Below, piece by piece: positions 1 to 64,000 of a stretch of DNA of 64,000 bases (position 1 is its first letter; each line of letters opens with the position of its first letter). A program made the position numbers and the translations under genes. The notes under the pieces are model-generated. The model ran no database searches, was not told where the DNA came from, and saw nothing but the letters and a program-made list of their open reading frames with translations. Source of the stretch: Verrucomicrobiaceae bacterium (lineage in GTDB: Bacteria; Verrucomicrobiota; Verrucomicrobiia; Verrucomicrobiales; Akkermansiaceae); assembly GCA_027486655.1 (NCBI GenBank), contig JAIXOR010000073.1:62001-126000 (forward strand), in the 5' to 3' direction.

Positions 1-2
1 TG

Positions 3-446
3 GTCGAGGACCTGGCAAGGCTCAATCCCCAGGCGGCTGCGGATTTCCTGAAAACCCAGGATAGCGAGCGCGCCCAGCGCGAGGGCGTCCGTGAATTGAT
101 GCAGTCATGGGTGGCCCAGGATTCCTCGGCAGCCCTCGCCTTTGCCAATTCCTATCAGCCCGGCGAGGTCAGGGACAGCGCCCTCCAGTCGTACATCTGG
201 AGCAACCAAAGCGCCGCACCTGCCGATCTCGTCAAGGTCGCTGAAACCATCACCGACGAGGGCGACCGCAGCCGCACCATTGGCATGACGGCGGCACGCT
301 GGATGCGCGAGGACGAGGCATCCGCAAAAGCGTACATCGAACAAACCACCTCCATCCCGGAGGATGACAAACAGCGCATCCTCGAAGGCCGCGGCATGTG
401 GGGCGGCCCGGGCGGTGGTCGCGGTCGCCGCGGCGGCGGAGATTGA
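3..446 (+). CDS. C-terminal part of a Trp/Ala-rich repeat protein (5' end outside window)
   Basis: The reading frame is open from the first bases of the window, so only the C-terminal part is seen. The visible part repeats a helical pattern of the type W-x2-x-D-x-x-A-A-x-x-F/Y, with an Ala-rich second helix. In my knowledge this resembles tandem-repeat proteins common in Verrucomicrobiota, but I cannot name a function. The last 18 residues are a low-complexity Gly/Arg tail (GGPGGGRGRRGGGD). The gene converges on the methyltransferase gene, with 8 nt between the stop codons. A stem-loop terminator for this transcript lies inside the neighbouring gene (490-536). Confidence 0.6.
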   Translation, partial: VEDLARLNPQAAADFLKTQDSERAQREGVRELMQSWVAQDSSAALAFANSYQPGEVRDSALQSYIWSNQSAAPADLVKVAETITDEGDRSRTIGMTAARWMREDEASAKAYIEQTTSIPEDDKQRILEGRGMWGGPGGGRGRRGGGD

Positions 447-454
447 TTCCGCGT

Positions 455-1414
455 CTAGGGCTCCCGCAGCGAGTCGAGCACAAGAAAAGCGCCTCCCGCC
501 CCTTCGGGGTCGGTGAGGCGTTCCCTTTTTTCCGAGGCGAGAAACCCGGCAAGTGTCATCAAGCGCTGTTCCTTCATCCACGGATGGCCCCACTCGACGA
601 GGTCGGTGAAATTGACGTCCACGGTGAGGTCCTGCCTTCCAATATTCTGATAGATGGCATCGCCCTCGATCCTTTGGTGGAGGAGGTATCCCCTCAAGGT
701 TCCTGCGGGCCGCCGACGGTAAAGCACTGCTGCCTCGGCACCATAGTCGATCGTGAGCATGCGCCCCCGTTTCCAGTCCGGCAGCCAGCCTTCGAGCCAG
801 AGTCGGTAGGATTCGTGCACCTCGACGTGCTGGCCCTCACGGTGTGGCAGTGCGAAGATCGAGGATTCCGGCGGATGATCCGTCCGCGGCAGGAGCACCT
901 CGCCCGCAAGTCCGTTTTCTCCGAAGGATACGCCCGTTTCCCGCCACGCTTCCGCCGTTTTGCGAAATCGCCGGGCCGGAAAGGCGTCCACCAACTCGTT
1001 GGAGAAAATCACCGCCCGCCCACCGCAGGCGGCGAGTGCTTCTCCCGGTGTGCTGTGCCAGCGGACTCGTTTTCCCAGTCGCTTCTCCTGAATCTCCCGC
1101 AAAGGGCCTGAGGTCTCAACGAGATGAAACCGGGTCTTCCATCGGCTCAACCACGGCAGGCCCGCGCGCACGGATTCCATCAGGCGTCCCTCACCCGGGC
1201 CGATCTCGATCAGGTCCCGGCACCCGCATTCCTTCATGGCCCGGACCGCCCATGCGCCCACCGCTTTCGCAAGGGTCTCGCTCATCATGGGCGCCGTGGT
1301 GAAATCACCACGTGTGCCGATGCCTGTGATCTTCCGGGCGTAATAACCGGTCCGCGGATCATGCAGCGCCAGCCTCATGAACTCTTCATGGGACAGTAGC
1401 GTTCCCGGTTTCAT
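455..1414 (-). CDS. SAM-dependent methyltransferase, MidA/NDUFAF7 family (COG1565)
   Basis: This is a class I methyltransferase of about 319 residues. The start was chosen at the ATG whose product begins MKPGTLLSHEEFMRLAL, which matches the conserved family N-terminus (SFAEFMELALYxPxxGYY); a longer frame upstream lacks similarity. Visible motifs are DPRTGYYA, GDFTTAP, the SAM-binding EIGPGEGRL, SNELVDAFP and LTIDYG, in the order expected for the family. Mitochondrial homologues methylate an arginine of a complex I subunit; the bacterial substrate is unknown. It lies downstream of the sulfotransferase genes on the same strand with a 65-nt gap, so co-transcription is possible. The C-terminal codons form part of the terminator of the converging gene. 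Confidence 0.85.
   Translation of the reverse strand: MKPGTLLSHEEFMRLALHDPRTGYYARKITGIGTRGDFTTAPMMSETLAKAVGAWAVRAMKECGCRDLIEIGPGEGRLMESVRAGLPWLSRWKTRFHLVETSGPLREIQEKRLGKRVRWHSTPGEALAACGGRAVIFSNELVDAFPARRFRKTAEAWRETGVSFGENGLAGEVLLPRTDHPPESSIFALPHREGQHVEVHESYRLWLEGWLPDWKRGRMLTIDYGAEAAVLYRRRPAGTLRGYLLHQRIEGDAIYQNIGRQDLTVDVNFTDLVEWGHPWMKEQRLMTLAGFLASEKRERLTDPEGAGGAFLVLDSLREP
490..536 (+). terminator. Rho-independent terminator inside the 3' end of the opposite gene
   Basis: The stem has outer arms cgcctc/gaggcg, inner arms ccg..cccc/gggg..cgg and a TTCG tetraloop, and it is followed by a run ttcccttttttcc. The orientation fits termination of the upstream plus-strand gene. The hairpin also encodes the C-terminus of the minus-strand methyltransferase. 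Confidence 0.55.
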
Positions 1415-1479
1415 GGAACCGTTGTCGAACGAAGCCCCTCGCCAAGTAAAGCGCCATTCGCCTGCAATCCGCCGCCGGA

Positions 1480-3678
1480 CTATGGTTCCGGTGCGTTCAG
1501 CGCGATCGGCAGGTCGGGACGTTTCCAGCGCAGGTAGTCCCTCACGACCGCCGCAGCCTCCCATGGCGTGCCAGGGAGCGGCCCCTTGTGGGGGAAATCG
1601 CCCGCCGTGGATTCAATCAGCATCCGGGCACCCTCCATGCTCTTTGAAAGCAAGCCATCGAAGGATCGGATCGAGTCCGGATGTTTTGCGTCGGATGCGG
1701 AATCCAAGGGGAAACCGCAGCGCTGTTCCATCCACTGCAGATCTTCCTGATGCGATCTAACAACCCGCCGGACGACGGACCTGGCCAAGGAAAACCGACT
1801 GCCTTTCAGTGACTGCATCCGTTCGATCCATTCGCCGGAAAGGCGCATCGAATCCTTGCCGACCCCGGTGCTGCCGCCAAAGTGGTGAAAGGCATACAAC
1901 AAGGCGATCGCTTCCGTGCACATCGTCTCATTCAGTCTCGATGGTTCATATCCATCCATGGCGGTGCCGGTCAGTTGGCAAAAGTCCACCACCACATCCC
2001 CATCCGGGAAGAGCGACCGGTCGAACTTTCTCAGGATCACGTTTGCTTCACCGAAAACCTGGTCAAAGGCCCGGATTCTCGCCGCGTAATCCGGATAGAC
2101 CGCTTCGAAGCGCCCGACCGCGACGCCACGTTTCAGCCGTTGTTGGAACACGCTTTCCATGAAGGACTTGATGGGGCGGAGATACGCGACGATCCGCACT
2201 TGCACCGAGAGGCGCTGGAAGAAGGCCGCCATTTCATGCAGATCCTCTTCCTGGAGTTGGAAGATGGACTCTCCGGAAATCAGCAGCTTGCGGGAACGGT
2301 TCTGACGCACCTGCCTCTCCAGTTTGCGCGTGTAATCGGCCCGGATTGCATCGATCTCCGGTCTGCCGAGTCCGAGTTTGCGGTAGTAGGGAAGCTTTTC
2401 CGGGGTCTTGGAAAAGACGGTGAAAATCAGGCGGCTGTGGTTCGCCGGACGGATCTTCAGGTAGGCAAAGTCCGTCGCGGAGCGGTTTTCGCTCAGGGCC
2501 TCTTGGATCGAGGTGGTGCCGGTCTTCGGCATGCCGACATGGATGTAGCACGTCGGTGGTGACTCCATGGAAAGTGGGTCCGCCGCGGTCAATCGGTCCT
2601 TCTCCGCGTCGATCAAGTCCGTCGCAAACGGCCCTTGAAATGCCTGGTTCCCGATCCGCATCCGGTTGGCGAAGTCGACGAGGCGCTCGACCGCCTCTCG
2701 CGCGCTGCGTGCGGGTGTGGCTGCCGGATCACCCGGCTCGCTGAGAAAGCGCGAGGCTGTCACGCTGCGTTTCAGGAGTTCTTCGCCACAGCCGATTCCG
2801 CCCTCAATGCCCTCCGCGGATACCGGGTGTCCCAATCGCCGTTTCAGCCACTTCACATCCTTGGCACGGAATTGCAGAGCCATCTGCACCGCCGCTGTGG
2901 AAAAACCGAAGTGAGTGGTCCCGGCTTTCTTCAGGGCCTCTAAGACCAAAGCGGCATTCTCAGGAGATATCTGATTCTCCCGATGATGCCAGCAGTAGGT
3001 GCGATAGGCGAAAAGCAGCGCGACTCCGTCAAGGGAACCCACTGCCGCCTGTTGGACCGGGAGCGTTCCACCATCGATCTGATAGATGACGGAATCCCGC
3101 CCGAACACCGTTTCAAAGCGCTCGAGAAGTTTCCGGTAAGCCGGCAAGGCGCTTGCAATCCGCCAGTTTCCCGAAGGCAGTTCAAGTTGCTGGATGAACC
3201 GCGAAACCATGTGCCTCTCGGGATTGCTGATCCGGATTTGCACCCGGATCTTCCGGAACCTCTTGCCCAGGAAGCGCTGGAGGCGGGCAAGAACGCCCGG
3301 GCTGCACCAGTCGCTATAGGACCTGCGCACGATCAGAGTCCGGTTCCCAAGTCCCTCAATCTGTCGATCGATTTCCGCTCGGGCGCGTTTCGCGAGGCGC
3401 GCCGCGTCCTCATCCACAAACGGGGTGGCCTCTGTCACGCCGCCTTTTGCCGGAGCCGATTGGAAGGCTTTCCAGAAGTTGTCACCGGAATGGGCCGGAG
3501 ACCCGGCCAGAAGTTCATGCTCGCCGTCAGGCATTGATGGAGGCTCGCTTGCGATGCCGGAGTCAGGTCCGAACCACACTTGAAGAATGACCTCCCGACG
3601 CCGGTTTTCTGCTAGGTCGGTGTCGGCTCCACCTGTCGGAACACGGTTGCTACGATCGGGCTCTGTTGGTTCCTGCAT
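1480..3678 (-). CDS. Large sulfotransferase-family protein with a degenerate N-terminal duplicate domain
   Basis: The protein has 732 residues. Residues about 378-720 form a sulfotransferase domain with a clear PAPS 5'-phosphosulfate loop (HVGMPKTGTTSIQEAL, ~380-395), followed by LLISGES and RIVAYLRP strands. Residues about 100-315 look like a second copy of the later part of that domain: LIVRRSYSDW / VQIRISNPERHMVSRF aligns with LLISGES / VRIVAYLRPIKSFMES, and VKWLKRRLGHP aligns with LQWMEQRCGFP. The first copy lacks the PAPS loop. It would transfer sulfate from PAPS to a carbohydrate or other acceptor, and the neighbours (second sulfotransferase, glycosyltransferase) suggest surface polysaccharide. 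It begins 6 nt after the stop of the next gene, so the two are probably co-transcribed. Confidence 0.75.
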   Translation of the reverse strand: MQEPTEPDRSNRVPTGGADTDLAENRRREVILQVWFGPDSGIASEPPSMPDGEHELLAGSPAHSGDNFWKAFQSAPAKGGVTEATPFVDEDAARLAKRARAEIDRQIEGLGNRTLIVRRSYSDWCSPGVLARLQRFLGKRFRKIRVQIRISNPERHMVSRFIQQLELPSGNWRIASALPAYRKLLERFETVFGRDSVIYQIDGGTLPVQQAAVGSLDGVALLFAYRTYCWHHRENQISPENAALVLEALKKAGTTHFGFSTAAVQMALQFRAKDVKWLKRRLGHPVSAEGIEGGIGCGEELLKRSVTASRFLSEPGDPAATPARSAREAVERLVDFANRMRIGNQAFQGPFATDLIDAEKDRLTAADPLSMESPPTCYIHVGMPKTGTTSIQEALSENRSATDFAYLKIRPANHSRLIFTVFSKTPEKLPYYRKLGLGRPEIDAIRADYTRKLERQVRQNRSRKLLISGESIFQLQEEDLHEMAAFFQRLSVQVRIVAYLRPIKSFMESVFQQRLKRGVAVGRFEAVYPDYAARIRAFDQVFGEANVILRKFDRSLFPDGDVVVDFCQLTGTAMDGYEPSRLNETMCTEAIALLYAFHHFGGSTGVGKDSMRLSGEWIERMQSLKGSRFSLARSVVRRVVRSHQEDLQWMEQRCGFPLDSASDAKHPDSIRSFDGLLSKSMEGARMLIESTAGDFPHKGPLPGTPWEAAAVVRDYLRWKRPDLPIALNAPEP

Positions 3679-3684
3679 GGGATT

Positions 3685-4794
3685 CTAGGGGATGGGAGGG
3701 CGAAGGGAAGCCACACCGTCCTGTTCGTCGATGAAGCGAATCACGCGCTCCCGTGCCTCGTTCATTGGCTTGGCGGTGAGTCCTGCCGGGACGATCGGGG
3801 CCAAGGCCTCCAGAATCTCATTGAGCAGGCGCGGCGGGTTCGTGTTCCCGGAGACGGATGAGCGAACGACCTTGGCAGGATAAAAAAAAAAAAAAAAAAG
3901 CTCTTGCAAAAGAACCCGCTGGCGGGCCGTGCTTTCAAAGGGCCCCACGCAATCGGGAAACGCCTTTCGGACGATCTGCCGTGCCTCGTTCCTCTGCTGG
4001 ATCGCCTCCTTGTCGCAGGAAGGTGGCGCATGTCGCTGGAGACTGTTGACAAAAAGCAGAGCAAGGCATTCCAGGGTACTGATCCGCGGGTTGTGATGCT
4101 CGGTCGGAGGCTGTGTGAGTCCTGCTAGATCGCGGCGGGGCTCAAGCAGCGAAAGAAAATCCTCGACCAGTGAACCCTTGTGGAGCTTGTCGGGTTGGAG
4201 GGTCCTTTCGATCAACCGCATGGGTGCCTTGCGGGATTTCAACCAGCCGAGCCACCAAGGCGGTGCATCCGAAGGGTCATCGGTCTCCTGGGCCGCAACA
4301 GCGCGCCGCCACGGCTCGAGGATTTGATCGTGATTCAGCCAGCGTGCGGACTTGCGGACGATCCATGGATGGAAGGTGTCGATGCATCCTGCCTTCAGTT
4401 GCTCCGAGTAAAGCGACGGTGCCGCCTCCACGGGATCCCGGACATAGACGATCAGTGTGAGCGGATGATCCTGAAAGGGCTTGAGCAGCTTTGCCGGTTT
4501 GGGAAGTCGTGACAGGCCTTCGCCGGTCAGGATCCAGCGTTGTTGCTTCGTGCCTCGGGATATCTCACCGAGCAGTTCCTGAAAGGTTCCAAGAGCGGGG
4601 TCGAACATCCCATGATTCATCAACTCCCAGGAAAGGTTCGAATGGATGATCTGATCGGCTTTGTTCTCCCGGCATGCGTGTGGAAAGAAGTAGCCGTGTT
4701 TGTTGAACACCTTTTCGTTGTGCGCGAAAAAGCGTTGAAGGGTGGTGGTGCCCGTTTTGTGAAGACCGATGTGGATGTAGACCTCGGATTTCAT
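3685..4794 (-). CDS. Sulfotransferase family protein containing an 18-nt homopolymer
   Basis: About 369 residues. The chosen start is MKSEVYIHIGLHKTGTTTL, which puts the PAPS-binding loop (GLHKTGTTTL) at residues 9-18 as usual for this family; an upstream in-frame start would add 22 unconserved residues and overlap the preceding gene. Further signs are WILTGEGLS and LTLIVYVRDP (the 3'-phosphate-binding strand) and the typical Ser/Arg region around VEAAPSLYSEQLK. The 3' part contains a run of 18 T on the coding strand, giving six Phe (ELFFFFFFYPAK). Length variation there would truncate the C-terminus. The neighbours are polysaccharide genes, so a polysaccharide acceptor is likely. Confidence 0.8.
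   Translation of the reverse strand: MKSEVYIHIGLHKTGTTTLQRFFAHNEKVFNKHGYFFPHACRENKADQIIHSNLSWELMNHGMFDPALGTFQELLGEISRGTKQQRWILTGEGLSRLPKPAKLLKPFQDHPLTLIVYVRDPVEAAPSLYSEQLKAGCIDTFHPWIVRKSARWLNHDQILEPWRRAVAAQETDDPSDAPPWWLGWLKSRKAPMRLIERTLQPDKLHKGSLVEDFLSLLEPRRDLAGLTQPPTEHHNPRISTLECLALLFVNSLQRHAPPSCDKEAIQQRNEARQIVRKAFPDCVGPFESTARQRVLLQELFFFFFYPAKVVRSSVSGNTNPPRLLNEILEALAPIVPAGLTAKPMNEARERVIRFIDEQDGVASLRPPIP
3882..3899. repeat. Homopolymer of 18 A (plus strand) inside the sulfotransferase gene
   Basis: Eighteen consecutive A residues on the plus strand are read as TTT TTT TTT TTT TTT TTT on the coding strand. Such a tract is prone to replication or transcription slippage. It is also a classic place for sequencing errors, although here the reading frame is intact across it. 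Confidence 0.9.
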
Positions 4795-4828
4795 GATTGG
4801 CGGGACGTTCCCTCGGCGGAAGATGGAT

Positions 4829-7800
4829 TCAAGCGAGGGCGGGCGATCGGAAAGTGGCATACCGGTCCACCACTGGCGCTCCGGGGTGTGACGGGTTTAC
4901 GGATTCCAGAAACACGAAGGGTTGTCCGGATGGGAGCTCGGTTCCGAACTCGATCGGGAAATCACACGGCAGATCCAACTCAAGACGGAGCCGATCCCTG
5001 AAGCGCGCGATCTCGAAGGGCGATGCGTGGTTCCGGTAATCGAGGGCCAGCTTGAATGCGCACTCCGCCGGGGCGACGATGTGAAGCATCCCCGCAGCCA
5101 TGGCTTCCTGGCGCAGGCGGTCGCGGGCCTTCGCCGTGTCACGGCCGCATGATGCCGGGTCGAGTCCGTGATGGTTCAAGGGTTCATGAAGGATCGGCTC
5201 CCGTGCGGGAAACGCCGAGACCATGCAACCGGGAAGCCCGGAGCGGGGTGAACAGGTGTGGTGGCTGAGCAGGAACTCATGATAGGTCCGGACCCTCTCC
5301 CAGCAGGCCGGTACACCATCGGTCATGCCTTTTCCCGCGTAGATGCCACGTCCGATTGCCAGAACGGATTTGTTTCTCAACAGGGCCTCGAGCCCGACGG
5401 TCGAGTTGATGGTCACCACCAGATCCGCCGCGTCGATCCACGAGGCGAGGGATCCGCGGCTGTCGATGAAGGTGTCCGGCAGCGAGGGCAGTTTGAGGTT
5501 GGTTTTGACTTCCTCCGGATGAGGCCGGACGACAAAAGCTACCCCCTTTTCGTGATGGCAATGGTGCACCATCGCGACAAGGTCCGCCATGGTCTTGCAG
5601 TGGGGGCTGTGAAGAAGAATGTTGGTATCCGACTGCACTTGCAGCGGGATGAAAATGATGCGTTGCGCATCCCGCCATGGGCCTGAGGATCTGAGTTCTT
5701 CGACGTCGGGTGCCGGGCTGAACTCCTGGGCCGGGCTGTCGGATTTCCCGGTGAATGCCGTTTCCAGTTCTTCGAAACTCATGTTCGCCAGCAGGCTGCT
5801 GCCGTTGGTGCCGTATGGATCGACAAACACCCCGTCCTTGAGAAGCGAGCGTTCAAGAAAATGGCGGGGGAGCGAGCGGTTCCTGGCCTCCACCCTCAGC
5901 ACGTTGGCGACCCAGCCCGTGTATCCGTTCCAGATGACCAGATGGTCCGGCCGCACCTGGGCGAGAAGCCTCTGGCATCGCGAGATGTAGCGCATGGCCG
6001 TCCGGATATGCCTCATCCGCTGGATCCGTTTCGCAATACGGGGTGACTGCATCTGACGCACGAGAGTGACATCATCAAGGTTCACGCCCCGGTAGGTGGC
6101 GGAAAACTTTTGGATGAACCAACCCCGGATCCAGATCAGCATGCTTTGGAGACGAGTCTCTCGGAAGGCATCCAAGGCGACCGAATCGATGCCTTGGGAG
6201 AGCAGCCGCCCGACCATCTCCTTGCTGTAGACCATCACGATCGGATGATGTCCCTGGCTCTGGAGGGCACGGGCCAGTGAGTGGATCCGGATGCGGTTCT
6301 CCTCAAGGTCGCCGCACTGGATGAGGACGCGCTTGGGACGGTCCATGATTGCCGGTTGTTCATGGCAGCGGTTCAAAGAGGCTTCGATGATCTCACAGAG
6401 CTTCCGGTTCGCAGCCTCGTCGCCAAAGATCGCGCAGGCGCTGTCGCGGGCGATCCGCCTCGCTTCGACATAATCGGGTCTTTGGATCTCCCGCAACACA
6501 GCGTCCACCACCTCCTGTGGCGAGTTGGCGGTGATGCAAAGCGACTTCTCCCCGAGGCATGCGGCGCCCATCGGGGTGGTGACGAGAAGCTTGCACGCCA
6601 TGACCGCCTCCACCGATTTGAAGTTGAGACCACCGAGGACGAGCGTTGGATTCAGGGCGATGTCGATGCCCGCATACCATTCATCCAGTTCCGGAACGAT
6701 GTGGTCGAGAATCACCCCGGTCATCGGGTTTTCCTTGCGCCCCTTGCAGATGGAACCGGCGATCCGCAAGCGGGCCTGGGGCCATTGCTTCCGGATTTCG
6801 GGCCACCATTCGTCGATCACCACATCAAGCGCCATCTCATTGGCGTGCATATTGCGGCCGATGAATCCGAAGGTGAGGGAATCGGGAGAAGGATCACACG
6901 GCTCTGCGAGTGCATAATCGAAGCCGGTCGGGTTGAGCACAACCTTGTCCGCGCCCAGTTCATCGGTCAGTTGGGCCGCATCAGGCGGCGAAATGGCCAG
7001 AACCTTGTCAAAACTCGCGAGAGTTTCGATTTCCTTGCTGCGTTCCCGTGCTGGTGAGTGGAGGAAACGTCGGGTGGTGTCATTGACGGTGGCGTTTCTC
7101 AAGTGCTGGACATCATGGGTGTCGCAGACCCAGGTGATCCGTTCGCGATCCTCCCTGCACAGAAGTCTGCGGAGCCCGGAAAGCCAGGCGTAGTGCATGA
7201 TGATGGTCGAGTATCGGCGGCTTTCAGCGAGCAGACGCAGCGCTTTCTGTCCGGAGAAGGAGGCGAGCATTTCAAGGCGTTCCTCGAAAAGCAGCGGGGG
7301 TGCGGACGAATCCCCCGTCAGCAGTCGCAACGACCATTCCAGCGACCTCCGGAACCTGAGACCGAAGGGCATCCGGGCCTTCCTGCTGCTGTAGAGATAG
7401 ACGGTTCCGCAGACCTGTTCGAGGATCGGGATGGCAAGGCGCAGCGACTTCTTGTTCTGACAGGTGACAAGCAGGTCGGCTGGCTTTCCGCGTGAGGCAA
7501 GTGCTGCGGCCATTTGAAAGGCTCGCTGGTGAGAGCCCATCGTCAGTGGGATGATCGGTCCGGGAAAGACGATCAATGTCTTCGATCCCACATTCTGAAG
7601 CGGACGATGGGGAAGAAGACGGATGCCACCTGGATATCGCTCGATTCGCTCGATGGCAAGAACCCCTCTGCTTCCGAGCAGTCGGATGATTTTCAAGGGA
7701 ATCAACCCGGTCTGCGGGAAGCCATGAAGAAGCACTCGGATCGATCCGGCATGACGCCTGACCAGGTCTGCAAGCGACGGACCTGAGGCCTTGTCGGGTG

Positions 7801-7951
7801 TGTGGGCTAGAGATTGGACTTGAATCTCCACCAACTCTTCTGGATGGCGCTTGAGATAAAAGTCACGAAGGTCGGCTTCGAGCGGTTCGGGTCCATTGAG
7901 GAGGACGATCGACAAGATGGTTTTGGATCTGGACATGGACGAGTGAAACAA
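4829..7951 (-). CDS. Two-domain glycosyltransferase: GT4-like domain fused to a capsule-synthesis (KpsC/KpsS-like) domain
   Basis: The protein has 1040 residues, or 1035 from the second Met. Residues ~125-530 look like a GT-B glycosyltransferase: LIVFPGPI and a GSHQRAFQMAAAL helix, CDTHDVQHLR, LNPTGFD, the FGFIGRNMHANE strand-loop, and ALNPTLVLGGLNFKSVEAVM near the nucleotide-sugar site. Residues ~540-960 restart with RVLIQCGDLEENRIRIHSLA and carry features of the capsule polysaccharide biosynthesis family: IFIPLQVQSDTN, VVRPHPEE, VVTINSTVGLEAL and LAIGRGIYAGKGMT. Both halves suggest assembly of a surface glycan. The gene ends 34 nt before the sulfotransferase start. Its 5' end overlaps the tail of the GDPD gene by about 145 nt in another frame, so the start is uncertain. 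Confidence 0.75.
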   Translation of the reverse strand: MFHSSMSRSKTILSIVLLNGPEPLEADLRDFYLKRHPEELVEIQVQSLAHTPDKASGPSLADLVRRHAGSIRVLLHGFPQTGLIPLKIIRLLGSRGVLAIERIERYPGGIRLLPHRPLQNVGSKTLIVFPGPIIPLTMGSHQRAFQMAAALASRGKPADLLVTCQNKKSLRLAIPILEQVCGTVYLYSSRKARMPFGLRFRRSLEWSLRLLTGDSSAPPLLFEERLEMLASFSGQKALRLLAESRRYSTIIMHYAWLSGLRRLLCREDRERITWVCDTHDVQHLRNATVNDTTRRFLHSPARERSKEIETLASFDKVLAISPPDAAQLTDELGADKVVLNPTGFDYALAEPCDPSPDSLTFGFIGRNMHANEMALDVVIDEWWPEIRKQWPQARLRIAGSICKGRKENPMTGVILDHIVPELDEWYAGIDIALNPTLVLGGLNFKSVEAVMACKLLVTTPMGAACLGEKSLCITANSPQEVVDAVLREIQRPDYVEARRIARDSACAIFGDEAANRKLCEIIEASLNRCHEQPAIMDRPKRVLIQCGDLEENRIRIHSLARALQSQGHHPIVMVYSKEMVGRLLSQGIDSVALDAFRETRLQSMLIWIRGWFIQKFSATYRGVNLDDVTLVRQMQSPRIAKRIQRMRHIRTAMRYISRCQRLLAQVRPDHLVIWNGYTGWVANVLRVEARNRSLPRHFLERSLLKDGVFVDPYGTNGSSLLANMSFEELETAFTGKSDSPAQEFSPAPDVEELRSSGPWRDAQRIIFIPLQVQSDTNILLHSPHCKTMADLVAMVHHCHHEKGVAFVVRPHPEEVKTNLKLPSLPDTFIDSRGSLASWIDAADLVVTINSTVGLEALLRNKSVLAIGRGIYAGKGMTDGVPACWERVRTYHEFLLSHHTCSPRSGLPGCMVSAFPAREPILHEPLNHHGLDPASCGRDTAKARDRLRQEAMAAGMLHIVAPAECAFKLALDYRNHASPFEIARFRDRLRLELDLPCDFPIEFGTELPSGQPFVFLESVNPSHPGAPVVDRYATFRSPALA

Positions 7952-8844
7952 GGGCGGGAAAAGGGAAAGGGCAGCCCCGCTCCGTCGGTGCCTGGCATGG
8001 CTTGGTGCGGGGCTTCCGGAGGCGCGGAGTCGTGTTTTGCAATCAGGCCCTTCCTGCGGGTCGCCCGGGCGATCTTGACGGGCTTGTTGGTGGTGATGCC
8101 GTCGATGCCCAGATCGTGAAAGCGCCGGGCCATGCGGGCGTTGTCGACCGTCCAGACGTAGAGTGAAAGTCCGGCTGCGCGGACTTTTCTAACAAACGAC
8201 TCGTCGATCGCGTAGCTCTTGTGAAGATCCAGTCCGTCGAGCCTTGCCTGCACGGCCCGTTCGATGAGTTCCTCCGGGGTGGGTGAGAGACCCAGGGTGT
8301 TTTTCTTCGGCCGCGATATCCAGCAGACTTCAAGTCCCGGGAACGTCGATTTGGACAGGGCCATCAAATCGTAGTCGAAGCCGATCAGGCACACCTGGCT
8401 GGATTTCAGCGGGGAGTTTTCGATCACCCGGGCCAGCTCGGGAAGGATCTCGGCACCGCACTTCAGCTCGATGAAGACCCGGCCGTAACGAGGCACTTCC
8501 GCGAGGACTTCTTCCAGAAACGGAATCTTCTCGCCCGCGAACCGGCGGGCCTTCCATGCGCCGGCATCCATGCTTCGGAGATCATGGCTGTCGGTTTCCG
8601 CGACATTCAAGTCCTTGCAGCTGGTGCGTCCCGTGGTGGCATCATGCATCGCCACGATCCGGCCGTCCTTGGTGAGGCGAACATCAAGCTCGATGGCCCC
8701 GGCACCTTGATCCCATGCGGCGGAGAAGGCTGCGAGGGTGTTTTCCGGAACCTTGGCGGACGATCCCCGGTGGGCGATGATCGATGAGGAAGGATTGCGC
8801 GATGGTGCCATTCGTGAATGCGTAATCCGAAGTCCCCGCGTCAT
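7807..8844 (-). CDS. Glycerophosphodiester phosphodiesterase family protein with a C-terminal extension
   Basis: About 345 residues from MTRGLRI; a second Met (MAPSRN) at 8811 is also possible. The GDPD core is clear: IIAHRGSSAKVPENTLAAF with the catalytic His, GAIELDVRLTKDGRIVAMHD with the metal-binding Glu/Asp and catalytic His, VFIELKCG, and the C-terminal LYVWTVDN and GIDGITTNKP. It would hydrolyse glycerophosphodiesters to glycerol 3-phosphate and an alcohol, probably in the cytoplasm since no signal peptide is visible. The family core ends around NKPVKIARATRRKG. The remaining ~75 residues (Pro/Ser-rich, then basic) are read through the start of the next gene. That suggests a lost stop codon or a recent frame change. 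Confidence 0.85.
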   Translation of the reverse strand: MTRGLRITHSRMAPSRNPSSSIIAHRGSSAKVPENTLAAFSAAWDQGAGAIELDVRLTKDGRIVAMHDATTGRTSCKDLNVAETDSHDLRSMDAGAWKARRFAGEKIPFLEEVLAEVPRYGRVFIELKCGAEILPELARVIENSPLKSSQVCLIGFDYDLMALSKSTFPGLEVCWISRPKKNTLGLSPTPEELIERAVQARLDGLDLHKSYAIDESFVRKVRAAGLSLYVWTVDNARMARRFHDLGIDGITTNKPVKIARATRRKGLIAKHDSAPPEAPHQAMPGTDGAGLPFPFSRPCFTRPCPDPKPSCRSSSSMDPNRSKPTFVTFISSAIQKSWWRFKSNL

Positions 8845-8853
8845 GCGATCTGA

Positions 8854-8868
8854 CTTTCGTGACGAAAG
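8854..8868. promoter_or_regulatory. Short perfect palindrome upstream of the GDPD gene
   Basis: ctttcgt-g-acgaaag is an inverted repeat with 7-bp arms and a 1-bp centre, 10-24 nt upstream of the likely start codon at 8844. Its position would suit an operator or a leader hairpin. Nothing else supports a regulator, so this is only a candidate. Confidence 0.3.
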
Positions 8869-9063
8869 ATTCACTGTTAGATAATCCACCATGTGGCCTG
8901 TGCCGTATAGGCATGAGACTCATGGAGGGTGGGGGATTTGTGGCACAACAAGTCGGTGACAAATCCGTGACACGGCACTGGCGTAACCGACCGCAGCCGG
9001 GTGCCGATGCTCAATCAAGCGCCCGCGATAACGGACGCGCTGGCTGGAAGTGGCCCGTGGGAA

Positions 9064-10548
9064 TCACCACTGCCATGTCGGACGCCGGATGGCGGCGAGG
9101 GCCTGGACGGAATCCACACCGGCCATCACCCGCGCCTTCATGGCGCGGTTGTGCCTTTCCCAGATCGCCCGTTCCTGTTCGTTCGGGCAGTGGGGCCTTT
9201 CATGGGGCACCTTCATGCCCACCAGCATGGTGAGGTAGCCCTCGATGCCGTAGATGTTGGGGCGGTGGGGAAGCGCGTGGATGGTTTCGGGCGCGGGACC
9301 GAGCTTGCGGTAGCTCTGATAGAACGACTCGTAGTCGCCGAGGCTCGTGTGCTCGTGGCAGTGTTTCCAGAACGGCGTGTCCAGGCGGGTGTTGAACTTG
9401 TAATGAAACGCGAGAAAGTCCCGGATTTCATCCCAGGCCTGGCCGATGATCCGGTTGTAGTCCGCTTTGGTTTGCTCGTCCGGGCATCCTCCGGTCACGC
9501 GGATCTTCTCGATCAGCCAGCGGACTTCGTAGATCAGCTGTGCCAGGGCAGTGGCTTCCAAGGGCTCGACGAAGCCCGAGGCATTGCCCACCGCCGCCAC
9601 GTTGCCCACCCAGTTCGACTCATAGCGGCCGCTGCGGAAAGGGACGACACGCGGGGTGTTGGAGATCTTCGGGTTTTTGGCGAGCAGCTCCGCCAGCGCA
9701 TCCTCATCCGAGATGAAGCGTGAGGAGTAGACGTATCCCCGGTTGATCCAGTGCTCATGTTCAATCTGCCAGCACCATCCGGAGTTCATGGTTTCCGCAG
9801 TGGTGTAGGCATGAAGGGGTTCGTCGGTGCGGGTCCAACCGCCGATCACCGCCTTGTCGCAAAACAGCGAATGGTTGAATTCCTGAAACGGAGTGCCCAG
9901 CGTCCGCCCGATCAGTTCGGCGCGGAAACCGGAGGCATCGATCAGCAGGTCCGCGCTGCGCTCCTCACCGCTTTTGAAGACGAGCCGGGTCACCTGGTCG
10001 CCTTCCCGTTCCGCGTGCTCCAGGGTGTCGTCATGGAGGACCACCCCGCTGGCGGCCACCACTTTTTCAAGGTAGCTGACCAGGCTGTGGTTTTCGATGT
10101 GGAAGGCATAGCCGCCGGAGATGATGGGTTTGCCGAGAGGCCCGGTGGCGAAGGCCTTGCCACCCTGCATCAGCGCCGCGGGGAGATCGAGAAGCGAGCA
10201 GTCGTCATCCGCGTAGAAACCGTTGGCGAGCGCGAGTCCCTCGCGTTTTTGGTCATACTGGAAATCGAAAGTGTAGAAGAAATGATCGCGGGGGCCCCAG
10301 ATGAACTTGATCCCCTGTTTCCAGGTGGGCCGGGTTTCACGGTAGAATTCCTCCTTGGAAATCCCGAGCACATCGAAGAAGTGCTCCGGGAACACCGCGG
10401 TGGTTCCTTCGCCCACTCCGATCACCCCGATGTCCACGCTGCGGGCGAGCTCCACACGAAGATCCGGCATCAAGCGACGGAACGTGAGTGCGGTGATCAG
10501 CCCTGCGCTGCCACCTCCGAGAATCAAAACCGACTTGATCTGTTTCAT
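9064..10548 (-). CDS. Flavin-dependent tryptophan-halogenase family protein
   Basis: A 494-residue protein of the PrnA/RebH family. It has the N-terminal FAD-binding GGGSAGL (11-17) and GVGEGT (45-49). K77 in TWKQGIKF is at the place of the essential PrnA Lys79 that carries the chloramine or guides HOCl. A W-x-W-x-I motif sits at 258-262 (GWCWQIEHE, with Glu instead of the usual Pro next). The VEPLEAT segment has Glu328 at the place of PrnA Glu346. It is probably a FADH2-dependent halogenase acting on an indole or other aromatic; a partner flavin reductase is not seen nearby. It is a single gene divergent from the HTH-MBL gene. No biosynthetic cluster surrounds it, so the substrate is unknown. 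Confidence 0.85.
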   Translation of the reverse strand: MKQIKSVLILGGGSAGLITALTFRRLMPDLRVELARSVDIGVIGVGEGTTAVFPEHFFDVLGISKEEFYRETRPTWKQGIKFIWGPRDHFFYTFDFQYDQKREGLALANGFYADDDCSLLDLPAALMQGGKAFATGPLGKPIISGGYAFHIENHSLVSYLEKVVAASGVVLHDDTLEHAEREGDQVTRLVFKSGEERSADLLIDASGFRAELIGRTLGTPFQEFNHSLFCDKAVIGGWTRTDEPLHAYTTAETMNSGWCWQIEHEHWINRGYVYSSRFISDEDALAELLAKNPKISNTPRVVPFRSGRYESNWVGNVAAVGNASGFVEPLEATALAQLIYEVRWLIEKIRVTGGCPDEQTKADYNRIIGQAWDEIRDFLAFHYKFNTRLDTPFWKHCHEHTSLGDYESFYQSYRKLGPAPETIHALPHRPNIYGIEGYLTMLVGMKVPHERPHCPNEQERAIWERHNRAMKARVMAGVDSVQALAAIRRPTWQW

Positions 10549-10656
10549 CTCCGACGAATGTATGACGGTCTAACCTAATGGATCCGGATCCCCGTCTGTC
10601 AAGTGGGGAGGCGCTTCTCGTTTGACCGGCCGGGCAGGGCGGGTGAAACTCTCCGC

Positions 10657-11439
10657 GTGCTCGAAGATGACTTCACTTACGTCCTGCGCAAGGCGCTCGC
10701 TGGCCATGGTTTGTCTCCGGCCGAGGCCGCACGGCGGGCCGGTCTGGAGGAGTCCCGTGTGATGGCGTTGATCCGTGGCGACTTCGATGCCGCGGTGGCC
10801 GCGACTTTGGCACCGGTGCTCGGGTTGAATCCGGCGGCCTGCGCCGGTCATCCCGGGCATGCGCCGCAGCCGTGCCGTTTGGGTGGGATTCGTCGATTGG
10901 AACTGCCGTTCGAGGACGGTCTCGTGAACGTCTGGCTTCTCGGGGACGGCGCGCAACGGGTGATGATCGATACGGGATTCGGTGCCGGGGATGCGTTTGG
11001 AGCATTGGGCTCCCAAGGCTTGCCCGTTCCGGAGCGGGTGTTCATCACCCACGCCCACCGCGATCATGTGGGCGGGTTGGAAGACGCTTTGATGAGGGGG
11101 CTGCCCGTGCATGCCGACGGTGTCCCTGGAACGATTCCGATGAAAGCCGGGGATGCCGTGCTTTGCGGGCCGCTGGTGATCCGGGCGGTCGATCTATCAG
11201 GTCACGCCAATCCGACGCTTGGATTCGTGGTTCAAGGGCTGGAACGGCCGGTGTTGGTGACCGGCGACGCGCTTTTTGCCGGGTCGATCGGCGGTTGTCC
11301 AAGCCCGGCCCTCTATCGTCACGCCCTCTCGAGGATTCGCGCGGAAATGGCGGGCCTTGCGGATGACACGGTGCTCCTGCCCGGCCACGGACCGGCCACC
11401 TCGCTTGGTGAGGAGCGCCGGGGCAATCCGTTTCTCTAA
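10657..11439 (+). CDS. HTH-domain / metallo-beta-lactamase-fold fusion protein
   Basis: About 260 residues from the GTG start VLEDDFTYVLRKAL; an upstream GTG at 10603 would add 18 unconserved residues. The first ~60 residues look like an XRE-type helix-turn-helix (LSPAEAARRAGLEESRVMALIRGDF, then a LAPVLGLNP helix). The rest is an MBL fold with the metal motif THAHRDHVGG, a later Asp in VTGDALFAG and a terminal His in LLPGHGPAT. Enzymes of this fold hydrolyse thioesters, lactones or phosphoesters; the substrate cannot be read here. A single-chain HTH-MBL arrangement is unusual. The stop codon overlaps that of the converging gamma-carbonic-anhydrase gene by 4 bp. Confidence 0.7.
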   Translation: MLEDDFTYVLRKALAGHGLSPAEAARRAGLEESRVMALIRGDFDAAVAATLAPVLGLNPAACAGHPGHAPQPCRLGGIRRLELPFEDGLVNVWLLGDGAQRVMIDTGFGAGDAFGALGSQGLPVPERVFITHAHRDHVGGLEDALMRGLPVHADGVPGTIPMKAGDAVLCGPLVIRAVDLSGHANPTLGFVVQGLERPVLVTGDALFAGSIGGCPSPALYRHALSRIRAEMAGLADDTVLLPGHGPATSLGEERRGNPFL

Positions 11440-11981
11440 CCGTTTGGTGCTCCGGTGGCTGCGCCGCCGTCCGGTCGATCGAGATACAGGCGTGATCCAC
11501 GGACGTATTTCTCCGCCCAGTGACGGACCTTCGATTGCTCGTCCGCGGAGAGTGTGCGGACCACCTTGGCCGGGGAGCCGAGGACCAGTGAGCCCGGCGG
11601 GATCACCGTGCCACCCGTCACCAGGGCTCCTGCGCCGATGATTGACCGCTCGCCGATCACCGCGCCGTCGAGGATGATGGCCCCCATGCCGACGAGCACC
11701 TCGTCTTTCACGGTGCAAGCGTGCAGGATCGCCGAATGGCCGACCGTGACGAACTCACCGACGTAGCATCCGAAATCGTCCGCGAGGTGGACCACCGCGT
11801 TGTCCTGGATGTTGGAGTTTGCGCCGATCACGATCTCGTTGATGTCGCCGCGCAGTGTCGCATGGTGCCAGATGCTGGCGTTTTCGTGCAGGGTCACACG
11901 ACCGATCACGTCGGCGCTTGCCGCGATGAAGGCGGACTCATGGATGGTGGGGGAAATCCCGGCAAAGGTTTCGATGGCCAT
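11436..11981 (-). CDS. Gamma-carbonic anhydrase family (left-handed beta-helix) protein
   Basis: 181 residues made almost entirely of hexapeptide repeats, the left-handed beta-helix pattern (for example VIGRVTLHENASIWHHATLR, IVIGANSNIQDNAVVH). Metal-ligand histidines are at NAVVHLADD and VGHSAILHAC, as in the YrdA/CaiE/gamma-CA group. The C-terminal IPPGSLVLGSPAKVVR is the usual closing helix signature. Members are trimers; some hydrate CO2, many have no known activity. The start MAIETFAGISPTI fits the family N-terminus. Its 3' end overlaps the converging MBL gene by 4 bp, and it lies downstream of walJ on the same strand. Confidence 0.85.
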   Translation of the reverse strand: MAIETFAGISPTIHESAFIAASADVIGRVTLHENASIWHHATLRGDINEIVIGANSNIQDNAVVHLADDFGCYVGEFVTVGHSAILHACTVKDEVLVGMGAIILDGAVIGERSIIGAGALVTGGTVIPPGSLVLGSPAKVVRTLSADEQSKVRHWAEKYVRGSRLYLDRPDGGAATGAPNG

Positions 11982-12024
11982 GCCGTGAGGCTAGCGCTGC
12001 GGGCCGCGGGCTGCAAGCCATGCG

Positions 12025-12807
12025 CTACAGTTCGAACCATCCGGTCGGCTCGTCCTGGCGGGCGCAGTGTAGCGGGATGTCCGGGTGGCCGGCCTGCTGA
12101 AGGCACTGCTCCAGCCTGCGGAAGACGGTTTCCGGTGTGTTGCAGTCCGAACTCAGGTGGCCGAGCACGATGCGCGTGAGGCCGGCGTGGGCAATGTCAC
12201 CGAGCAGGGCGGCCACTTGTTCGTTGGAGAGGTGGCCATGGCGGGAACTGATCCGTTGCTTGATCGACCACGGCCGCTTGGTGTCCTCTTCGAGAAGGCG
12301 ATCATCGTAATTGGCCTCCACAAACAAGCCGTGCAACCCCTTCAGGCTTTCCGTCATGCCATGGGTCACGTGCCCGGCGTCTGATAGAAACCCGAAACGC
12401 GTGGCTGCCGGGCTCTGGATGACGAAGCCCACCGGATCCACCGCGTCGTGGTGCACCGGAAAGCTCCGGATGGCCGCTCCTTCCAGTTCGAAGGACTGGC
12501 CGGATTCGAAGGTTCTCCAAACCGCGCCTTCGATGCCCTGTTCCTTGACGACGTGGGCGGTCTGGGCCGTGGCATAGACGGGCACTTTCGTCTGCTTGAG
12601 GAAGACCTTGAGGCCTTTCACGTGGTCGCCGTGTTCATGCGTCAGCAGGATCCCTCCCAGACTTGCGGGTTCCACACCCAGCGCGGTGAGGCGCGTGCTG
12701 AGTTGTTTGGCACTCAGCCCTGCATCGATCATCAGGCGCGCGCCACCGCACTCGACCACCGCCGAGTTTCCTCCACTGCCACTGCCCAGGATTGCGAAAC
12801 GAATCAC
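12025..12807 (-). CDS. MBL-fold hydrolase of the WalJ/YycJ family
   Basis: 260 residues beginning MIRFAILGSGSGGNS, the signature start of the WalJ (YycJ) exonuclease-like group. The metal motif is LLTHEHGDHVKG, with further ligands in FPVHHDAVDP, LSDAGHVTHG and LGHLSSDCN. The length matches the family. Homologues in Firmicutes are linked to cell-wall control and DNA repair; here no two-component system is nearby, so only the enzyme class is supported. It is followed 43 nt later by the gamma-carbonic-anhydrase-like gene on the same strand. Confidence 0.85.
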   Translation of the reverse strand: MIRFAILGSGSGGNSAVVECGGARLMIDAGLSAKQLSTRLTALGVEPASLGGILLTHEHGDHVKGLKVFLKQTKVPVYATAQTAHVVKEQGIEGAVWRTFESGQSFELEGAAIRSFPVHHDAVDPVGFVIQSPAATRFGFLSDAGHVTHGMTESLKGLHGLFVEANYDDRLLEEDTKRPWSIKQRISSRHGHLSNEQVAALLGDIAHAGLTRIVLGHLSSDCNTPETVFRRLEQCLQQAGHPDIPLHCARQDEPTGWFEL

Positions 12808-12903
12808 GCGGGGAAACTAAGATCGCCCTGCCGTGCCGGACAAGGACCATGCGCGCTGGGGAGTGATTTCCTTCGAACCCCGGCCGCGACAGGAGGCGGT
12901 CGA

Positions 12904-13464
12904 TCACTCGATGGAGGCCTCCTGGATTTCCACCGTGCCGCCAGTGATGCGGGTGATTTCACGGGCGATGTAGCACGCCTGCTCGCGGTTCACATCATGG
13001 ACGATGAGCGGGGTCTCCCGGCCATCCGTTCGGCGGGCGAGCAGGTGCCAGTGCAGGGCCTTGCGGCTGCTGTAGGACATCGCCACCGGCATCACCCGCA
13101 GGGTTTGGAGGTCGGCGACCGGAAGGGTCACTCCGGGTTTCCAAGGCAAGGGGCCGTGATCGACCCTCACCACCTGCGGGGTGATCCGGATCCGGGTGCG
13201 GTTGAAGAGCCGGAACGAAACTCCATAGAGGAAGATCCCGCCGACGACCGCGAAACCAGCGGGGAACCAACGGGCCGGGTGATCCGGTGACATCAGGTGG
13301 GTCGCACGGAAAAGCGCGAAGATGAGCCCGGAAAACATCAGGAAGACCGGCACGACGCCCCACGAGGCGGCGTTTCGCCAGCTTCGCGAGATGACCAAGC
13401 CGTCCTCGATTGTCTCAACGCGGATGCCATGGGGCGGGCCATGGCTCTGGGGGGGATCCATCAT
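12904..13464 (-). CDS. Two-helix membrane protein of unknown function
   Basis: About 186 residues from MMDPPQSHG; a longer frame starts at 13557 but would run into the divergent SDR promoter. Two hydrophobic segments are visible, GVVPVFLMFSGLIFALF and AGFAVVGGIFLYGVSF. They are followed by a soluble C-terminal domain with repeated beta-strand character that contains RIRITPQVVRVDHGPLPWKPGVTLPVAD-type sequence. This layout resembles small membrane proteins with a PH-like (bPH) domain. I do not recognise a function. It is divergent from the SDR gene with about 110 nt between starts. Confidence 0.55.
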   Translation of the reverse strand: MMDPPQSHGPPHGIRVETIEDGLVISRSWRNAASWGVVPVFLMFSGLIFALFRATHLMSPDHPARWFPAGFAVVGGIFLYGVSFRLFNRTRIRITPQVVRVDHGPLPWKPGVTLPVADLQTLRVMPVAMSYSSRKALHWHLLARRTDGRETPLIVHDVNREQACYIAREITRITGGTVEIQEASIE

Positions 13465-13575
13465 GGGATGCTCGAGCGTGTGTCTGCCGATCCGGATCCG
13501 GCAAGCGAAATGCGGCAGACCGGGTTGCCGCGAAATAGGCATTGCGCGATCCGCCACCCGGCGCAGCCTTCAGCC

Positions 13576-14265
13576 ATGGAGCATCCTGTCATTTTGATCA
13601 CCGGGGCCACCCGCGGCATCGGCTTTGCGGCGGCACGGCAACTCGCCGGACGTGGCGCGCGCGTCATCCTCGCGAGCCGCGATCTTTCCAGGGCGCAGGC
13701 CGCTGTGGATGCGATCGGCGCGGGCGTGTTGCCGCTGGCGCTTGACCTCACGGATGAGGCCTCGGTGGCAGACGCCGCGGCCCGGGTGGAGCGGGAGTTC
13801 GGGCGCTTGGACGTTCTGGTCAACAATGCCGCGATCCTGCTGGACCATTATGTGGATCTGCTTGCCCTCGATCCCGACCTGCTGCGCGGGACTTTTGAAA
13901 CCAATGTCATCGGCACCTTCCGGGTCACGCGGGCGATGCTCCCGCTGCTGAAACGATCGGCCGATCCGCGGGTGGTTCTCCTATCCAGCGGGGCGGGGCA
14001 GCTTCATGGCGAGCCGCAGGCGTGGGCACCCGCGTATTCGATCAGCAAGACCGCCCTCAACATGCTCACCCAACAACTCACTGCGGCGGTTCCGGAGGTG
14101 GTTTTCAACTCGATGTGCCCGGGTTGGTGCCGGACGGAGATGGGCGGCCCTGATGCGCCGCTGACCGCGGATGATGGTGCGGATACGGTGGTATGGCTGG
14201 CCCTCGATGCCCCATCCAGCCTCCGGGGATGTTTCGTCAAAGCGCGTGAAACCATCCCCTGGTGA
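13576..14265 (+). CDS. Short-chain dehydrogenase/reductase
   Basis: 229 residues from MEHPVILITGATRGIG; the start was chosen because the cofactor loop TGATRGIG must be near the N-terminus. Classical SDR motifs are present: the glycine-rich TGATRGIGFAAA, LDVLVNNAAI, the active-site Ser in LLSSGAGQ, and Y-x3-K in YSISKTALN. The ASRDL segment after beta-2 suggests NADP(H) preference. SMCPGWCRTEMGG matches the carbonyl-reductase-like group that includes plant menthol and salutaridine reductase relatives. The substrate is unknown. It precedes the VOC gene by 57 nt. Confidence 0.85.
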   Translation: MEHPVILITGATRGIGFAAARQLAGRGARVILASRDLSRAQAAVDAIGAGVLPLALDLTDEASVADAAARVEREFGRLDVLVNNAAILLDHYVDLLALDPDLLRGTFETNVIGTFRVTRAMLPLLKRSADPRVVLLSSGAGQLHGEPQAWAPAYSISKTALNMLTQQLTAAVPEVVFNSMCPGWCRTEMGGPDAPLTADDGADTVVWLALDAPSSLRGCFVKARETIPW

Positions 14266-14322
14266 GCCTGGGCTTGATGCAAAAGGCTTGTATCCGACGG
14301 CAGGGGCCCAAGCATCCACCCC

Positions 14323-14706
14323 ATGTTCAAGGGCATTCACCACGCGGCGATCATCGCCTCCGACGCAGCGGCCGCAAAGCGGTTCTACGGCGAACTGTTA
14401 GGTCTCCGGATCGTGGGCGAGCATTATCGTGCGGACCGGGACTCCCATAAAATCGATCTCGAACTCCCCGATGGATCGAGGATCGAACTCTTCACCTTTC
14501 CCGGCGCTCCGCCCCGTTTGGACCGGCCCGAAGCCCTTGGACTCCGTCACCTGGCATTCGCAGTGGAGGATGTGGCGGCATGCAAGGCTGCCCTTGAGGC
14601 AAAGGGAATACCGGTGGAGGAAATCCGCGTGGATGAGACCACGGGGAGAGACTTCACCTTCTTCAAGGACCCGGACGGACTGCCGCTGGAGATCTATCAG
14701 GCCTGA
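14323..14706 (+). CDS. VOC-family (glyoxalase/bleomycin-resistance fold) protein
   Basis: 127 residues forming one complete VOC module pair. It has IHHAAIIASD with a metal His, FYGELLGLRIVGEHYR, the second beta-alpha unit LGLRHLAFAVEDV with a second His, and C-terminal FFKDPDGLPLEIYQ with a Glu ligand. It resembles the YaeR/GloA2 group of small lyase-like proteins. The substrate and metal are unknown. It lies on the same strand as the SDR, with acnA converging from the right. Confidence 0.8.
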   Translation: MFKGIHHAAIIASDAAAAKRFYGELLGLRIVGEHYRADRDSHKIDLELPDGSRIELFTFPGAPPRLDRPEALGLRHLAFAVEDVAACKAALEAKGIPVEEIRVDETTGRDFTFFKDPDGLPLEIYQA

Positions 14707-14745
14707 GACCGGGCGGCACGGCGCGCGCGGTCCAGGCCTCCGGAA

Positions 14746-17538
14746 TCAGCCGAGGATCTGCGCGAGCACGTAGGGAAGGATGCCTCCGGCGCGGTAGTAG
14801 TCTTTTTCCACCGGGGTATCGATGCGGACGATGACGGGGATGTCGAAGCTGGAGCCCTCCGCCTTGTGGACGCGGAGGGTGGCCTGCTGCTGCGGCTTGA
14901 GGTCGTTGTCGATGCCGAGGATGTCGAAGGTGGCGTCGGCGAGGTCCTTCACCTTATCGTAGTCCGCCTTGTTCACGAAGTTGCAGGGCAGCACGCCCAT
15001 GCCGACGAGGTTGGAGCGGTGGATGCGCTCGAAGGACTTGGTGATGACGGCCTTGACGCCTAACAGGTTGGTGCCCTTCGCCGCCCAGTCGCGGCTGGAG
15101 CCCATGCCATAGTCCTCACCGCCGATGATGATGGTGGGAATGCCTTGTTTCTGATAGGTGGCGGCGGCGTCGTAGATGGCCTGGGTTTCACCGTGGATTT
15201 TGGTGACTCCGCCTTCCACGCCGGGAACCATCAGGTTCTTGATACGGACATTCGCGAAGGTGCCGCGGGTCATGATGCGGTCGTTGCCGCGGCGCGAGCC
15301 GTAGGAGTTGAAGTCGGCGAAGTCGACGCCCTTCTCGGTGAGGAAACGTCCGGCCGGGCTGTCCTTCTTGATCGCTCCGGCGGGAGAGATGTGGTCGGTG
15401 GTCACGGAATCCCCGAAGATGCCGAGCGGGCGCGCTCCCATGATCTCCACGATGTCCCGCGGGGCGGGGGAGAATCCGTCGAAGAAGGGCGGCTCCTGGA
15501 TGTAGGTGGATTCGCGGTCCCACTCGTAAACATTGCCGGTGGAGGACTTGATGCGGTTCCACTTGGGGTTCTGATCGGAGAAGCCGGTGTAAAGACGTTG
15601 GAAGACGTCCGGCTTGAGTGATGAGTTCATCGCGGCCTCGACTTCGCCGCCCGTGGGCCAGATGTCTTTCAGATAGACCGGTTGACCATCGGAGCCGAAA
15701 CCGAGCGGTTCGTTTTCCATGTCGATATCGACCGTTCCGGCGATGGCAAAGGCCACCACGAGCGGGGGCGACATGAGGAAGTTTGCCTTGATCGACTGGT
15801 GGACGCGGGCTTCGAAGTTTCTGTTTCCTGATAGAACGGAGGCGGCGATGATGTCCTCGGACTTCACCACATCCTCGATGCCGGGATCGAGCGGGCCGGA
15901 GTTTCCGATGCAGGTGGTGCAGCCGTAGCCGACGGTTTGGAAGCCGAGTTTGTCGAGTTCCGCCTGGAGGCCGGTTTTGTTGAGGTAATCGGTGACGACG
16001 CGCGAGCCGGGGCCAAGCGAGGTTTTCACCGAGGGCTTCACCGTGAGGCCTTTTTCATTGGCCTTTTTGGCGAGCAGACCCGCGGCGAGCATGACGCTTG
16101 GGTTGGAAGTGTTGGTGCAGGAAGTGATGGCCGCGATGAGCACGGAGCCGTGGGTGATGGTGTCCTTGATGCCGCCTTTGGAATCGACCGTGACCTCCCA
16201 AGCCGGATAGGCCGGGCCAGTGCCGGGTTCGGTGATCACGCCAACCTCCGCACCAAAGGCACGGCCGATGCCCGGGGCCTCGTCGGGCACGTGGTCCAGC
16301 GTTGCATCCAAGCCGAGCGGCAGCTCTTCCGGTTGCTTGTGGTAACCGTCCGGTGCGGGGCTTGTGAGAAGCGTGTTCCACTTTTCCTTCAACTCATGGA
16401 TCTCGATCCGGTCCTGCGGGCGCTTGGGTCCGGCCACTCCGGGTTTCACGGTGGAAAGATCGATTTCCACAACTTGGGAGAACTCGAGCGCGTCCTTCTC
16501 GGTGGGGATGCCCCACAGGCCCTGGGCCTTGTAGTAGTTCTCGACGGTCTTGCAGAGTTCCGGACTCCGACCGGTGCCGGCGAGATAGCCGGTGGTGATT
16601 TCGTCGATTCCGAAGAAACCCATCGTTGCCCCGTATTCCGGAGCCATGTTCGCAATGGTGGCACGGTCCGGCAGGCTGAGCGCCTTGGCACCGGGGCCGT
16701 AGAACTCGACGAACTTGCCGACGACCTTGGTTTTGCGCAGCACCTCGGTGACCAGCAGCACAAGGTCGGTGGCGGTGACGCCGGTGGCAAGTTCGCCGGT
16801 GAGGTAAACGCCAACGACTTCAGGCACGAGGAAGGTGACGGGTTGGCCGAGCATCCCTGCCTCCGCTTCGATGCCGCCTACGCCCCAGCCGACGACGCCG
16901 AGGCCGTTGATCATGGTGGTGTGCGAGTCCGTGCCGACGAGCGTGTCCGGATAGAAAACGCCGTCTTTTTCCAGCACGCACTTCGCTAGGTATTCCAGAT
17001 TCACCTGGTGGACGATGCCGATGCCGGGCGGCACGACCTTGAATGTGTCGAAAGCCTGCTCACCCCATTTCAGGAACTCGTAGCGCTCGCGGTTGCGGTG
17101 GAATTCGAGGTCGAGGTTGCGTTCCAGCGAGGTGCTCGTTCCCGCGTAGTCCACCTGCACCGAGTGGTCCACGACGAGGTCCACGGGCACGAGGGGTTCG
17201 ATCATCTTCGCGTCCTTGCCCATGGCGTGCACGGCGGAACGCATGGCGGCGAGGTCCACGAGCAGCGGTACGCCGGTGAAGTCCTGGAGCACGATGCGGG
17301 CAACCACGAAGGGGATCTCGAAATCGCCGGGGTTCTTCGCATCGTAGCTGGCGAGGTTCCGGATGTCCTTTTCGGTGACCTTGAGCCCGTCGTGGTTGCG
17401 CAGCAGCGATTCGAGCACGATCCGGATCGAAACCGGGAGCCTGGAAAGCTTCGGAAAACCCTGCTCGGCCAGAGCGGGGAGCGAGTGGAATGTCCCTTCG
17501 GTGCCGTAGCCTGTCTGAAACGTTCTGAGAGTGTCCAT
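14746..17538 (-). CDS. acnA: Aconitate hydratase A
   Basis: A 930-residue AcnA/IRP-type aconitase, full length. It interconverts citrate and isocitrate in the TCA cycle using a [4Fe-4S] cluster. Cluster cysteines are visible in [11 protein letters not shown] and in the Cys-x2-Cys of [14 protein letters not shown]. The N-terminal [19 protein letters not shown] and [14 protein letters not shown] are diagnostic, as are [11 protein letters not shown] and [14 protein letters not shown] in the swivel domain. The start [15 protein letters not shown] is as expected. Ten nt upstream of its start begins a ~300-bp repeat that is present again about 1.07 kb away, so its promoter probably lies in repeated sequence. 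A second aconitase, acnB, lies beyond the island. Confidence 0.97.
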
Positions 17539-17547
17539 GACCCTACG

Positions 17548-17850
17548 CTAACGCAAAACCACCGGCCCGTCTTCCGGAAATGTGGGCTGCTGACCTCACC
17601 CGGAAATGGGTGCCATGTCCCCATCAAGGAGCGGCGGTCTCCGAACCGCCGATGCGAATGAAATGCCCATCGAATAGCTCTTCCATCCACGCATGGTCCG
17701 AACATTCGCCACGGCGGTTCGGAGACCGCAGCTCCTTGGGTTCCCGACGTTACCAATTTTCGAAATGGCTCTGTCAGCAACCCCGATTTTTCGGCTTTCC
17801 ATGGCTTGAGGGGCCATTAGCCTATGCTGCATCGAATTTGAAATGTTATC
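17548..17850. repeat. ~300-bp direct repeat, copy 1 (acnA leader side)
   Basis: It is nearly identical to 18619-18920, both starting ctaacgcaaaaccaccggcc; identity is highest to about 17803 and weakens after. It contains a 26-bp inverted repeat (17626-17651 and 17712-17737) that can form a long hairpin. The two copies flank the rhuM remnant. The remaining 17851-18006 holds no gene that I can see. Confidence 0.85.
17626..17737. repeat. Inverted repeat inside copy 1
   Basis: The left arm (17626-17651) starts aaggagcggcggtctccg. The right arm (17712-17737) is its reverse complement except for one base near the end. The 60-nt spacer gives a long stem-loop, like a REP/MITE-type palindromic unit. 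Confidence 0.75.
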
Positions 17851-18006
17851 TTCAAGCTTCTCTAGGGCCGCCCACGGCACCGAGGCGAGGCGGAAAAACT
17901 GTCTCGCCCCTTTGATGCAGCAGGGGGAGGACGGATTCGTAACAGACAGGGGCAGGGGACGGGCGATGGTTCCTGCCCGCCACTCCAGGCACACGGGGAC
18001 AAACCC

Positions 18007-18611
18007 ATGAACGACGATCCTTTGCCCCAGTCCGAAATCATCCTCTATCAGACCGAGGACGGGCGGACGCGCATCCAGTGCCGGTTTGAGAATGAAACTT
18101 TGTGGCTGACTCAGGCGCAGATTGCCGGGCTGTTCCAGACGACGCCGCAGAACGTCACCTTGCATCTGAAGTCCATTTTTGCCGAGGGGGAGCTGTCCGA
18201 GGAGGCAACTTGTAAGGATTACTTACAAGTTCGATTGGAAGGATGCCGGGAGGTCACGCGCAGACTGCGACATTACCGACTGGAGGCGATTCTGGCCGTG
18301 GGCTACCGCGTCCGCAGCCATCGCGGCACCCAGTTTCGCCAGTGGGCGACGGCGCGCCTTGGAGAGTACCTGGTGAAGGGTTTCACCATGGACGACGAGC
18401 GGCTTGAAAATCCGCCGGGCAAGGGGCAGGTAGATTACTTTCCGGCAAGATTTCCGCCGAGTCCGCGAAGACGAAAGCCGAGCAGGAGTATGCACGCTAT
18501 CGGAAGCTTCTGGACTCCCAGCCGCAGCGGGTGGATGAGGAGTTTGAGAAAGCGGCGCAGGAACTGAAGAAGTTGCCGCCACCCAGGAAGTCCCGGAAGC
18601 CGAAATCATGA
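18007..18611 (+). pseudogene. rhuM: rhuM-family gene with internal deletion and frameshift
   Basis: Residues 1-145 (18007-18441) are the conserved N-terminus of the RhuM (virulence protein RhuM/DUF4145-neighbour) family: IILYQTEDGRTRIQ, ETLWLTQAQIAGLFQTT, LEAILAVGYRVRSHRGTQFRQWAT and FTMDDERLENPPGKG. The frame then jumps. From 18444 a second frame encodes the typical RhuM C-terminus (GKISAESAKTKAEQEYARYR ... to a stop at 18609-18611). The middle ~150 residues are deleted at 18442-18443 and the join is out of frame, so no full product is made. RhuM genes often sit inside type I restriction operons, in line with the hsdM and hsdR remnants nearby. Direct repeats flank it on both sides. Confidence 0.8.
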
Positions 18612-18618
18612 GCTGACT

Positions 18619-18920
18619 CTAACGCAAAACCACCGGCCCGTCTTCCGGAAATGTGGGCTGCTGACCTCTCCCGGGAAGGGGTGCCATTTCCCCATCAAGG
18701 AGCGGCGGTCTCCGAACCGCCGATGCGAATGAATTGCCCATGGAATAGCTCTTCCATCCACGCATGGTCCGAACATTCGCCACGGCGGTTCGGAGACCGC
18801 CGCTCCTTGGGTGCCCGTCGTTACCAGTTTCCGAAATGGCTCTGTCAGCAACCCCGATTTTTCGGCTTTCCATGGGCCGACGGACCGTTAGCTTAGGCAT
18901 CATTCGATCTGGAATCATAT
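18619..18920. repeat. ~300-bp direct repeat, copy 2
   Basis: This is the second copy of 17548-17850, offset by 1071 bp. Its own 26-bp inverted repeat arms lie at 18697-18722 and 18783-18808 and are perfectly complementary. No gene is visible in it. Confidence 0.85.
18697..18808. repeat. Inverted repeat inside copy 2
   Basis: Two 26-bp arms, aaggagcggcgg... and its exact reverse complement, are separated by 60 nt. It is the intact version of the hairpin seen at 17626-17737. Confidence 0.75.
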
Positions 18921-19028
18921 CTCTGGATCTTTCCCATGTCCTCCCCCAAGCAAATGACTGCCCCGAACTCCTTTTCCGCCGCCTTTAGCGTTGGGCGAAG
19001 GCGGCTGCGGAAGCAGCCGAATCAAAGC

Positions 19029-19364
19029 ACCCCCACCCGCGGCCTCACCATCATGAACCTCGCCCTGCGCGGCATCGAGGCGGACTTCGGCAAGGAGCAC
19101 GCCGACACCTTCCGCACCGTCCGGCACCCCGACCTCCGCGCCGACTACTTGCTGGCCAATCCGCCCTTCAATCCCGCGCGATGCGGGACCAACTTCGACT
19201 GGGTGCAGCGCTTCATCCACCACCTCGCGCTCCACAGCATGGTCGGCTTCGTCCTCGGCAATGGCAGCATGTCCTCCAACCAGTCCGGCGAAGGCGACAT
19301 CCGCCGCGCCCTCATCGAGGCCGACCTCGCGGACTGCATGGTCGTGCGTTTATCATTAAACTAG
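19029..19364 (+). pseudogene. hsdM: hsdM fragment (type I restriction-modification methylase)
   Basis: An open frame carries part of an N6-adenine methylase: [23 protein letters not shown], the catalytic motif [19 protein letters not shown], and [29 protein letters not shown]. The N-terminal half and everything after DCMV are missing. About 25 residues between NPPFN and NFDWVQ are also deleted. Homology stops at about 19343, 31 nt before the Argonaute start. The frame runs to a stop at 19362-19364 through unrelated codons. The fragment cannot be an active methylase; it marks the left edge of the Argonaute module. Confidence 0.8.
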
Positions 19365-19373
19365 CTGAGACAA

Positions 19374-21665
19374 ATGAACACCAACCCCGCACTCGGACGC
19401 TACCTGCTCAACTGCTTCTCCGTTGATTTCTCGGTGCAATCGGTCACGGTTGCGCAGCTTCCGTGGACTGAGGAAACGGACATGCGCGAACTGAGGAAGC
19501 GTCTTGGAAATGATTGGTTCGTCCTGAGACGCGGCGACAGAATCTACGGGCTGCCTACCGTGCCAAAGCCTGCCGAGGAGTTCGCTCCAGTGACTACGGT
19601 TCTTCCGCTGACCGGTTACGATGGCCTCGATTTTATGAAAGCGAGGCTGGATGCAGCGCTTCCAAGTCTCTTGCCAGCATACCAACCCGAACGAGTCCGC
19701 CCGTTCCGCTTCCTCGCTCAGAAGGATGAGTTCGTCGCCAGCTTCGCAGCCAATCACCAACTTCCTGAAATCGTAAGACGAGGCTTTGCCATCCGCCCAC
19801 GATTTGAGTTGGATGCACGGACTATCGAATTGGTCGAAGGAGAGCTGCGAGTTGTCGTGGCGATGTCTGTGGCCATGCAGTGGGTGATTTCGGCGAGCCT
19901 GTCCGACCTCGCGAATCAGTCCGTTCAGCTTGATGGCCTCTATGTCGTCCTCAAACAGCCTCAACCCGGCGAACGCCGTCTGGTAGGCCGCATCAAAAGC
20001 GTTAATCAGGGCAACGTGGAACTTGACGAGACCATGGATGGACGAACGTCCATCGCGGCTGAACTGGTCCGTTTGGAAGGCAGTAAAGTCAGTTTCAAAC
20101 GCTGTCTGTCGCGGTTGCTCGGGGCACGCTATCGCGAATTCGAAGCGCAGCGCGACATTTGGGAGGCGAAGTTCACCAGCGGTCCTAGTTTCAACGTAGT
20201 GTTGGGAAAGTTTTCGCGGAGTTACCGAACTGTGAATCTCGGCCCTGGCATTATGGCCACTATCGGCGCAGCGATTCCGATTCATAACACCGCAGGGGCG
20301 CCAATCTATCGCGAGCTTCCTCCAGTCGAGTATTGCTTCGATGCAGCGAAGACGAAGCGAAAGACGATTTCCTGGGGCGGCTTGGTCGATTTCGGCCCCT
20401 TCGACAGCGACACGTTCGAAAAGCGGACGCCACGCATCTTGGTTGTCGTGCCGCAATCGGAGCAGAACAAAGCGGAGCAGGTGTTCGGCACTTTCCTCGA
20501 CGGTGTGCCGAACGGTCAATACCCAGTCGGCTTCGCCCGGCTGTTTAATCTTCGCCAAGTCAAATTCGACACTTGCCCGGTAGCGGACCAGCGTCTTGCG
20601 CAGAACCAACACGCTGCGGCGTATCGGGCAGCGATTGAATCTCATCTTAGCAGCGGGGCAAGCTATGATGCCGCACTCGTTGTGGTGCCCGATTTCAGCC
20701 GTCAGATGCCTGACGACCACAACCCGTTTTTGCACGCCAAGGCGCTGCTGTTGACGAATGGCATTCCTTCACAGGAGTTGCGAGTTACGACGCTCCACCA
20801 GTCGGACACATCTCTCCAATACACACTCCGAAACATCGCCGTTTCGCTTTACGCGAAGATGGACGGAGCGCCTTGGACTGTCAGTCAGCCGCGAACCTAC
20901 AACGACGAGATTGTCATTGGCATGGGCATGGCGGAGGTGGCGGGAAGCCGTGTCGAAAAGCGTCAGCGCCACATGGGCATCACCACTGTCTTCCTCGGGG
21001 ACGGCAACTTTCTCCTCTCGAACGTTTCGAAGGAATGCACATACGACGAGTATCCAGAGGTCTTGAAGGCTTCGACAAAGTCAATTCTCGCTGAGGTCAA
21101 ACGCCGCAATGGTTGGCAGCCCGGTGACCGAGTAAGGATAGTGTTTCACTCGGCCAAGCCGCTGAAAAACGTGGAGATTGACGAACTCATCGCCGAATGC
21201 GTTGCCGATGTCGCCGGGGAACAGGTTGTCGAGTTCGCGTCCCTCCAAGTCTCCCAAGACCACCCGTTCAAAATTATTGATCGATCCCAACAGGGAAAGA
21301 AATACGGCCAAACGATGAAGGGTGTTTACGCGCCCGCCCGTGGATTCGTCATGCAGCTCGGAGCCAGCACCAGACTGTTGGCGACGAACGGACCAGACCA
21401 AATCAAGCGCCCCCTCAGCCCTCTCCCTGCGCCGCTCTTGGTGCATCTGCATAAACGCTCCACGTCGAAATCGCTGGACGCTCTGACTGAGCAAATCCTC
21501 AAGTTTACCTCCATGACTTGGCGGTCCACATCTCCTGCGGCGATGCCAGTGACCATTTACTACTCCGAATTGATCGCCGAGTTGCTAGGCCGCTTCCGCA
21601 CACTCCCCGATTGGTCACCTGCACTGCTCAACACCAAGCTCCGCGCGAGCAAGTGGTTCTTATGA
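19374..21665 (+). CDS. Full-length prokaryotic Argonaute (pAgo) with catalytically dead PIWI domain
   Basis: A 763-residue protein. MID domain at ~353-505: the HAKALLLTNGIPSQELR segment (454-470) is the guide 5'-end pocket, and LRNIAVSLYAKMDGAPWTV is a hallmark of pAgos. PIWI at ~508-763: DEIVIGMGMAEV, VRIVFHSAKPLKNVEID, and FTSMTWRSTSPAAMPVTIYYSELIAELLGR. The first catalytic Asp is Gly518 (20925-20927), and the place of the third Asp reads His592-Ser593, so no slicing is expected. Residues 1-350 cover N, linker and PAZ-like regions, hence a long (long-B-like) Argonaute rather than a short APAZ-linked one. Its stop overlaps the CHAT gene start (ATGA). The start ATG follows an AT-rich stretch (19348-19362) and a weak ribosome site. 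Visibly lower GC than the flanks suggests acquisition. Confidence 0.92.
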   Translation: MNTNPALGRYLLNCFSVDFSVQSVTVAQLPWTEETDMRELRKRLGNDWFVLRRGDRIYGLPTVPKPAEEFAPVTTVLPLTGYDGLDFMKARLDAALPSLLPAYQPERVRPFRFLAQKDEFVASFAANHQLPEIVRRGFAIRPRFELDARTIELVEGELRVVVAMSVAMQWVISASLSDLANQSVQLDGLYVVLKQPQPGERRLVGRIKSVNQGNVELDETMDGRTSIAAELVRLEGSKVSFKRCLSRLLGARYREFEAQRDIWEAKFTSGPSFNVVLGKFSRSYRTVNLGPGIMATIGAAIPIHNTAGAPIYRELPPVEYCFDAAKTKRKTISWGGLVDFGPFDSDTFEKRTPRILVVVPQSEQNKAEQVFGTFLDGVPNGQYPVGFARLFNLRQVKFDTCPVADQRLAQNQHAAAYRAAIESHLSSGASYDAALVVVPDFSRQMPDDHNPFLHAKALLLTNGIPSQELRVTTLHQSDTSLQYTLRNIAVSLYAKMDGAPWTVSQPRTYNDEIVIGMGMAEVAGSRVEKRQRHMGITTVFLGDGNFLLSNVSKECTYDEYPEVLKASTKSILAEVKRRNGWQPGDRVRIVFHSAKPLKNVEIDELIAECVADVAGEQVVEFASLQVSQDHPFKIIDRSQQGKKYGQTMKGVYAPARGFVMQLGASTRLLATNGPDQIKRPLSPLPAPLLVHLHKRSTSKSLDALTEQILKFTSMTWRSTSPAAMPVTIYYSELIAELLGRFRTLPDWSPALLNTKLRASKWFL

Positions 21666-23056
21666 ACTCGGCAATGACAAATAGTTTTGGAGCCGAATTG
21701 TCGCGAATCGCGGCAAACTTGAAGGATTCCACTGTCTGGCCTTCTCCGGCGACCGGTCTTGCTCTTCAACTTCTAAAACTCTGCGGCTGTGACGAGCGCA
21801 GGACCAGTCTTCTCGGTCCAACTCCCTTTCCCGTAGGGCCTCTGGATGCCGCCCCAGCCGCCGCCGCCGCTGGATTCGCGATGGCCGTATCTGAACCTCA
21901 GCCTGAGGAACTGTTGCGCTGGCGGGAAGGCATGAAACGACTTGTGAAGCGGGAACCATTTCCACGCGACCGCCAAACCTTCGCCTACCGCCCGACAGAG
22001 TTGGTCGGGTTGGCCCTTGGCATTTCGGCAGCAGAAGACCGAAGCGGTGGGTCAGCTACATGGATTCGGTCGGTTATCCAAATTTTGCCCAGCAAAAGCC
22101 CTCCAACAAACCCGTGGGCGCTCCTGCTCTACCACTACGCCGCTGCAATTCTTGGAGTCAAATTACCGCTCGCAATTCCAGCCCGACTTTCGGAATACGA
22201 CACCACCGAGCTTGGTTTGCTGATTGCACTGCTGGCACAAGGCAGCGTGTTCAAGGCACCCGAATTTGACGCGAGTGCAGCCCAGAATGCCTTGCTCGGG
22301 CGAGTCGTAACTGAAAGCCCCATTGCTCGGGACACCGAAAGACTGGCGGCCTTGTTTGGTGCCCTTTCGCTGAGCCTAAAAACCCGGCTCTCTGCATCCA
22401 GTTCATTCACCCCAACGCTTCCAATAACCACGATCATGAAACAGAAAATCCTCTTCCTCGCCGCAAATCCGACCGGCACAACGCCATTGGCCCTCGATGA
22501 GGAATGCCGACAAATCACGGAGAAAATCAGGGCAGCCGCCCACCGTGACTCGCTGGAATTGATCACGCGTTGGGCAGTGCGCCCCGAGGACTTACTCCAG
22601 CACCTGAACGAGCACAGGCCCCACGTCGTTCATTTTAGCGGGCACGGGACTGCTACCGAGGAGATCGTGCTTCTCGACAAGGACAAGAATCCGAAGACCG
22701 TTCCAGCGCCGGCGCTAAAGCAGCTCTTCGCGACGTTGAAGGATAACATTCGTGTCGTGGTCCTGAATGCTTGCTTCTCGAAGCAACAAGCCTCCGCGAT
22801 CACTGAAGTGGTGGACTGTGCGATCGGCATGAACAAGGCCATCGGTGACGACGCAGCGATCGCGTTTGCTGCTGCATTTTATCAAGCAATCGGTTTCGGG
22901 AGGTCGGTCAAAGTCGCGTTCGAGTCAGGGAAGAGCGCCTTGATGTTGGAAGGGATTCCTGAGGAGGAGACTCCCGAACTCATTTGCAGAACGGGGGTGG
23001 ACCCAGCCGCAATCGTGTTAGTTGAATCCGACCTCGCACAGCGAAACCCCAAGTAG
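21662..23056 (+). CDS. CHAT-domain (caspase-like) protease with unknown N-terminal domain
   Basis: 464 residues, starting at the ATG that overlaps the Argonaute stop codon (ATGA). Residues ~259-450 form a CHAT domain: KQKILFLAANPTGT, VHFSGHG with catalytic His328, and VVVLNACFS with catalytic Cys371, followed by AIGMNKAIGDDAAIAFAAAFYQAI, all typical of CHAT proteases linked to bacterial conflict systems. Residues 1-258 are mostly helical and Ala/Leu-rich. I recognise no domain in them; they could bind the Argonaute or the STAND partner. An in-frame ATG at 22436 begins exactly at the CHAT domain, so a short form is possible. It sits between pAgo and the NB-ARC-PPR protein and is probably the effector. 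Confidence 0.88.
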   Translation: MNSAMTNSFGAELSRIAANLKDSTVWPSPATGLALQLLKLCGCDERRTSLLGPTPFPVGPLDAAPAAAAAGFAMAVSEPQPEELLRWREGMKRLVKREPFPRDRQTFAYRPTELVGLALGISAAEDRSGGSATWIRSVIQILPSKSPPTNPWALLLYHYAAAILGVKLPLAIPARLSEYDTTELGLLIALLAQGSVFKAPEFDASAAQNALLGRVVTESPIARDTERLAALFGALSLSLKTRLSASSSFTPTLPITTIMKQKILFLAANPTGTTPLALDEECRQITEKIRAAAHRDSLELITRWAVRPEDLLQHLNEHRPHVVHFSGHGTATEEIVLLDKDKNPKTVPAPALKQLFATLKDNIRVVVLNACFSKQQASAITEVVDCAIGMNKAIGDDAAIAFAAAFYQAIGFGRSVKVAFESGKSALMLEGIPEEETPELICRTGVDPAAIVLVESDLAQRNPK

Positions 23057-23092
23057 GCTCACCGGAGTCCGGCGCTGCTCCGCCGGTGAGCC
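23056..23092 (+). promoter_or_regulatory. Hairpin covering the start codon of the NB-ARC-PPR gene
   Basis: The arms ggctcaccgg (23056-23065) and ccggtgagcc (23083-23092) form a perfect 10-bp stem. An alternative inner pairing is ccggcg/cgccgg (23069-23074 with 23081-23086). The GTG start codon (23086-23088) lies inside the right arm. There is no T-run, so it is not a terminator. It may limit translation of the ATPase. Confidence 0.5.
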
Positions 23093-25770
23093 AGACAAGT
23101 GCGGCGGGACATCCATTGGCCGGTGCTGACGCACCCGCGAATGTGCTGGCGACGGCCATTCCGTGCTACTTGCCGGAGAGAAACCCGCACTTCCGAGGAC
23201 GCAAAGATGACATTTCGAGGTTGAGAGAATCTTTGGGCCGATCAAAATCGGTCGGGGTTACTCAGCAGGTTGCGGTTTTTGCGTCGGGAGGTGTGGGAAA
23301 ATCCTCTTTGGCGCTGGACTTCGCATGGGATTGCTTTGCTTCCAGGCCGTCAAAGTATCACGGCGGAGTGTTTTGGTGCGATTGCCGGAGCCGGGACATT
23401 TCGAGTTTGGCGGATGGACTCGCGTCACTCGCTGGACCGCTCGGTATCGCTAGTGCTGACACCAACGACCCTCTTCCAGTTGCTCAAAAAGTGCGTGAGC
23501 GGCTCACGAATGGGCCTCCGTCGCTCTTGATTCTCGATAACGTCATTGATGCGGAACAATGGAAGGATAAGGATTGGAACGCCCTCATCCCAAGCGGCAA
23601 CTGTAGTCGGTTGCTGACTACACGAGCAGAAACTGTGGGAGACCAACGCGTTCCCATGCTCAGTCTGGATTGCCTTTCGGAGGCAGACGCGCGTGAACTC
23701 CTGCATTCTTATCGTCAAGACGTATGCCTCGAAGTGAAAGATGATTCGGTGAAGCGCATCATCGAATGGTTCGGCGGGCTGGCGATCGGTTTAACGGTAG
23801 TGGGCATTTACCTCGGAATTCACACCTCTGTCACATGGGATGCCTACTGGACGAGCCTGAATAAAAAGGGCTTTGATGCAGTGCGGGATACTGAGGATCT
23901 CGCTGCGCCGGCTGACTACGCCAATCGCGTGGACGCTGTTATTGACGATGTTTTCCGTTCCCTCACTCCGGCTGAGCGACGAACGCTATTCTACATCTCG
24001 ATATTGCCGGGTGAGGATGTGAGCGACCGTTGGCTTATTGAGCTGCTCACCGACGACCTAAATGCCCGAAAGATTGCAGGCAGTGTGCCTCCGGGATACT
24101 CGTCACTCCCTGAGGCGGTCTTTGCGCGATTGATGCGACGGGGAATACTCCTTCGATTGATTGAAACAACCACGCGTAAGACGGTCTTTCTGCATCAGGT
24201 CGTCCGGGAAAGGCTTCGCGAGTTATTGAAGCTGGAACATTCACTTAGCCGGGAACTGTCTGCCCACGTGCGACAACTTGCGACCAGACTTTACCACCGA
24301 TCCAGGGAGTGGACCCGGGCAATTGCGGAATCTGCAAATCTGGTAGAAGCCCAGAAGCTTTTGACCTCCATGGTCACCGCCGAGTTCGACCCGGATGTTT
24401 ACACCTTTACCGCACTCCTATCGAAAGCGGCCACATTCGATGAGGCAAAGGCGGTCTTTAACCAAATGAAGGGTGCAGGGCACAAGCCGACCTTCTTTAC
24501 GTTCAACACGTTGCTTACGAAGGCCGAAACCTACGCGGATGCTAAGGTTGTCGTGGCGCAAATGAAGGAGGCGGGCGAGAAGCCCGATGAATTCACATTC
24601 AATACGCTATTGTGGAAGGTAGGAGACTTCCAAGAAGCTGAGACCGTTATTGTGCAGATGGAGGCGGCGGGTGTGGAACTCAACGCTCGCACCTTCAATC
24701 GCTTGCTGTCGTTGGCGAGAACCTTTGACGAATCGATGGCTATCCTCGGTGAAATGCGGAGCAGAGACTTCAGACCTCAATTGTATTTTGTTCGCAATCT
24801 GATGTGGTCAGCACGCACCTATGAACAGGCGCAAGCAGTCGCTGCCGAGATTGAGGCAGCCGGCGGAAACCTAGGTGAACTCCAATTCAAAGCCTTATTG
24901 TCGAAAGCTACAACCGATGAGCAGATCGATGCCGTGGTTTCGCGCGGAGAGCGGGCGGGCTTTCCGCTCAAGCTCCGAGCATTGAATCGAAGATTGAGAA
25001 CCGCCGAATCGTTCAAGGATGCCATGGGAATGTTTGTGCGTTTGCTGGAGTCCGGCCAGAAACCGATCTGGCATACATTCCGGGGTTTGTTCACTCATGC
25101 AAAGAGCAAAGAGGAGATTCTAGCAATCGCGCACCAAATGCAGGCTGCTGGCGTGCAGCCGAAGGAAGCCAATTTGATGAAGATGTTGTTGAAGACGAGA
25201 ACTGAAGGAGAGGCACAATCAGTTATCGCCACACTGGAATCAGCTGGCATTCGGATATGGGGGAATAACATGAAGTCGGCGTTGCCAGCGGCAGTAAATT
25301 ATCCAGAGGCCAAGAGAATGATTGAGGAGATGCTGGCCAAGGACGAAAAGCCCAGTGTTGTTCAGTTTACATCGCTATTTTCGCAGCACGAGGGTTTGCC
25401 GCACGTTGAAGAAATCCTTGGTTGGTATTACGGGCTTCCGTATCACCCTTCCGACCCACTGAACGCATTGGTGGCGAGCCTGAGGGCGCTTGGGCGAGTT
25501 GGTGAGGCTATGACCGTCGTGCTGCAGCACCCACATCTCTCGGCGGGGCAACGGTTGATGCGCGAGTTTCAGGATGATGCACGAACACTCTTCCAATCCG
25601 CCAAGACAAAGGATCCGACCCATCCAACCGCCGACCTAGCCCTTGGAATTCTTGCGATGGAAACAAACAGACTAAATGAGGCAAAAGCACATTTCGAAGA
25701 AGCCCTTCTGCGAGCCAGACATCCCAAGAAGATTGAGACGATTCAATCGAAGCTCAAGCTTCTGGGTTGA
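23086..25770 (+). CDS. NB-ARC (STAND) ATPase with twelve 32-residue PPR-like repeats
   Basis: 894 residues from a GTG start; no ATG lies upstream in frame after the stop at 23023. Residues ~35-400 are an NB-ARC module: FRGRKDDISRLR, Walker A SGGVGKSSLA (Lys72), Walker B SLLILDN (146-152), SRLLTTRAE, GGLAIGL (the GLPLAL motif), and a winged-helix region ending FLHQVVRERL. Residues 407-790 are twelve consecutive 32-residue repeats, phase 407, 439, 471 ... 759 with no gap. Their consensus is FTFNTLLxKAxTFxEAxxVxxQMxxAGxKPxx, which is pentatricopeptide-like but 3 residues shorter than the canonical 35. A TPR-like pair closes the protein. In organelles PPR arrays bind RNA; in STAND proteins such arrays usually sense a ligand. 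It is likely the sensor or oligomerising scaffold for the CHAT protease. Confidence 0.9.
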   Translation: MSQTSAAGHPLAGADAPANVLATAIPCYLPERNPHFRGRKDDISRLRESLGRSKSVGVTQQVAVFASGGVGKSSLALDFAWDCFASRPSKYHGGVFWCDCRSRDISSLADGLASLAGPLGIASADTNDPLPVAQKVRERLTNGPPSLLILDNVIDAEQWKDKDWNALIPSGNCSRLLTTRAETVGDQRVPMLSLDCLSEADARELLHSYRQDVCLEVKDDSVKRIIEWFGGLAIGLTVVGIYLGIHTSVTWDAYWTSLNKKGFDAVRDTEDLAAPADYANRVDAVIDDVFRSLTPAERRTLFYISILPGEDVSDRWLIELLTDDLNARKIAGSVPPGYSSLPEAVFARLMRRGILLRLIETTTRKTVFLHQVVRERLRELLKLEHSLSRELSAHVRQLATRLYHRSREWTRAIAESANLVEAQKLLTSMVTAEFDPDVYTFTALLSKAATFDEAKAVFNQMKGAGHKPTFFTFNTLLTKAETYADAKVVVAQMKEAGEKPDEFTFNTLLWKVGDFQEAETVIVQMEAAGVELNARTFNRLLSLARTFDESMAILGEMRSRDFRPQLYFVRNLMWSARTYEQAQAVAAEIEAAGGNLGELQFKALLSKATTDEQIDAVVSRGERAGFPLKLRALNRRLRTAESFKDAMGMFVRLLESGQKPIWHTFRGLFTHAKSKEEILAIAHQMQAAGVQPKEANLMKMLLKTRTEGEAQSVIATLESAGIRIWGNNMKSALPAAVNYPEAKRMIEEMLAKDEKPSVVQFTSLFSQHEGLPHVEEILGWYYGLPYHPSDPLNALVASLRALGRVGEAMTVVLQHPHLSAGQRLMREFQDDARTLFQSAKTKDPTHPTADLALGILAMETNRLNEAKAHFEEALLRARHPKKIETIQSKLKLLG

Positions 25771-25792
25771 TTGAATCAACGCAGTTTTGAGC

Positions 25793-25876
25793 GGCTTCAC
25801 CGGCTCGCCCATCGAGAAGACGGACGCGAATACGCGTGCGGTCATTGACGATTACATTTCCATCTACGACATCCAG
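25793..25876 (+). pseudogene. hsdR: hsdR fragment (type I restriction subunit)
   Basis: Twenty-eight codons read [17 protein letters not shown] then [10 protein letters not shown], which is the conserved helicase-domain segment of HsdR ([28 protein letters not shown] type). No start codon or continuation exists. It lies 22 nt after the NB-ARC-PPR stop and 8 nt before the acnB-derived repeat. Together with the hsdM fragment it brackets the Argonaute module. Confidence 0.75.
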
Positions 25877-25977
25877 TGCCATTCGGGTCAGAGTATACAG
25901 ATTCACATGACGACTTCAATTTTGTGAAGCCGAGAGCACTCGGTAACTTGCACGCTGACGGTCACGGGCCGTAAACC

Positions 25978-26012
25978 AAAAAGCCGTCCGCTTCGTGCAG
26001 GGACGGCTTTTG
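25978..26012. terminator. Bidirectional terminator hairpin (repeat copy 1)
   Basis: The stem aaagccgtcc/ggacggcttt is flanked by A on the left and T on the right, so it can work on either strand. It is duplicated at 27140-27171. Confidence 0.65.
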
Positions 26013-26037
26013 GGAAATGATCGGACGTTGGGAAGTA

Positions 26038-26246
26038 TCAACCCGCCACCAGCTCCTTCACCGGAGGAGCTAAGATGGTGAGGTCGATGCCTTCGACGGC
26101 GGTTTTGTATTCCTCCAGGCTTGGGGTGCGGCCGAGGACGGCGGAGAGGACGACGACCGGGGTGGAGGAGAGCAGGGACTCGCCTTTTTTCCGATCCGAG
26201 TCTTCCACGACGCGGCCTTGGAAGAGGCGGGTGGAGGTGACCATGA
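26038..26246 (-). pseudogene. acnB: Duplicated C-terminal fragment of acnB
   Basis: It encodes the same C-terminus as the intact acnB (STRLFQGRVVEDSDRKKGES ... PPVKELVAG) with only two or three residue changes near the end. The homology starts at the codon matching the VMATSTRLF region of acnB and nothing upstream is acnB-like. It has no function as an enzyme. It is the left half of the repeat pair that brackets the toxin-antitoxin genes. Confidence 0.85.
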
Positions 26247-26366
26247 TAGAGAAATGGTTCGGTTTCCGCTGCATTCTCGTCGGAGGCAACGGAGCTATTC
26301 CGCTTTGGCTTGGACAGCGAATTGAGGCGTGAACTCAGACGGGATGATGCTTCGATTCCTATAGGA

Positions 26367-26675
26367 TCAGCGTGCCTCCTGAAGTGGGACGACTGCGCTG
26401 AGTTCGCTGGCCTTTTCGCGCTGGGTTTTGCGGAAGAGATAATGGTTCTGCAGGCGCATCCAGTATTCCGGCTCGTTTCCGAAGTAGCGACCGAGCTTCA
26501 GGCAGTGCTCGGGGGTGAGCAAGCGGCGGCTGGCGAGGATGTCATTCAGCAGTTGGGGGCTGATGTGGAGATCTGCGGCAAGTTTCGCTTGGGTGAGGCC
26601 ATGATCGTCCAGAAAATCCCGCAGCATGGCGGCGGCGGAATTGGTCAGGGAAATTTCGGTGGTCTTGGGTTTCAT
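26367..26675 (-). CDS. higA: HigA-family antitoxin
   Basis: 102 residues with a central XRE-type helix-turn-helix (LTQAKLAADLHISPQLLNDILASRRLLTPEHCLKLGRYF) and the HigA/VapI-like tail EPEYWMRLQNHYLFRKTQRE. It would bind and neutralise the HigB toxin and repress the operon. It starts 4 nt after the toxin stop codon. The toxin-first order is typical of higBA. The pair sits between two copies of the acnB 3' end, so it is part of the acquired region. Confidence 0.88.
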   Translation of the reverse strand: MKPKTTEISLTNSAAAMLRDFLDDHGLTQAKLAADLHISPQLLNDILASRRLLTPEHCLKLGRYFGNEPEYWMRLQNHYLFRKTQREKASELSAVVPLQEAR

Positions 26676-26679
26676 GCCT

Positions 26680-26961
26680 TCAATGATAGTCGGTGATTTG
26701 CACGTTGTGGGCGTCTTGGCCTTCCCATTGGAAGATGATGCGCCACTGTTTGTTGATGCGGATGGAATGGAATCCGGCGAGATTGCCTTTCAGAAGCTCC
26801 AAGTGATTGCTGGGAGGCTGGCGAAGGTTTTCGAGCGACACCGCCTCATGGATAGCTACTAGCTTGTGATAAGCACGTTCCTGAATCTCCGGGGCGATTT
26901 TGCGCGAAAACGTCAGGTTGTAGATTTTCTCAGTTTCCTTGTCTCCAAAGCTGACGATCAC
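26680..26961 (-). CDS. higB: HigB-family toxin (RelE/ParE superfamily)
   Basis: About 93 residues from a GTG start, VIVSFGDKETEKIYN, which corresponds to the conserved family N-terminus (MIKSFxDKETExI); an upstream ATG at 27039 would add 26 residues. Conserved segments are AYHKLVAIHEAVSLENLRQPPSNHLELLKG and FHSIRINKQWRIIFQWEGQDAHNVQITDYH, with the catalytic basic residues of ribosome-dependent mRNA endonucleases. It forms a toxin-antitoxin pair with the downstream higA. Confidence 0.87.
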   Translation of the reverse strand: MIVSFGDKETEKIYNLTFSRKIAPEIQERAYHKLVAIHEAVSLENLRQPPSNHLELLKGNLAGFHSIRINKQWRIIFQWEGQDAHNVQITDYH

Positions 26962-27045
26962 GTGTGTGAAAATACTCGAATGCGCGTAGTTTGCAAGTAA
27001 GAAGTTCTCAAATTTGCGTATTCCGGGGAGGCCCTCCAATGCATG

Positions 27046-27406
27046 GGGTCAGAGTACACAGATTCACATTGCGACTTCAATTTGGTGGATCCGAGAGCAC
27101 TCGGTAACTTGGACCCTTACGGTCACGGTCCGTAAACCAAAAAGCCGTCCGCTGCGAGCAGGGACGGCTTTGGGGAGTGATCGGATGATGGCACCTATCA
27201 ACCCGCCACCAGCTCCTTCACCGGCGGAGCGAAGGTGGTGAGGTCGATGCCTTCGACCGCGGTTTTGTATTCTTCGAGGCTTGGGGTGCGGCCGAGGACG
27301 GCGGAGAGGACGACGACCGGGGTGGAGGAGAGGAGGGACTCGCCTTTTTTGCGATCCGAGTCTTCCACGACGCGGCCTTGGAAGAGGCGGGTGGAGGTGG
27401 CCATGA
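27046..27406. repeat. ~360-bp direct repeat, copy 2 (genuine acnB 3' end)
   Basis: Second copy of 25885-26246, offset by about 1160 bp. This copy belongs to the intact acnB gene and its terminator, so copy 1 is the duplicate. Confidence 0.85.
27140..27171. terminator. acnB terminator hairpin
   Basis: The stem aaagccgtcc/ggacggcttt lies downstream of the acnB stop on the minus strand with flanking A/T runs. It is the same hairpin as at 25978-26012. Confidence 0.7.
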
Positions 27407-29969
27407 CGGTGTCGCCTTTTTCGGCTTTCTCCTGGTTGCCCATGCACAGGTTGCAACCGGGGCGCTCGAGATACATCATGTTCTGATACTCGGTGCGGGC
27501 GGCGGTTTTCGGTGCGTTGTCGTCGAACTCGAAGCCAGAGTACTTTTGCAGGATGTCCCAGTCGCCCTCTTCCTTGAGTTCGTCGATGATGTTGTAGGTC
27601 GGTGCGGCGACCACGAGCGGTGCGTTGAACTCCACCTTGCCCTGCGATTGTTCGAGGTTGCGGAGCATTTTGGAAACGATTTTGAGGTCGCCCTTGTGGA
27701 CCATGCAGGAGCCGACGAAGCCGAGGTCGATGGACTTGCAGCCGCCGTAGTAGGAGAGCCCGCGGATGACGTCGTGGGTGTAGCGCTTGGAAACGTCCTC
27801 GTTGTTCACGTCCGGGTCGGCGATCATCGGTTCGTCGATGAGGTCGAGGTCCACGACCATCTCGGCGTGATACTTCGCGTTCGCATCGGGGGCGAGCGGC
27901 GGTTTTTCCCCGGAGCGGATGCCGGCGATACGGGCGTTTGCCTTGTCGATGAGGCCTTGCAGGACGCCGGACTCGTTGTCCATGCCCTTGTCGATCATGA
28001 TCTGGATGCGGCTCTTGGCGATTTCCAGCGACTCGATGAGCGTTTCCGGTTGGGAAATGCAGATGGAGGCCTTGGCCTTCATTTCCGCGGTCCAGTCGGT
28101 GAAGGTGAAGGCCTGGTCGGCGGGGAGGGTGCCGATGTGGACTTCGATCACGCGGCCTTGGAAGACGTTTTCACCGAACTTCTTCAGCATCTGTGCCTGG
28201 GTGGCGTGGACAACGTCGCGGAAGTCCATGTAGGGCTTCATTGTGCCCTTGAACGTGACTTTCACCGACTGCGGGATCGGCATCGTGGCCTCACCGGTGG
28301 CGAGCGCGAGGGCGACCGTGCCGGAGTCCGCTCCGAAAGCGACGCCCTTCGACATGCGGGTGTGCGAGTCGCCGCCGATGATGATGTCCCAATCGTCCAC
28401 GGTGAGGTCGTTGAGCACCTTGTGGATGACGTCGGTCATCGCGTGGTAGCCGTCCTTCGGGTCGCGGGCGGTGATGAGGCCGAAGCCCTGCATGAAGGAC
28501 ATCAGCTTCGGGATGTTGGCCTGTGCCTTCTTGTCCCAAACGGAAGCCGTGTGGCAGCCCGACTGGTAGGCGGCATCGACCGTCGGCGAAATGACCGTGG
28601 CGGCCATCGCTTCGAGTTCCTGCGAGGTCATCAGGCCGGTCGTGTCTTGCGAGCCGACGATGTTTACCTTCACGCGGACATCGGAGCCGGCGTGCAGGGT
28701 GAGCCCCGGCGTGGTGCCGACGGCGTTGCGGTTGAAAATCTTCTCCACGGCGGTGAGGCCCTGGCCCGGGTGGGAGACTTCCTTGGCGGGGGCGAAGACG
28801 GTCGGTGTGGGGACTCCGAGCGTCTCGGCGGCGAAGGTCTGGAGCTTCTTGCCGAAGACGATGGCGTAGGAGCCGCCGGCCTTGATGAACTCCAGCTTCT
28901 GCGGGGTGAAGGCCGAGGAGATATCAGCCAACTCCTTGCCGTTGCCGTAGAGTTTCTTTTCCTTCGTGTTGATGGTGAGCACGGTCCCGGTTTCCACCGA
29001 GTAGGCCTGCTCCAGGATGGGATCGCCATTGGCGTCCTTAACCACCTTGCCCTCGGCGTCGGTTTTCTTGACCCAGTTCTTCAGGTCGAGCCCGATGCCG
29101 CCGGTGACGCTCACGGTGGTGAGGAAGATCGGGGAAATGCCGTTGGTGCCCGCGACAATGGGGAAGATGTTCACGAAGGGCACGTAGGGGCTGGCCTGCT
29201 TGCCAGTCCAGAGCGCGACGTTGTTCACGCCGGACATGCGCGACGAGCCGACGCCCATGGTGCCTTTTTCCGCGATGAGCATGACGCTCTTGTCGGGGTG
29301 GAGTTTTTGCAGCGCCTTGATCGTGTCCTGGGCTTCCGCGCTGATCAGGCACTTGCCGTGCAGCTCGCGGTCCGCGCGCGAGTGCGCCTGGTTGCCGGGC
29401 GAGAGAAGGTCGGTGGAAATGTCACCTTCGGCGGCAATGAAGGTGACTACCTGGATTTCCTCCGGCACGTCGGGGAGCTTCGTGAAGAACTCGGCGGCGG
29501 CGTAGCTTTCGAGGATTTCCTTCGCGATGGGATTTCCGGCCTCGTAGGCGGCCTTGAGGCGGGCGGTGTCCGCGTCGTAGAGGTAAACCTGGGTTTTCAG
29601 GACCTCGGCGGCTTGTTTGGCGATATGGGCATCGGTGCCGAGTGCGAGGTTGAGCAGCGTGGTGATCGAGGCACCGCCCTTCATGTGGGAGAGCAGCTCG
29701 AAGGCGAAGGGCGTGGAGATTTCCTCCACCTTGGATGTGCCGAGGATGATTTCCTCCAGGAAGCGGGCCTTCTCACCGGCGGCGCTGGTGGTGCCGGGCA
29801 GCGTGTTGTAGATCAGGAACTGGAGGGAGTCCTTGCGGTGCGGGTTGGCCGGATCCTTGATTTGGGAAATGATCTCGGCGGTGAGTGCGCCGCTGTCGAT
29901 GGGTTTCGGGTGCAGGCCGGCGGCTTTGCGTTCCTCAATTTCTGCCAAGTAGTCCTGATAGAGCTGCAT
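27198..29969 (-). CDS. acnB: Bifunctional aconitate hydratase 2 / 2-methylisocitrate dehydratase
   Basis: 923 residues, a full-length AcnB with the HEAT-like N-terminal domain that distinguishes it from AcnA (MQLYQDYLAEIEERKAAGL, SHMKGGASITTLLNLALG). Catalytic and cluster signatures include GVGSSRMSGVNN, GGDSHTRMSKGVAFGADSG, GSCMVHKGDLK and the Cys-x2-Cys of CNLCMGNQEKA. It interconverts citrate and isocitrate and can act in the methylcitrate cycle. Its 3' end has been copied to 26038-26246 around the higBA insertion, and the intact gene remains. AcnA lies on the same strand about 10 kb away, with the island between them. Confidence 0.97.
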   Translation of the reverse strand: MQLYQDYLAEIEERKAAGLHPKPIDSGALTAEIISQIKDPANPHRKDSLQFLIYNTLPGTTSAAGEKARFLEEIILGTSKVEEISTPFAFELLSHMKGGASITTLLNLALGTDAHIAKQAAEVLKTQVYLYDADTARLKAAYEAGNPIAKEILESYAAAEFFTKLPDVPEEIQVVTFIAAEGDISTDLLSPGNQAHSRADRELHGKCLISAEAQDTIKALQKLHPDKSVMLIAEKGTMGVGSSRMSGVNNVALWTGKQASPYVPFVNIFPIVAGTNGISPIFLTTVSVTGGIGLDLKNWVKKTDAEGKVVKDANGDPILEQAYSVETGTVLTINTKEKKLYGNGKELADISSAFTPQKLEFIKAGGSYAIVFGKKLQTFAAETLGVPTPTVFAPAKEVSHPGQGLTAVEKIFNRNAVGTTPGLTLHAGSDVRVKVNIVGSQDTTGLMTSQELEAMAATVISPTVDAAYQSGCHTASVWDKKAQANIPKLMSFMQGFGLITARDPKDGYHAMTDVIHKVLNDLTVDDWDIIIGGDSHTRMSKGVAFGADSGTVALALATGEATMPIPQSVKVTFKGTMKPYMDFRDVVHATQAQMLKKFGENVFQGRVIEVHIGTLPADQAFTFTDWTAEMKAKASICISQPETLIESLEIAKSRIQIMIDKGMDNESGVLQGLIDKANARIAGIRSGEKPPLAPDANAKYHAEMVVDLDLIDEPMIADPDVNNEDVSKRYTHDVIRGLSYYGGCKSIDLGFVGSCMVHKGDLKIVSKMLRNLEQSQGKVEFNAPLVVAAPTYNIIDELKEEGDWDILQKYSGFEFDDNAPKTAARTEYQNMMYLERPGCNLCMGNQEKAEKGDTVMATSTRLFQGRVVEDSDRKKGESLLSSTPVVVLSAVLGRTPSLEEYKTAVEGIDLTTFAPPVKELVAG

Positions 29970-30261
29970 GTTTTTGATTCGGGCGATGGGAATTCACGGG
30001 GAGATCAGGCGAGGTGCCTGATGCTGCGGATGAAGCCGAGCCAGCCTTCAATCCCGGAAGGGTGGGTGAGGGCGAGGAGCGGGTTCATGGGTGGTTTGCG
30101 GAAAACGCGAAGCGGCATTCGTGCCATGCTGCTTGGCGAGGTCGCGCGGAGGCTAGCGGGAGAGGGGGATTTGTCAAAAATCGTTTGTGAGGCGGGGCTT
30201 TTTCGTGAGGGATGGCGGATCCGCCATTGCCATCCGCCGGGTCCCGTTGTTGATTGGAACC

Positions 30262-30564
30262 ATGAAACCGTGGCTTTGTGGGTGGGCGGTGGTGATGGTG
30301 GCGGGTTGTGCCCCCGGTGTTTCTTCGATTCCCGAGGCCACCCCGTCGATGGCGGCCCGGAGCGGGGTGCCATGGGAATCCCTGAAGCGGGGACGCATGG
30401 TTTACCTGAGCCAGTGCGGGCGCTGCCATGAGCTGGTCCCGCCTGCCGGGGTCAAGACGGAGGATTGGCACCTGGTCATGCCCGGCATGTGCTGGAATGC
30501 CGGACTGACCCAGGCCGATGAGGCGCTGGTGACCCGATACGTGCTTGCCACGAAGCTGCCGTGA
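30262..30564 (+). CDS. Small c-type cytochrome-like lipoprotein
   Basis: About 100 residues. The start was chosen at MKPWLCGWAVVMVAGCAPG because it gives a lipoprotein signal peptide with a lipobox (VAGC); an in-frame upstream start does not. The mature part carries one heme c-binding motif, CGRCH, and a downstream Met-rich LVMPGM that could supply the distal ligand. This indicates a small periplasmic, membrane-anchored electron carrier or a relict cytochrome domain. Its stop overlaps the GTG start of the LysE-type exporter, so the two are translationally linked. Confidence 0.65.
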   Translation: MKPWLCGWAVVMVAGCAPGVSSIPEATPSMAARSGVPWESLKRGRMVYLSQCGRCHELVPPAGVKTEDWHLVMPGMCWNAGLTQADEALVTRYVLATKLP

Positions 30565-31187
30565 GTCCGCTTGCCGAGTTGCTGGTGTTTGCCGGGGTGA
30601 TGGTGCTGGGGCAGTTCAGCCCGGGACCGGACATGCTGCTGCTCACCCGAACGGCCCTTCACGCCGGGAGTGCGGCGGGTTTGCGGATGGCCTTGGGGAT
30701 CGCGTGCGGGCTTGCCGTCCATGCGACACTCGCGGTGGCGGGGATGGCCTGGGTTTTCGAGAGATTTCCCGCTTTCCGGCGGATGCTTGCGCTGGCTGCG
30801 GCGCTCTACCTGCTGCGTCTTGCCTGGGGCATGGCGAAGGGCTGTTTGACCGGTGGCCCGTCGTCGGTGTTGCTGGAGGAGCAAACGGGGCAGGGAGACC
30901 GGTCCGCCTTTTTGCGGGGGCTTTGGTGCAACCTGCTGAACCCGAAGGTGGCTCTCTTTCTTGCCGCGGTTTGTGCTCCGTTTCTATCCGGTGCCCGGCC
31001 GGGCTGGTGGCCGGTCGCGATCTGGTGCTTGATCGTCGGGCTCGGGATCTCGCTTTGGTCGCTCTGGGTGATCGTCCTGCAATGGCCTCCGCTGCGTTCC
31101 CGCTATGTGGCGCATACGCGGTGGGTCGATGGGGTTTTCGCGCTCGTCCTTGCCGGGCTGGCCGTCCGTTTGTGCGTCGGCCCGTGA
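30561..31187 (+). CDS. LysE/RhtB family amino-acid exporter
   Basis: 208 residues from a GTG that overlaps the preceding stop (GTGA). It has the family N-terminal signature GQFSPGPDMLLLTRTALHAGSAAGLRMALGIACG, five to six hydrophobic helices, and LRGLWCNLLNPKVALFLAAV, the conserved NPK loop. It is predicted to export an amino acid or homoserine-lactone-like compound across the inner membrane; the substrate cannot be read. A terminator hairpin follows. Confidence 0.85.
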   Translation: MSPLAELLVFAGVMVLGQFSPGPDMLLLTRTALHAGSAAGLRMALGIACGLAVHATLAVAGMAWVFERFPAFRRMLALAAALYLLRLAWGMAKGCLTGGPSSVLLEEQTGQGDRSAFLRGLWCNLLNPKVALFLAAVCAPFLSGARPGWWPVAIWCLIVGLGISLWSLWVIVLQWPPLRSRYVAHTRWVDGVFALVLAGLAVRLCVGP

Positions 31188-31194
31188 AATGCGA

Positions 31195-31216
31195 AACCCC
31201 CGCGCGGGGCGGGGGT
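31195..31216. terminator. Hairpin between converging genes
   Basis: The perfect stem aacccccgc/gcggggg-tt lies between the LysE-type exporter and the converging L,D-transpeptidase gene. There is no long T-run, so strength is uncertain. Confidence 0.4.
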
Positions 31217-31248
31217 TCCGGGAAGGCGATGAGGTGCCTGGTCCTTGA

Positions 31249-31926
31249 TTACTGGTAGGAGGGCGACTTGTGGCGCGTGAAGTAGCCATCACCCACATAC
31301 ATCGATCCCGGGTAGTCCGGCAGCGGTCCGGAGTCGGGAGGAAGGGGGACGCTCACGGTGCTGTCCTCGGGTTGGGAGTAAGCGATGGTCACCGGCGTGC
31401 CGACGGACACAAGGCGGTAAAACTTCGGCGCCAGGTTTTCATGCATGCGGATGCACCCATGGGTGCAGGGGTGGTGCTTGATCCAGCCGGTGTGGAAACC
31501 GTAGTTCGGCTTGAACTCGCACCAGTAGGGCATCGGTGTGCCTTTGAAGGACCAACCGGGCGGGCGCTTGGAGAGGTAGGTCTGCTTGATCTGGTTTCCG
31601 CTGTAGGCGTAGCCGTGGGTGTTGGCGCGCTTCTTCTGGACTTTGTTGAAGATTCGGAAGCTACCGGAGGGCGTGGCGGACCCTGGGGCACCGACGGAGA
31701 CCGGCATTGCGAGCAGCATTTCCGAGCCCTCCATCACGTAGGCCCGCTGTTTCGAGAGGGACACCTTCACGCGGACGTTCGAGGGGTTGTTCGGCAGCTT
31801 GGTGGGCAGGTCGTAGGAGTGGTAGGCGGCCAGTCCGCCGCCGCCCGGGATGGACGTCGAACAGGAGGACATGAGCGCCGCCACAGCCAGAGCGGCGGAG
31901 GCTAGGAGGGTGTTTTTGAAATGCAT
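31249..31926 (-). CDS. L,D-transpeptidase (YkuD) lipoprotein
   Basis: About 225 residues from MHFKNTLLASAALAVAALMSSCSTS, a lipoprotein signal ending in a lipobox (MSSC); upstream codons in frame are unconserved. The YkuD domain spans ~55-195: VKVSLSKQRAYVMEG, MPVSVGAPGSATPSG, GFHTGWIKHHP and the catalytic THGCIRMHE, with the Cys nucleophile and conserved His. The enzyme would form 3-3 peptidoglycan cross-links or attach proteins in the periplasm. A short uncharacterised lipoprotein gene precedes it on the same strand. Confidence 0.88.
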   Translation of the reverse strand: MHFKNTLLASAALAVAALMSSCSTSIPGGGGLAAYHSYDLPTKLPNNPSNVRVKVSLSKQRAYVMEGSEMLLAMPVSVGAPGSATPSGSFRIFNKVQKKRANTHGYAYSGNQIKQTYLSKRPPGWSFKGTPMPYWCEFKPNYGFHTGWIKHHPCTHGCIRMHENLAPKFYRLVSVGTPVTIAYSQPEDSTVSVPLPPDSGPLPDYPGSMYVGDGYFTRHKSPSYQ

Positions 31927-31990
31927 GGCGTCTGAGGTTGGAGGGAGACTTGCAGCCTTTTGGAAAAAGGCAAGCCCGGCCCGCTCCGCC

Positions 31991-32425
31991 TCAGCGAGCC
32001 CGCTCCCAGGAGTCCACCCGGTTTTCGATGAACCAGACCGACGCGATGCGGTAGGGGACATAGGCGACCTCCGGGCCGAAGCCGTAGTAGGCCTGGCTCC
32101 GATAGGGGCCATACGGGCTGAATCCATAGCCGTAGCCGCCATAGAACGAGTTCACATACACCGGGCGCGATCCCGCATAATCCCAGCGTTCGGTATTTTT
32201 TCCGTTTCTCGATCCTTGAAAACTCCGTGAGGGATCACCCCAGGCTAGCTGGACCGCCTCGCGGGGCATGCCACGGGAGATCTGGCCCTGCCGGACGAGG
32301 TCCTGTTGGGGGCGTGAGAGCGCGGCGAAGGCGGCCGGGTTGCGCTGGATCCGCGCCTCCGGAGTGGAGGGCACGCAGGACGCGGCAAGCATGGGAATGG
32401 CGAGCAGCCAGAGAAGCTTTTTCAT
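31991..32425 (-). CDS. Small lipoprotein with BamE/SmpA-like region
   Basis: 144 residues beginning MKKLLWLLAIPMLAASCVPS, a clear lipoprotein signal peptide (AASC). The middle part, LVRQGQISRGMPREAVQLAWGDPSR, matches the SmpA/OmlA (BamE-like) pattern of 'G-M-t-x-x-x-V-x-x-x-x-G-x-P'. The tail is rich in Tyr and Gly (YGGYGYGFSPYGPYR). It probably sits in the outer membrane or periplasm; the function is unknown. It lies upstream of the L,D-transpeptidase on the same strand, which suggests an envelope role. Confidence 0.65.
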   Translation of the reverse strand: MKKLLWLLAIPMLAASCVPSTPEARIQRNPAAFAALSRPQQDLVRQGQISRGMPREAVQLAWGDPSRSFQGSRNGKNTERWDYAGSRPVYVNSFYGGYGYGFSPYGPYRSQAYYGFGPEVAYVPYRIASVWFIENRVDSWERAR

Positions 32426-32555
32426 GCGGTCACGCTAGGAGCATCCCGCCCTGGAAGCAACCCGCCGTTCGGGTTTTTCGCGATGCGCGGAAACGGGCTT
32501 GCCAACGCGGAATCCGTGGAAGCACTCTTGCCCCGCAATCCTTCCCTTTCCCAAC

Positions 32556-32840
32556 ATGTCCGACCTTCTCGAATCCGACGACCTCACTGCCGCACTCAAG
32601 AAATGCCCTGAGTGGGAATATGAAAAAAAGGCGATCACCCGGACCATTGAGTTCGAGGAGTTCAACGATGCGATCGATTTCGTGAACGATCTCGCCGAGA
32701 TCGCCGAGGAGGCCCAGCATCACCCGGATATCACCATCCGTCACACCAAGGTGACCTTGAAACTCACCACCCACGATGCGGGCGGCGTGACCGAGCTGGA
32801 CATCGAGCTCGCCCAGCGCGTGGACAATCTGGTCGACTGA
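32556..32840 (+). CDS. phhB: 4a-hydroxytetrahydrobiopterin dehydratase (PCD/DCoH family)
   Basis: 94 residues from MSDLLESDDL, the correct length for the family; an upstream frame extension is unconserved. The signature histidines are in AEEAQHHPDITI, followed by VTLKLTTHDAGGVTELD, matching the [E/D]x3HHP motif and the following Thr-His region. It dehydrates 4a-hydroxytetrahydropterin during pterin recycling. No phenylalanine hydroxylase is adjacent, so a different pterin role (for example molybdopterin-linked) is possible. Confidence 0.88.
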   Translation: MSDLLESDDLTAALKKCPEWEYEKKAITRTIEFEEFNDAIDFVNDLAEIAEEAQHHPDITIRHTKVTLKLTTHDAGGVTELDIELAQRVDNLVD

Positions 32841-32856
32841 GATCCGCTGCCGGAAT

Positions 32857-33633
32857 CTAACGGGGCAGCATCAACTCGTCCTCCTTCATGCCGGTGAGTC
32901 CGGCGAGCTTCGCGGTGAGGCGGCGCAGGGTCAGGAAAAGGAAGACAAGGATGGGCAGGCCGATGACGGCGAAGCCCCATCCTGTGACCTTGGCCACCTG
33001 TTCGTTGTAGATTTCCCTCGCGTTGGCCGCGTTGTGATCGAGGTCACCGAGGAAATACATCGCCAGGCCGAAGTTGAGCACGGTGCTCAGGAAGAAAGAG
33101 GCGGCAAAGAGCAGCGTGGCCTCGAACAGCACTTTCTGATAGGGTTCATCCAGTCCTGAAGCCGCCACCCGCTCCTCGATCCTGCGGATGTCGAACAGCG
33201 AGTCGCTGTAAAGGAAGGCGCGCAGCAAGGGCGACTTGGTGAAGTGCGAGCCAATCACCGCGATGCCGAGAATCAGCGGAATCGAGGCCTCCTTGAGACC
33301 GAAGAGCACGTCCGCATGAGGTTTCACCGTGCCGTCCTTGTTCCAGAGATAGATCGTGAGACCTCCCGTTAGAAGCACGGAGATCAGCCCGAGGGCGGAG
33401 AAGAAGTTTCCCTTGCGGGTCTGGATGTAGTGCCAGACGCCGTAGCCGATCGGGAAGGCGAGGGCGACGAAGAGTGCCTTCACCGGGCCGATGTGCCAGG
33501 GTTTGACCGCTTTGCCCACGGCCTGCTGGAATTCCGGGTCCTTGCTCAGGTAGCTCAGGGCGAGCACCGGGATGAGCACGTTGACGAGGATGTTGGCGAG
33601 CGGGTTCTCCTTGGATTCGCTGGTGGGTGCCAT
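32857..33633 (-). CDS. VC0807-family membrane protein
   Basis: About 258 residues from MAPTSESKENPLANILVN; an upstream start would read through the fbaA terminator and is unlikely. Five or six hydrophobic segments are visible (ILVNVLIPVLALSYL, ALFVALAFPIGYGVWHYI, ALGLISVLLTGGLTIYL, IPLILGIAVIGSHF, LLFAASFFLSTVLNF, FAVIGLPILVFLFLTL). The PHADVLFGLKEASIPLILG region matches the uncharacterised VC0807 family. The function is unknown. It lies downstream of fbaA but behind a terminator. Confidence 0.7.
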   Translation of the reverse strand: MAPTSESKENPLANILVNVLIPVLALSYLSKDPEFQQAVGKAVKPWHIGPVKALFVALAFPIGYGVWHYIQTRKGNFFSALGLISVLLTGGLTIYLWNKDGTVKPHADVLFGLKEASIPLILGIAVIGSHFTKSPLLRAFLYSDSLFDIRRIEERVAASGLDEPYQKVLFEATLLFAASFFLSTVLNFGLAMYFLGDLDHNAANAREIYNEQVAKVTGWGFAVIGLPILVFLFLTLRRLTAKLAGLTGMKEDELMLPR

Positions 33634-33643
33634 CACTGAAATG

Positions 33644-33679
33644 GAAAAGGGGCGGTCCTGGATCACCAAGACCGCCCCG
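33644..33679 (-). terminator. fbaA rho-independent terminator
   Basis: On the minus strand the stem ggggcggtc/gaccgcccc (33649-33679) is followed by TTTTCC. It lies 13 nt after the fbaA stop. Confidence 0.75.
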
Positions 33680-33691
33680 GTTATGAATCGA

Positions 33692-34723
33692 TCAGGCCTT
33701 GCCGAAAATCGTTTTGCCTGAGGAAAGGAGGTCGTCACAGGCCTCCTTCATGCGGGCGCAGAGCCCGGCCTCGCCCTTCTTGAGATAGGAACGGGGGTCG
33801 TAGGTCTTCTTGTCGCCGACCTCGCCATCGATCTTGAGCACGCCCTCGATGTTCTGGCAGATGTGGGTCACGATCGGGCGGGTGAAGGCGTATTGCGTGT
33901 CCGTGTCGATGTTCATCTTCACCACGCCGTAGTCGAGGGTCTCGCGGAGGTCGCTCTCGGAGGTGCCGGAGCCGCCGTGGAAAACGAGGTCCATTTCGGC
34001 GGCCGCGCCGTGTTTGTCCATGACGGCCTTCTGCCCGTCCCGGAGGATCGAGGGCTTCAGTTTCACCGCGCCGGGCTTGTAGGAGCCATGCACGTTGCCG
34101 AAGGTGGCGGCGAACAGGAACCGGCCGATCGGCTGGAGCGCCTCATACACCTCGAGCATGTCTTCCGGGGTGGTGTAGAGCTTTTCGCTGGGAAGACCCG
34201 AAGTGTCATGGCCGTCTTCCTCACCGCCGACGCAGCCGGCTTCCACTTCGAGGATGATGCCCAGCTCGGCGCACTCCTTGAGCAGCTTTTTGGAGATTTC
34301 CAGGTTCTCGGCCAACGGAACCACGGATCCGTCGAACATGTGGGATTGGAAAAGAGGTCCCTTGCCCTCGGCGATGCGCTTGCGGGAGGCTTCGAGCAGC
34401 GGCTTGAGGAAGCCATCGACCTTGGCCGGGTGGCAGTGGTCGGTGTGCAGGGCGATGAGCACGTCGTATTTCTCAGCGAGCAGGTGGCAGGCTTCGGCGA
34501 GGACGATCGCACCGAAGGCGGCGTCCTTGACGGCGGTGCCGGAGGCGAATTCACCGCCGCCGGTGGAGATTTGGATGATACCGTCCGACTTGGCTTCGGC
34601 AAAAGCGCGGAGGGCGCCGTTGATGGTGGTGAGCGAGGTGATGTTAATGGCCGGGTAGGCGTATCCGCCCTTCTGGGCGGCATCCAGCATGGCGCGGTAT
34701 TGCGCGGGGGTGGCGATTGGCAT
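33692..34723 (-). CDS. fbaA: Class II fructose-bisphosphate aldolase
   Basis: 343 residues from MPIATPAQYRAMLDAAQK, the expected start of the class IIa (FbaA-like) group; an in-frame upstream extension is unconserved. Zinc ligands are in ALHTDHCHPAKVD and GNVHGSYKPG, with the active-site segment VFHGGSGTSESDL. It splits fructose 1,6-bisphosphate to the triose phosphates in glycolysis or does the reverse in gluconeogenesis. It is followed by its own terminator, and the divergent membrane gene starts about 110 nt upstream. Confidence 0.95.
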   Translation of the reverse strand: MPIATPAQYRAMLDAAQKGGYAYPAINITSLTTINGALRAFAEAKSDGIIQISTGGGEFASGTAVKDAAFGAIVLAEACHLLAEKYDVLIALHTDHCHPAKVDGFLKPLLEASRKRIAEGKGPLFQSHMFDGSVVPLAENLEISKKLLKECAELGIILEVEAGCVGGEEDGHDTSGLPSEKLYTTPEDMLEVYEALQPIGRFLFAATFGNVHGSYKPGAVKLKPSILRDGQKAVMDKHGAAAEMDLVFHGGSGTSESDLRETLDYGVVKMNIDTDTQYAFTRPIVTHICQNIEGVLKIDGEVGDKKTYDPRSYLKKGEAGLCARMKEACDDLLSSGKTIFGKA

Positions 34724-34836
34724 AGCGGCGGAGCCGTATCCGATCCGGGGGCGGAGGACAAGCGCGGATTCCGCCGGGCGGGTCATGCCACCGTTTGGCT
34801 TGCCAATTCCGGTCAGGGCGTTTTGTTTCCACGCAG

Positions 34837-35664
34837 ATGTCAAACCCAAGCGATGCCATTGTCTGCAAGCCGACCCCCTGGTTCACCTTCCGGGCGGCCG
34901 TGATGCTGCTGATGTTCGGGGTTTTTGCGGTGCTTTTCTACATCGACGGATCCACCGGATACCGGAAGAAAAACGTGGTTTTCTTCCTCCATGAGACCTT
35001 CAAGCACTCCAATGACGAGTTCGCGCGCATGAATTCCGACGGCTCGCTCACCGCAGAGCGATGGAAAACGCATGCGGAAAAGCAATCCGTGCGTTTTCCG
35101 GATGAGCGCTCGCTGCTGCCCGCGGATCTCACACTGCCGATGCCGTGGCCGGACATCCTCCACGATTTCGAGCGGATGAAGCCGTTGCAGTGGAACCAGC
35201 TCTGGCTCGAATACTCGAAGCGCGAGGGCTTGGACGCCACACCACCGGAAAAACCCTACGACGCCCGCAAAATCGGCGAGCAGTGGGTGGTCTTCTGGAT
35301 CTGCCTCGCCCTGGCTCTCGGCGCTGCCTTCTTCCTGCTCCGAACGATTCGTCGCTCGATCCGCGCGGACGCCGAGGCCGTCACCGGGCCCGATGGACGA
35401 CGCGTTCCCTACGCCGATCTCAAGGTGCTCGACCTCCGGAAGTGGGAGACCAAGGGCCTGGCTTTCATCGACTACGATGGATCCGCCGGCAAGGGCCGCA
35501 TCCGGATCGATGGACTCACCTACGGCGGCTTCAAAAAGGAACAGGATGAGCCTGCGGAGCGCCTCATGGGCCTCATCCGCTCCCGCTTTTCCGGAGAAAT
35601 CCTCGAATACGCTCCGCTCACCTCGGAATCCGCTTCCGGCAGTGACGGGAAGGATTCCGCCTGA
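34837..35664 (+). CDS. Bitopic membrane protein of unknown function
   Basis: 275 residues from [16 protein letters not shown]. There are two transmembrane segments, [18 protein letters not shown] (about 20-37) and [18 protein letters not shown] (about 150-167). A polar region between them probably faces the periplasm. A C-terminal cytoplasmic domain follows, with sequence such as [28 protein letters not shown]. That tail resembles a small PH-like beta domain, but I do not recognise a family. It is divergent from fbaA and upstream of acpP by 110 nt; no gene lies in that gap. Confidence 0.65.
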
Positions 35665-35774
35665 CCGGAGCTTTCCGGCCCCGGATTTTCAATCTTCGTC
35701 GCGTTTTCGGGGTTGCAAAACCCGGGTGGCCGACGATAAGCAGCACCAACGCCAACCACCAACCACAGCAACTC

Positions 35775-36017
35775 ATGTCAGATAAAAGCATCGAAGCCCG
35801 CGTAAAGGACATCATCGTCGACCAACTTGGCGTCAACGCTGATCAAGTGACCACCGAAGCCAAATTCGTCGAGGACCTCGGCGCCGATTCCCTCGATACC
35901 GTCGAGCTCGTGATGGCCTTCGAAGAGGAGTTCGACATCGAAGTCCCCGATGAAGAGGCGGAGAAGCTCCAGTCCGTGGGCGACGTGATCACCTACATCA
36001 CCAGCCAACAAGGCTGA
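35775..36017 (+). CDS. acpP: Acyl carrier protein
   Basis: 80 residues, acidic, with the phosphopantetheine attachment motif [18 protein letters not shown] (Ser39). [20 protein letters not shown] is the expected helix I. It carries acyl chains during fatty acid synthesis. It is followed by a strong terminator at 36042-36075, so it is probably a single-gene unit, apart from other fab genes. Confidence 0.96.
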
Positions 36018-36041
36018 GCCGATTGGCGGATCCTTTTCAAG

Positions 36042-36075
36042 AAAAGGCGGACTCCCTCCCGGTGTCCGCCTTTTT
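36042..36075 (+). terminator. acpP rho-independent terminator
   Basis: The stem aaaaggcggac/gtccgcctttt has an 11-nt loop and is followed by a T-run, 24 nt after the acpP stop. Confidence 0.85.
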
Positions 36076-36119
36076 CGTTTTTGCAAAACCGGGGAATCAG
36101 ACGACACTCGCGCAGCTCC

Positions 36120-36656
36120 ATGCATTCCCAGGACGACATCCACTACGCGCTCGAGACCACCCGCGTGCTTCGTGAGCCCGATCACCGCATTCAGACTTTT
36201 GGCGAGACGCGCTTCGAGTTCCAATTGATCAGCGAGCTCATGGATCGTGCCGGTGAGGTCAGAATCCGCACCGGTGCCGTGGAGGCCCAGCGGCCGCGCA
36301 TCCTCCGGCCCGAGGGATACCGCGATATCGATCTGGATGGCTTCGATCCTTCCGCACGCGCCAAGATGGAACGGATGATCGAAAAGTTCCGCTCCGAAGG
36401 TCGCAACCTCGCGTTTTTGCAATACGGCTTCCAATTCCGCCGCGGAGAAGTTCACGAGGAAATCGTCCACGAAAGCCTCGACCTCGTGCGGGAGAGGGTT
36501 CTCGACGATATCCGCCGCACTGGAAATCCCTCCCGTGCCATCATCGAAGGGGTCGACGACGCCTGGGAAATCTCGATCCTGAAATTTTCTTTCGAAATGA
36601 TCATGCGCTCCCACGATATCAACGCGTTCGACTTGAAACGCCGCGGCCTGATCTGA
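36120..36656 (+). CDS. Conserved hypothetical cytoplasmic protein
   Basis: 178 residues from MHSQDDIHYALETTRVLREP. There is no signal peptide or membrane segment. The composition is charged and helical, with LISELMDRAGEVRIRTGAVEAQRPRILRPEGY and a C-terminal helix containing LKFSFEMIMRSHDINAF. I do not recognise a domain. It is followed after 16 nt by the LysM gene and then accA on the same strand, so it may be co-transcribed with them. Confidence 0.6.
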   Translation: MHSQDDIHYALETTRVLREPDHRIQTFGETRFEFQLISELMDRAGEVRIRTGAVEAQRPRILRPEGYRDIDLDGFDPSARAKMERMIEKFRSEGRNLAFLQYGFQFRRGEVHEEIVHESLDLVRERVLDDIRRTGNPSRAIIEGVDDAWEISILKFSFEMIMRSHDINAFDLKRRGLI

Positions 36657-36672
36657 GTTCTCGCCATTCCTC

Positions 36673-37560
36673 ATGAGTCTCTGGACGCTCGTCAAACTCA
36701 CCGCCGCCCTCGTCGTCATGGGGGTTCTCGCCTTCACCGGCATGCTCGCATGGCATGTGGCCGTCCGCCCGCTCGGCGGCGTGTTCTCGAAGATCATTCC
36801 CGATCCGGTCCGTGCTGCGGAAGGCCAGTCCGACGTCGATATCGCCCGCATGCTCGATTCGGCCGAGATGCCCGACATCGATCCCGGCGAAAAGGCCTTT
36901 CAGAAAGCCCACGAATTGCTTGCCCTCGGCAGGCTGGATGAGGCGCGGGAGAAGCTCACCGCCATCGTGAATGTCTTCCCCAGCTCGGGCTCCGCACCGA
37001 TGGCGCGCCGCATCGTCGGAGAGATGAATCTCGATGAGATCCTCTCCACCTCCCACATGCAGGGAAAACAAGTCCACAGCGTGAAACGCGGTGACTCGCT
37101 CCTCGGGATCGCCTCCCAGCACCGCACGACCATCGATTGCATCATGCACCTCAACTCGATGATGGAGCTGCGCAGCATCCAACCAGGGGACGAGTTGATC
37201 GTGATGCCTCTCGATTTCCGCCTCCTCATCGAGCCGAAGCGCAAGTCCGTCGCCCTCTGGGAGGGTGGGCGGTTCATTCGCGAGTACGAAGCCCTCGGCA
37301 TGCCCGGATCCATCCCGCCCGGAAGCCAGCGGGGGGCGATCACCTCGAAGCATGCGGAGTTCGAAAACCGCCGCGTCCAGCCGCAGGTCAAAGAGTATCG
37401 TGCCGCGGAAAAGGTCCTCCAGATCTCCAAACCCGCCGTTCGCATCCAGTCGTGGGACGGTACCGGTGACAAGCCGGCCGGAGCCATCCTCCTGCGCCCC
37501 GGGGACATGGAGGAAATCAGCCTGCTCACCCGGCCCGGCAACGAGGTGGAGTTCCGCTGA
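36673..37560 (+). CDS. LysM-domain protein with degenerate L,D-transpeptidase-like tail
   Basis: 295 residues with an N-terminal signal anchor (TAALVVMGVLAFTGMLAWHV). A TPR-like pair follows (~70-120: KAFQKAHELLALGRLDEAREKLTAIVNVFPSS). The LysM domain is at ~132-180 (VHSVKRGDSLLGIASQHRTTIDCIMHLN ... IQPGDELIVMP). The remainder, FRLLIEPKRKSVALWEGGRFIREYEALGMPG, looks like the first strands of a YkuD domain but lacks the HGC catalytic motif. It probably binds peptidoglycan in the periplasm rather than cross-linking it. Confidence 0.75.
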   Translation: MSLWTLVKLTAALVVMGVLAFTGMLAWHVAVRPLGGVFSKIIPDPVRAAEGQSDVDIARMLDSAEMPDIDPGEKAFQKAHELLALGRLDEAREKLTAIVNVFPSSGSAPMARRIVGEMNLDEILSTSHMQGKQVHSVKRGDSLLGIASQHRTTIDCIMHLNSMMELRSIQPGDELIVMPLDFRLLIEPKRKSVALWEGGRFIREYEALGMPGSIPPGSQRGAITSKHAEFENRRVQPQVKEYRAAEKVLQISKPAVRIQSWDGTGDKPAGAILLRPGDMEEISLLTRPGNEVEFR

Positions 37561-37614
37561 ATTCCCCTGCATCCCGGTCTTGCATCCGGCCTCCGAATCC
37601 GGAAACTCCCGCTC

Positions 37615-38571
37615 ATGCAGCTTCTCGAATTCGAAAAACCCGCCGTCGAACTCGAACGCGAACTGGAGAAACTCCGGGTCAAGTCGTCCTCTCAAAACAT
37701 CGACATGTCCGCCGAAATCTCGATGATGGAGGCCAAGCTCGCCGAAACCCGGGCGCGCATCTACGAAAACCTCAGCCCGTGGCAGCGTGTGCAGATCGCA
37801 CGCCACACGAACCGCCCCTTCATGCTCGACTACGTCTCGCTCGCCTTCACCGACTTCTGCGAGTTGCATGGCGACCGCCACATCGGTGACGATGCCTCCA
37901 TGCCCGGCGGCTTCGCCCGCATCGGTGGACGCCGCGTCGTGGTCATCGGCCATCAGAAGGGCAGGGACACCAAGGAGAATCTCAAGCGCAACTTCGGCAG
38001 CGCCCACCCGGAAGGTTACCGCAAGGCCCTCCGGCTCATGAAAATCGCTGAAAAGTTCGGCCTGCCGGTCATCGCCCTCATCGACACCCCCGGTGCCTTC
38101 CCCGGCATCGGTGCGGAGGAGCGCAACATCGCCGAGGCCATCGCTTTCAACCTCCGCGAGATGATGCTCCTCAAGGTTCCCGTCGTCGCCGTAGTGCTCG
38201 GGGAAGGCGGCTCCGGCGGGGCGCTCGGCATCGGTGTGGCCGACCGGGTCCTCATGCTGGAAAACGCCTATTACTCGGTGATCAGCCCGGAAGGCTGCGC
38301 CGCGATTCTCTGGAAACACCGCAAGCACGCTCCCGAGGCCGCCGAGGCCATGAAACTGGTCGCTCCGGACCTCATGAAGCTCGGACTCATCGACGATGTG
38401 ATCGCGGAGCCCACCGGCGGCGCCCACCACGACCACCAGGCCACTGCGGAGGCCTTCCGCAGCACGGTCCTCCGCCACCTCGACGAACTGGCCGCACTGC
38501 CCGCCGGGGACTTGCTTGAGCAGCGCTACGCGAAGTTCCGCTCCTTCGGCGAATGGAACGAAGTCGGTTGA
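37615..38571 (+). CDS. accA: Acetyl-CoA carboxylase carboxyltransferase subunit alpha
   Basis: 318 residues of the usual AccA length. The N-terminal coiled coil is LLEFEKPAVELERELEKLR. The carboxyltransferase core follows, with VVVIGHQKGRDTKENLKRNFG, LPVIALIDTPGAFPGIGAEERNIAEAIA, GEGGSGGALGIGVADRVLMLENAYYSVISPEGCA and ILWKH. It works with AccD to make malonyl-CoA, the first step of fatty acid synthesis. It lies on the same strand as acpP but in a separate unit with the LysM gene. Confidence 0.96.
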   Translation: MQLLEFEKPAVELERELEKLRVKSSSQNIDMSAEISMMEAKLAETRARIYENLSPWQRVQIARHTNRPFMLDYVSLAFTDFCELHGDRHIGDDASMPGGFARIGGRRVVVIGHQKGRDTKENLKRNFGSAHPEGYRKALRLMKIAEKFGLPVIALIDTPGAFPGIGAEERNIAEAIAFNLREMMLLKVPVVAVVLGEGGSGGALGIGVADRVLMLENAYYSVISPEGCAAILWKHRKHAPEAAEAMKLVAPDLMKLGLIDDVIAEPTGGAHHDHQATAEAFRSTVLRHLDELAALPAGDLLEQRYAKFRSFGEWNEVG

Positions 38572-38623
38572 AATGTTAGATCAACGCGCAAGGAATCACC
38601 CCAACCCATCGTAACGCGAAACC

Positions 38624-39703
38624 ATGTCAGTCAAAGTTGGAATCATCGGTGCCGGAGGCATGCTTCAATATCACGCCGCGGGCTTCCGCCAGGCAGGAGC
38701 GCAGATCACCGCCGTGGCGGATCCCGCGCCGGGTGCCGCCGCCAGGGCCGCGGAGAAATGGGGCATCCCCCATGCGTTCGAATCGGTGGACGCCATGCTC
38801 GCGGAAGCGGACCTGGATGCCATCAGCGTGATTGTTCCTAACAAGTTTCACGCTCCGCTCGCCCTCCAGGGGCTCAAGGCCGGCAAACACGTCTTCTGCG
38901 AGAAGCCGCCCGCGCTCAAGGCGTCCGAGGTGGCGGAGATGATCGAGGCCGCCGACAAGGCCGGCAAGCGCCTCATGTTCAACTTCAACAACCGCGCCCG
39001 TCCGGAGTCCCGCGCGATGGTTTCCTACATCGAGGCAGGCACCGTCGGCCGCATCAACTCGGCCCAGGCCAAGTGGATCCGCCGCACCGGCATCCCGGGC
39101 TTCGGCGGTTGGTTCACCACCAAGGAACTCTCCGGTGGCGGTCCCGTGATCGATCTGCTCCACATGATTGATCTGGCACTCCATTTCATGGGCTACCCCG
39201 AGCCGGCCCACGTGTTGGCCAACACCTTTGACACCTTCATCACCGACAAGGGCTTCAAGGGCCCCTGGGGCATCCCCGACCGTGCCGATGGCGTCAACGA
39301 CGTGGAAGCCGCCGCACACGGGTTTGTCACCTTCAAGACCGGCCAGGTCCTCTCGCTCCAGGTGTCCTGGGCGGAGATGGTCAAGCGCGAGGAGGTCTCC
39401 GTGGTCTTCCAAGGCACCGCCGCCGGCGGCAAGGTGGAGCGTCTCTTCGGGCGCGACGGACTGGACGCCACCGCCATCGATGCCTGCGAACTCTACGTGC
39501 AGGAAAACGGCAACAGCGTGAACCGCTCCATCATCACTCCCGAGTGCGAGGACATGGGCCGGATCAGCTCGGCGGCCAACTTCATCGATGCCATCGAGGG
39601 CCGCGCCAAGCCGCTCAACACTCCGGACGAAGCGCTCAAGCTGATGAAGATCATCGATGCGATCTATCAGTCCGCCGCCACCGGAGCCCCGGTCTCGCTC
39701 TGA
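38624..39703 (+). CDS. Gfo/Idh/MocA family oxidoreductase (first of a tandem pair)
   Basis: 359 residues. The N-terminal Rossmann NAD(P) site is VKVGIIGAGGMLQYHAAGF, followed by the family signature HVFCEKPPALKASEVAEMI (the EKP motif). The C-terminal substrate domain has GGGPVIDLLHMIDLALHFMGYPEP, with the conserved His of the D-x-x-x-H-x-x-D-x type site. Members oxidise or reduce sugars, inositols or similar polyols. It is followed after 36 nt by a second, divergent family member on the same strand, suggesting a shared carbohydrate pathway. Confidence 0.85.
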   Translation: MSVKVGIIGAGGMLQYHAAGFRQAGAQITAVADPAPGAAARAAEKWGIPHAFESVDAMLAEADLDAISVIVPNKFHAPLALQGLKAGKHVFCEKPPALKASEVAEMIEAADKAGKRLMFNFNNRARPESRAMVSYIEAGTVGRINSAQAKWIRRTGIPGFGGWFTTKELSGGGPVIDLLHMIDLALHFMGYPEPAHVLANTFDTFITDKGFKGPWGIPDRADGVNDVEAAAHGFVTFKTGQVLSLQVSWAEMVKREEVSVVFQGTAAGGKVERLFGRDGLDATAIDACELYVQENGNSVNRSIITPECEDMGRISSAANFIDAIEGRAKPLNTPDEALKLMKIIDAIYQSAATGAPVSL

Positions 39704-39739
39704 AGCCCGCTCCACCCAACCTTGAATCCATTTCCCACT

Positions 39740-40903
39740 ATGAACCGCAAACTCCGCATGGGCATGGTCGGCGGCGGCAGGGGTGCCTTCATCGGCGCCG
39801 TCCACCGCATGGCCGCCAATCTCGATGGCAAGATCGAACTGGTCGCCGGCTGCTTCTCCTCGGATCCCGAAAAGTCGAGGCTCTCCGGCCAGGACTTCTT
39901 CCTGGATCCCTCCCGCGTGTATTCCTCCTACGAGCAGATGGCCGCCACGGAAGGCAAACTTCCGCTGGGTGAGCGCATCGACTTCGTCACGATCGTTGCC
40001 CGCAATGATCTCCACTACAAGGTGGCCAAGGCCTTCCTTGAGGCGGGGATCCACGTGATCTGCGAGAAACCGCTCGCCTTCTCGCTGGAGGAGGCCAAGG
40101 AACTCAGGACGCTGGTCCGGAATTCCGGCCTCGTTTTTGCCCTCACTCACAACTACACCGGATACCCGATGGTGAAGGAGGCACGCGCCATGGTGAAGGC
40201 CGGGAAGCTTGGCAAGATCCTCAAGATCGTCGCCGAATACCCGCAGGGTTATGCGATCACCGCGCTCAAGGACAGCACGGACGGCGCGATCTCGAACTGG
40301 CGCATGGACCCCAGCGTGGCCGGGATCTCCAACTGCATCGGCGACATCGGATCCCATGCCGAAAACCTCGTCCGCTACATCACCGGGCTCGAATTGACCG
40401 AAGTCGCGGCGGACCTCAACACCTTCATCCCCGGACGTCCGCTCGATGACGATGGCAGCATGCTTTGCCGCTACGACAACGGCGCGCGGGGCGTGCTCTA
40501 CGCCTCGCAGATCTCCACCGGCGATGAGAACAACCTGAACGTGCGCATCTATGGCACCGAGGCCTCGATCGAGTGGCACCAGGAACATCCGAACGAGCTG
40601 ATCGTGAAGTTCGCCGAAAAACCGCGCGAGATCTGGCGTCGTGGCAACTCATACAACGGACCCGAGGCATCGAAGAACACCCGCCTGCCCTTTGGTCACC
40701 CTGAAGCCTTCATCGAGGCCTTCGCCAACGTCTATCTCGCCGCCGCTGAAGCCATCGCCGACTATCTGGGCGGCAGCTATCCGCGTGCGGAAGGATACGA
40801 TTTCCCAGACATCGATGACGGAGTCGAGGGCATGGCCTTCATCGAGGCGGCTGTTGCTTCGTCAAAGTCGAACGCCGCCTGGACCAAGGTTCACGGCCGT
40901 TGA
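39740..40903 (+). CDS. Gfo/Idh/MocA family oxidoreductase (second of a tandem pair)
   Basis: 387 residues from MNRKLRMGMVGGGRGAFIGAVHRMAANLDG; a start 18 nt upstream is less likely. GGGRGAFIG is the NAD-binding loop, and HVICEKPLAFSLEEA carries the EKP motif. The C-terminal domain has GDIGSHAENLVRYITGLE with the catalytic-region His. It is not a close copy of the upstream gene. Together they could carry out successive dehydrogenase/reductase steps on a sugar. A secreted protein gene converges from the right. Confidence 0.85.
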   Translation: MNRKLRMGMVGGGRGAFIGAVHRMAANLDGKIELVAGCFSSDPEKSRLSGQDFFLDPSRVYSSYEQMAATEGKLPLGERIDFVTIVARNDLHYKVAKAFLEAGIHVICEKPLAFSLEEAKELRTLVRNSGLVFALTHNYTGYPMVKEARAMVKAGKLGKILKIVAEYPQGYAITALKDSTDGAISNWRMDPSVAGISNCIGDIGSHAENLVRYITGLELTEVAADLNTFIPGRPLDDDGSMLCRYDNGARGVLYASQISTGDENNLNVRIYGTEASIEWHQEHPNELIVKFAEKPREIWRRGNSYNGPEASKNTRLPFGHPEAFIEAFANVYLAAAEAIADYLGGSYPRAEGYDFPDIDDGVEGMAFIEAAVASSKSNAAWTKVHGR

Positions 40904-40957
40904 TGCGGATGACGACGCGCCACGCGGATCGTGTGGCGCGTGCTCAGGTTGCGGAGT

Positions 40958-41905
40958 TCAACGTCCGGTTCCCTTGAGGCGGATGCGGAACGGGTTCTCG
41001 TCCTCGTCGTTGCTGGCGATGCGCAGGGTGGCCGTGCGTTCTTCCTTGCCCTTCGGCCGGAAGCTAACCGTGAAGCGCATGCTCTCGCCGGGGTTCAGGC
41101 TGCTTGCCGGGAGGTCACCCACGTTGAAGTCGCCTTTGTGGCTGCCTGTCTTGGTCACCTCGATTCCGCTGAGTTTCGATTTGCCGGTGTTGCGGACCGT
41201 GAAGGTGCGGGTCGCGCCGTTGCTGTTCACCGCTGCCCTGCCGAAATCCCGGCTGCCCTTGGCGTCGGCGAGTTCGTTGTCGGCGGGTTGGCGCACGGAG
41301 ATTTCCGGAGCGGTATTGGATTGAATCGAGCGGACCTCGCCATAAACCACCTGCGTGGCCGACTCGCTCAAGTAGAATTTGAGATAGGAATCCGCAAACG
41401 CCAGGCTCCAGTCCGAGGTTTTCAGCACGGACGGGGCCGGACTCAGAGTGGTGATCGCCTTTGCGGTCGGATCGCCGAGGATGATGTTGGCGCTGTAGGG
41501 CTGCAGATTCTCGACGACCGGATTGCTGTGGACATTCGGACCCCAGCCGGAGGTGAACTGGAGCTCGTGCTTGCCTCCAGGTGCGAAGGGCAGGTTGAGG
41601 GTGAAGGCCCCATTCTCCGGCAGCGAACTGGTGCTCCACGGGCCACTCTTGCCCTGCAGGGTGATCTTGAAACGGGTAAGCCGGTATTGGCCCTGGGTGT
41701 CACTCAGAAACAGGGCGCTGGAGGCATTGTCCCATTCCAGGACGGCGCTCCATTTCGTTCCCACCGGAAACTCGCTCGTGAAGTCCCCGGCTTGCACCAT
41801 GTTCAACGTGGTGACTCCGGAGAGCGTGTAGGAAATCGTCTTCGCATCGGTGGTTGCATGCGTCAGGATCAGGGCGGCTGCCAAGGCGGCGGATGGGGTT
41901 CTCAT
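40958..41905 (-). CDS. Secreted protein with a choice-of-anchor D (ASPM-SPD-2-Hydin-like) domain
   Basis: About 315 residues from MRTPSAALAAALILTHATTDA, a cleavable signal peptide. The C-terminal ~105 residues form an Ig-like repeat: RDFGRAAVNSNGATRTFTVRNTGKSKLSGIEVTKTGSHKGDFNV, then NPGESMRFTVSFRPKGKEERTATLRIASNDEDENPFRIRLKGTG, the classic choice-of-anchor D pattern. Residues before that are beta-rich without a recognised domain. It is exported, with no enzyme motif, and could be a surface or matrix protein. It is divergent from the OYE gene with a 210-nt gap that holds no visible gene. Confidence 0.75.
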   Translation of the reverse strand: MRTPSAALAAALILTHATTDAKTISYTLSGVTTLNMVQAGDFTSEFPVGTKWSAVLEWDNASSALFLSDTQGQYRLTRFKITLQGKSGPWSTSSLPENGAFTLNLPFAPGGKHELQFTSGWGPNVHSNPVVENLQPYSANIILGDPTAKAITTLSPAPSVLKTSDWSLAFADSYLKFYLSESATQVVYGEVRSIQSNTAPEISVRQPADNELADAKGSRDFGRAAVNSNGATRTFTVRNTGKSKLSGIEVTKTGSHKGDFNVGDLPASSLNPGESMRFTVSFRPKGKEERTATLRIASNDEDENPFRIRLKGTGR

Positions 41906-42115
41906 GGTGGGGAGGGGATGGGGACGACTCGGCACGATCTCCGGTGGATCACAAACAACGTCCATCCACGATGCTCTAGGGAATTTCCTGCCTTTTGGCA
42001 AAGCGAAACTGGGGAGCTTCGAGGCGGTCGCATCCGGCGCTTGCACACGCGGCCCTCAATCCAGCCGCCGCCGGTCTTGCTTCCGCGGCACGACCTGATT
42101 CGATCCTTCGCCACG

Positions 42116-43171
42116 ATGTCCGATCCGCTTTTCCAACCGCTTCAAGCCGGAGCCTTCCGGCTGCCCAACCGCATTGTCATGGCCCCCCTGACCCGGTGCC
42201 GCTGCTCTCCCGGGCGGGTGCCCAACGAAATGATGGCCCGCTATTACGCCCAGCGAGCGGCCTTCGGCCTCATCCTTTCCGAAGCCACTTCGGTCGATCC
42301 GATGGGCGTCGGCTACCCGGACACGCCGGGCATCTGGTCCGAGGATCAAGTGACGGGCTGGCAACTCGTCACCAAGGCGGTGCACGAGGCTGGTGGAACG
42401 ATCCTGCTGCAACTCTGGCATGTCGGCCGCATCTCGGACCCGCTCTATCTGGAGGGCAGGCTCCCGGTTTCCTCCAGTGCGGTGCATCCCGCCGGCCACG
42501 TCAGCCTGGTCCGCCCCCAGAAATCCTTCGAAATCCCCCGCGCCTTGGAAATCGGCGAGATTCCCGCGATCATCGAGGCGTATCGCGTCGGTGCTCAAAA
42601 TGCCATGAGAGCCGGTTTCGACGGTGTCGAGATCCATGGAGCGAATGGATACCTCATCGACCAGTTCCTCCAGGATTCCACCAATCGCCGTGATGACGGA
42701 TACGGCGGCTCCATTGAGAACCGCGCCCGCTTCATGATGGAAGTCACCGATGCGGTCGTCTCCGTTTGGGGCGCGGACCATGTCGGCATGCACATCGCCC
42801 CGCGTTGCGATGCCCATGACATGGGCGATTCCGATCCCGCCGCCGTCTTCGGCCATGTCGCCCGCGAACTCGGGAAACGGAAGCTCGCTTTCCTCTGCGC
42901 CCGTGAATCCCACGATCGCGAGGCGCTCGGCCCGATGCTCAAACGGGAGTTCGGCGGCATCTACATCGCCAACGAGGGATTCACCCCGGAAAGCGCGCGG
43001 CACACCCTGCAATCCGGGCAGGCCGATGCCATCGCCTGGGGCAAGGCCGCCATCGCCAACCCGGACCTCGTCGAACGCATCCGCCTTGCCGCCCCATGGA
43101 ATGAAGCCCGCCCCGAGCTGTTCTACGGCAGCGGCCCGGAGGGATACCTCGACTATCCCACACTCGCCTGA
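42116..43171 (+). CDS. NADH:flavin oxidoreductase of the old yellow enzyme family
   Basis: 351 residues from MSDPLFQPLQAGAFRLPNRIVMAPLTRCR. It has the FMN-binding PLTR, QLWHVGR, the substrate/flavin pair in GFDGVEIHGANGYLIDQFLQDSTNRR, DGYGGSIENRARF, and a C-terminal GKAAIANPDLVERI. This is the NemA/OYE class: it reduces activated C=C bonds or nitro compounds with NAD(P)H. Pro in the APLTRCR motif and Tyr near the start of YPDTPGIW are as expected. A physiological substrate is not evident. Confidence 0.92.
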   Translation: MSDPLFQPLQAGAFRLPNRIVMAPLTRCRCSPGRVPNEMMARYYAQRAAFGLILSEATSVDPMGVGYPDTPGIWSEDQVTGWQLVTKAVHEAGGTILLQLWHVGRISDPLYLEGRLPVSSSAVHPAGHVSLVRPQKSFEIPRALEIGEIPAIIEAYRVGAQNAMRAGFDGVEIHGANGYLIDQFLQDSTNRRDDGYGGSIENRARFMMEVTDAVVSVWGADHVGMHIAPRCDAHDMGDSDPAAVFGHVARELGKRKLAFLCARESHDREALGPMLKREFGGIYIANEGFTPESARHTLQSGQADAIAWGKAAIANPDLVERIRLAAPWNEARPELFYGSGPEGYLDYPTLA

Positions 43172-43238
43172 TCCCGCGTTCCAAAACCCGCGGGGATTTG
43201 TCATCGCAGATCGCCAGGGGATGGGGCAGGCTGGAGGC

Positions 43239-43643
43239 ATGTCCGTGAACCGTGGCGATACGCACAGCAAGACGATTGGTTACATCACCTGGATCTTCGG
43301 TTTTACCGGGTCCCACCGCTTCTACTACGGAAAGCCGGTCACCGGCGTGATCTGGCTGCTCACGGGCGGTCTGTTGGGGATCGGCTGGTTGATCGACCTG
43401 TTCCTGATTCCCGGCATGGACCGCAAGGCGGATTTCCGGTTCACGGCGGGGCGCTACGATTATTCGGTGGCGTGGATCCTCCAGACCTTCCTCGGGCCGC
43501 TCGGGGTGCACCGGTTTTATCTGGGCAAGATCGGCACCGGGCTGCTGTGGCTTTGCACGGCGGGTCTTCTCGGGATCGGCTACATCTATGACTTCTGCAC
43601 GCTCAACCGCCAGGTGGACGAGCGGAACCGCGCCTCAGCCTAA
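43239..43643 (+). CDS. Membrane protein with two TM2 domains
   Basis: 134 residues containing two copies of the TM2 pair: YITWIFGFTGSHRFYYGKPVTGVIWLLTGGLLGIGWLIDLFLIP and WILQTFLGPLGVHRFYLGKIGTGLLWLCTAGLLGIGYIYDFCTL. Each copy has the characteristic G-x-HRFYxG turn between helices and a D in the second helix. The function is unknown; single TM2 proteins are widespread and small. It is in line with an internal duplication. It converges with gph, whose stop overlaps this gene by 9 bp. Confidence 0.85.
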   Translation: MSVNRGDTHSKTIGYITWIFGFTGSHRFYYGKPVTGVIWLLTGGLLGIGWLIDLFLIPGMDRKADFRFTAGRYDYSVAWILQTFLGPLGVHRFYLGKIGTGLLWLCTAGLLGIGYIYDFCTLNRQVDERNRASA

Positions 43644-44282
43644 CAGCGGGGCGAGTTCCGAGGGTTTCTCGATCACGGCGGCGGGCGATTCCGCGGCCAG
43701 GCTGTCGCGGTCGTGGTAGCCCCAGGTCACGGCGATGCCACGCGCTCCCGCAGCACGGGCGGTGCGCATGTCGATGGTGGAGTCCCCGATCATCAGGCAC
43801 TGGCTCTCCTCGATGCCGAGTTCGCGGGCGATCTGCAAAAGCCCGGCAGGGTGGGGTTTGTGAGGGATGCCCTCGCGCTGGCCGAAGACCTTGGAAAAGT
43901 GGACGAGTGGGAAGAGCGCGCGGACCATCTCGACGGTGAAGACGTGAGTTTTGTTAGAAAGCACGGCCATGGGTATGCCGGCGCGCTGGAATTCCGAGAG
44001 CATGTGCTGGATGCCGGGATAGACATGGGTGCCGGACTGCCAGTTGAGCTGGTAGTCGGCCCGGTAGTAGGCAAGCAGGGCATCGATCCACTCCGGGGGA
44101 GCACCCTGCGGGGCACCGCGCTCGATCAGGTTGCGCAGACCGTTGCCGATGAAGCTGCGGACAAGGGACTCCGAGTGCACCGGCAACCCATGGGCTGCCA
44201 GCGTCCGGTTCAGGGAGCCGGCGATGCCGGGCAGGGAATCGACGAGAGTTCCGTCGAGGTCGAAAATCAAGCAGCGGTTCAC
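43635..44282 (-). CDS. gph: HAD-superfamily phosphatase, probably phosphoglycolate phosphatase
   Basis: About 215 residues from the GTG start VNRCLIFDLDGTLVDS; the HAD motif I must lie near the N-terminus, which excludes the long upstream frame. Motif I is DLDGTLVDS, motif II is VLSNKTH, the Lys is in GIPHKPHPAG, and motif IV is MIGDSTIDMRTARAAG. The alpha-helical cap after motif I matches the phosphoglycolate phosphatase/PpaX group, so Gph is the best guess though substrate is unproven. It follows an anti-sigma-like gene by 40 nt. Confidence 0.82.
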   Translation of the reverse strand: MNRCLIFDLDGTLVDSLPGIAGSLNRTLAAHGLPVHSESLVRSFIGNGLRNLIERGAPQGAPPEWIDALLAYYRADYQLNWQSGTHVYPGIQHMLSEFQRAGIPMAVLSNKTHVFTVEMVRALFPLVHFSKVFGQREGIPHKPHPAGLLQIARELGIEESQCLMIGDSTIDMRTARAAGARGIAVTWGYHDRDSLAAESPAAVIEKPSELAPLLG

Positions 44283-44322
44283 GCGCGGGAGGCTGGAGAA
44301 ATCCCGCAGCGAGGGGAAGCGC

Positions 44323-44712
44323 TTAAAACCCGATGAGCGTGACCAATTCCGTATCGCTGAAATCCTCCAGGTGGTCGGCGGCGGCGATGAGGGTTTCGGT
44401 TTCGGCGACTTCCTGAATGAGCGCGGCGTGCGCGGAATCCGTGGAGGCGATGGAGGCGGGTGCTTGATCCACAGGAGAGAGCAGGCCGTGGGTGGTGAAG
44501 ACGAGCGCGGCGGTGGCTCCGGCGAGACCTGCGAGGGGCAGCGGACTGAAAAGCTTGCGCCACCAGGGCGACGGCTGGCCGAGCAGGCGCGCGGCGCGAA
44601 CGGTGTCATCCACAAAACGCGGGCCGGGCGATGCGGGAGGCGCCTGATCGAGGAGCTTCCAAACGGCGTCGTTTTTCCACGAGGAGTCGGTATCGTTCGG
44701 CTGGTGGTTCAT
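44323..44712 (-). CDS. Small single-pass membrane protein, anti-sigma-factor-like
   Basis: 129 residues from MNHQPNDTDSSWKNDAVWKLLDQAP. A short cytoplasmic N-terminus with VDDTVRAARLLGQ is followed by one membrane helix (LFSPLPLAGLAGATAALVFTT) and an acidic tail, HLEDFSDTELVTLIGF. The layout is that of a small anti-sigma or regulatory anchor protein common in Verrucomicrobiota. No sigma factor gene lies beside it, so the function is open. It is between queE and gph on the same strand. Confidence 0.6.
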   Translation of the reverse strand: MNHQPNDTDSSWKNDAVWKLLDQAPPASPGPRFVDDTVRAARLLGQPSPWWRKLFSPLPLAGLAGATAALVFTTHGLLSPVDQAPASIASTDSAHAALIQEVAETETLIAAADHLEDFSDTELVTLIGF

Positions 44713-44770
44713 GGCTTGCGTCGAGTTTACGGCATAGCAAACCCCGTGCCGACTGGAAAGTTGCGGGATT

Positions 44771-45523
44771 TCACACGCCGCGGCGGTCGCCCCAGAGGCG
44801 GACGTGGAGTCGGTCGCAGAAACGGAAGCCGAGGTCGCGGCAGATGTCGGCCAACCAACCGGCGCTCTGGTCGAGCTCGGCGGCGGTGCGGCCCTCCGGC
44901 ATGAGCAGGGTGCGGGCGACCGGGATCCTGAAACGGGTGACGAGGGTCTGGATTTCCAAAAGGTCCGCCGGAGAGGCCACCACGAACTTGAACCACGCCT
45001 GCGGGTGGGAGGCGAAAAACTCGAGGGGAGCGGGCAGGATCCGCAGGGTTTCCGGCATGCCGGAGTTGGCCAGTTTGGGGGACACGTTGAATTGGTGGAT
45101 CTCCCCGGCGAAGGCGGGCGAGGGGAGGCGGGTGCCGTTGGTCTCCACTTCAAACTTGCAGTCCGGCATCGCGGCGCGGATTTCGCGCACCACATCCAGC
45201 AGCTCCTCCTCCTGCAGCAGCGGTTCCCCGCCGGTGAGAACCACGCGGGGGCAGGCGAATTCGAGCACCCGCCGTGCGATCCCGGCAGGGGGGATCTCGA
45301 AGGTGACCTCCGCCTTCCGGTGTTTTGCGTAGCCGGGCAGAGGGTCTTTTTCGTGGGACCAGGGCGTGCCTTCGAAGTTCCAGGTGTGATCGGTATCGCA
45401 CCAGACGCAGTGCAGGTTGCAACGGGATGTGCGCACAAAAACGGCGGGCGATCCGGCACTGGGGCCTTCGCCTTGCAGGGTGTGGAAGATTTCCGGGCCG
45501 TCGCCGAGTCTCGCAAGCTTCAT
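44771..45523 (-). CDS. queE: 7-carboxy-7-deazaguanine synthase (radical SAM)
   Basis: 250 residues from MKLARLGDGPEIFHTLQGEG; an extra upstream Met at 45586 is unlikely since it would take in the leader. The radical SAM site CNLHCVWCD (Cys-x3-Cys-x2-Cys) and the substrate segment FHTLQGEGPSAG are diagnostic of QueE, as are PRVVLTGGEPLLQ and FEVETNGT. It makes the deazaguanine precursor of queuosine. No other que gene is seen in the window. It is divergent from the adenosyltransferase gene. Confidence 0.93.
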   Translation of the reverse strand: MKLARLGDGPEIFHTLQGEGPSAGSPAVFVRTSRCNLHCVWCDTDHTWNFEGTPWSHEKDPLPGYAKHRKAEVTFEIPPAGIARRVLEFACPRVVLTGGEPLLQEEELLDVVREIRAAMPDCKFEVETNGTRLPSPAFAGEIHQFNVSPKLANSGMPETLRILPAPLEFFASHPQAWFKFVVASPADLLEIQTLVTRFRIPVARTLLMPEGRTAAELDQSAGWLADICRDLGFRFCDRLHVRLWGDRRGV

Positions 45524-45630
45524 GGTCGCGGCCGATAAAACACGTGGACCGGCGGATGGCGAGACATTCGCCCGATGGATCCGCACATCGGCGGATGGAC
45601 ATCGGCGGACCGGCTCTTATGCTCCGCGCC

Positions 45631-46170
45631 ATGAGCATCATCACCGGCCGGGGCGACGACGGCGAAACGGACCTTTTGTTCGGCCACCGCATCTCCAAAA
45701 CCTCACTGCGCATCGAGGCTCTGGGCGCTGTGGACGAGTTGAATGCCGCGCTGGGCCTGGCACGCGCCTCCGGTGCCCGTGCCGAGTGGGTCGATCTGAT
45801 CGACCAGCTTCAGGAAAAACTGATCGGACTGATGGGCCAGCTCGCCACGCTTCCGGAAGACATGGAGCGCTATCGGTCCACCGGGTTTCCGCTGATCACG
45901 CGGGAGGATGTGGACTGGGTATTGGAGCAGGCGAGGGCCTACGAAGGGCGCGGCGTGCGCTTCACCGGTTGGGCACGTCCGGGGGCGGAGGGTTGCCTTG
46001 CACGCGCCCAGGTGGATTTCGCAAGGGCGGTTTCCCGCCGGGCGGAGCGGGCGATTCTCCAACTGCATGAGTCAGGTGGGCAAGTGCCGGAGGAGGTGCG
46101 TTTGTTCTTCAACAAACTGGCGGACCTGCTGTGGATCGTCGCTCGGGTGGAGGAACCGGAGGCGATCTAA
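45631..46170 (+). CDS. Cob(I)yrinic acid a,c-diamide adenosyltransferase, PduO type
   Basis: 179 residues from MSIITGRGDDGETDLLFG; an ATG 12 nt upstream is possible. The ATP-binding TGRGDDGET, the following R-I-x-x-x-GAVDELNA, and the C-terminal RAQVDFARAVSRRAERAI with the Arg and Glu of the PduO-type signature are present. It transfers the adenosyl group of ATP to cob(I)alamin. The gene ends 4 nt inside the converging ThuA gene. It indicates the organism uses adenosylcobalamin; no other cobalamin gene is in view. Confidence 0.9.
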   Translation: MSIITGRGDDGETDLLFGHRISKTSLRIEALGAVDELNAALGLARASGARAEWVDLIDQLQEKLIGLMGQLATLPEDMERYRSTGFPLITREDVDWVLEQARAYEGRGVRFTGWARPGAEGCLARAQVDFARAVSRRAERAILQLHESGGQVPEEVRLFFNKLADLLWIVARVEEPEAI

Positions 46171-47060
46171 CGCTTTCCGAGAAAGGCGGCCGCGTTGGCG
46201 ATCACGCGGAGGTTTTCCGCCTGTTTGAAAACCGGATAGGTTTCGTGGCCGAGCCGGAAGTAAAAGACCTGACCCTGGCCCACCTTCCAGAGGCAGCCGC
46301 TGCGGAAACGTTCGCCGCTGGCCCAGGATTCCTCGAACACCACCGCATCCGGCTCCGGGATGTGGAAGGGTTCCGCATACATTTCGGTTTGTGGGATGGT
46401 CCATCCGGTGGAAAGCCCTGCGGCGATCGGGTGATCCGGCAACATGGTGGCAACGCGGCTCGGTTTCCCATCCGCCCGCCACGCAGGGAACACGCAGGCG
46501 GGCAGGGAAAGCGTCCGCCGCGCGCCCTCGATGGTCACATGCGGGGTGGGGCGATCGGATTTCCCCGGCACCTTGCCCCAGGGCTCCTCGTTGATGAATC
46601 GCCACTCCACCGAGGGTCGATCGGCATCCGGAATCTGCGAAAGCGCGTCGGCCTTTGCCCGCTCCTGCATCAGCCGCACGAAGGGTCGCGACCAGTGGGC
46701 GGAGTGCACGGCGATGAGCGAGAGGGACCCGTCCATCACCCGTTTCACCACCCGCCGGGATGTGGCCTCCGTGACGTTTCTCGGGAGCTTGTGACTCCAC
46801 CACACGATCACATCCGTCTTGTCCAGCAGTTCGTCCGTGAGCCCTTCCTCGGGTTGATCGCGCCAGGCCTCGGTGACCGTGAACCCGGGCAGCCCGGCGA
46901 GGTGAGAGGCGATCACCTGCCCGAGATATCGTCCGTCGTAGGTTTCCCGCTGTTCGGCCTGGCGTTCGTCCCAGACGAGCACCCGGGTGGTTTTGACTTC
47001 CGCGGACAACCCGACGCAGGCGGCGAGTCCGAGGACGGAAGAGGCGAGGAGTATCTTCAT
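46167..47060 (-). CDS. Secreted ThuA-like (trehalose utilisation domain) protein
   Basis: About 297 residues from MKILLASSVLGLAACVGLSAE, a signal peptide; upstream codons in frame are unconserved. The ThuA domain has LVWDERQAEQ, VIASHLAGLPGFTV, TDVIVWWSHK, LIAVHSAHWSRPF and DHPIAAGLSTGW, with C-terminal LGHETYPVFKQAENLRVIANAAAFLGKR. This family is a class I glutamine-amidotransferase-like fold found with sugar-degradation genes in Verrucomicrobiota and Planctomycetota; the reaction is not established. It converges with the PduO-type gene (4-bp overlap), and the prepilin peptidase is divergent. Confidence 0.85.
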   Translation of the reverse strand: MKILLASSVLGLAACVGLSAEVKTTRVLVWDERQAEQRETYDGRYLGQVIASHLAGLPGFTVTEAWRDQPEEGLTDELLDKTDVIVWWSHKLPRNVTEATSRRVVKRVMDGSLSLIAVHSAHWSRPFVRLMQERAKADALSQIPDADRPSVEWRFINEEPWGKVPGKSDRPTPHVTIEGARRTLSLPACVFPAWRADGKPSRVATMLPDHPIAAGLSTGWTIPQTEMYAEPFHIPEPDAVVFEESWASGERFRSGCLWKVGQGQVFYFRLGHETYPVFKQAENLRVIANAAAFLGKR

Positions 47061-47185
47061 CGATGTGGACTCCACGGTCAACGAGGCGGGGTCGGCAAGA
47101 ACGGAATCGCGAGCCGCGCGGCTATTTCGGATGTCCGTAGCTTTATTCTTGGCAGGACCCCCGCGTCCGCTTGAATGGCGTCCTG

Positions 47186-48304
47186 ATGTATCCACCCCTC
47201 GACCATTGGATCTGGCTGATTCCGGCATTTCTCATCGGTGGTTGCATCGGATCCTTCCTCAACGTGGTGATCTACCGCGTGCCGCTCGGGATGTCCGTGA
47301 ACGAGCCCAAGCGTTCCTTCTGCCCGAAGTGCCGCAAACCGATCCCGATGTGGCTCAATTTCCCGATGATTTCGTGGCTGTGGCTTCGGGGGAAATGCCG
47401 CGAGTGCGCCGCGCCGATAGCGTTTCGTTACTTCGGCGTGGAGTTGCTCACCGCGCTGCTGTTCACCGCCACCTGGCATTTTTTCCCGCCCCAAGTGGTT
47501 TTGTTTCTCTGGGTGATGATGGCCTTGTTGGTCTCGATCACCTTCATCGATGCGGAACACCTCATCATCCCCACCGGCATGACCTGGGCCGGTTCCGTGC
47601 TCGGCATCATCGCGTGCATGGTCTGGCCGAAGCTGCCTGTCATGGGCGGCATGGCGGGCAACTGGCTCTCCGGACTCAAGGAGGGGGCCATCGGCTGGGG
47701 CGTCGGTTTCCTCGGGCTTTGGGGCATTGTCGAGCTTGGGAAGATGGCCTTCGGAAAAAAGCCGATGAAGTTTGAAAAGGCGGCGGCCTGGCACCTCAAG
47801 GAGCCGGAGAACGATCAGGATCCGATGTGCTTCGTGATCGATGGCGAATCGATCCCGTGGTGGGACATGTTCTCGCGCAAGACCGACCGTTTGATCATGG
47901 AGGCAGGGGACATCCGCGTCGACGGCGAGTCGGTGGGCGGCGGAAAACTGATCATCCGCGAGTTGGAAATCGAACTTCCGGATGGCGCTGTGAGGCGGTT
48001 GGAGGACATGAGGTCGCTGGACGGCACCGCCACCTCGGTGGTCGTGCCGCGCGAGGCGATGGGATTCGGCGATGTGCATCTGTTAGGCATGATCGGGGCC
48101 TTCTTTGGCTGGAGCGGCGTGTTCTTCTCGCTCTTCGGCGCCTCGATTTATGCGATCGTGTGGGCAGTGGTCGGCCGGATCGGTTTTGGCAGGCAATTGC
48201 CCTTCGGTCCTTTCCTTGCGCTTGGTTGCCTCACCTGGGCCTTCGGTGGCTGGCGGATCTGGGCATGGTATCTCGAATTTCTCGGACCCATCTGGGCGCA
48301 ATGA
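47186..48304 (+). CDS. Type IV prepilin peptidase (A24) with a large insert
   Basis: 372 residues. The N-terminal methylase-type half has GGCIGSFLNVVIYRVP and the zinc motif CPKC...CREC (46-74). Catalytic Asp residues are in TFIDAEHLIIP (Asp122) and MGFGDVHLLGMIG (Asp296). The spacing between them, 174 residues, is much more than in a typical PilD (about 60), because a hydrophilic insert at ~190-290 separates the helices. It would process and methylate prepilins and pseudopilins such as the one at 60884-61630. The ThuA gene is divergent, 125 nt away. Confidence 0.88.
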   Translation: MYPPLDHWIWLIPAFLIGGCIGSFLNVVIYRVPLGMSVNEPKRSFCPKCRKPIPMWLNFPMISWLWLRGKCRECAAPIAFRYFGVELLTALLFTATWHFFPPQVVLFLWVMMALLVSITFIDAEHLIIPTGMTWAGSVLGIIACMVWPKLPVMGGMAGNWLSGLKEGAIGWGVGFLGLWGIVELGKMAFGKKPMKFEKAAAWHLKEPENDQDPMCFVIDGESIPWWDMFSRKTDRLIMEAGDIRVDGESVGGGKLIIRELEIELPDGAVRRLEDMRSLDGTATSVVVPREAMGFGDVHLLGMIGAFFGWSGVFFSLFGASIYAIVWAVVGRIGFGRQLPFGPFLALGCLTWAFGGWRIWAWYLEFLGPIWAQ

Positions 48305-48313
48305 TTTCCTGCG

Positions 48314-48592
48314 ATGCCGTCTGAAGATCCAGGTTGGGACGATAGCAAGCAGCTGGCACGCGCCATTCTGCATGACCGCGCCGCACGGCGGAAATGGATC
48401 GCGCGGATGCTGATGGCTCCGGTGCTCATGCTCGTGGTCGGGCTCTGGGGCATCCCGGACTGGCTGGGGGAGAGTCTCCTCCGCTTCGGGCTTTGGTGGG
48501 GCGGCTGTGCCGTAGCCACCGCTGTCGTGATGTTGTTCGCGCTTTACGACGCGCTGGCGGCCATTCGCGAGGAGCGCGACAAATTCCGTTGA
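48314..48592 (+). CDS. Small two-helix membrane protein of unknown function
   Basis: 92 residues, 9 nt after the prepilin peptidase stop and therefore probably co-transcribed. It has a charged N-terminus (MPSEDPGWDDSKQLARAILHDRAARRKWIARML), then two membrane helices, MLVVGLWGIPDWLGESLLRFGLWW and GGCAVATAVVMLFALYDALAAI, and a basic end. I recognise no family. Confidence 0.6.
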   Translation: MPSEDPGWDDSKQLARAILHDRAARRKWIARMLMAPVLMLVVGLWGIPDWLGESLLRFGLWWGGCAVATAVVMLFALYDALAAIREERDKFR

Positions 48593-48715
48593 AATGTCCG
48601 CTTTCGGCGGCGGTTTAAGGAAATCCCTCAAAATCCGCAGCACGCGCCCCAGCGCTTGCAGAACCGGCCTTCGCGGGTGTTAGTCTCGGTGTTGCGCCAA
48701 CCCGCACGCGAACCC

Positions 48716-50065
48716 ATGACAGAAAAACCCCGCCTTTCGTTCTGGCAGATCTGGAACATGTCCTTCGGCTTTCTCGGCATCCAGTTCGGCATGGGCCTGC
48801 AGATGGCCAACATGTCGGCGATCTTCACGTTCCTCAATGCCAAGGAGGAGGAGTTGTCCTTGCTGTGGATCGCCGCGCCACTGACCGGGTTGATCGTGCA
48901 GCCGGTGATTGGGTATCTGAGCGACCGCACCTGGTGCGGACTCGGCCGCAGGCGTCCGTATTTCCTGGTGGGTGCGCTGCTTTCCTCTCTCGCGTTGGTG
49001 GCCATGCCGCATTCGTCCGTCCTGTGGATGGCGGTGGGATTGTTGTGGATTCTCGACGCCTCGTTGAATGTGGCGATGGAGCCCTTCCGCGCTTTTGTTG
49101 CGGACAAGCTGCCGGAAACCCAGCGTCCCACCGGATTCACGGTCCAGAGCCTGTTCATCGGTCTCGGGGCGACGGTTGCCTCCGCGCTTCCCTGGCTCCT
49201 TACCAATGTCTTCCACATCGCCCCATCGGCACCGGGTGCGGGGGTGATGCCTTCGGCGACCATCCTCTCGTTCCACATCGGCGCCGCCGTGCTTTTCGTG
49301 GCGGTGTTGTATACCATTCTAACCACTCCGGAAAATCCACCGGACGACATCGAGGCCTTCAAGCGGATGAAACGCGAATCCTCCGGGCTCTCCGGCTTCA
49401 TCCGCGAGCTGGCCCACGGGCTGGGCAACATGCCGCGGACGATGAAGCAGCTGGCCGTCGTCCAGTTCTTCACCTGGATGGGGCTTTTCAGCATGTGGGT
49501 TTATTTCACCCCCACCATCGCCCGCAACGTGTTCGGCGGGAATCCGGCGAACGAGGCCGCATGGAAAGGGGTGATGGAGAAGGCCGGCGAGTGGACGGGC
49601 GTCTGCTTCGCTTCCTACAACGTCGTTTGTTTTGCCTTCTCATTCCTCCTGATCGGCCTGGCCTCGCGTTTCTCGGCCAAGCACATCCACATCTTCTGCC
49701 TCGCCTGCGGCGCGCTGGGTCTCGGGTCCGCCGCGTTCATCGGCTCCCAGCAGGCGCTTCTGCTCTCGATGCTCGGCGTGGGGATTGCCTGGGCCTCGGT
49801 GCTCTCGATGCCCTATGCAATGCTCTCCTCGGTGCTTCCCCCGGAGCGCATGGGCTTCTACATGGGCGTCTTCAACTTCTTCATCGTGATTCCCCAGGTG
49901 ATCGTGGCACTGGCCATGGGCAGCATCGTGGGCGGCGTCTTCGGCGGGGATTCCAGCAAGGCCGTCCTGCTCGGCGGGGTGTTTTTCCTGCTCGCATCGC
50001 TCTCCACCCGCTGGGTGGACTACAAGCGTGGCGCGGTCGGCCTCCCCACGGGTGGCGGGCACTGA
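48716..50065 (+). CDS. MFS sugar-transporter family protein
   Basis: 449 residues with about twelve membrane segments. It has the MFS loop signature VIGYLSDRTWCGLGRRRPYFLVGALLSS, and PFRAFVADKLPETQRPTGFTVQSLFIGLGA typical of the SLC45/GPH-like sucrose and maltose transporters. It is probably a proton- or sodium-coupled disaccharide symporter. It is followed by a secreted GH13 enzyme gene 19 nt later, which suggests uptake of its products. The start at 48716 fits the MTEKPRLSFWQIWNMSFGFLGIQF N-terminus. Confidence 0.85.
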   Translation: MTEKPRLSFWQIWNMSFGFLGIQFGMGLQMANMSAIFTFLNAKEEELSLLWIAAPLTGLIVQPVIGYLSDRTWCGLGRRRPYFLVGALLSSLALVAMPHSSVLWMAVGLLWILDASLNVAMEPFRAFVADKLPETQRPTGFTVQSLFIGLGATVASALPWLLTNVFHIAPSAPGAGVMPSATILSFHIGAAVLFVAVLYTILTTPENPPDDIEAFKRMKRESSGLSGFIRELAHGLGNMPRTMKQLAVVQFFTWMGLFSMWVYFTPTIARNVFGGNPANEAAWKGVMEKAGEWTGVCFASYNVVCFAFSFLLIGLASRFSAKHIHIFCLACGALGLGSAAFIGSQQALLLSMLGVGIAWASVLSMPYAMLSSVLPPERMGFYMGVFNFFIVIPQVIVALAMGSIVGGVFGGDSSKAVLLGGVFFLLASLSTRWVDYKRGAVGLPTGGGH

Positions 50066-50084
50066 AACTCGCAGTCGGACAACC

Positions 50085-51947
50085 ATGACTTGGCAAATCC
50101 TCCTCACCGGGTGTTTCATGGCGCTGATGACCGCGAGTCCACGCGCCGCCGAAACGACACGTCCCGTGATCTATCAGCTCATGGTGCGCACCTTCGGCAA
50201 CACCAACGAGTCCCGGAAGACAAACGGGACGCTCGCCGAGAATGGTTGTGGCAAGTTCTCCCACATCACCCCGGCGGCGCTGGCATCGCTGAAGCAGATG
50301 GGTTTCACCCACCTCTGGCTCACGGGGGTGCTGGAGCAGGCAAGCGGCACCGCCCATCCCGGTCGCCCGGCCGATGATCCGGATATCCTCAAGGGCATTG
50401 CCGGCAGCCCCTATGCCATCAAGGACTACTTCGACGTCTGTCCGGACTACGCGGAGGATCCCTCGAAGCGCCTGGAGGAATTCAAGGCCCTTCTGGAGCG
50501 GTGCCGCTCGCAGGGTTTCAAGGTGATCATCGATTTCGTGCCCAACCACGTCGCGCGGTCATACCAATCGGATGTGCGACCGGATCTGTCATTTGGAGAA
50601 GGTGACCGGCGGAGTGAGTTCTTCCACCGCGACAACCACTTCTATTATCTCCAGCCGGATCATCCGGGTGGCGGTCCGCCCTTGAAGCTCCCCACCGCGG
50701 GGAAACCCGGTTGTGACGGTTTGTTTGCGCCGGAGACCAACTTCGGGCGGGTCACGGGAAACAACGTCGTCTCCTGGGCTCCTTCCGTGAACGATTGGTA
50801 TGAGACGGTGAAACTCAACTACGGCCACGATTTCACCAAGGGACGGGACACTTCGCATCTTCCCAAGGCCGATGCCTCGCCGGCCGATGTGCCGCGCACC
50901 TGGCGGACGATGGACGAGATCCTCGGTTACTGGCAGGAGCTCGGGGTGGACGGCTTCCGCTGCGACATGGCCCACATGGTGCCCATGGAGTTCTGGCGCT
51001 GGGTGGTGAAGCGTTGCCGTGCCCGCCATCCGGACGTGTTCTTTTCCGCAGAGGCTTACGACAACGATCCGGCGAAGCTGACCGACGAGCACGTGCTCGA
51101 TGAACTGCTCCACGCCGGCTTCGATGCCGTTTATGACGATCCCAGCTACGATGTGCTGGAGGCCATCTACGATTCCGGAAAGTGGGCCAACGATCTGGAT
51201 CCGCTCACCTTCACCGGCTTCCGTTTCCATCGCTCGCTGCGCTATGCGGAGAATCACGACGAGGTCCGCCTTGCCAGCCCGAAGGAATGGGGTGGTCATG
51301 GCATGAAGGTCGGGCGACCGGCCACCGCAGTGCTTTTTGCGTTGGGGCGCGGGCCGGTGATGCTTTATCACGGACAGGAAGTGGGTGAACCGGCCGCGGG
51401 CGTGGAAGGCTTCGGCGGGGACGATGCCCGCACCTCGATTTTCGATTACTGGTCGATGCCCGAGTTCACGAAGTGGGTGAATGGCGGCAAGTTCGACGGC
51501 GCACGCCTGAGCGACGAGCAAAAGTCCCTGCGTGCCTGGTATGGAAAACTCATCCGGGCCACCCAGAGCCGGGCCTTCACGCATGGCGAGTTCTACGGGC
51601 TCAACCACGCCAACAAAGAGAATCCCGCCTTCGGCCGTGTGGGCGGTGAGACGGTCTCCGGCCACTGGCTATACGCCTTCCTGCGCCGCGATCCGAAGAC
51701 CGCGCAGGCCTTTCTCGTGGTCGCGAATTTTCATCCTGGTGAAACCCTTCGAGGCGTCCGGGTGTGCATTCCCCAGGACGCACAGATGTTCCTCGAACAC
51801 CGTGGCGATGAAAACTGGACCTTCAGCGACCGACTGAACACCGACTGGAGCGGCACGGCGCTTCGCAACACGCTGGAGCGGGAAGGCGTGGCCTTGCCCG
51901 ACATGCCGCCGTGTTCGGCCCTGCTTCTGGAAATCGACGGACGCTGA
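50085..51947 (+). CDS. Secreted GH13 alpha-amylase family glycosidase
   Basis: 620 residues with a signal peptide (ILLTGCFMALMTASPRAAE). The GH13 motifs are in order: conserved region I IIDFVPNHVA (150-158), region II GFRCDMAH with nucleophile Asp294, region III FFSAEAYD with acid Glu323, and region IV YAENHDE with His391-Asp392. The pre-barrel part RTFGNTNESRKTNGT suggests an oligo-1,6-glucosidase/alpha-glucanotransferase-like subgroup. It would hydrolyse or transfer alpha-glucans outside the cytoplasm, supplying the adjacent sugar transporter. A C-terminal beta domain follows. Confidence 0.9.
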   Translation: MTWQILLTGCFMALMTASPRAAETTRPVIYQLMVRTFGNTNESRKTNGTLAENGCGKFSHITPAALASLKQMGFTHLWLTGVLEQASGTAHPGRPADDPDILKGIAGSPYAIKDYFDVCPDYAEDPSKRLEEFKALLERCRSQGFKVIIDFVPNHVARSYQSDVRPDLSFGEGDRRSEFFHRDNHFYYLQPDHPGGGPPLKLPTAGKPGCDGLFAPETNFGRVTGNNVVSWAPSVNDWYETVKLNYGHDFTKGRDTSHLPKADASPADVPRTWRTMDEILGYWQELGVDGFRCDMAHMVPMEFWRWVVKRCRARHPDVFFSAEAYDNDPAKLTDEHVLDELLHAGFDAVYDDPSYDVLEAIYDSGKWANDLDPLTFTGFRFHRSLRYAENHDEVRLASPKEWGGHGMKVGRPATAVLFALGRGPVMLYHGQEVGEPAAGVEGFGGDDARTSIFDYWSMPEFTKWVNGGKFDGARLSDEQKSLRAWYGKLIRATQSRAFTHGEFYGLNHANKENPAFGRVGGETVSGHWLYAFLRRDPKTAQAFLVVANFHPGETLRGVRVCIPQDAQMFLEHRGDENWTFSDRLNTDWSGTALRNTLEREGVALPDMPPCSALLLEIDGR

Positions 51948-51973
51948 GGCGATCCGGGAAGTCGGATCGGCAC

Positions 51974-52771
51974 TCAGGCCCCTTTGGTGGCGGCGATGAG
52001 CGGAGCGGTGAAGTCGCGCACGGCGGCGGCGGGTGAGTCCTGATGGAGCTCGACCTGCTTGACGATGGCGGAACCGACGATGACCCCATCGGCCGCGGCG
52101 GCGACCATGGCGGCTTGCTCGGGCGTGCTGATGCCGAAGCCGACGCACACGGGGACATCCGTGTGTTGCTTGATGGAGGCGACCAGCGTGGCGATGTTGG
52201 CGGAGGGTGCGCCGTGGGCCCCGGTCACACCGGTGCGGGAGAGGGCGTAGATGAAGCCCTCGGAGGACCGCGCGAGCAGCTTCACGCGCTCCGGAGGCGT
52301 GGTTGGAGCGATGAGGCGGATGTGCTTGAGTCCGGCGCCGATGGCGAGGTCGCTGTTCAGGGCCGCTTCATCGGGGGGCAGGTCTAACAGAAGGATGCCA
52401 TCCGCTCCGGCGGCCGCGGCGTCGCGATGGAAGTTCTCGAATCCATAGGTGAAGACCGGATTGAGATAAGTGAAGAGGACGATGGGCGTCTCATGGCTTT
52501 CGCGGAAGCGGCGGATGAGCTCGAGCACGCGCGGCGTGGTCATGCCGGACTGCAACGCGCGGTCGGCCGCCATTTGGTTGACGATGCCGTCGGCCAGTGG
52601 ATCGGAAAACGGCAGGCCCAGTTCCAGGATGTCCGCTCCCAGGTCGGCGAGGGTTTTCATGATTTCGAGCGACTTCTCGAAGTCCGGATCCCCGGCGGCG
52701 ATGTAGGCGACGAAGGCTTTTTTGCCCTGGGTGCGGAGGGATTCAAAAGTGGCGGAAAGGCGGTCTGGCAT
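51974..52771 (-). CDS. trpA: Tryptophan synthase alpha chain
   Basis: 265 residues. The catalytic segment ILELGLPFSDPLADG has the conserved Glu (about 49) and Asp (about 60). The phosphate-binding VCVGFGISTPEQAAMVAAAADGVIVGSAIVK and GFIYALSRTGVTG are diagnostic. It cleaves indole-3-glycerol phosphate to indole and G3P. No trpB is adjacent in the window, so trp genes are scattered. It lies downstream of the acyl synthetase on the same strand. Confidence 0.95.
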   Translation of the reverse strand: MPDRLSATFESLRTQGKKAFVAYIAAGDPDFEKSLEIMKTLADLGADILELGLPFSDPLADGIVNQMAADRALQSGMTTPRVLELIRRFRESHETPIVLFTYLNPVFTYGFENFHRDAAAAGADGILLLDLPPDEAALNSDLAIGAGLKHIRLIAPTTPPERVKLLARSSEGFIYALSRTGVTGAHGAPSANIATLVASIKQHTDVPVCVGFGISTPEQAAMVAAAADGVIVGSAIVKQVELHQDSPAAAVRDFTAPLIAATKGA

Positions 52772-52829
52772 GGAGCGGGTGGTTCGGGAGATGACGGGGT
52801 GGGTGGCTGGCGCGGCAGACTGTGGCGCG

Positions 52830-54977
52830 TCACGCGCGTTTCACAAGCGCTTCGCAGCCCTTGATGTCGAGTTTTCCGGAGGCAAGCACCGGGATTTCCT
52901 TCACAGGAAGGATCTGCTTGGGGCACCAGAGGGACGAGAGCCCTTCATCGAGGAGCTTGTACCGGAGATCGATGCACTCCTGTTCAAGCGCGGGACCGGC
53001 GATGGTCGAGAGCAGGAGGATGGCCTCGCCCTTCTGCTCGTCCGGCACACCGACCACGGCAATGCGGCGCTCGGTCTCGGCATCGAGACCCAGTACCTTG
53101 TTGATGGCTGCTTCAACCGTCTCGTGAGGGACCATTTCACCGGCGATCTTCGAGAAGCGCGAAATGCGGCCCTCAATGTAGAGAAACCCGTCGTCATCCA
53201 CGCGGCCGACGTCACCGGTGCGGAACCAGCCGTCCTTGAGCACCTCCGCGGAGCGTTTCGGATCGTTGAGGTATCCGGGAAACACATTGGATCCCTTGAA
53301 CCAAATGATCCCGGAGCGGTTCAGCGGAATCTCATCGTCGCTCGCCGGATCGGTGATGCGGATGGCGAGGCCGGGAAGCATCTGGCCCACGGAGCCGCTG
53401 CGCGAGGAGGGCAGGGCGGGGGCGTCCGCACGCGGCGGTGGATCGGGCAGATTGACGTTGGTGGCCGGTGAGGTCTCGGTCAGTCCGTAGCCTTCCTGCG
53501 GGCGGATGCCGAATTTCTCCGCAAAGGCCTGCGAGAGCGATTGCGGGAGCTTCTCCGCGCCGGTGACTACGAGCTTGAGGGAAGAAAGCTGGGCAGGATC
53601 GATGCGCTTCATGTAACCACGCAGGAAGGTGGGCGTGGAGAGCAGCACGTTGACCTGGTGCAGCGCGATCAATTCCGCGAGGCGTTTGGTTTCCAGCGGG
53701 CTGGGGTAGGTGACGAGGTTCACGCCCTCGATGATGGGAAACCAGAGGGTCACCGTGCAGCCGAACGAATGGAAAAGCGGCAGACAGCCGAGGATGGCCG
53801 AGTTCGCGGGAAGGTCGAGGCGGGAGCCGAACTGATTGACGTTGGCCAACACGTTGCGGTGGCTCAGTACCACGCCCTTGGGCTCGCCGGAGGACCCGGA
53901 GGTGAAGAGCAGCGTGGCTTCATCGCCATCCTTCCGCTTGCCGAGCCCCAGGTAGGTGCCTAACAGAAACGTGGGAAGCAGCCTGGATGCGATGGCCCAG
54001 GAAACGATCTTCTTCTTGAGCGTGGGCAGAACACGCTCGATGAGGATGAGGTCGCGGTTGGGAGGCCACGGAAAGGTGGAGACCTTCCTGACGAAGGGGT
54101 CCGCGGTGATGAAACGGTCGACGCCAGCCTGGCGGATGCAGGAACGCACGGCCTCCGGCCCTGCGGTGAAGTTGAGGTTCACCGGTGTCTTGCCTGCGAA
54201 GATGACGGCGAGGTTGGCGATGAGTCCGGCCTTTCCGGGCGGGAGGACGATGGCCACGCGGGGTTGATCGGTCTCCTCGCGGATGTGGCGGGAGAAGGCG
54301 AGGGCGACGGCGAGGATTTTCTGATAGGGAAGCTCCGAGTCATCGGCACCATCGAAGATCTGGTTGGCGGTGCCGTGTTTTTTGAGCCCGGCAAGCAGGG
54401 CCATGCCGAGAGAGCCGCGGAAGAGCGGACGGCTGCTGTAGGCGGTCTCACCGGCTTCAAGCAGCGATTGCTGCCAGGCCGCGACCGATGACTGCTCTGC
54501 GGAAACGGGATTTCCGATGCAGAGAACGGAGGGGGGGAGCGAGGATTTGCGTTCGATGGAAAGCGCGGATTCCCTCGGGCAGTCGATGGCCACGGGCAGG
54601 ATGGGGAGGCGGAAGGCACAGAGGGCGCGAAGGTCCTCGGCGGGCACGTGGATCGCGCTGGCATTCCGGGTGCTTGCCTTGCCGGGCACGTAGATGAGAA
54701 CGCCGCCATGATCCAGATAGGACTGGAGTTGGGCACCCGCGGCCTCGGGGGCACCATCTGCGGCGGAGAACATGGCTCCGGAGCCCGATCGCTCCAGATG
54801 GGAGCGCACGGCGGGATCGTGGCTGGAGTTTTCCTCGATCAACCAGGTGATCTTGCGTCCGGTGAACAGCTTTTCGAGCTGGAGGAGTTGCTCGTGGTTG
54901 AGACGTCCGGGGATCACCAGGACGCCGGTACCGGGAATGCGTTCCTTGTGAAGGACTTGGGTGGATGCGGATGACAT
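52830..54977 (-). CDS. Acyl-ACP/CoA synthetase-like protein with degenerate N-terminal PlsC-like domain
   Basis: 715 residues. The ANL domain covers ~240-710: LLFTSGSSGEPKGVVLSHRN (P-loop), GYGLTETSPATNV, IIWFKGSNVFPGYL, DGWFRTGDVGRVDDDGFLYIEGRISRFSKIAGEMV and SGKLDIK with the catalytic Lys. Residues ~15-180 resemble an acyltransferase (PlsC) fold (GVLIYVPGKASTRNAS ... LPILPVAID), but the catalytic HX4D motif of PlsC is not visible. The design is that of Aas: synthetase plus acyltransferase. With the acyltransferase half broken it may act only as an acyl-ACP or acyl-CoA ligase. Confidence 0.8.
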   Translation of the reverse strand: MSSASTQVLHKERIPGTGVLVIPGRLNHEQLLQLEKLFTGRKITWLIEENSSHDPAVRSHLERSGSGAMFSAADGAPEAAGAQLQSYLDHGGVLIYVPGKASTRNASAIHVPAEDLRALCAFRLPILPVAIDCPRESALSIERKSSLPPSVLCIGNPVSAEQSSVAAWQQSLLEAGETAYSSRPLFRGSLGMALLAGLKKHGTANQIFDGADDSELPYQKILAVALAFSRHIREETDQPRVAIVLPPGKAGLIANLAVIFAGKTPVNLNFTAGPEAVRSCIRQAGVDRFITADPFVRKVSTFPWPPNRDLILIERVLPTLKKKIVSWAIASRLLPTFLLGTYLGLGKRKDGDEATLLFTSGSSGEPKGVVLSHRNVLANVNQFGSRLDLPANSAILGCLPLFHSFGCTVTLWFPIIEGVNLVTYPSPLETKRLAELIALHQVNVLLSTPTFLRGYMKRIDPAQLSSLKLVVTGAEKLPQSLSQAFAEKFGIRPQEGYGLTETSPATNVNLPDPPPRADAPALPSSRSGSVGQMLPGLAIRITDPASDDEIPLNRSGIIWFKGSNVFPGYLNDPKRSAEVLKDGWFRTGDVGRVDDDGFLYIEGRISRFSKIAGEMVPHETVEAAINKVLGLDAETERRIAVVGVPDEQKGEAILLLSTIAGPALEQECIDLRYKLLDEGLSSLWCPKQILPVKEIPVLASGKLDIKGCEALVKRA

Positions 54978-55147
54978 TGGCGGGAAAGCGGGATGCGGGC
55001 GGAATGAGCTCCGCGCCGCGGGCATTTACGCGGATTTTCGGCGGGGCCGCACGGATTTTTCTCGCGGATGCAAAACCATGCCACCGTGGGGAGTGCGAGC
55101 GACCCGAATGCGCGGCATATCCCGCCGGAACTGGGTTTGTCGGTCTC

Positions 55148-56551
55148 TCAGAGCTTCCGTAGGACCCCGGTAGAGTCGCCGAAGCGGTCGAGCGGCGTGC
55201 CGAACTCCTCCAGCATGCGCAGGTAGAGGTTGGCCATGGGCACCCGGTCGCCCAGGTCCAGGTGGCGGCCGGGTTGGAAGGCACCACCGGCGTGGCCGGC
55301 GAGGACGATGGGCAGGTCGTCGTGATTGTGGCGGTCTCCATCCGAGATGCAGCTGCCATAGACGATCATGGAATTGTGAAGCAGCGACTTGCCATCAACG
55401 TCCTCGGTGGCCTTCAGTCGTTCGAGGAAGTAGGCGAGCTGCTTCATGTAGAAGGCATCGATGCGGGCGATCTTTTCGAGGTTCTCCGGATTCCGCTGAT
55501 GGTGGGACACGCTGTGGTGACCGTCCGCCACGCCGATCTCGCGGAAGCTGCGATTGCTGCCGTCGTGGGCCATGAGGAAGGTGGAGACGCGTGTGGAGTC
55601 CGTCTTGAAGGCGAGCACCATCATGTCGAGCATCAGCCGGAGATGTTCCTCATAGGATCCGGGGTTTTCCTCGGGGGCAGGGACGCCGGGATCCCGCGGG
55701 CGGCCGAGGGACTCGGCCTTCTCGATGCGCCTTTCGATTTCGCGCACTCCCGTGAGATACTCGTCGAGCTTTCCTCGGTCGCCCCGGCCGAGATACTTTT
55801 TCAGGGCCCTGGCGTCCTGCTGGACAAAGTCGAGGATGGACTTGCGGGTGGCGAGGCGCTGGCCGAGGTGGTCCGCCCGGTCACTGGCGCTTCCCGCGCC
55901 GAAGAGCCGTTCAAAAACGGCCCGCGGGTTGGATTCCGGGGTCATCGGCTGGTTTTCGGAACGCCATGAGAGGTTGAACTGATATGCGCACGAGTAACCG
56001 GAGTCGCATTGCCCGGATTTGCGCACGCCATCCGCCGAGAGCTCGAGCGAGGGGAGACGGGTGAGATTGCGCGCGGCCTCTGCGGCGATTTGGTCGACCG
56101 ATACCCCGAGCTTGATGTCGGAGCCCGCGGTTTTCCGGGCACGGGCGGAAGTCAGGAAGGTGGCCACGCCACGCGCGTGATCGCCCGCGCCATCACCGCC
56201 TCCGGAGGCGTTCTGTTGCTCGAAGCCGGTGACGATTTGATAGTCGGAGCGGTGGGATTCGAGGGCCTTGAAGGTTTCGCCGGCTTTGTAGCGGGTGCCA
56301 TCGCCCTGGGGCCGCCAGAGTTCCATGTTCACGCCGTTGGGTATGTAAAGGTAAGCCATGCGCAGAGGCGCGCCGCTGGCGGTGGTGGCGATCTGGCGTC
56401 CGGTTGCTGCGGCTGCGGCCAGTGGACGGAAGGATTCGAGGGCGGGAAGAGCGACCGCCGCGCCAAGGCCGCGGAGGAAGCCGCGGCGGCTGGAGGATGG
56501 GACTTGCGGGTGCATGGTTCGGATGGATCGGGGTTGCATGGGCTCAGCCAT
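55148..56551 (-). CDS. Secreted DUF1552 protein (Tat signal)
   Basis: 467 residues from MAEPMQPRS; starts at 56539 and 56515 are also possible. Twin-arginine signal SSSRRGFLRGLGAAVALPALESF. The family signature AYLYIPNGVNMELWRP, then DHARGVATFLTSARAR and a late HNHDDLPIVLAGHAGGAFQPGRHLDLGDRVPMANLYLRML. DUF1552 proteins are paired with DUF1592 cytochrome-like proteins in Planctomycetota and Verrucomicrobiota; their function is not established. The 5' end overlaps the stop of the DUF1592 gene by 8 bp, which points to translational coupling. Confidence 0.85.
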   Translation of the reverse strand: MAEPMQPRSIRTMHPQVPSSSRRGFLRGLGAAVALPALESFRPLAAAAATGRQIATTASGAPLRMAYLYIPNGVNMELWRPQGDGTRYKAGETFKALESHRSDYQIVTGFEQQNASGGGDGAGDHARGVATFLTSARARKTAGSDIKLGVSVDQIAAEAARNLTRLPSLELSADGVRKSGQCDSGYSCAYQFNLSWRSENQPMTPESNPRAVFERLFGAGSASDRADHLGQRLATRKSILDFVQQDARALKKYLGRGDRGKLDEYLTGVREIERRIEKAESLGRPRDPGVPAPEENPGSYEEHLRLMLDMMVLAFKTDSTRVSTFLMAHDGSNRSFREIGVADGHHSVSHHQRNPENLEKIARIDAFYMKQLAYFLERLKATEDVDGKSLLHNSMIVYGSCISDGDRHNHDDLPIVLAGHAGGAFQPGRHLDLGDRVPMANLYLRMLEEFGTPLDRFGDSTGVLRKL

Positions 56552-58898
56552 CGCCTCGCCGTTTCTGGAAGGGAGCGCATTCGACGATGGCCTGGATCAA
56601 CTCGCGGAGACTGCCGCGATGGTTATCGAGATGGCGGGTGAGCTGGTCGATGGTGGTGGCGTCGTAGTATTCCATACCGCGGCCGATCGCGAAAGTGAGG
56701 AGTTTCTCCGATACGCAGCGATAGAGATCGCGGCGGCGATCGGTGGCCAGAACCGACTTGAGCGTGGCGATGTCCGCGAAGGACTCGCCGGTGACGAGGC
56801 GTCCCGAGGTGTCGATGGGCTTTCCATGTTCGGTGGAGCGGTAGCGGCCGAGCGCGTCGAAGTTTTCCATGCCGAGTCCGATCGGGTCCATGCGCGCATG
56901 GCAACCACGGCACTCGGGTTTGCTGCGGTGGACCTCCATCATTTCGCGCATGGTCGCACGCGCACCCTCCTTCGCGGCATCCTCCAGCGGCGGAATTCCC
57001 GGCGGGGCCGGCGGGGGAGGAGTTCCTAACAGATTGTCCAGAACGAACAGCCCGCGCTTTACCGGTGAGGTGCGGGTCGGATTCGAGGTGACCATCAGCA
57101 CGGTGCCCTGGGTCAGCAGGCCTCCCCGTTCGGGGTGCTCGGTGAGATCCACCGCACGGAACGCCTCACCCTCCACCCCGGCGATGCCGTAAAACCGGGC
57201 CAGCCGGCCGTTGAGGAAGCTGTAGCGCGCGGAGATCAATTCCTCCAGAGGCCTGCCCGACCGCAGGATGTGGTCAAAGAGCATCTCCGTTTCCCTCCTC
57301 ATGTCATCGCGCAGCCTTGGATCAAAAACCCGCGCGGCCTCGCGGTTGGATGAAAGCCCGAGGATGTCCTTGGCGCTGACCGGCACCGTCCCGACGTCGC
57401 GGGCTTGCAGCCATTGGCCGACGAAGCTCGATACCAGCCTCGCCGAGCGGGGGTCCGCCAGCATGCGATCGACCTGCTGCCGGAGATTCGAGCGGAGTTC
57501 CTTGCGAAACGCCAGACTGAGCAACTCGTCATCGGGCAAGGAACCCCACAGGAAGAATGACAAACGGGATGCCAGCGAGTATTCGTCGAGTGGCACGACT
57601 TTCGCCGGATTGTCCGGCTCCGGTTGCATCTCGACGCGGAAAAGAAACCTCGGCGAGCTCAGGCAGGCGGCGATGGCCTCCTTGATGCCATCCTGGAAAT
57701 CCGCGCCGGGTTCTGCATCGACCTCCCGAACGATCTTGAGCAGTCGATCGATGGTCGCTTCGTCCAAGGGCTTGCGGAAGGCCCTGCTGACAAATCCGCG
57801 CATGATCTTGCGGGCATATCGTTCACGGGCCTTGGCGTCATCGGGCGGCGGGCCGTCCGGGAAGATCATGCGGTAGCCTTTGGCGTATTCGCGCATCGTT
57901 CCGCCGAGCGGGCCCTGCACGATCACCCGCCGGATGCGGAGGAACAGTTCCTCCTCCCCTTCGTGCGGGCGCTTTCCCGGGAGAATGCCGAGCTCCATGG
58001 ACTGGGGGCCTTTGCCGAGTTTCGCCTTTCCTGAAAGCTCGATGACCCTGCGTTGATCCCAGCCGAGGGTGACAGAGCCGATTGAGGATCCGCCGGCGGA
58101 GAACTCAAGACGCGCCTCGTCAGTGGTCGCCTCGGTGGCTCCATGGATCGAGTATTCCAGTTTGACGAGATACTCGCCATCGGCCGGCAGGTCGTGCTGC
58201 AAGCTCAGCGTTTGCCTTTTGGAAAATGGAAGCCACGAACTGTCGGTGGCGGGATCGTCGGTCGAGCGAAACAGGTTTGCGGAAATCTCCCGTCGCGGCA
58301 CCTGGGCGTCCGCGCCTTTGGGAAGGGCGAGATCCACGACCTCATGGGCGGCGCTGAGATACTTCTCCATCAGCAGCGGAGAAAGCGTGAGCACGTCTCC
58401 GATGTTGTCGAATCCATATCCGGTGTCATCCGGAGGGAATACCTCGGTGGTGTCATACTCCACGCCTAACAGATCGAACACGGCGTTCCGGTATTCGGTG
58501 CGGTTGAGCCTGCGGATCGTGACGCGCCCGGGATCCGGTTGATTGGGATCCAGCTTGAAGACCTGTTTTTCGATCCATGAGAGGAGCTCGCGCTTCTCCT
58601 CCACAGTGGGTTGATCCTTGTCCGAGGGAGGCATGATCTGGCTCCTCAGGTTGTGCCAAACAGCGCCCCAGTGCTTGCGGTCACTCAAGTGCCGGTTGAG
58701 GTCCTCGTGGGAATCCATGGAAAAACCGCCCTTTTTCGCGCCGTCGGCATGGCAGTCGAAGCAGTAGGATTCCAACAAGGGGACGATGCGTTTGCGGTAG
58801 TCCTCGCCCGGATCCGCCGCCGCCGGACCCGCGAGGAATCCGCCCAGAATGGACAGCCCTTTGAGCAGGCGTGGCGATGTGGATCGATGCGATGGCAT
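56544..58898 (-). CDS. Secreted DUF1592/DUF1588 cytochrome-type protein
   Basis: About 784 residues from MPSHRSTSPRLLKGLSILGGFLAGPAAA, a signal peptide. The N-terminal planctomycete cytochrome-c-like motif is ESYCFDCH (46-50). The middle and C-terminus carry the usual DUF1587/1592/1588/1585 chain: TIRRLNRTEYRNAVFDLLGVEYD, FFLWGSLPDDELL, GGLLTQGTVLMVTSNPTRTSPVKRG and CHARMDPIGLGMENFDALGRYRS. It is an extracytoplasmic electron-transfer-like protein of unknown role, coupled to the DUF1552 gene and downstream of the fucosidase on the same strand. Confidence 0.88.
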   Translation of the reverse strand: MPSHRSTSPRLLKGLSILGGFLAGPAAADPGEDYRKRIVPLLESYCFDCHADGAKKGGFSMDSHEDLNRHLSDRKHWGAVWHNLRSQIMPPSDKDQPTVEEKRELLSWIEKQVFKLDPNQPDPGRVTIRRLNRTEYRNAVFDLLGVEYDTTEVFPPDDTGYGFDNIGDVLTLSPLLMEKYLSAAHEVVDLALPKGADAQVPRREISANLFRSTDDPATDSSWLPFSKRQTLSLQHDLPADGEYLVKLEYSIHGATEATTDEARLEFSAGGSSIGSVTLGWDQRRVIELSGKAKLGKGPQSMELGILPGKRPHEGEEELFLRIRRVIVQGPLGGTMREYAKGYRMIFPDGPPPDDAKARERYARKIMRGFVSRAFRKPLDEATIDRLLKIVREVDAEPGADFQDGIKEAIAACLSSPRFLFRVEMQPEPDNPAKVVPLDEYSLASRLSFFLWGSLPDDELLSLAFRKELRSNLRQQVDRMLADPRSARLVSSFVGQWLQARDVGTVPVSAKDILGLSSNREAARVFDPRLRDDMRRETEMLFDHILRSGRPLEELISARYSFLNGRLARFYGIAGVEGEAFRAVDLTEHPERGGLLTQGTVLMVTSNPTRTSPVKRGLFVLDNLLGTPPPPAPPGIPPLEDAAKEGARATMREMMEVHRSKPECRGCHARMDPIGLGMENFDALGRYRSTEHGKPIDTSGRLVTGESFADIATLKSVLATDRRRDLYRCVSEKLLTFAIGRGMEYYDATTIDQLTRHLDNHRGSLRELIQAIVECAPFQKRRGDG

Positions 58899-58956
58899 GA
58901 GTGGACGGAAGGCATGCTGGAAACGCGCGGCGCCGTCCCTTGCTTTCACGCCGACC

Positions 58957-60825
58957 TCAAGGAGCGGCGATCAATCCGATTTCGGCGGCACTCACGTGAT
59001 TTCTTTCGAGTGCACGGAGTCCGGTAAACCGGAAAAACCGGGCTGCAACCGGTGATTTCAAACTGACCGCCTGCTCCACCGGATTCGCCCGGATGTTGGA
59101 GAACTCGCCTTCGGCAGCGGCCAACCAATGACGGCCGTCGCGGCTCAGCTCGAAGCGGTAACGGTCGGTCAACCCGTGTGCGACCCCATCCTGGCGGGGC
59201 AGGTAGGTGAATCCGGCGATCCGGGTTTCCACGCCGATGTCCACGATGAAGTGCTGGGGCGGTGCCTGCTCCTGTTCCATGTGGGTATGCCAGAGCGTGT
59301 CCGGGTCGCCATCGATGGCCCGCGTGGCGTCCCCGGACGTGGCGGCGATCACCTTCCAGGCGGACTTGTCGAGATTCGCCTGTGAAGCGGGGATGCCGGT
59401 TTCGGAATTCCTCATCGCTGGCAGCTTGAAAAGCGCGACCTCGGAGATGCATGGAGACGCGGCCGATGAAGTGATGCGCAAGCGCAGCCTGGATGCGGTG
59501 ACCGGACGGGAAAGCCGAACCAGCACTTGGTGGCCGATGCTGCGGCCCTCGTGGACCGTTTTCCAACCCTCCGCGGTTTCCACCTCGATGGCGAAGCCAT
59601 CCACCCGCTGGCCGAGGCGGATTTGCTCGCGCAGTCGCACGACATCGAAGGTGGCCGGCGCGACAAGTCGGAGGGTGACCGTGGGGGATGCCTCGGCCTC
59701 TGCGGGCGTCCAGAAAGTTTCCAAATCGCCATCCACCAACATCGCGGGCGAATGCATCGGATCGCCGCTCGTTCCCTCGGATGTGGCCGCGGCGGCGAAG
59801 TCACGGGAGAGCAGTTGATCACGCAACCTGCGGAATTCTGTTAGAGAAGCAATGTCGGGAGCCCCCAATCGGCCGCTGCGGTCCGGCGGCACATTGAGGA
59901 TGAGGTTCGCGCCGCGCCCCACGGATTGGAACCACACATCCATGAGCTTTGTGGCGGGTTTGACCCGCGAGTCCTCACGCTCGTGCCAGAACCATCCCGG
60001 GCGGATCGATGTGTCACCTTCCGCCGGCATCCACGTGTCGCCCAGTCGGACCCCGGTCGCGCCATTCCCCGGGATTTTGGAATCCATGGTGTGCCAGTGC
60101 GGATCGCCCACGTGGCCTTGCTCGGATCCGCCCCACCGGGCGTCGCCAGCCCCCCAGACCACGCATTGGGGTTGGAGTTTGCGGATGGTTTCCACCGCTT
60201 CGGGAAACCGGTAGTATCCGGGAGGAATCGAGCGTTTCTCCCGGGCTCCGCCGTAGAATCCATCGCCCCCGTTGGCGCCGTCGAACCAGATCTCGAACAC
60301 CGGACCGTAGGATTCCAACACCTCGCGGATCTGCTGGTGGAACACCTTCACATAGCCCTCGCGGCCGTATTCCGCATGGTTGCGGTCCCAAGGGGAGACG
60401 TAGATTCCAAACTTGAGCCCTTCGGCACGGCAGGCATCCGAAAACTCCCGGACGAGATCGCCCCGGCCCCCGCGCCATGGGCTTGCTGCGATGTCGTGCT
60501 CGGTCGTCGCGGAGGGCCACAGGCAGAACCCGTCGTGGTGTTTCGCCGTCAGGATCATGCCCGCCATGCCTGCCTCGCGGAAGGTCCTGACAATGGCCCG
60601 GGCATCGAAGGCGTCCGGATTGAAAAGCGCCGGATCCTCATCGCCATAGCCCCATTCGCGATCGGTCCACGTGTTGAGGCCGAAGTGCACGAAGGCATAC
60701 AACTCCATCCGCTGCCAAGCCAACTGCCGCGGATGAGGAACCGCACCGAACGGAGCGGGTGGCCCGGCGACCAGCGAGGTCAAAAGCGCAACCTGAAGAA
60801 AACAAAAGCGAACCCAAACGAACAT
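58957..60825 (-). CDS. Secreted GH29 alpha-L-fucosidase with discoidin-type domains
   Basis: About 622 residues with a signal peptide (MFVWVRFCFLQVALLTSLVA). The GH29 core has MELYAFVHFGLNTWTDREWG, ILTAKHHDGFCLWPS and FGIYVSPWDRN, with the nucleophile in FEIWFDGANGG (Asp182). Two C-terminal F5/8 type C (discoidin) units follow: PAMLVDGDLETFWTP and ATRAIDGDPDTLWHT, each with a galactose-binding-like signature. It would release fucose from polysaccharide, perhaps fucoidan or plant or host glycans. It is followed by DUF1592-DUF1552 on the same strand. Confidence 0.92.
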   Translation of the reverse strand: MFVWVRFCFLQVALLTSLVAGPPAPFGAVPHPRQLAWQRMELYAFVHFGLNTWTDREWGYGDEDPALFNPDAFDARAIVRTFREAGMAGMILTAKHHDGFCLWPSATTEHDIAASPWRGGRGDLVREFSDACRAEGLKFGIYVSPWDRNHAEYGREGYVKVFHQQIREVLESYGPVFEIWFDGANGGDGFYGGAREKRSIPPGYYRFPEAVETIRKLQPQCVVWGAGDARWGGSEQGHVGDPHWHTMDSKIPGNGATGVRLGDTWMPAEGDTSIRPGWFWHEREDSRVKPATKLMDVWFQSVGRGANLILNVPPDRSGRLGAPDIASLTEFRRLRDQLLSRDFAAAATSEGTSGDPMHSPAMLVDGDLETFWTPAEAEASPTVTLRLVAPATFDVVRLREQIRLGQRVDGFAIEVETAEGWKTVHEGRSIGHQVLVRLSRPVTASRLRLRITSSAASPCISEVALFKLPAMRNSETGIPASQANLDKSAWKVIAATSGDATRAIDGDPDTLWHTHMEQEQAPPQHFIVDIGVETRIAGFTYLPRQDGVAHGLTDRYRFELSRDGRHWLAAAEGEFSNIRANPVEQAVSLKSPVAARFFRFTGLRALERNHVSAAEIGLIAAP

Positions 60826-60883
60826 GGCAGGGGAATGCTGGATCGCGGAAGCCGCGGAATCCACCCCAATCCCCGGGGCCTGC

Positions 60884-61630
60884 TCAGAAGTAGACGGTCA
60901 CGCCACCACCGACGTAGCGGGACTTCATTTGCTTCTTGGGCACCCACTCGGCGTGGCCATCCAGATACATGGTGTTCACGCCGAGAGGTTCGCCGTTCTG
61001 CATCAAAGCGGCGACCTTGGATCCACCGTAATCGCGGCAGATACCCACCCAGAGGACCGGATACCAGGCATCGTCGGTCACATTGCGGGCAAAGGCTTTG
61101 GTGCGGTCCTCGATGATGGTTTCGTAGGGGGTGGCACCGCGGTATTCGGACTTGGTGGGCTTGGTCACCGTGCCGTTCTTGAGGAACCAGGCGCTGGTGG
61201 GCACGTTGGCGTCGTTGGCGCAGTAAACGTAGTGCACCGGAGTGTTCGCGGTGCTCCGGAACCACCACTCGTATTGCGGGGCACCGCCCATGATGTTCCG
61301 GCCGGGGGCATAGCAGGACTCTTTGAAGATGCCGGCGGCTTCCAGCTTCTCGCGTCCCACCAGGTAGTAAGGGTAAACGGAATTCTGGTCGTGAATCTGC
61401 GGGAGGCGACCGGCGCTGTCATTGCCTGCGGACATGGCGGCCGCGGCGAGATTCCGGAGATTGTTCATGTCCGAGACCTTGCTCGCACCCAGGCGCGCGT
61501 TGCGGGTGACGGTCACCGTGATCACCGCAAGCACGACGAGAATCAGGATCACGACGAGCAATTCGGTGAGAGTGAAACCCTGCCGGGAGGCCTGACGGAA
61601 ATGGGTAGCCGTGCGGATGGTCGACTTCAT
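60884..61630 (-). CDS. Type II secretion-like pseudopilin / secreted H-X9-DG-type protein
   Basis: 248 residues with a prepilin N-terminus: a basic leader, then GFTLTELLVVILILVVLAVITVTVTRNAR, the classic class III (Gly-Phe) cleavage site and hydrophobic helix with Glu5. The C-terminal part contains MYLDGHAEWVPKKQ, the H-X9-DG-like segment common in such proteins of Planctomycetota and Verrucomicrobiota. Substrate for the prepilin peptidase at 47186. No other secretion genes are adjacent, so it is probably an orphan pseudopilin-like exported protein. Confidence 0.85.
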   Translation of the reverse strand: MKSTIRTATHFRQASRQGFTLTELLVVILILVVLAVITVTVTRNARLGASKVSDMNNLRNLAAAAMSAGNDSAGRLPQIHDQNSVYPYYLVGREKLEAAGIFKESCYAPGRNIMGGAPQYEWWFRSTANTPVHYVYCANDANVPTSAWFLKNGTVTKPTKSEYRGATPYETIIEDRTKAFARNVTDDAWYPVLWVGICRDYGGSKVAALMQNGEPLGVNTMYLDGHAEWVPKKQMKSRYVGGGVTVYF

Positions 61631-61782
61631 GGATGTGGGATTTTTTGGAGGAGAGGAAACCCCGAGCCAGCCGGGGGATCTGCGCTTTCGCCTTCAGACA
61701 ATCGAATTTAAGGAGATGACAGCCGGTACGTCAAGAGCCACCTTGGGTGAATTCCGCCTCCCCCTGAAAACGGGAAATCGGG

Positions 61783-62871
61783 TCAAACCGGGGTGCGGAG
61801 GTGCTCGATGGCCTCCCGGAGTTCCTCCCGGGTCACCGAGGAGACCACCCTGGCGCTGCCTGCGGCGTCGAGGACCACGAAGCGGACCGCCCCGGCCGAG
61901 AATTTTTTGTCGGTGGCGAGTTTCTCCATCACGGTGGCCGTGGAGATGGACTCCGGCAGGACGAGCGGGAGTCCGAATTTGGCGAGCAATGCCTCAATTT
62001 CCCGCGAGACGGAACCCGGCAGGTCCGCATGGCGTTCGGAAAGGAAAAGCGCCGCCCGCATGCCGAGCGAGATGGCCTCGCCATGCAACAGTTTTCCATA
62101 GGGCACGGAAGCCTCGATGCCGTGGCCGATCGTGTGCCCGAAGTTCAAAAGGGCGCGGACACCCAGCGTCTCGTGCTCGTCTGCCTCCACCACACGGGCC
62201 TTGATCGCGATGTTGCGGGCGATGAGCTCGGCGGGCACATCGCGATTTCCCGGATCGAGCGCCGCCAGATCCGCAAGCATCGAGGCATCGCGGATGGCCG
62301 CATGCTTGATCGCCTCGGCGAAGCCTTCGTGAAACTCGCGGTCCGGCAACGTGCGCAGGGTTTCCGGATCCACCAGCACGAGCCGTGGTTGATGGAAGGC
62401 TCCTAACAGATTTTTGCCCTCGGCCACGTTCACCCCGGTCTTGCCGCCGACCGACGAATCCACTTGGGAGACGATCGTCGTGGGGATCTGCACGAAGGGG
62501 AGCCCCCGGAAAAAGATGGCTGCGACAAAACCCGCGAGATCGCCCACGACACCGCCGCCCAGGGCGATCACCAGCGACTTCCGATCGTGTCCGGCGCGGA
62601 TCATGTCGCGGCAGACCTCCTCGGCCCGGCTCATCGACTTCGAAGCCTCGCCGGCCGGCACGGTGTGGAGCGAGCAGGTGAATCCCGCGCTTCGCAGCGA
62701 GTCAAGCAGGGGCTCCGCATGCAGTGCGGCCACGGTCTCATCACTGATCACCGCGGTCGCGCGGGCCGTCAAACCGGCATCGATGAGGGCCTTCGCGGCG
62801 TGTTTCAGGATTCCGGATTCGACAAGGACGTCATACGAGCGCTGCGCGAGATCGACATGGACGGTGGGCAT
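61783..62871 (-). CDS. aroB: 3-dehydroquinate synthase
   Basis: 362 residues from MPTVHVDLAQRSYDVLV; a Met 12 nt upstream is also possible. The NAD-binding ALGGGVVGDLAGFVAAIFFRGLPFVQIPTTIVSQVDSSVGGKTGVN, EFHEGFAEAIKHAAI, and the zinc-ligand region LLNFGHTIGHGIEA are all present. It converts DAHP to 3-dehydroquinate, the second step of the shikimate pathway. Divergent from the cupin gene; no other aro gene is adjacent. Confidence 0.95.
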   Translation of the reverse strand: MPTVHVDLAQRSYDVLVESGILKHAAKALIDAGLTARATAVISDETVAALHAEPLLDSLRSAGFTCSLHTVPAGEASKSMSRAEEVCRDMIRAGHDRKSLVIALGGGVVGDLAGFVAAIFFRGLPFVQIPTTIVSQVDSSVGGKTGVNVAEGKNLLGAFHQPRLVLVDPETLRTLPDREFHEGFAEAIKHAAIRDASMLADLAALDPGNRDVPAELIARNIAIKARVVEADEHETLGVRALLNFGHTIGHGIEASVPYGKLLHGEAISLGMRAALFLSERHADLPGSVSREIEALLAKFGLPLVLPESISTATVMEKLATDKKFSAGAVRFVVLDAAGSARVVSSVTREELREAIEHLRTPV

Positions 62872-62961
62872 GCGGCGGAGCATGAAACAACGACCCGTCA
62901 TGTCCATCCCCGATGCATCCTTGGGTTGCCCTGACCCGCTGGGCGTGGTTTTCTCGGCGGC

Positions 62962-63315
62962 ATGGAAGTCCGCCAGCGCGATTCTCAGTCGCCCTTCACC
63001 ACCAAGGATGGGTCGACCATCCGCAGTCTGCTCGATCTGGCGAATGCGCCGGTTGCGAAGCAAAGCCTCGCCGAGGCCGAGATCCCGGCGGGCGGCTCGA
63101 CGGAAAGGCACTATCACCGGGAGAGCGAGGAGTTTTATTACCTGCTGGAGGGCAGGGGAGTCATGGAAATCTCCGGTGAAGAGCGCGAGGTCGGTCCGGG
63201 CGATGCCATTTTGATTCCGGCAGGAGCCTGGCACACGATCCGTGCCGTGGAACCGCTCCGATTCCTCTGCTGCTGTGCCCCGCCCTATTCGCACGAGGAT
63301 ACCTATTTCGAATGA
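62962..63315 (+). CDS. Small cupin-domain protein
   Basis: 117 residues forming one cupin barrel. Motif 1 is SLAEAEIPAGGSTERHYHRESEEFYYLLEGRG, with metal-binding His-His-Glu (HYH, E). Motif 2 is GPGDAILIPAGAWHTIRA, with the fourth ligand His. It could be a mannose-6-phosphate-isomerase-like or other metal-cupin enzyme; the substrate is unknown. The stop codon overlaps the start of the next gene (ATGA), so the two are coupled. Confidence 0.82.
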   Translation: MEVRQRDSQSPFTTKDGSTIRSLLDLANAPVAKQSLAEAEIPAGGSTERHYHRESEEFYYLLEGRGVMEISGEEREVGPGDAILIPAGAWHTIRAVEPLRFLCCCAPPYSHEDTYFE

Positions 63316-64000
63316 ACGACATGCTTCGAGTCCCCGGATGGCGGATGGTGCTCTTTTGGGTTGCCGCCCTGTTTCCGTGCGCGGCGGCGCAGGGTCAGGC
63401 GACCTGGGATGAGCGCCTTGCAGAAGCCTGCTCGCAGCGGATCCGTGAGATCCGCAAGGAACTCGCCGATGCCACCGCACCCTTGGAATCGATGCCGCGG
63501 ATCCCGATCGATGACCAAGGCGGCACCGGCGGATTCTCGCTCGGCCACCCGCGGGCGATTCCGGAAAAGGACGGCACCTTCGCCGTGGAGGTTGTCTGGG
63601 GGGAGTCTGCGAGGATCGACCGAATCGCACTGGTGCCGGCCCGGCGTTATGATGCCCGTGGACTGGATGCCCAGTATGGCATGCCTGATGCGTTCCGCGT
63701 GGATCTTCTCGATGCAGGAGGCGGCGTGGTGGCCAAGGTGGCTGCCGAGCGGGCCGCCCGCACGGACCCGGTGCGGAAAGGGCATCCGTTCGTCTATCGG
63801 ATCGACCCGCCGGTGAGCGCCGCGGGCTTGCGGATCTCCGCGGATCATCTTGCCCCGGACCCCGATGGGCAGGGCGGGCACGTGCATGCATGGGCGGAGG
63901 TTTTTGCGTTCGAGGATACCCGCAATGTGGCCCTGGGTGCCGCCGTGAAAGGCATCGGTGGAGTGGTTCCCCCGGCACCCTGGCTGTGGAGTCCGGATTT
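63312..64000 (+). CDS. Secreted protein, partial (3' end outside window)
   Basis: An open frame with no stop before the window edge; the start ATG overlaps the cupin stop. It begins with MLRVPGWRMVLFWVAALFPCAAAQGQA, a signal peptide. About 200 residues of beta-rich sequence follow, such as TFAVEVVWGESARIDRIALVPARRYDARGLDAQYGMPDAFRVDLL and GHVHAWAEVFAFEDTRNVALGAAVKG. The strand pattern is like a galactose-binding (discoidin-type) domain as found in large secreted proteins of Verrucomicrobiota. The full product is not visible. Confidence 0.6.
   Translation, partial: MNDMLRVPGWRMVLFWVAALFPCAAAQGQATWDERLAEACSQRIREIRKELADATAPLESMPRIPIDDQGGTGGFSLGHPRAIPEKDGTFAVEVVWGESARIDRIALVPARRYDARGLDAQYGMPDAFRVDLLDAGGGVVAKVAAERAARTDPVRKGHPFVYRIDPPVSAAGLRISADHLAPDPDGQGGHVHAWAEVFAFEDTRNVALGAAVKGIGGVVPPAPWLWSPD

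Follow-up and report, generated by a model that had tools for sequence, protein, structure and literature searches.

The stretch of DNA analysed here (the window) comprises 64,000 nucleotides of contig C86 of a Verrucomicrobiaceae genome in 87 contigs. An intact acnB gene of 923 amino acids (27198-29969, minus strand; NCBIfam PRK09238, E 1e-285) lies in this window, and its 3' end is present twice. The in-place copy, T1 (27046-27406), comprises the last ~70 acnB codons, the stop codon, a terminator-like hairpin and ~90 bp more. The displaced second copy, T2 (25885-26246), carries the same content, acnB 3' end and 3' flank, at 92% identity to T1. As one gapped match the two copies align over 362 columns at 92%, and the repeat search of the window returned the pair as two segments, 26009-26246 with 27169-27406 (238 nt, 93%) and 25885-26015 with 27046-27176 (131 nt, 90%). 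Both the extent and the content of this repeat had been correctly given in the preliminary description. A match of 362 columns is far above chance, and a chance likeness of T1 and T2 was rejected; the acnB tail was found nowhere else in this genome. The space between the copies is filled by a higBA pair, as had also been stated beforehand: a higB toxin ORF (26680-27039, minus strand; PF05015, E 2e-19) is followed by a higA antitoxin gene (26367-26675, minus strand; HTH_3, E 2e-8), which by Pfam profiles is the HigBA type II toxin-antitoxin layout of a HigB-family toxin gene and then an HTH antitoxin gene. Translation of higB probably begins at a GTG near 26961, the point from which it resembles its relatives. 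Our analysis confirmed that the duplication of the acnB tail around an intact higBA pair is real, and showed that acnB is intact with its stop codon and terminator while the other tail copy is displaced. The inner junction of T2 (J1, 26242-26246) reads TCATG on the acnB strand and falls on an in-frame Met codon of acnB.

T1 and T2 differ at 4.3% of positions in the coding part and at 12.4% past the stop codon (19/153), which fits the earlier statement that the duplication is not very recent. Only three amino-acid changes were observed in T2, against the 7.6-9.3 expected under drift in place (P 0.02-0.06); the fragment has fewer changes than free drift would give, and the two copies may therefore have separated before coming together here. 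The outer end of T2 carries a short repeat, motif M (GGTCAGAGTAYACAGATTCACAT, 25886-25908, plus strand), which is also found in T1 at 27047-27069. Motif M occurs at nine places in the genome at three or fewer mismatches, against none in the control, and the genome holds 11 exact 12-mers of it. No Y1 transposase was found close to these places among the 15 Y1 transposase matches listed, and transposition through this recurring motif was set aside. Matches to motif M were also noticed at L027 and L028; at L027 the motif adjoins tandem 164-bp units, which we take to resemble the tail of a REP-associated transposase.

On the same strand as acnB and 9,660 bp downstream of it lies acnA (~14752-17538, minus strand; NCBIfam AcnA). 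The order from acnB is T1, higBA, T2, an NB-ARC gene, a CHAT gene, an Argonaute-like gene, a methyltransferase fragment, P2, a RhuM remnant, P1 and acnA. The island genes, from NB-ARC to the methyltransferase fragment, are on the strand opposite to acnB: an NB-ARC protein with PPR-type repeats (23086-25770, plus strand), a gene with a C-terminal CHAT domain and an N-terminal part similar to Argonaute-associated helical nuclease models (21518-23056, plus strand), a prokaryotic Argonaute-like gene (19374-21665, plus strand; PADLOC pAgo_II, E 1.9e-201) and a fragment of a type I DNA methyltransferase (18936-19364, plus strand; PF02384, E 7.7e-17). Being adjacent and on one strand, the Argonaute-like, CHAT and NB-ARC genes (19374-25770) possibly form a single defence system. 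At E 1e-40 the NB-ARC protein has one other match in the 386 genomes of the order, in G032 (69%), where it lies ~200 kb from acnA. The 5' flank of acnA is likewise present twice, as an in-place copy, P1 (17536-17851), and a second copy, P2 (18607-18922), at 90% identity across 316 bp, each with an inverted-repeat element inside it. Between them is a RhuM-family remnant (18007-18567, plus strand; PF13310, E 1.5e-29; PADLOC PDC-S05) that matches the first part of the profile only. Its 3' end meets the end of P2 that corresponds to the acnA start codon, and this inner junction (J2, 18607-18611) reads TCATG on the acnA strand. P1 and P2 differ at 32/315 positions (10.2%), similar to the divergence past the acnB stop codon (p 0.53). 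With the acnB tail present twice around higBA and the acnA 5' flank twice around RhuM, the interval thus holds two local duplications, each around a small gene module; the preliminary description mentions neither acnA nor the second of these.

Loci with acnB and no duplication were sought in relatives and found. In all ten relatives fetched from outside the genus, picked for high acnB identity, acnB is followed by acnA across a gap of 136-1156 bp. Within the genus, at the thresholds used, acnB was found in 9 of 73 genomes and acnA in 66. The idea that acnB was gained and displaced acnA was dropped because acnB precedes acnA in all ten of these further relatives, and the loss of acnB or acnA is the simpler reading. 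The acnB of this genome has its closest counterpart in G378 (95%), which belongs to a different genus within the family, those of its own genus reaching 92% at most. The gap is 256 bp in G009 and 438 bp in G077. Larger gaps occur in G062 (851 bp, holding a distant higBA pair), G028 (4,507 bp, holding a restriction-type gene) and G071 (4,751 bp), where the gap holds a Upx-like gene that scores far under the cut-off of the NCBIfam Upx model. A second acnB tail of 118 bp (96.6%) lies between the Upx-like insert of G071 and acnA. At an uncultured Verrucomicrobiales locus (L118), acnB is followed by two ORFs, one zeta-toxin-like (PF06414, E 1.3e-8) and the other small and with no Pfam match, and then by a repeat of its own final 44 bp. 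The matching arrangement of G071 and L118, with different cargo, together with acnB directly before acnA in family relatives, backs the insertion that the preliminary description had proposed. The single acnB tail ahead of acnA in G009, G077 and the ten relatives is followed by sequence that does not align with the window, and the motif M-bearing 3' flank of T1 and T2 had no match in the relatives compared. The acnB-acnA gap is a spot used by toxin-antitoxin and defence genes. Duplication at the acnB tail itself is uncommon: a protein search of the 80 acnB-bearing genomes among the 386 of the order, which would miss a tail copy as short as that of L118, returned this genome and G071, and among 80 GTDB loci L118 was the one case. 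The acnB tail was accordingly rejected as a common target.

The HigB proteins nearest to that of the window (85-89%) are those of G032, G022 and G033, and all three are encoded at acn genes or their remnants. In G032, which has no acnB match, acnA is followed by higBA; in G033 an acnA tail remnant lies directly after acnB. A single acnB with higBA adjacent and no repeat, which the preliminary description had held against an insertion, occurs in part in G022: one acnB is followed by the same type of higBA and there is no acnB-tail repeat, and higBA lies there between tail copies of yaaA, a yaaA tail fragment on one side and a yaaA gene on the other (118 bp, 72%; the gene name comes from Pfam on the G033 copy). 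Since all three nearest relatives are at acn genes, exchange or inheritance of the locus fits as well as fresh insertion; since higBA has other flanking neighbours in these genomes, its position is not conserved. In G022 (L021, 15762-15995) and G033 (L060), acnA is cut to an identical in-frame remnant of 78 codons in which the first ~43 codons are joined to the last ~30.

A pair of sister species supplies an empty site at another gene. In G092, a higBA module (Pfam HigB, HTH_3) lies between two 158-bp copies of the purA 3' end that are 664 bp apart. In its sister species G090, the lysC side, which is 98.8% identical between the two across 1,487 bp, is joined to a single purA tail, and the module is absent. 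The two G092 tail copies share two bases against G090. In the match table of the 73 genomes (five without a match), two matches covering most of the purA tail copy occurred in G092 only. Another 164 bp, left of the purA tail, is also missing from G090, so that one more change took place there and the empty-site pair is not perfectly clean. By eye, the apparent end of another antitoxin gene was seen to the left of a G092 purA tail copy (L215, 5425-5775), and this spot may therefore have taken more than one module.

We then surveyed direct repeats around higB loci in the genus. Of 84 loci from one match list, 30 came with the list and 54 were fetched by hand, mostly in order of score; two were too short, leaving 82, each located by its best HigB match and with related insertions perhaps counted more than once. 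Cross-flank direct repeats, called at E 1e-6 between left and right flank, were present at 21/82 higB loci and 22/500 pseudo-modules (Fisher 1e-8). Repeats were called tight when they lay within 150 bp before higB and within 460 bp after it, which leaves room for higA. Tight repeats were found at 11/82 higB loci and at 3/500 pseudo-modules (Fisher 6e-8), or at 10/81 higB loci without the discovery locus (Fisher 3e-7). The 500 draws overlap and were taken from 54 of the fetched regions, and the three tight pseudo-modules are all in one locus with a tandem repeat. An early control gave 7/300 pseudo-modules with repeats, all from two loci, this window (four) and L100 (three, at a known repeat), a small control 4/43, and the acnA loci 0/29.

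Five of the 11 tight repeats are at gene 3' ends: those of acnB, yaaA, citramalate synthase (155 bp, 96.8%), purA (99.4%) and one unnamed gene (97 bp, 100%, at a contig edge). Five others look dispersed, three from their copy number in the locus (L041, L217, L242) and two by eye (L252, L253), and the last (L234) is of ambiguous kind; these six need not be target duplications. Taken alone, the four other gene-end cases give 4/81 against 0/500 (p 4e-4), where the three tandem-repeat control matches were dropped in the same way as the dispersed cases. Outside the tight set are a 246-bp copy at L048, seemingly a gene tail with its 3' flank, and a 128-bp copy at L225. The tail at L227 presumably resembles glyA. 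At L051, positions 720-789, to the left of an intact higB, resemble the beginning of higA, perhaps as a result of successive toxin-antitoxin insertions. In a second family, none of 27 HigB loci had a tight repeat and two had any repeat (the three weakest of 30 loci were left out), so that perhaps only some lineages show the effect (p 0.06). With dispersed repeats among the tight set and 0/27 in the second family, the general idea that every higBA repeat is a target duplication was rejected.

A mobile carrier was searched for in several ways. The ORFs of the acnB-acnA interval of the window include no recognised integrase gene, nor do those of the inserts of G071, G028, G062 and L118, which were inspected by eye and partly by family scan. 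The phage search gave no match, and a scan of viral contigs with HigB gave no confirmed relative. Among plasmids, 38 records matched and none reached 80% coverage of the query; the eight listed match at acnB tails only, and seven of these are annotated acnB genes. A prophage, plasmid or viral element was rejected on these searches. Simple patterns for attC cores were absent from all 19 repeats checked (this window, L030, and L033 were left out), and an integron cassette was likewise rejected. The preliminary description had proposed that a circular element recombined into acnB. Insertion at the 3' end, leaving an intact gene and a displaced tail, is supported; a circular or integrative element was not found in the plasmid, phage and viral-contig searches.

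We consider it an even chance (probability about 0.5) that higBA entered the 3' end of acnB without an integrase of its own and left a long target duplication. On this reading higBA would be an addiction module whose entry duplicates its target: acnB would keep a complete tail and terminator, and the second tail copy would be pushed to the far side of the module. The resident tail might have recombined with a tail-plus-module circle by a single crossover, or the join might have been homologous on one side and illegitimate on the other. Direct repeats 1.2 kb apart should collapse through RecA recombination with loss of the module, and killing of the cells that lose the antitoxin would keep them. 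Such selection by addiction against collapse could explain why repeats of this kind are found around toxin-antitoxin and restriction-modification genes.

A serious rival to this long target duplication, although in our judgement a rather doubtful one, is a nested insertion in which a second acnB-acnA interval (T2, the Argonaute, CHAT and NB-ARC genes, and P2) came from a related lineage into the resident interval, acnB-T1-higBA-RhuM-P1-acnA, between higBA and RhuM, the cuts lying at GTCATGG both within acnB and at the start of acnA. The higBA pair would then lie between tails merely by juxtaposition. The order T-higBA-T-island-P-RhuM-P fits a single nested event, the divergence past the acnB stop codon and in P is alike, and the few amino-acid changes in T2 fit a copy that was within a working gene for most of its history. 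TCATG is present at both inner junctions, where the ends of the in-place copies read GTCATGGCCAC and GTCATGGACAC, although this match was spotted post hoc. The proposed donor or recipient interval was seen in none of the genomes fetched, the one other match to the NB-ARC gene in the order is far from acnA, and higBA modules elsewhere have gene-end duplications with no nested island. Nesting is kept at the rank of a rival because none of the genomes fetched carries the nested interval and the TCATG match was a post hoc one. The few amino-acid changes in the fragment also speak against a local tandem duplication of the acnB tail, with higBA entering later or the repeat being unrelated to it. This we regard as improbable, since the excess of tight repeats at higBA modules and the purA empty-site pair both tie the repeats to the module; in its favour, both copies carry the same 3' flank with motif M, unmatched in the relatives compared.

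Two further explanations we hold to be very improbable. Integrase-borne integrative elements are typically marked by duplicated gene 3' ends, and the three different cargoes at acnB would also suit an element that used this 3' end as its attachment site and later lost its integrase. Against such an element are the lack of a recognised integrase in the window interval and in the four other inserts, the unequal duplication lengths (362, 118 and 44 bp), and the outcome of the carrier searches, in which phages gave no copy and every plasmid record fell short of 80% query coverage. Old residency, by which the acn locus in this genus already contained higBA, and recombination among relatives shifted it and left incomplete copies, would account for the three nearest HigB relatives being at acn genes or remnants and for the acnA tail remnant directly after acnB in G033; the flank neighbours of higBA in those three genomes are, however, different.

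Returning to integrase-free entry with a long target duplication, these data suggest that toxin-antitoxin pairs are able to move without an integrase, leaving duplicated gene tails. This addresses an old question, by what route toxin-antitoxin pairs on chromosomes spread when no mobile element carries them: the gene-end copies record the insertion event, and at purA a sister species supplies the empty site. That addiction preserves an otherwise unstable repeat is a directly testable idea. More tentatively, these Verrucomicrobiota may hold a class of integrase-free cassettes for which a housekeeping 3' end serves as the attachment site, host recombination makes the joins and might also release a tail-plus-module circle, and the repeats are kept from collapsing by addiction; the gap between the aconitase genes might then reflect several rounds, taking toxin-antitoxin and anti-phage genes in turn.

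Several known systems resemble this arrangement in part. Integrative elements at gene 3' ends likewise leave the gene intact with a tail fragment on the far side, whereas here no integrase was recognised, the duplication lengths vary and the cargo is one or two genes. Integron gene cassettes include small toxin-antitoxin cassettes between direct repeats, the attC sites; the small module between direct repeats is alike, but the 19 repeats checked have no attC-type core. Homology-facilitated illegitimate recombination, which follows DNA uptake, can duplicate its anchor when one join is homologous and the other illegitimate; the repeats at acnB are alike, although both the joins and any DNA uptake there are conjectural. 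A search of titles and the starts of abstracts in an open library found no report of gene-tail duplications around toxin-antitoxin pairs.

The closest counterpart is the insertion of restriction-modification genes with long, variable target duplications of the order of 100 bp, as described in excerpts of PMC3874152, PMC3031569 and PMC1643837, which cite Nobusato et al. 2000 and Furuta et al. 2010 as its sources. According to the same excerpts, some of these insertions are unlinked to a mobile element and a related genome has a single copy of the target. So far as the excerpts go, the likeness lies in an addiction-type module with direct repeats of the target, variable in length, on both sides. 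Target repeats on both sides of the insert are present at acnB, and the single-copy empty site is present at purA (G092 and G090). The cargo here is instead a toxin-antitoxin pair, a zeta-toxin-like pair or a Upx-like gene; among the targets, 3' ends of genes stand out, and the hosts are Verrucomicrobiota, not Helicobacter. Because the insert is higBA and not a restriction-modification set, we do not file the locus as a restriction-modification case; it works like that class and extends it.
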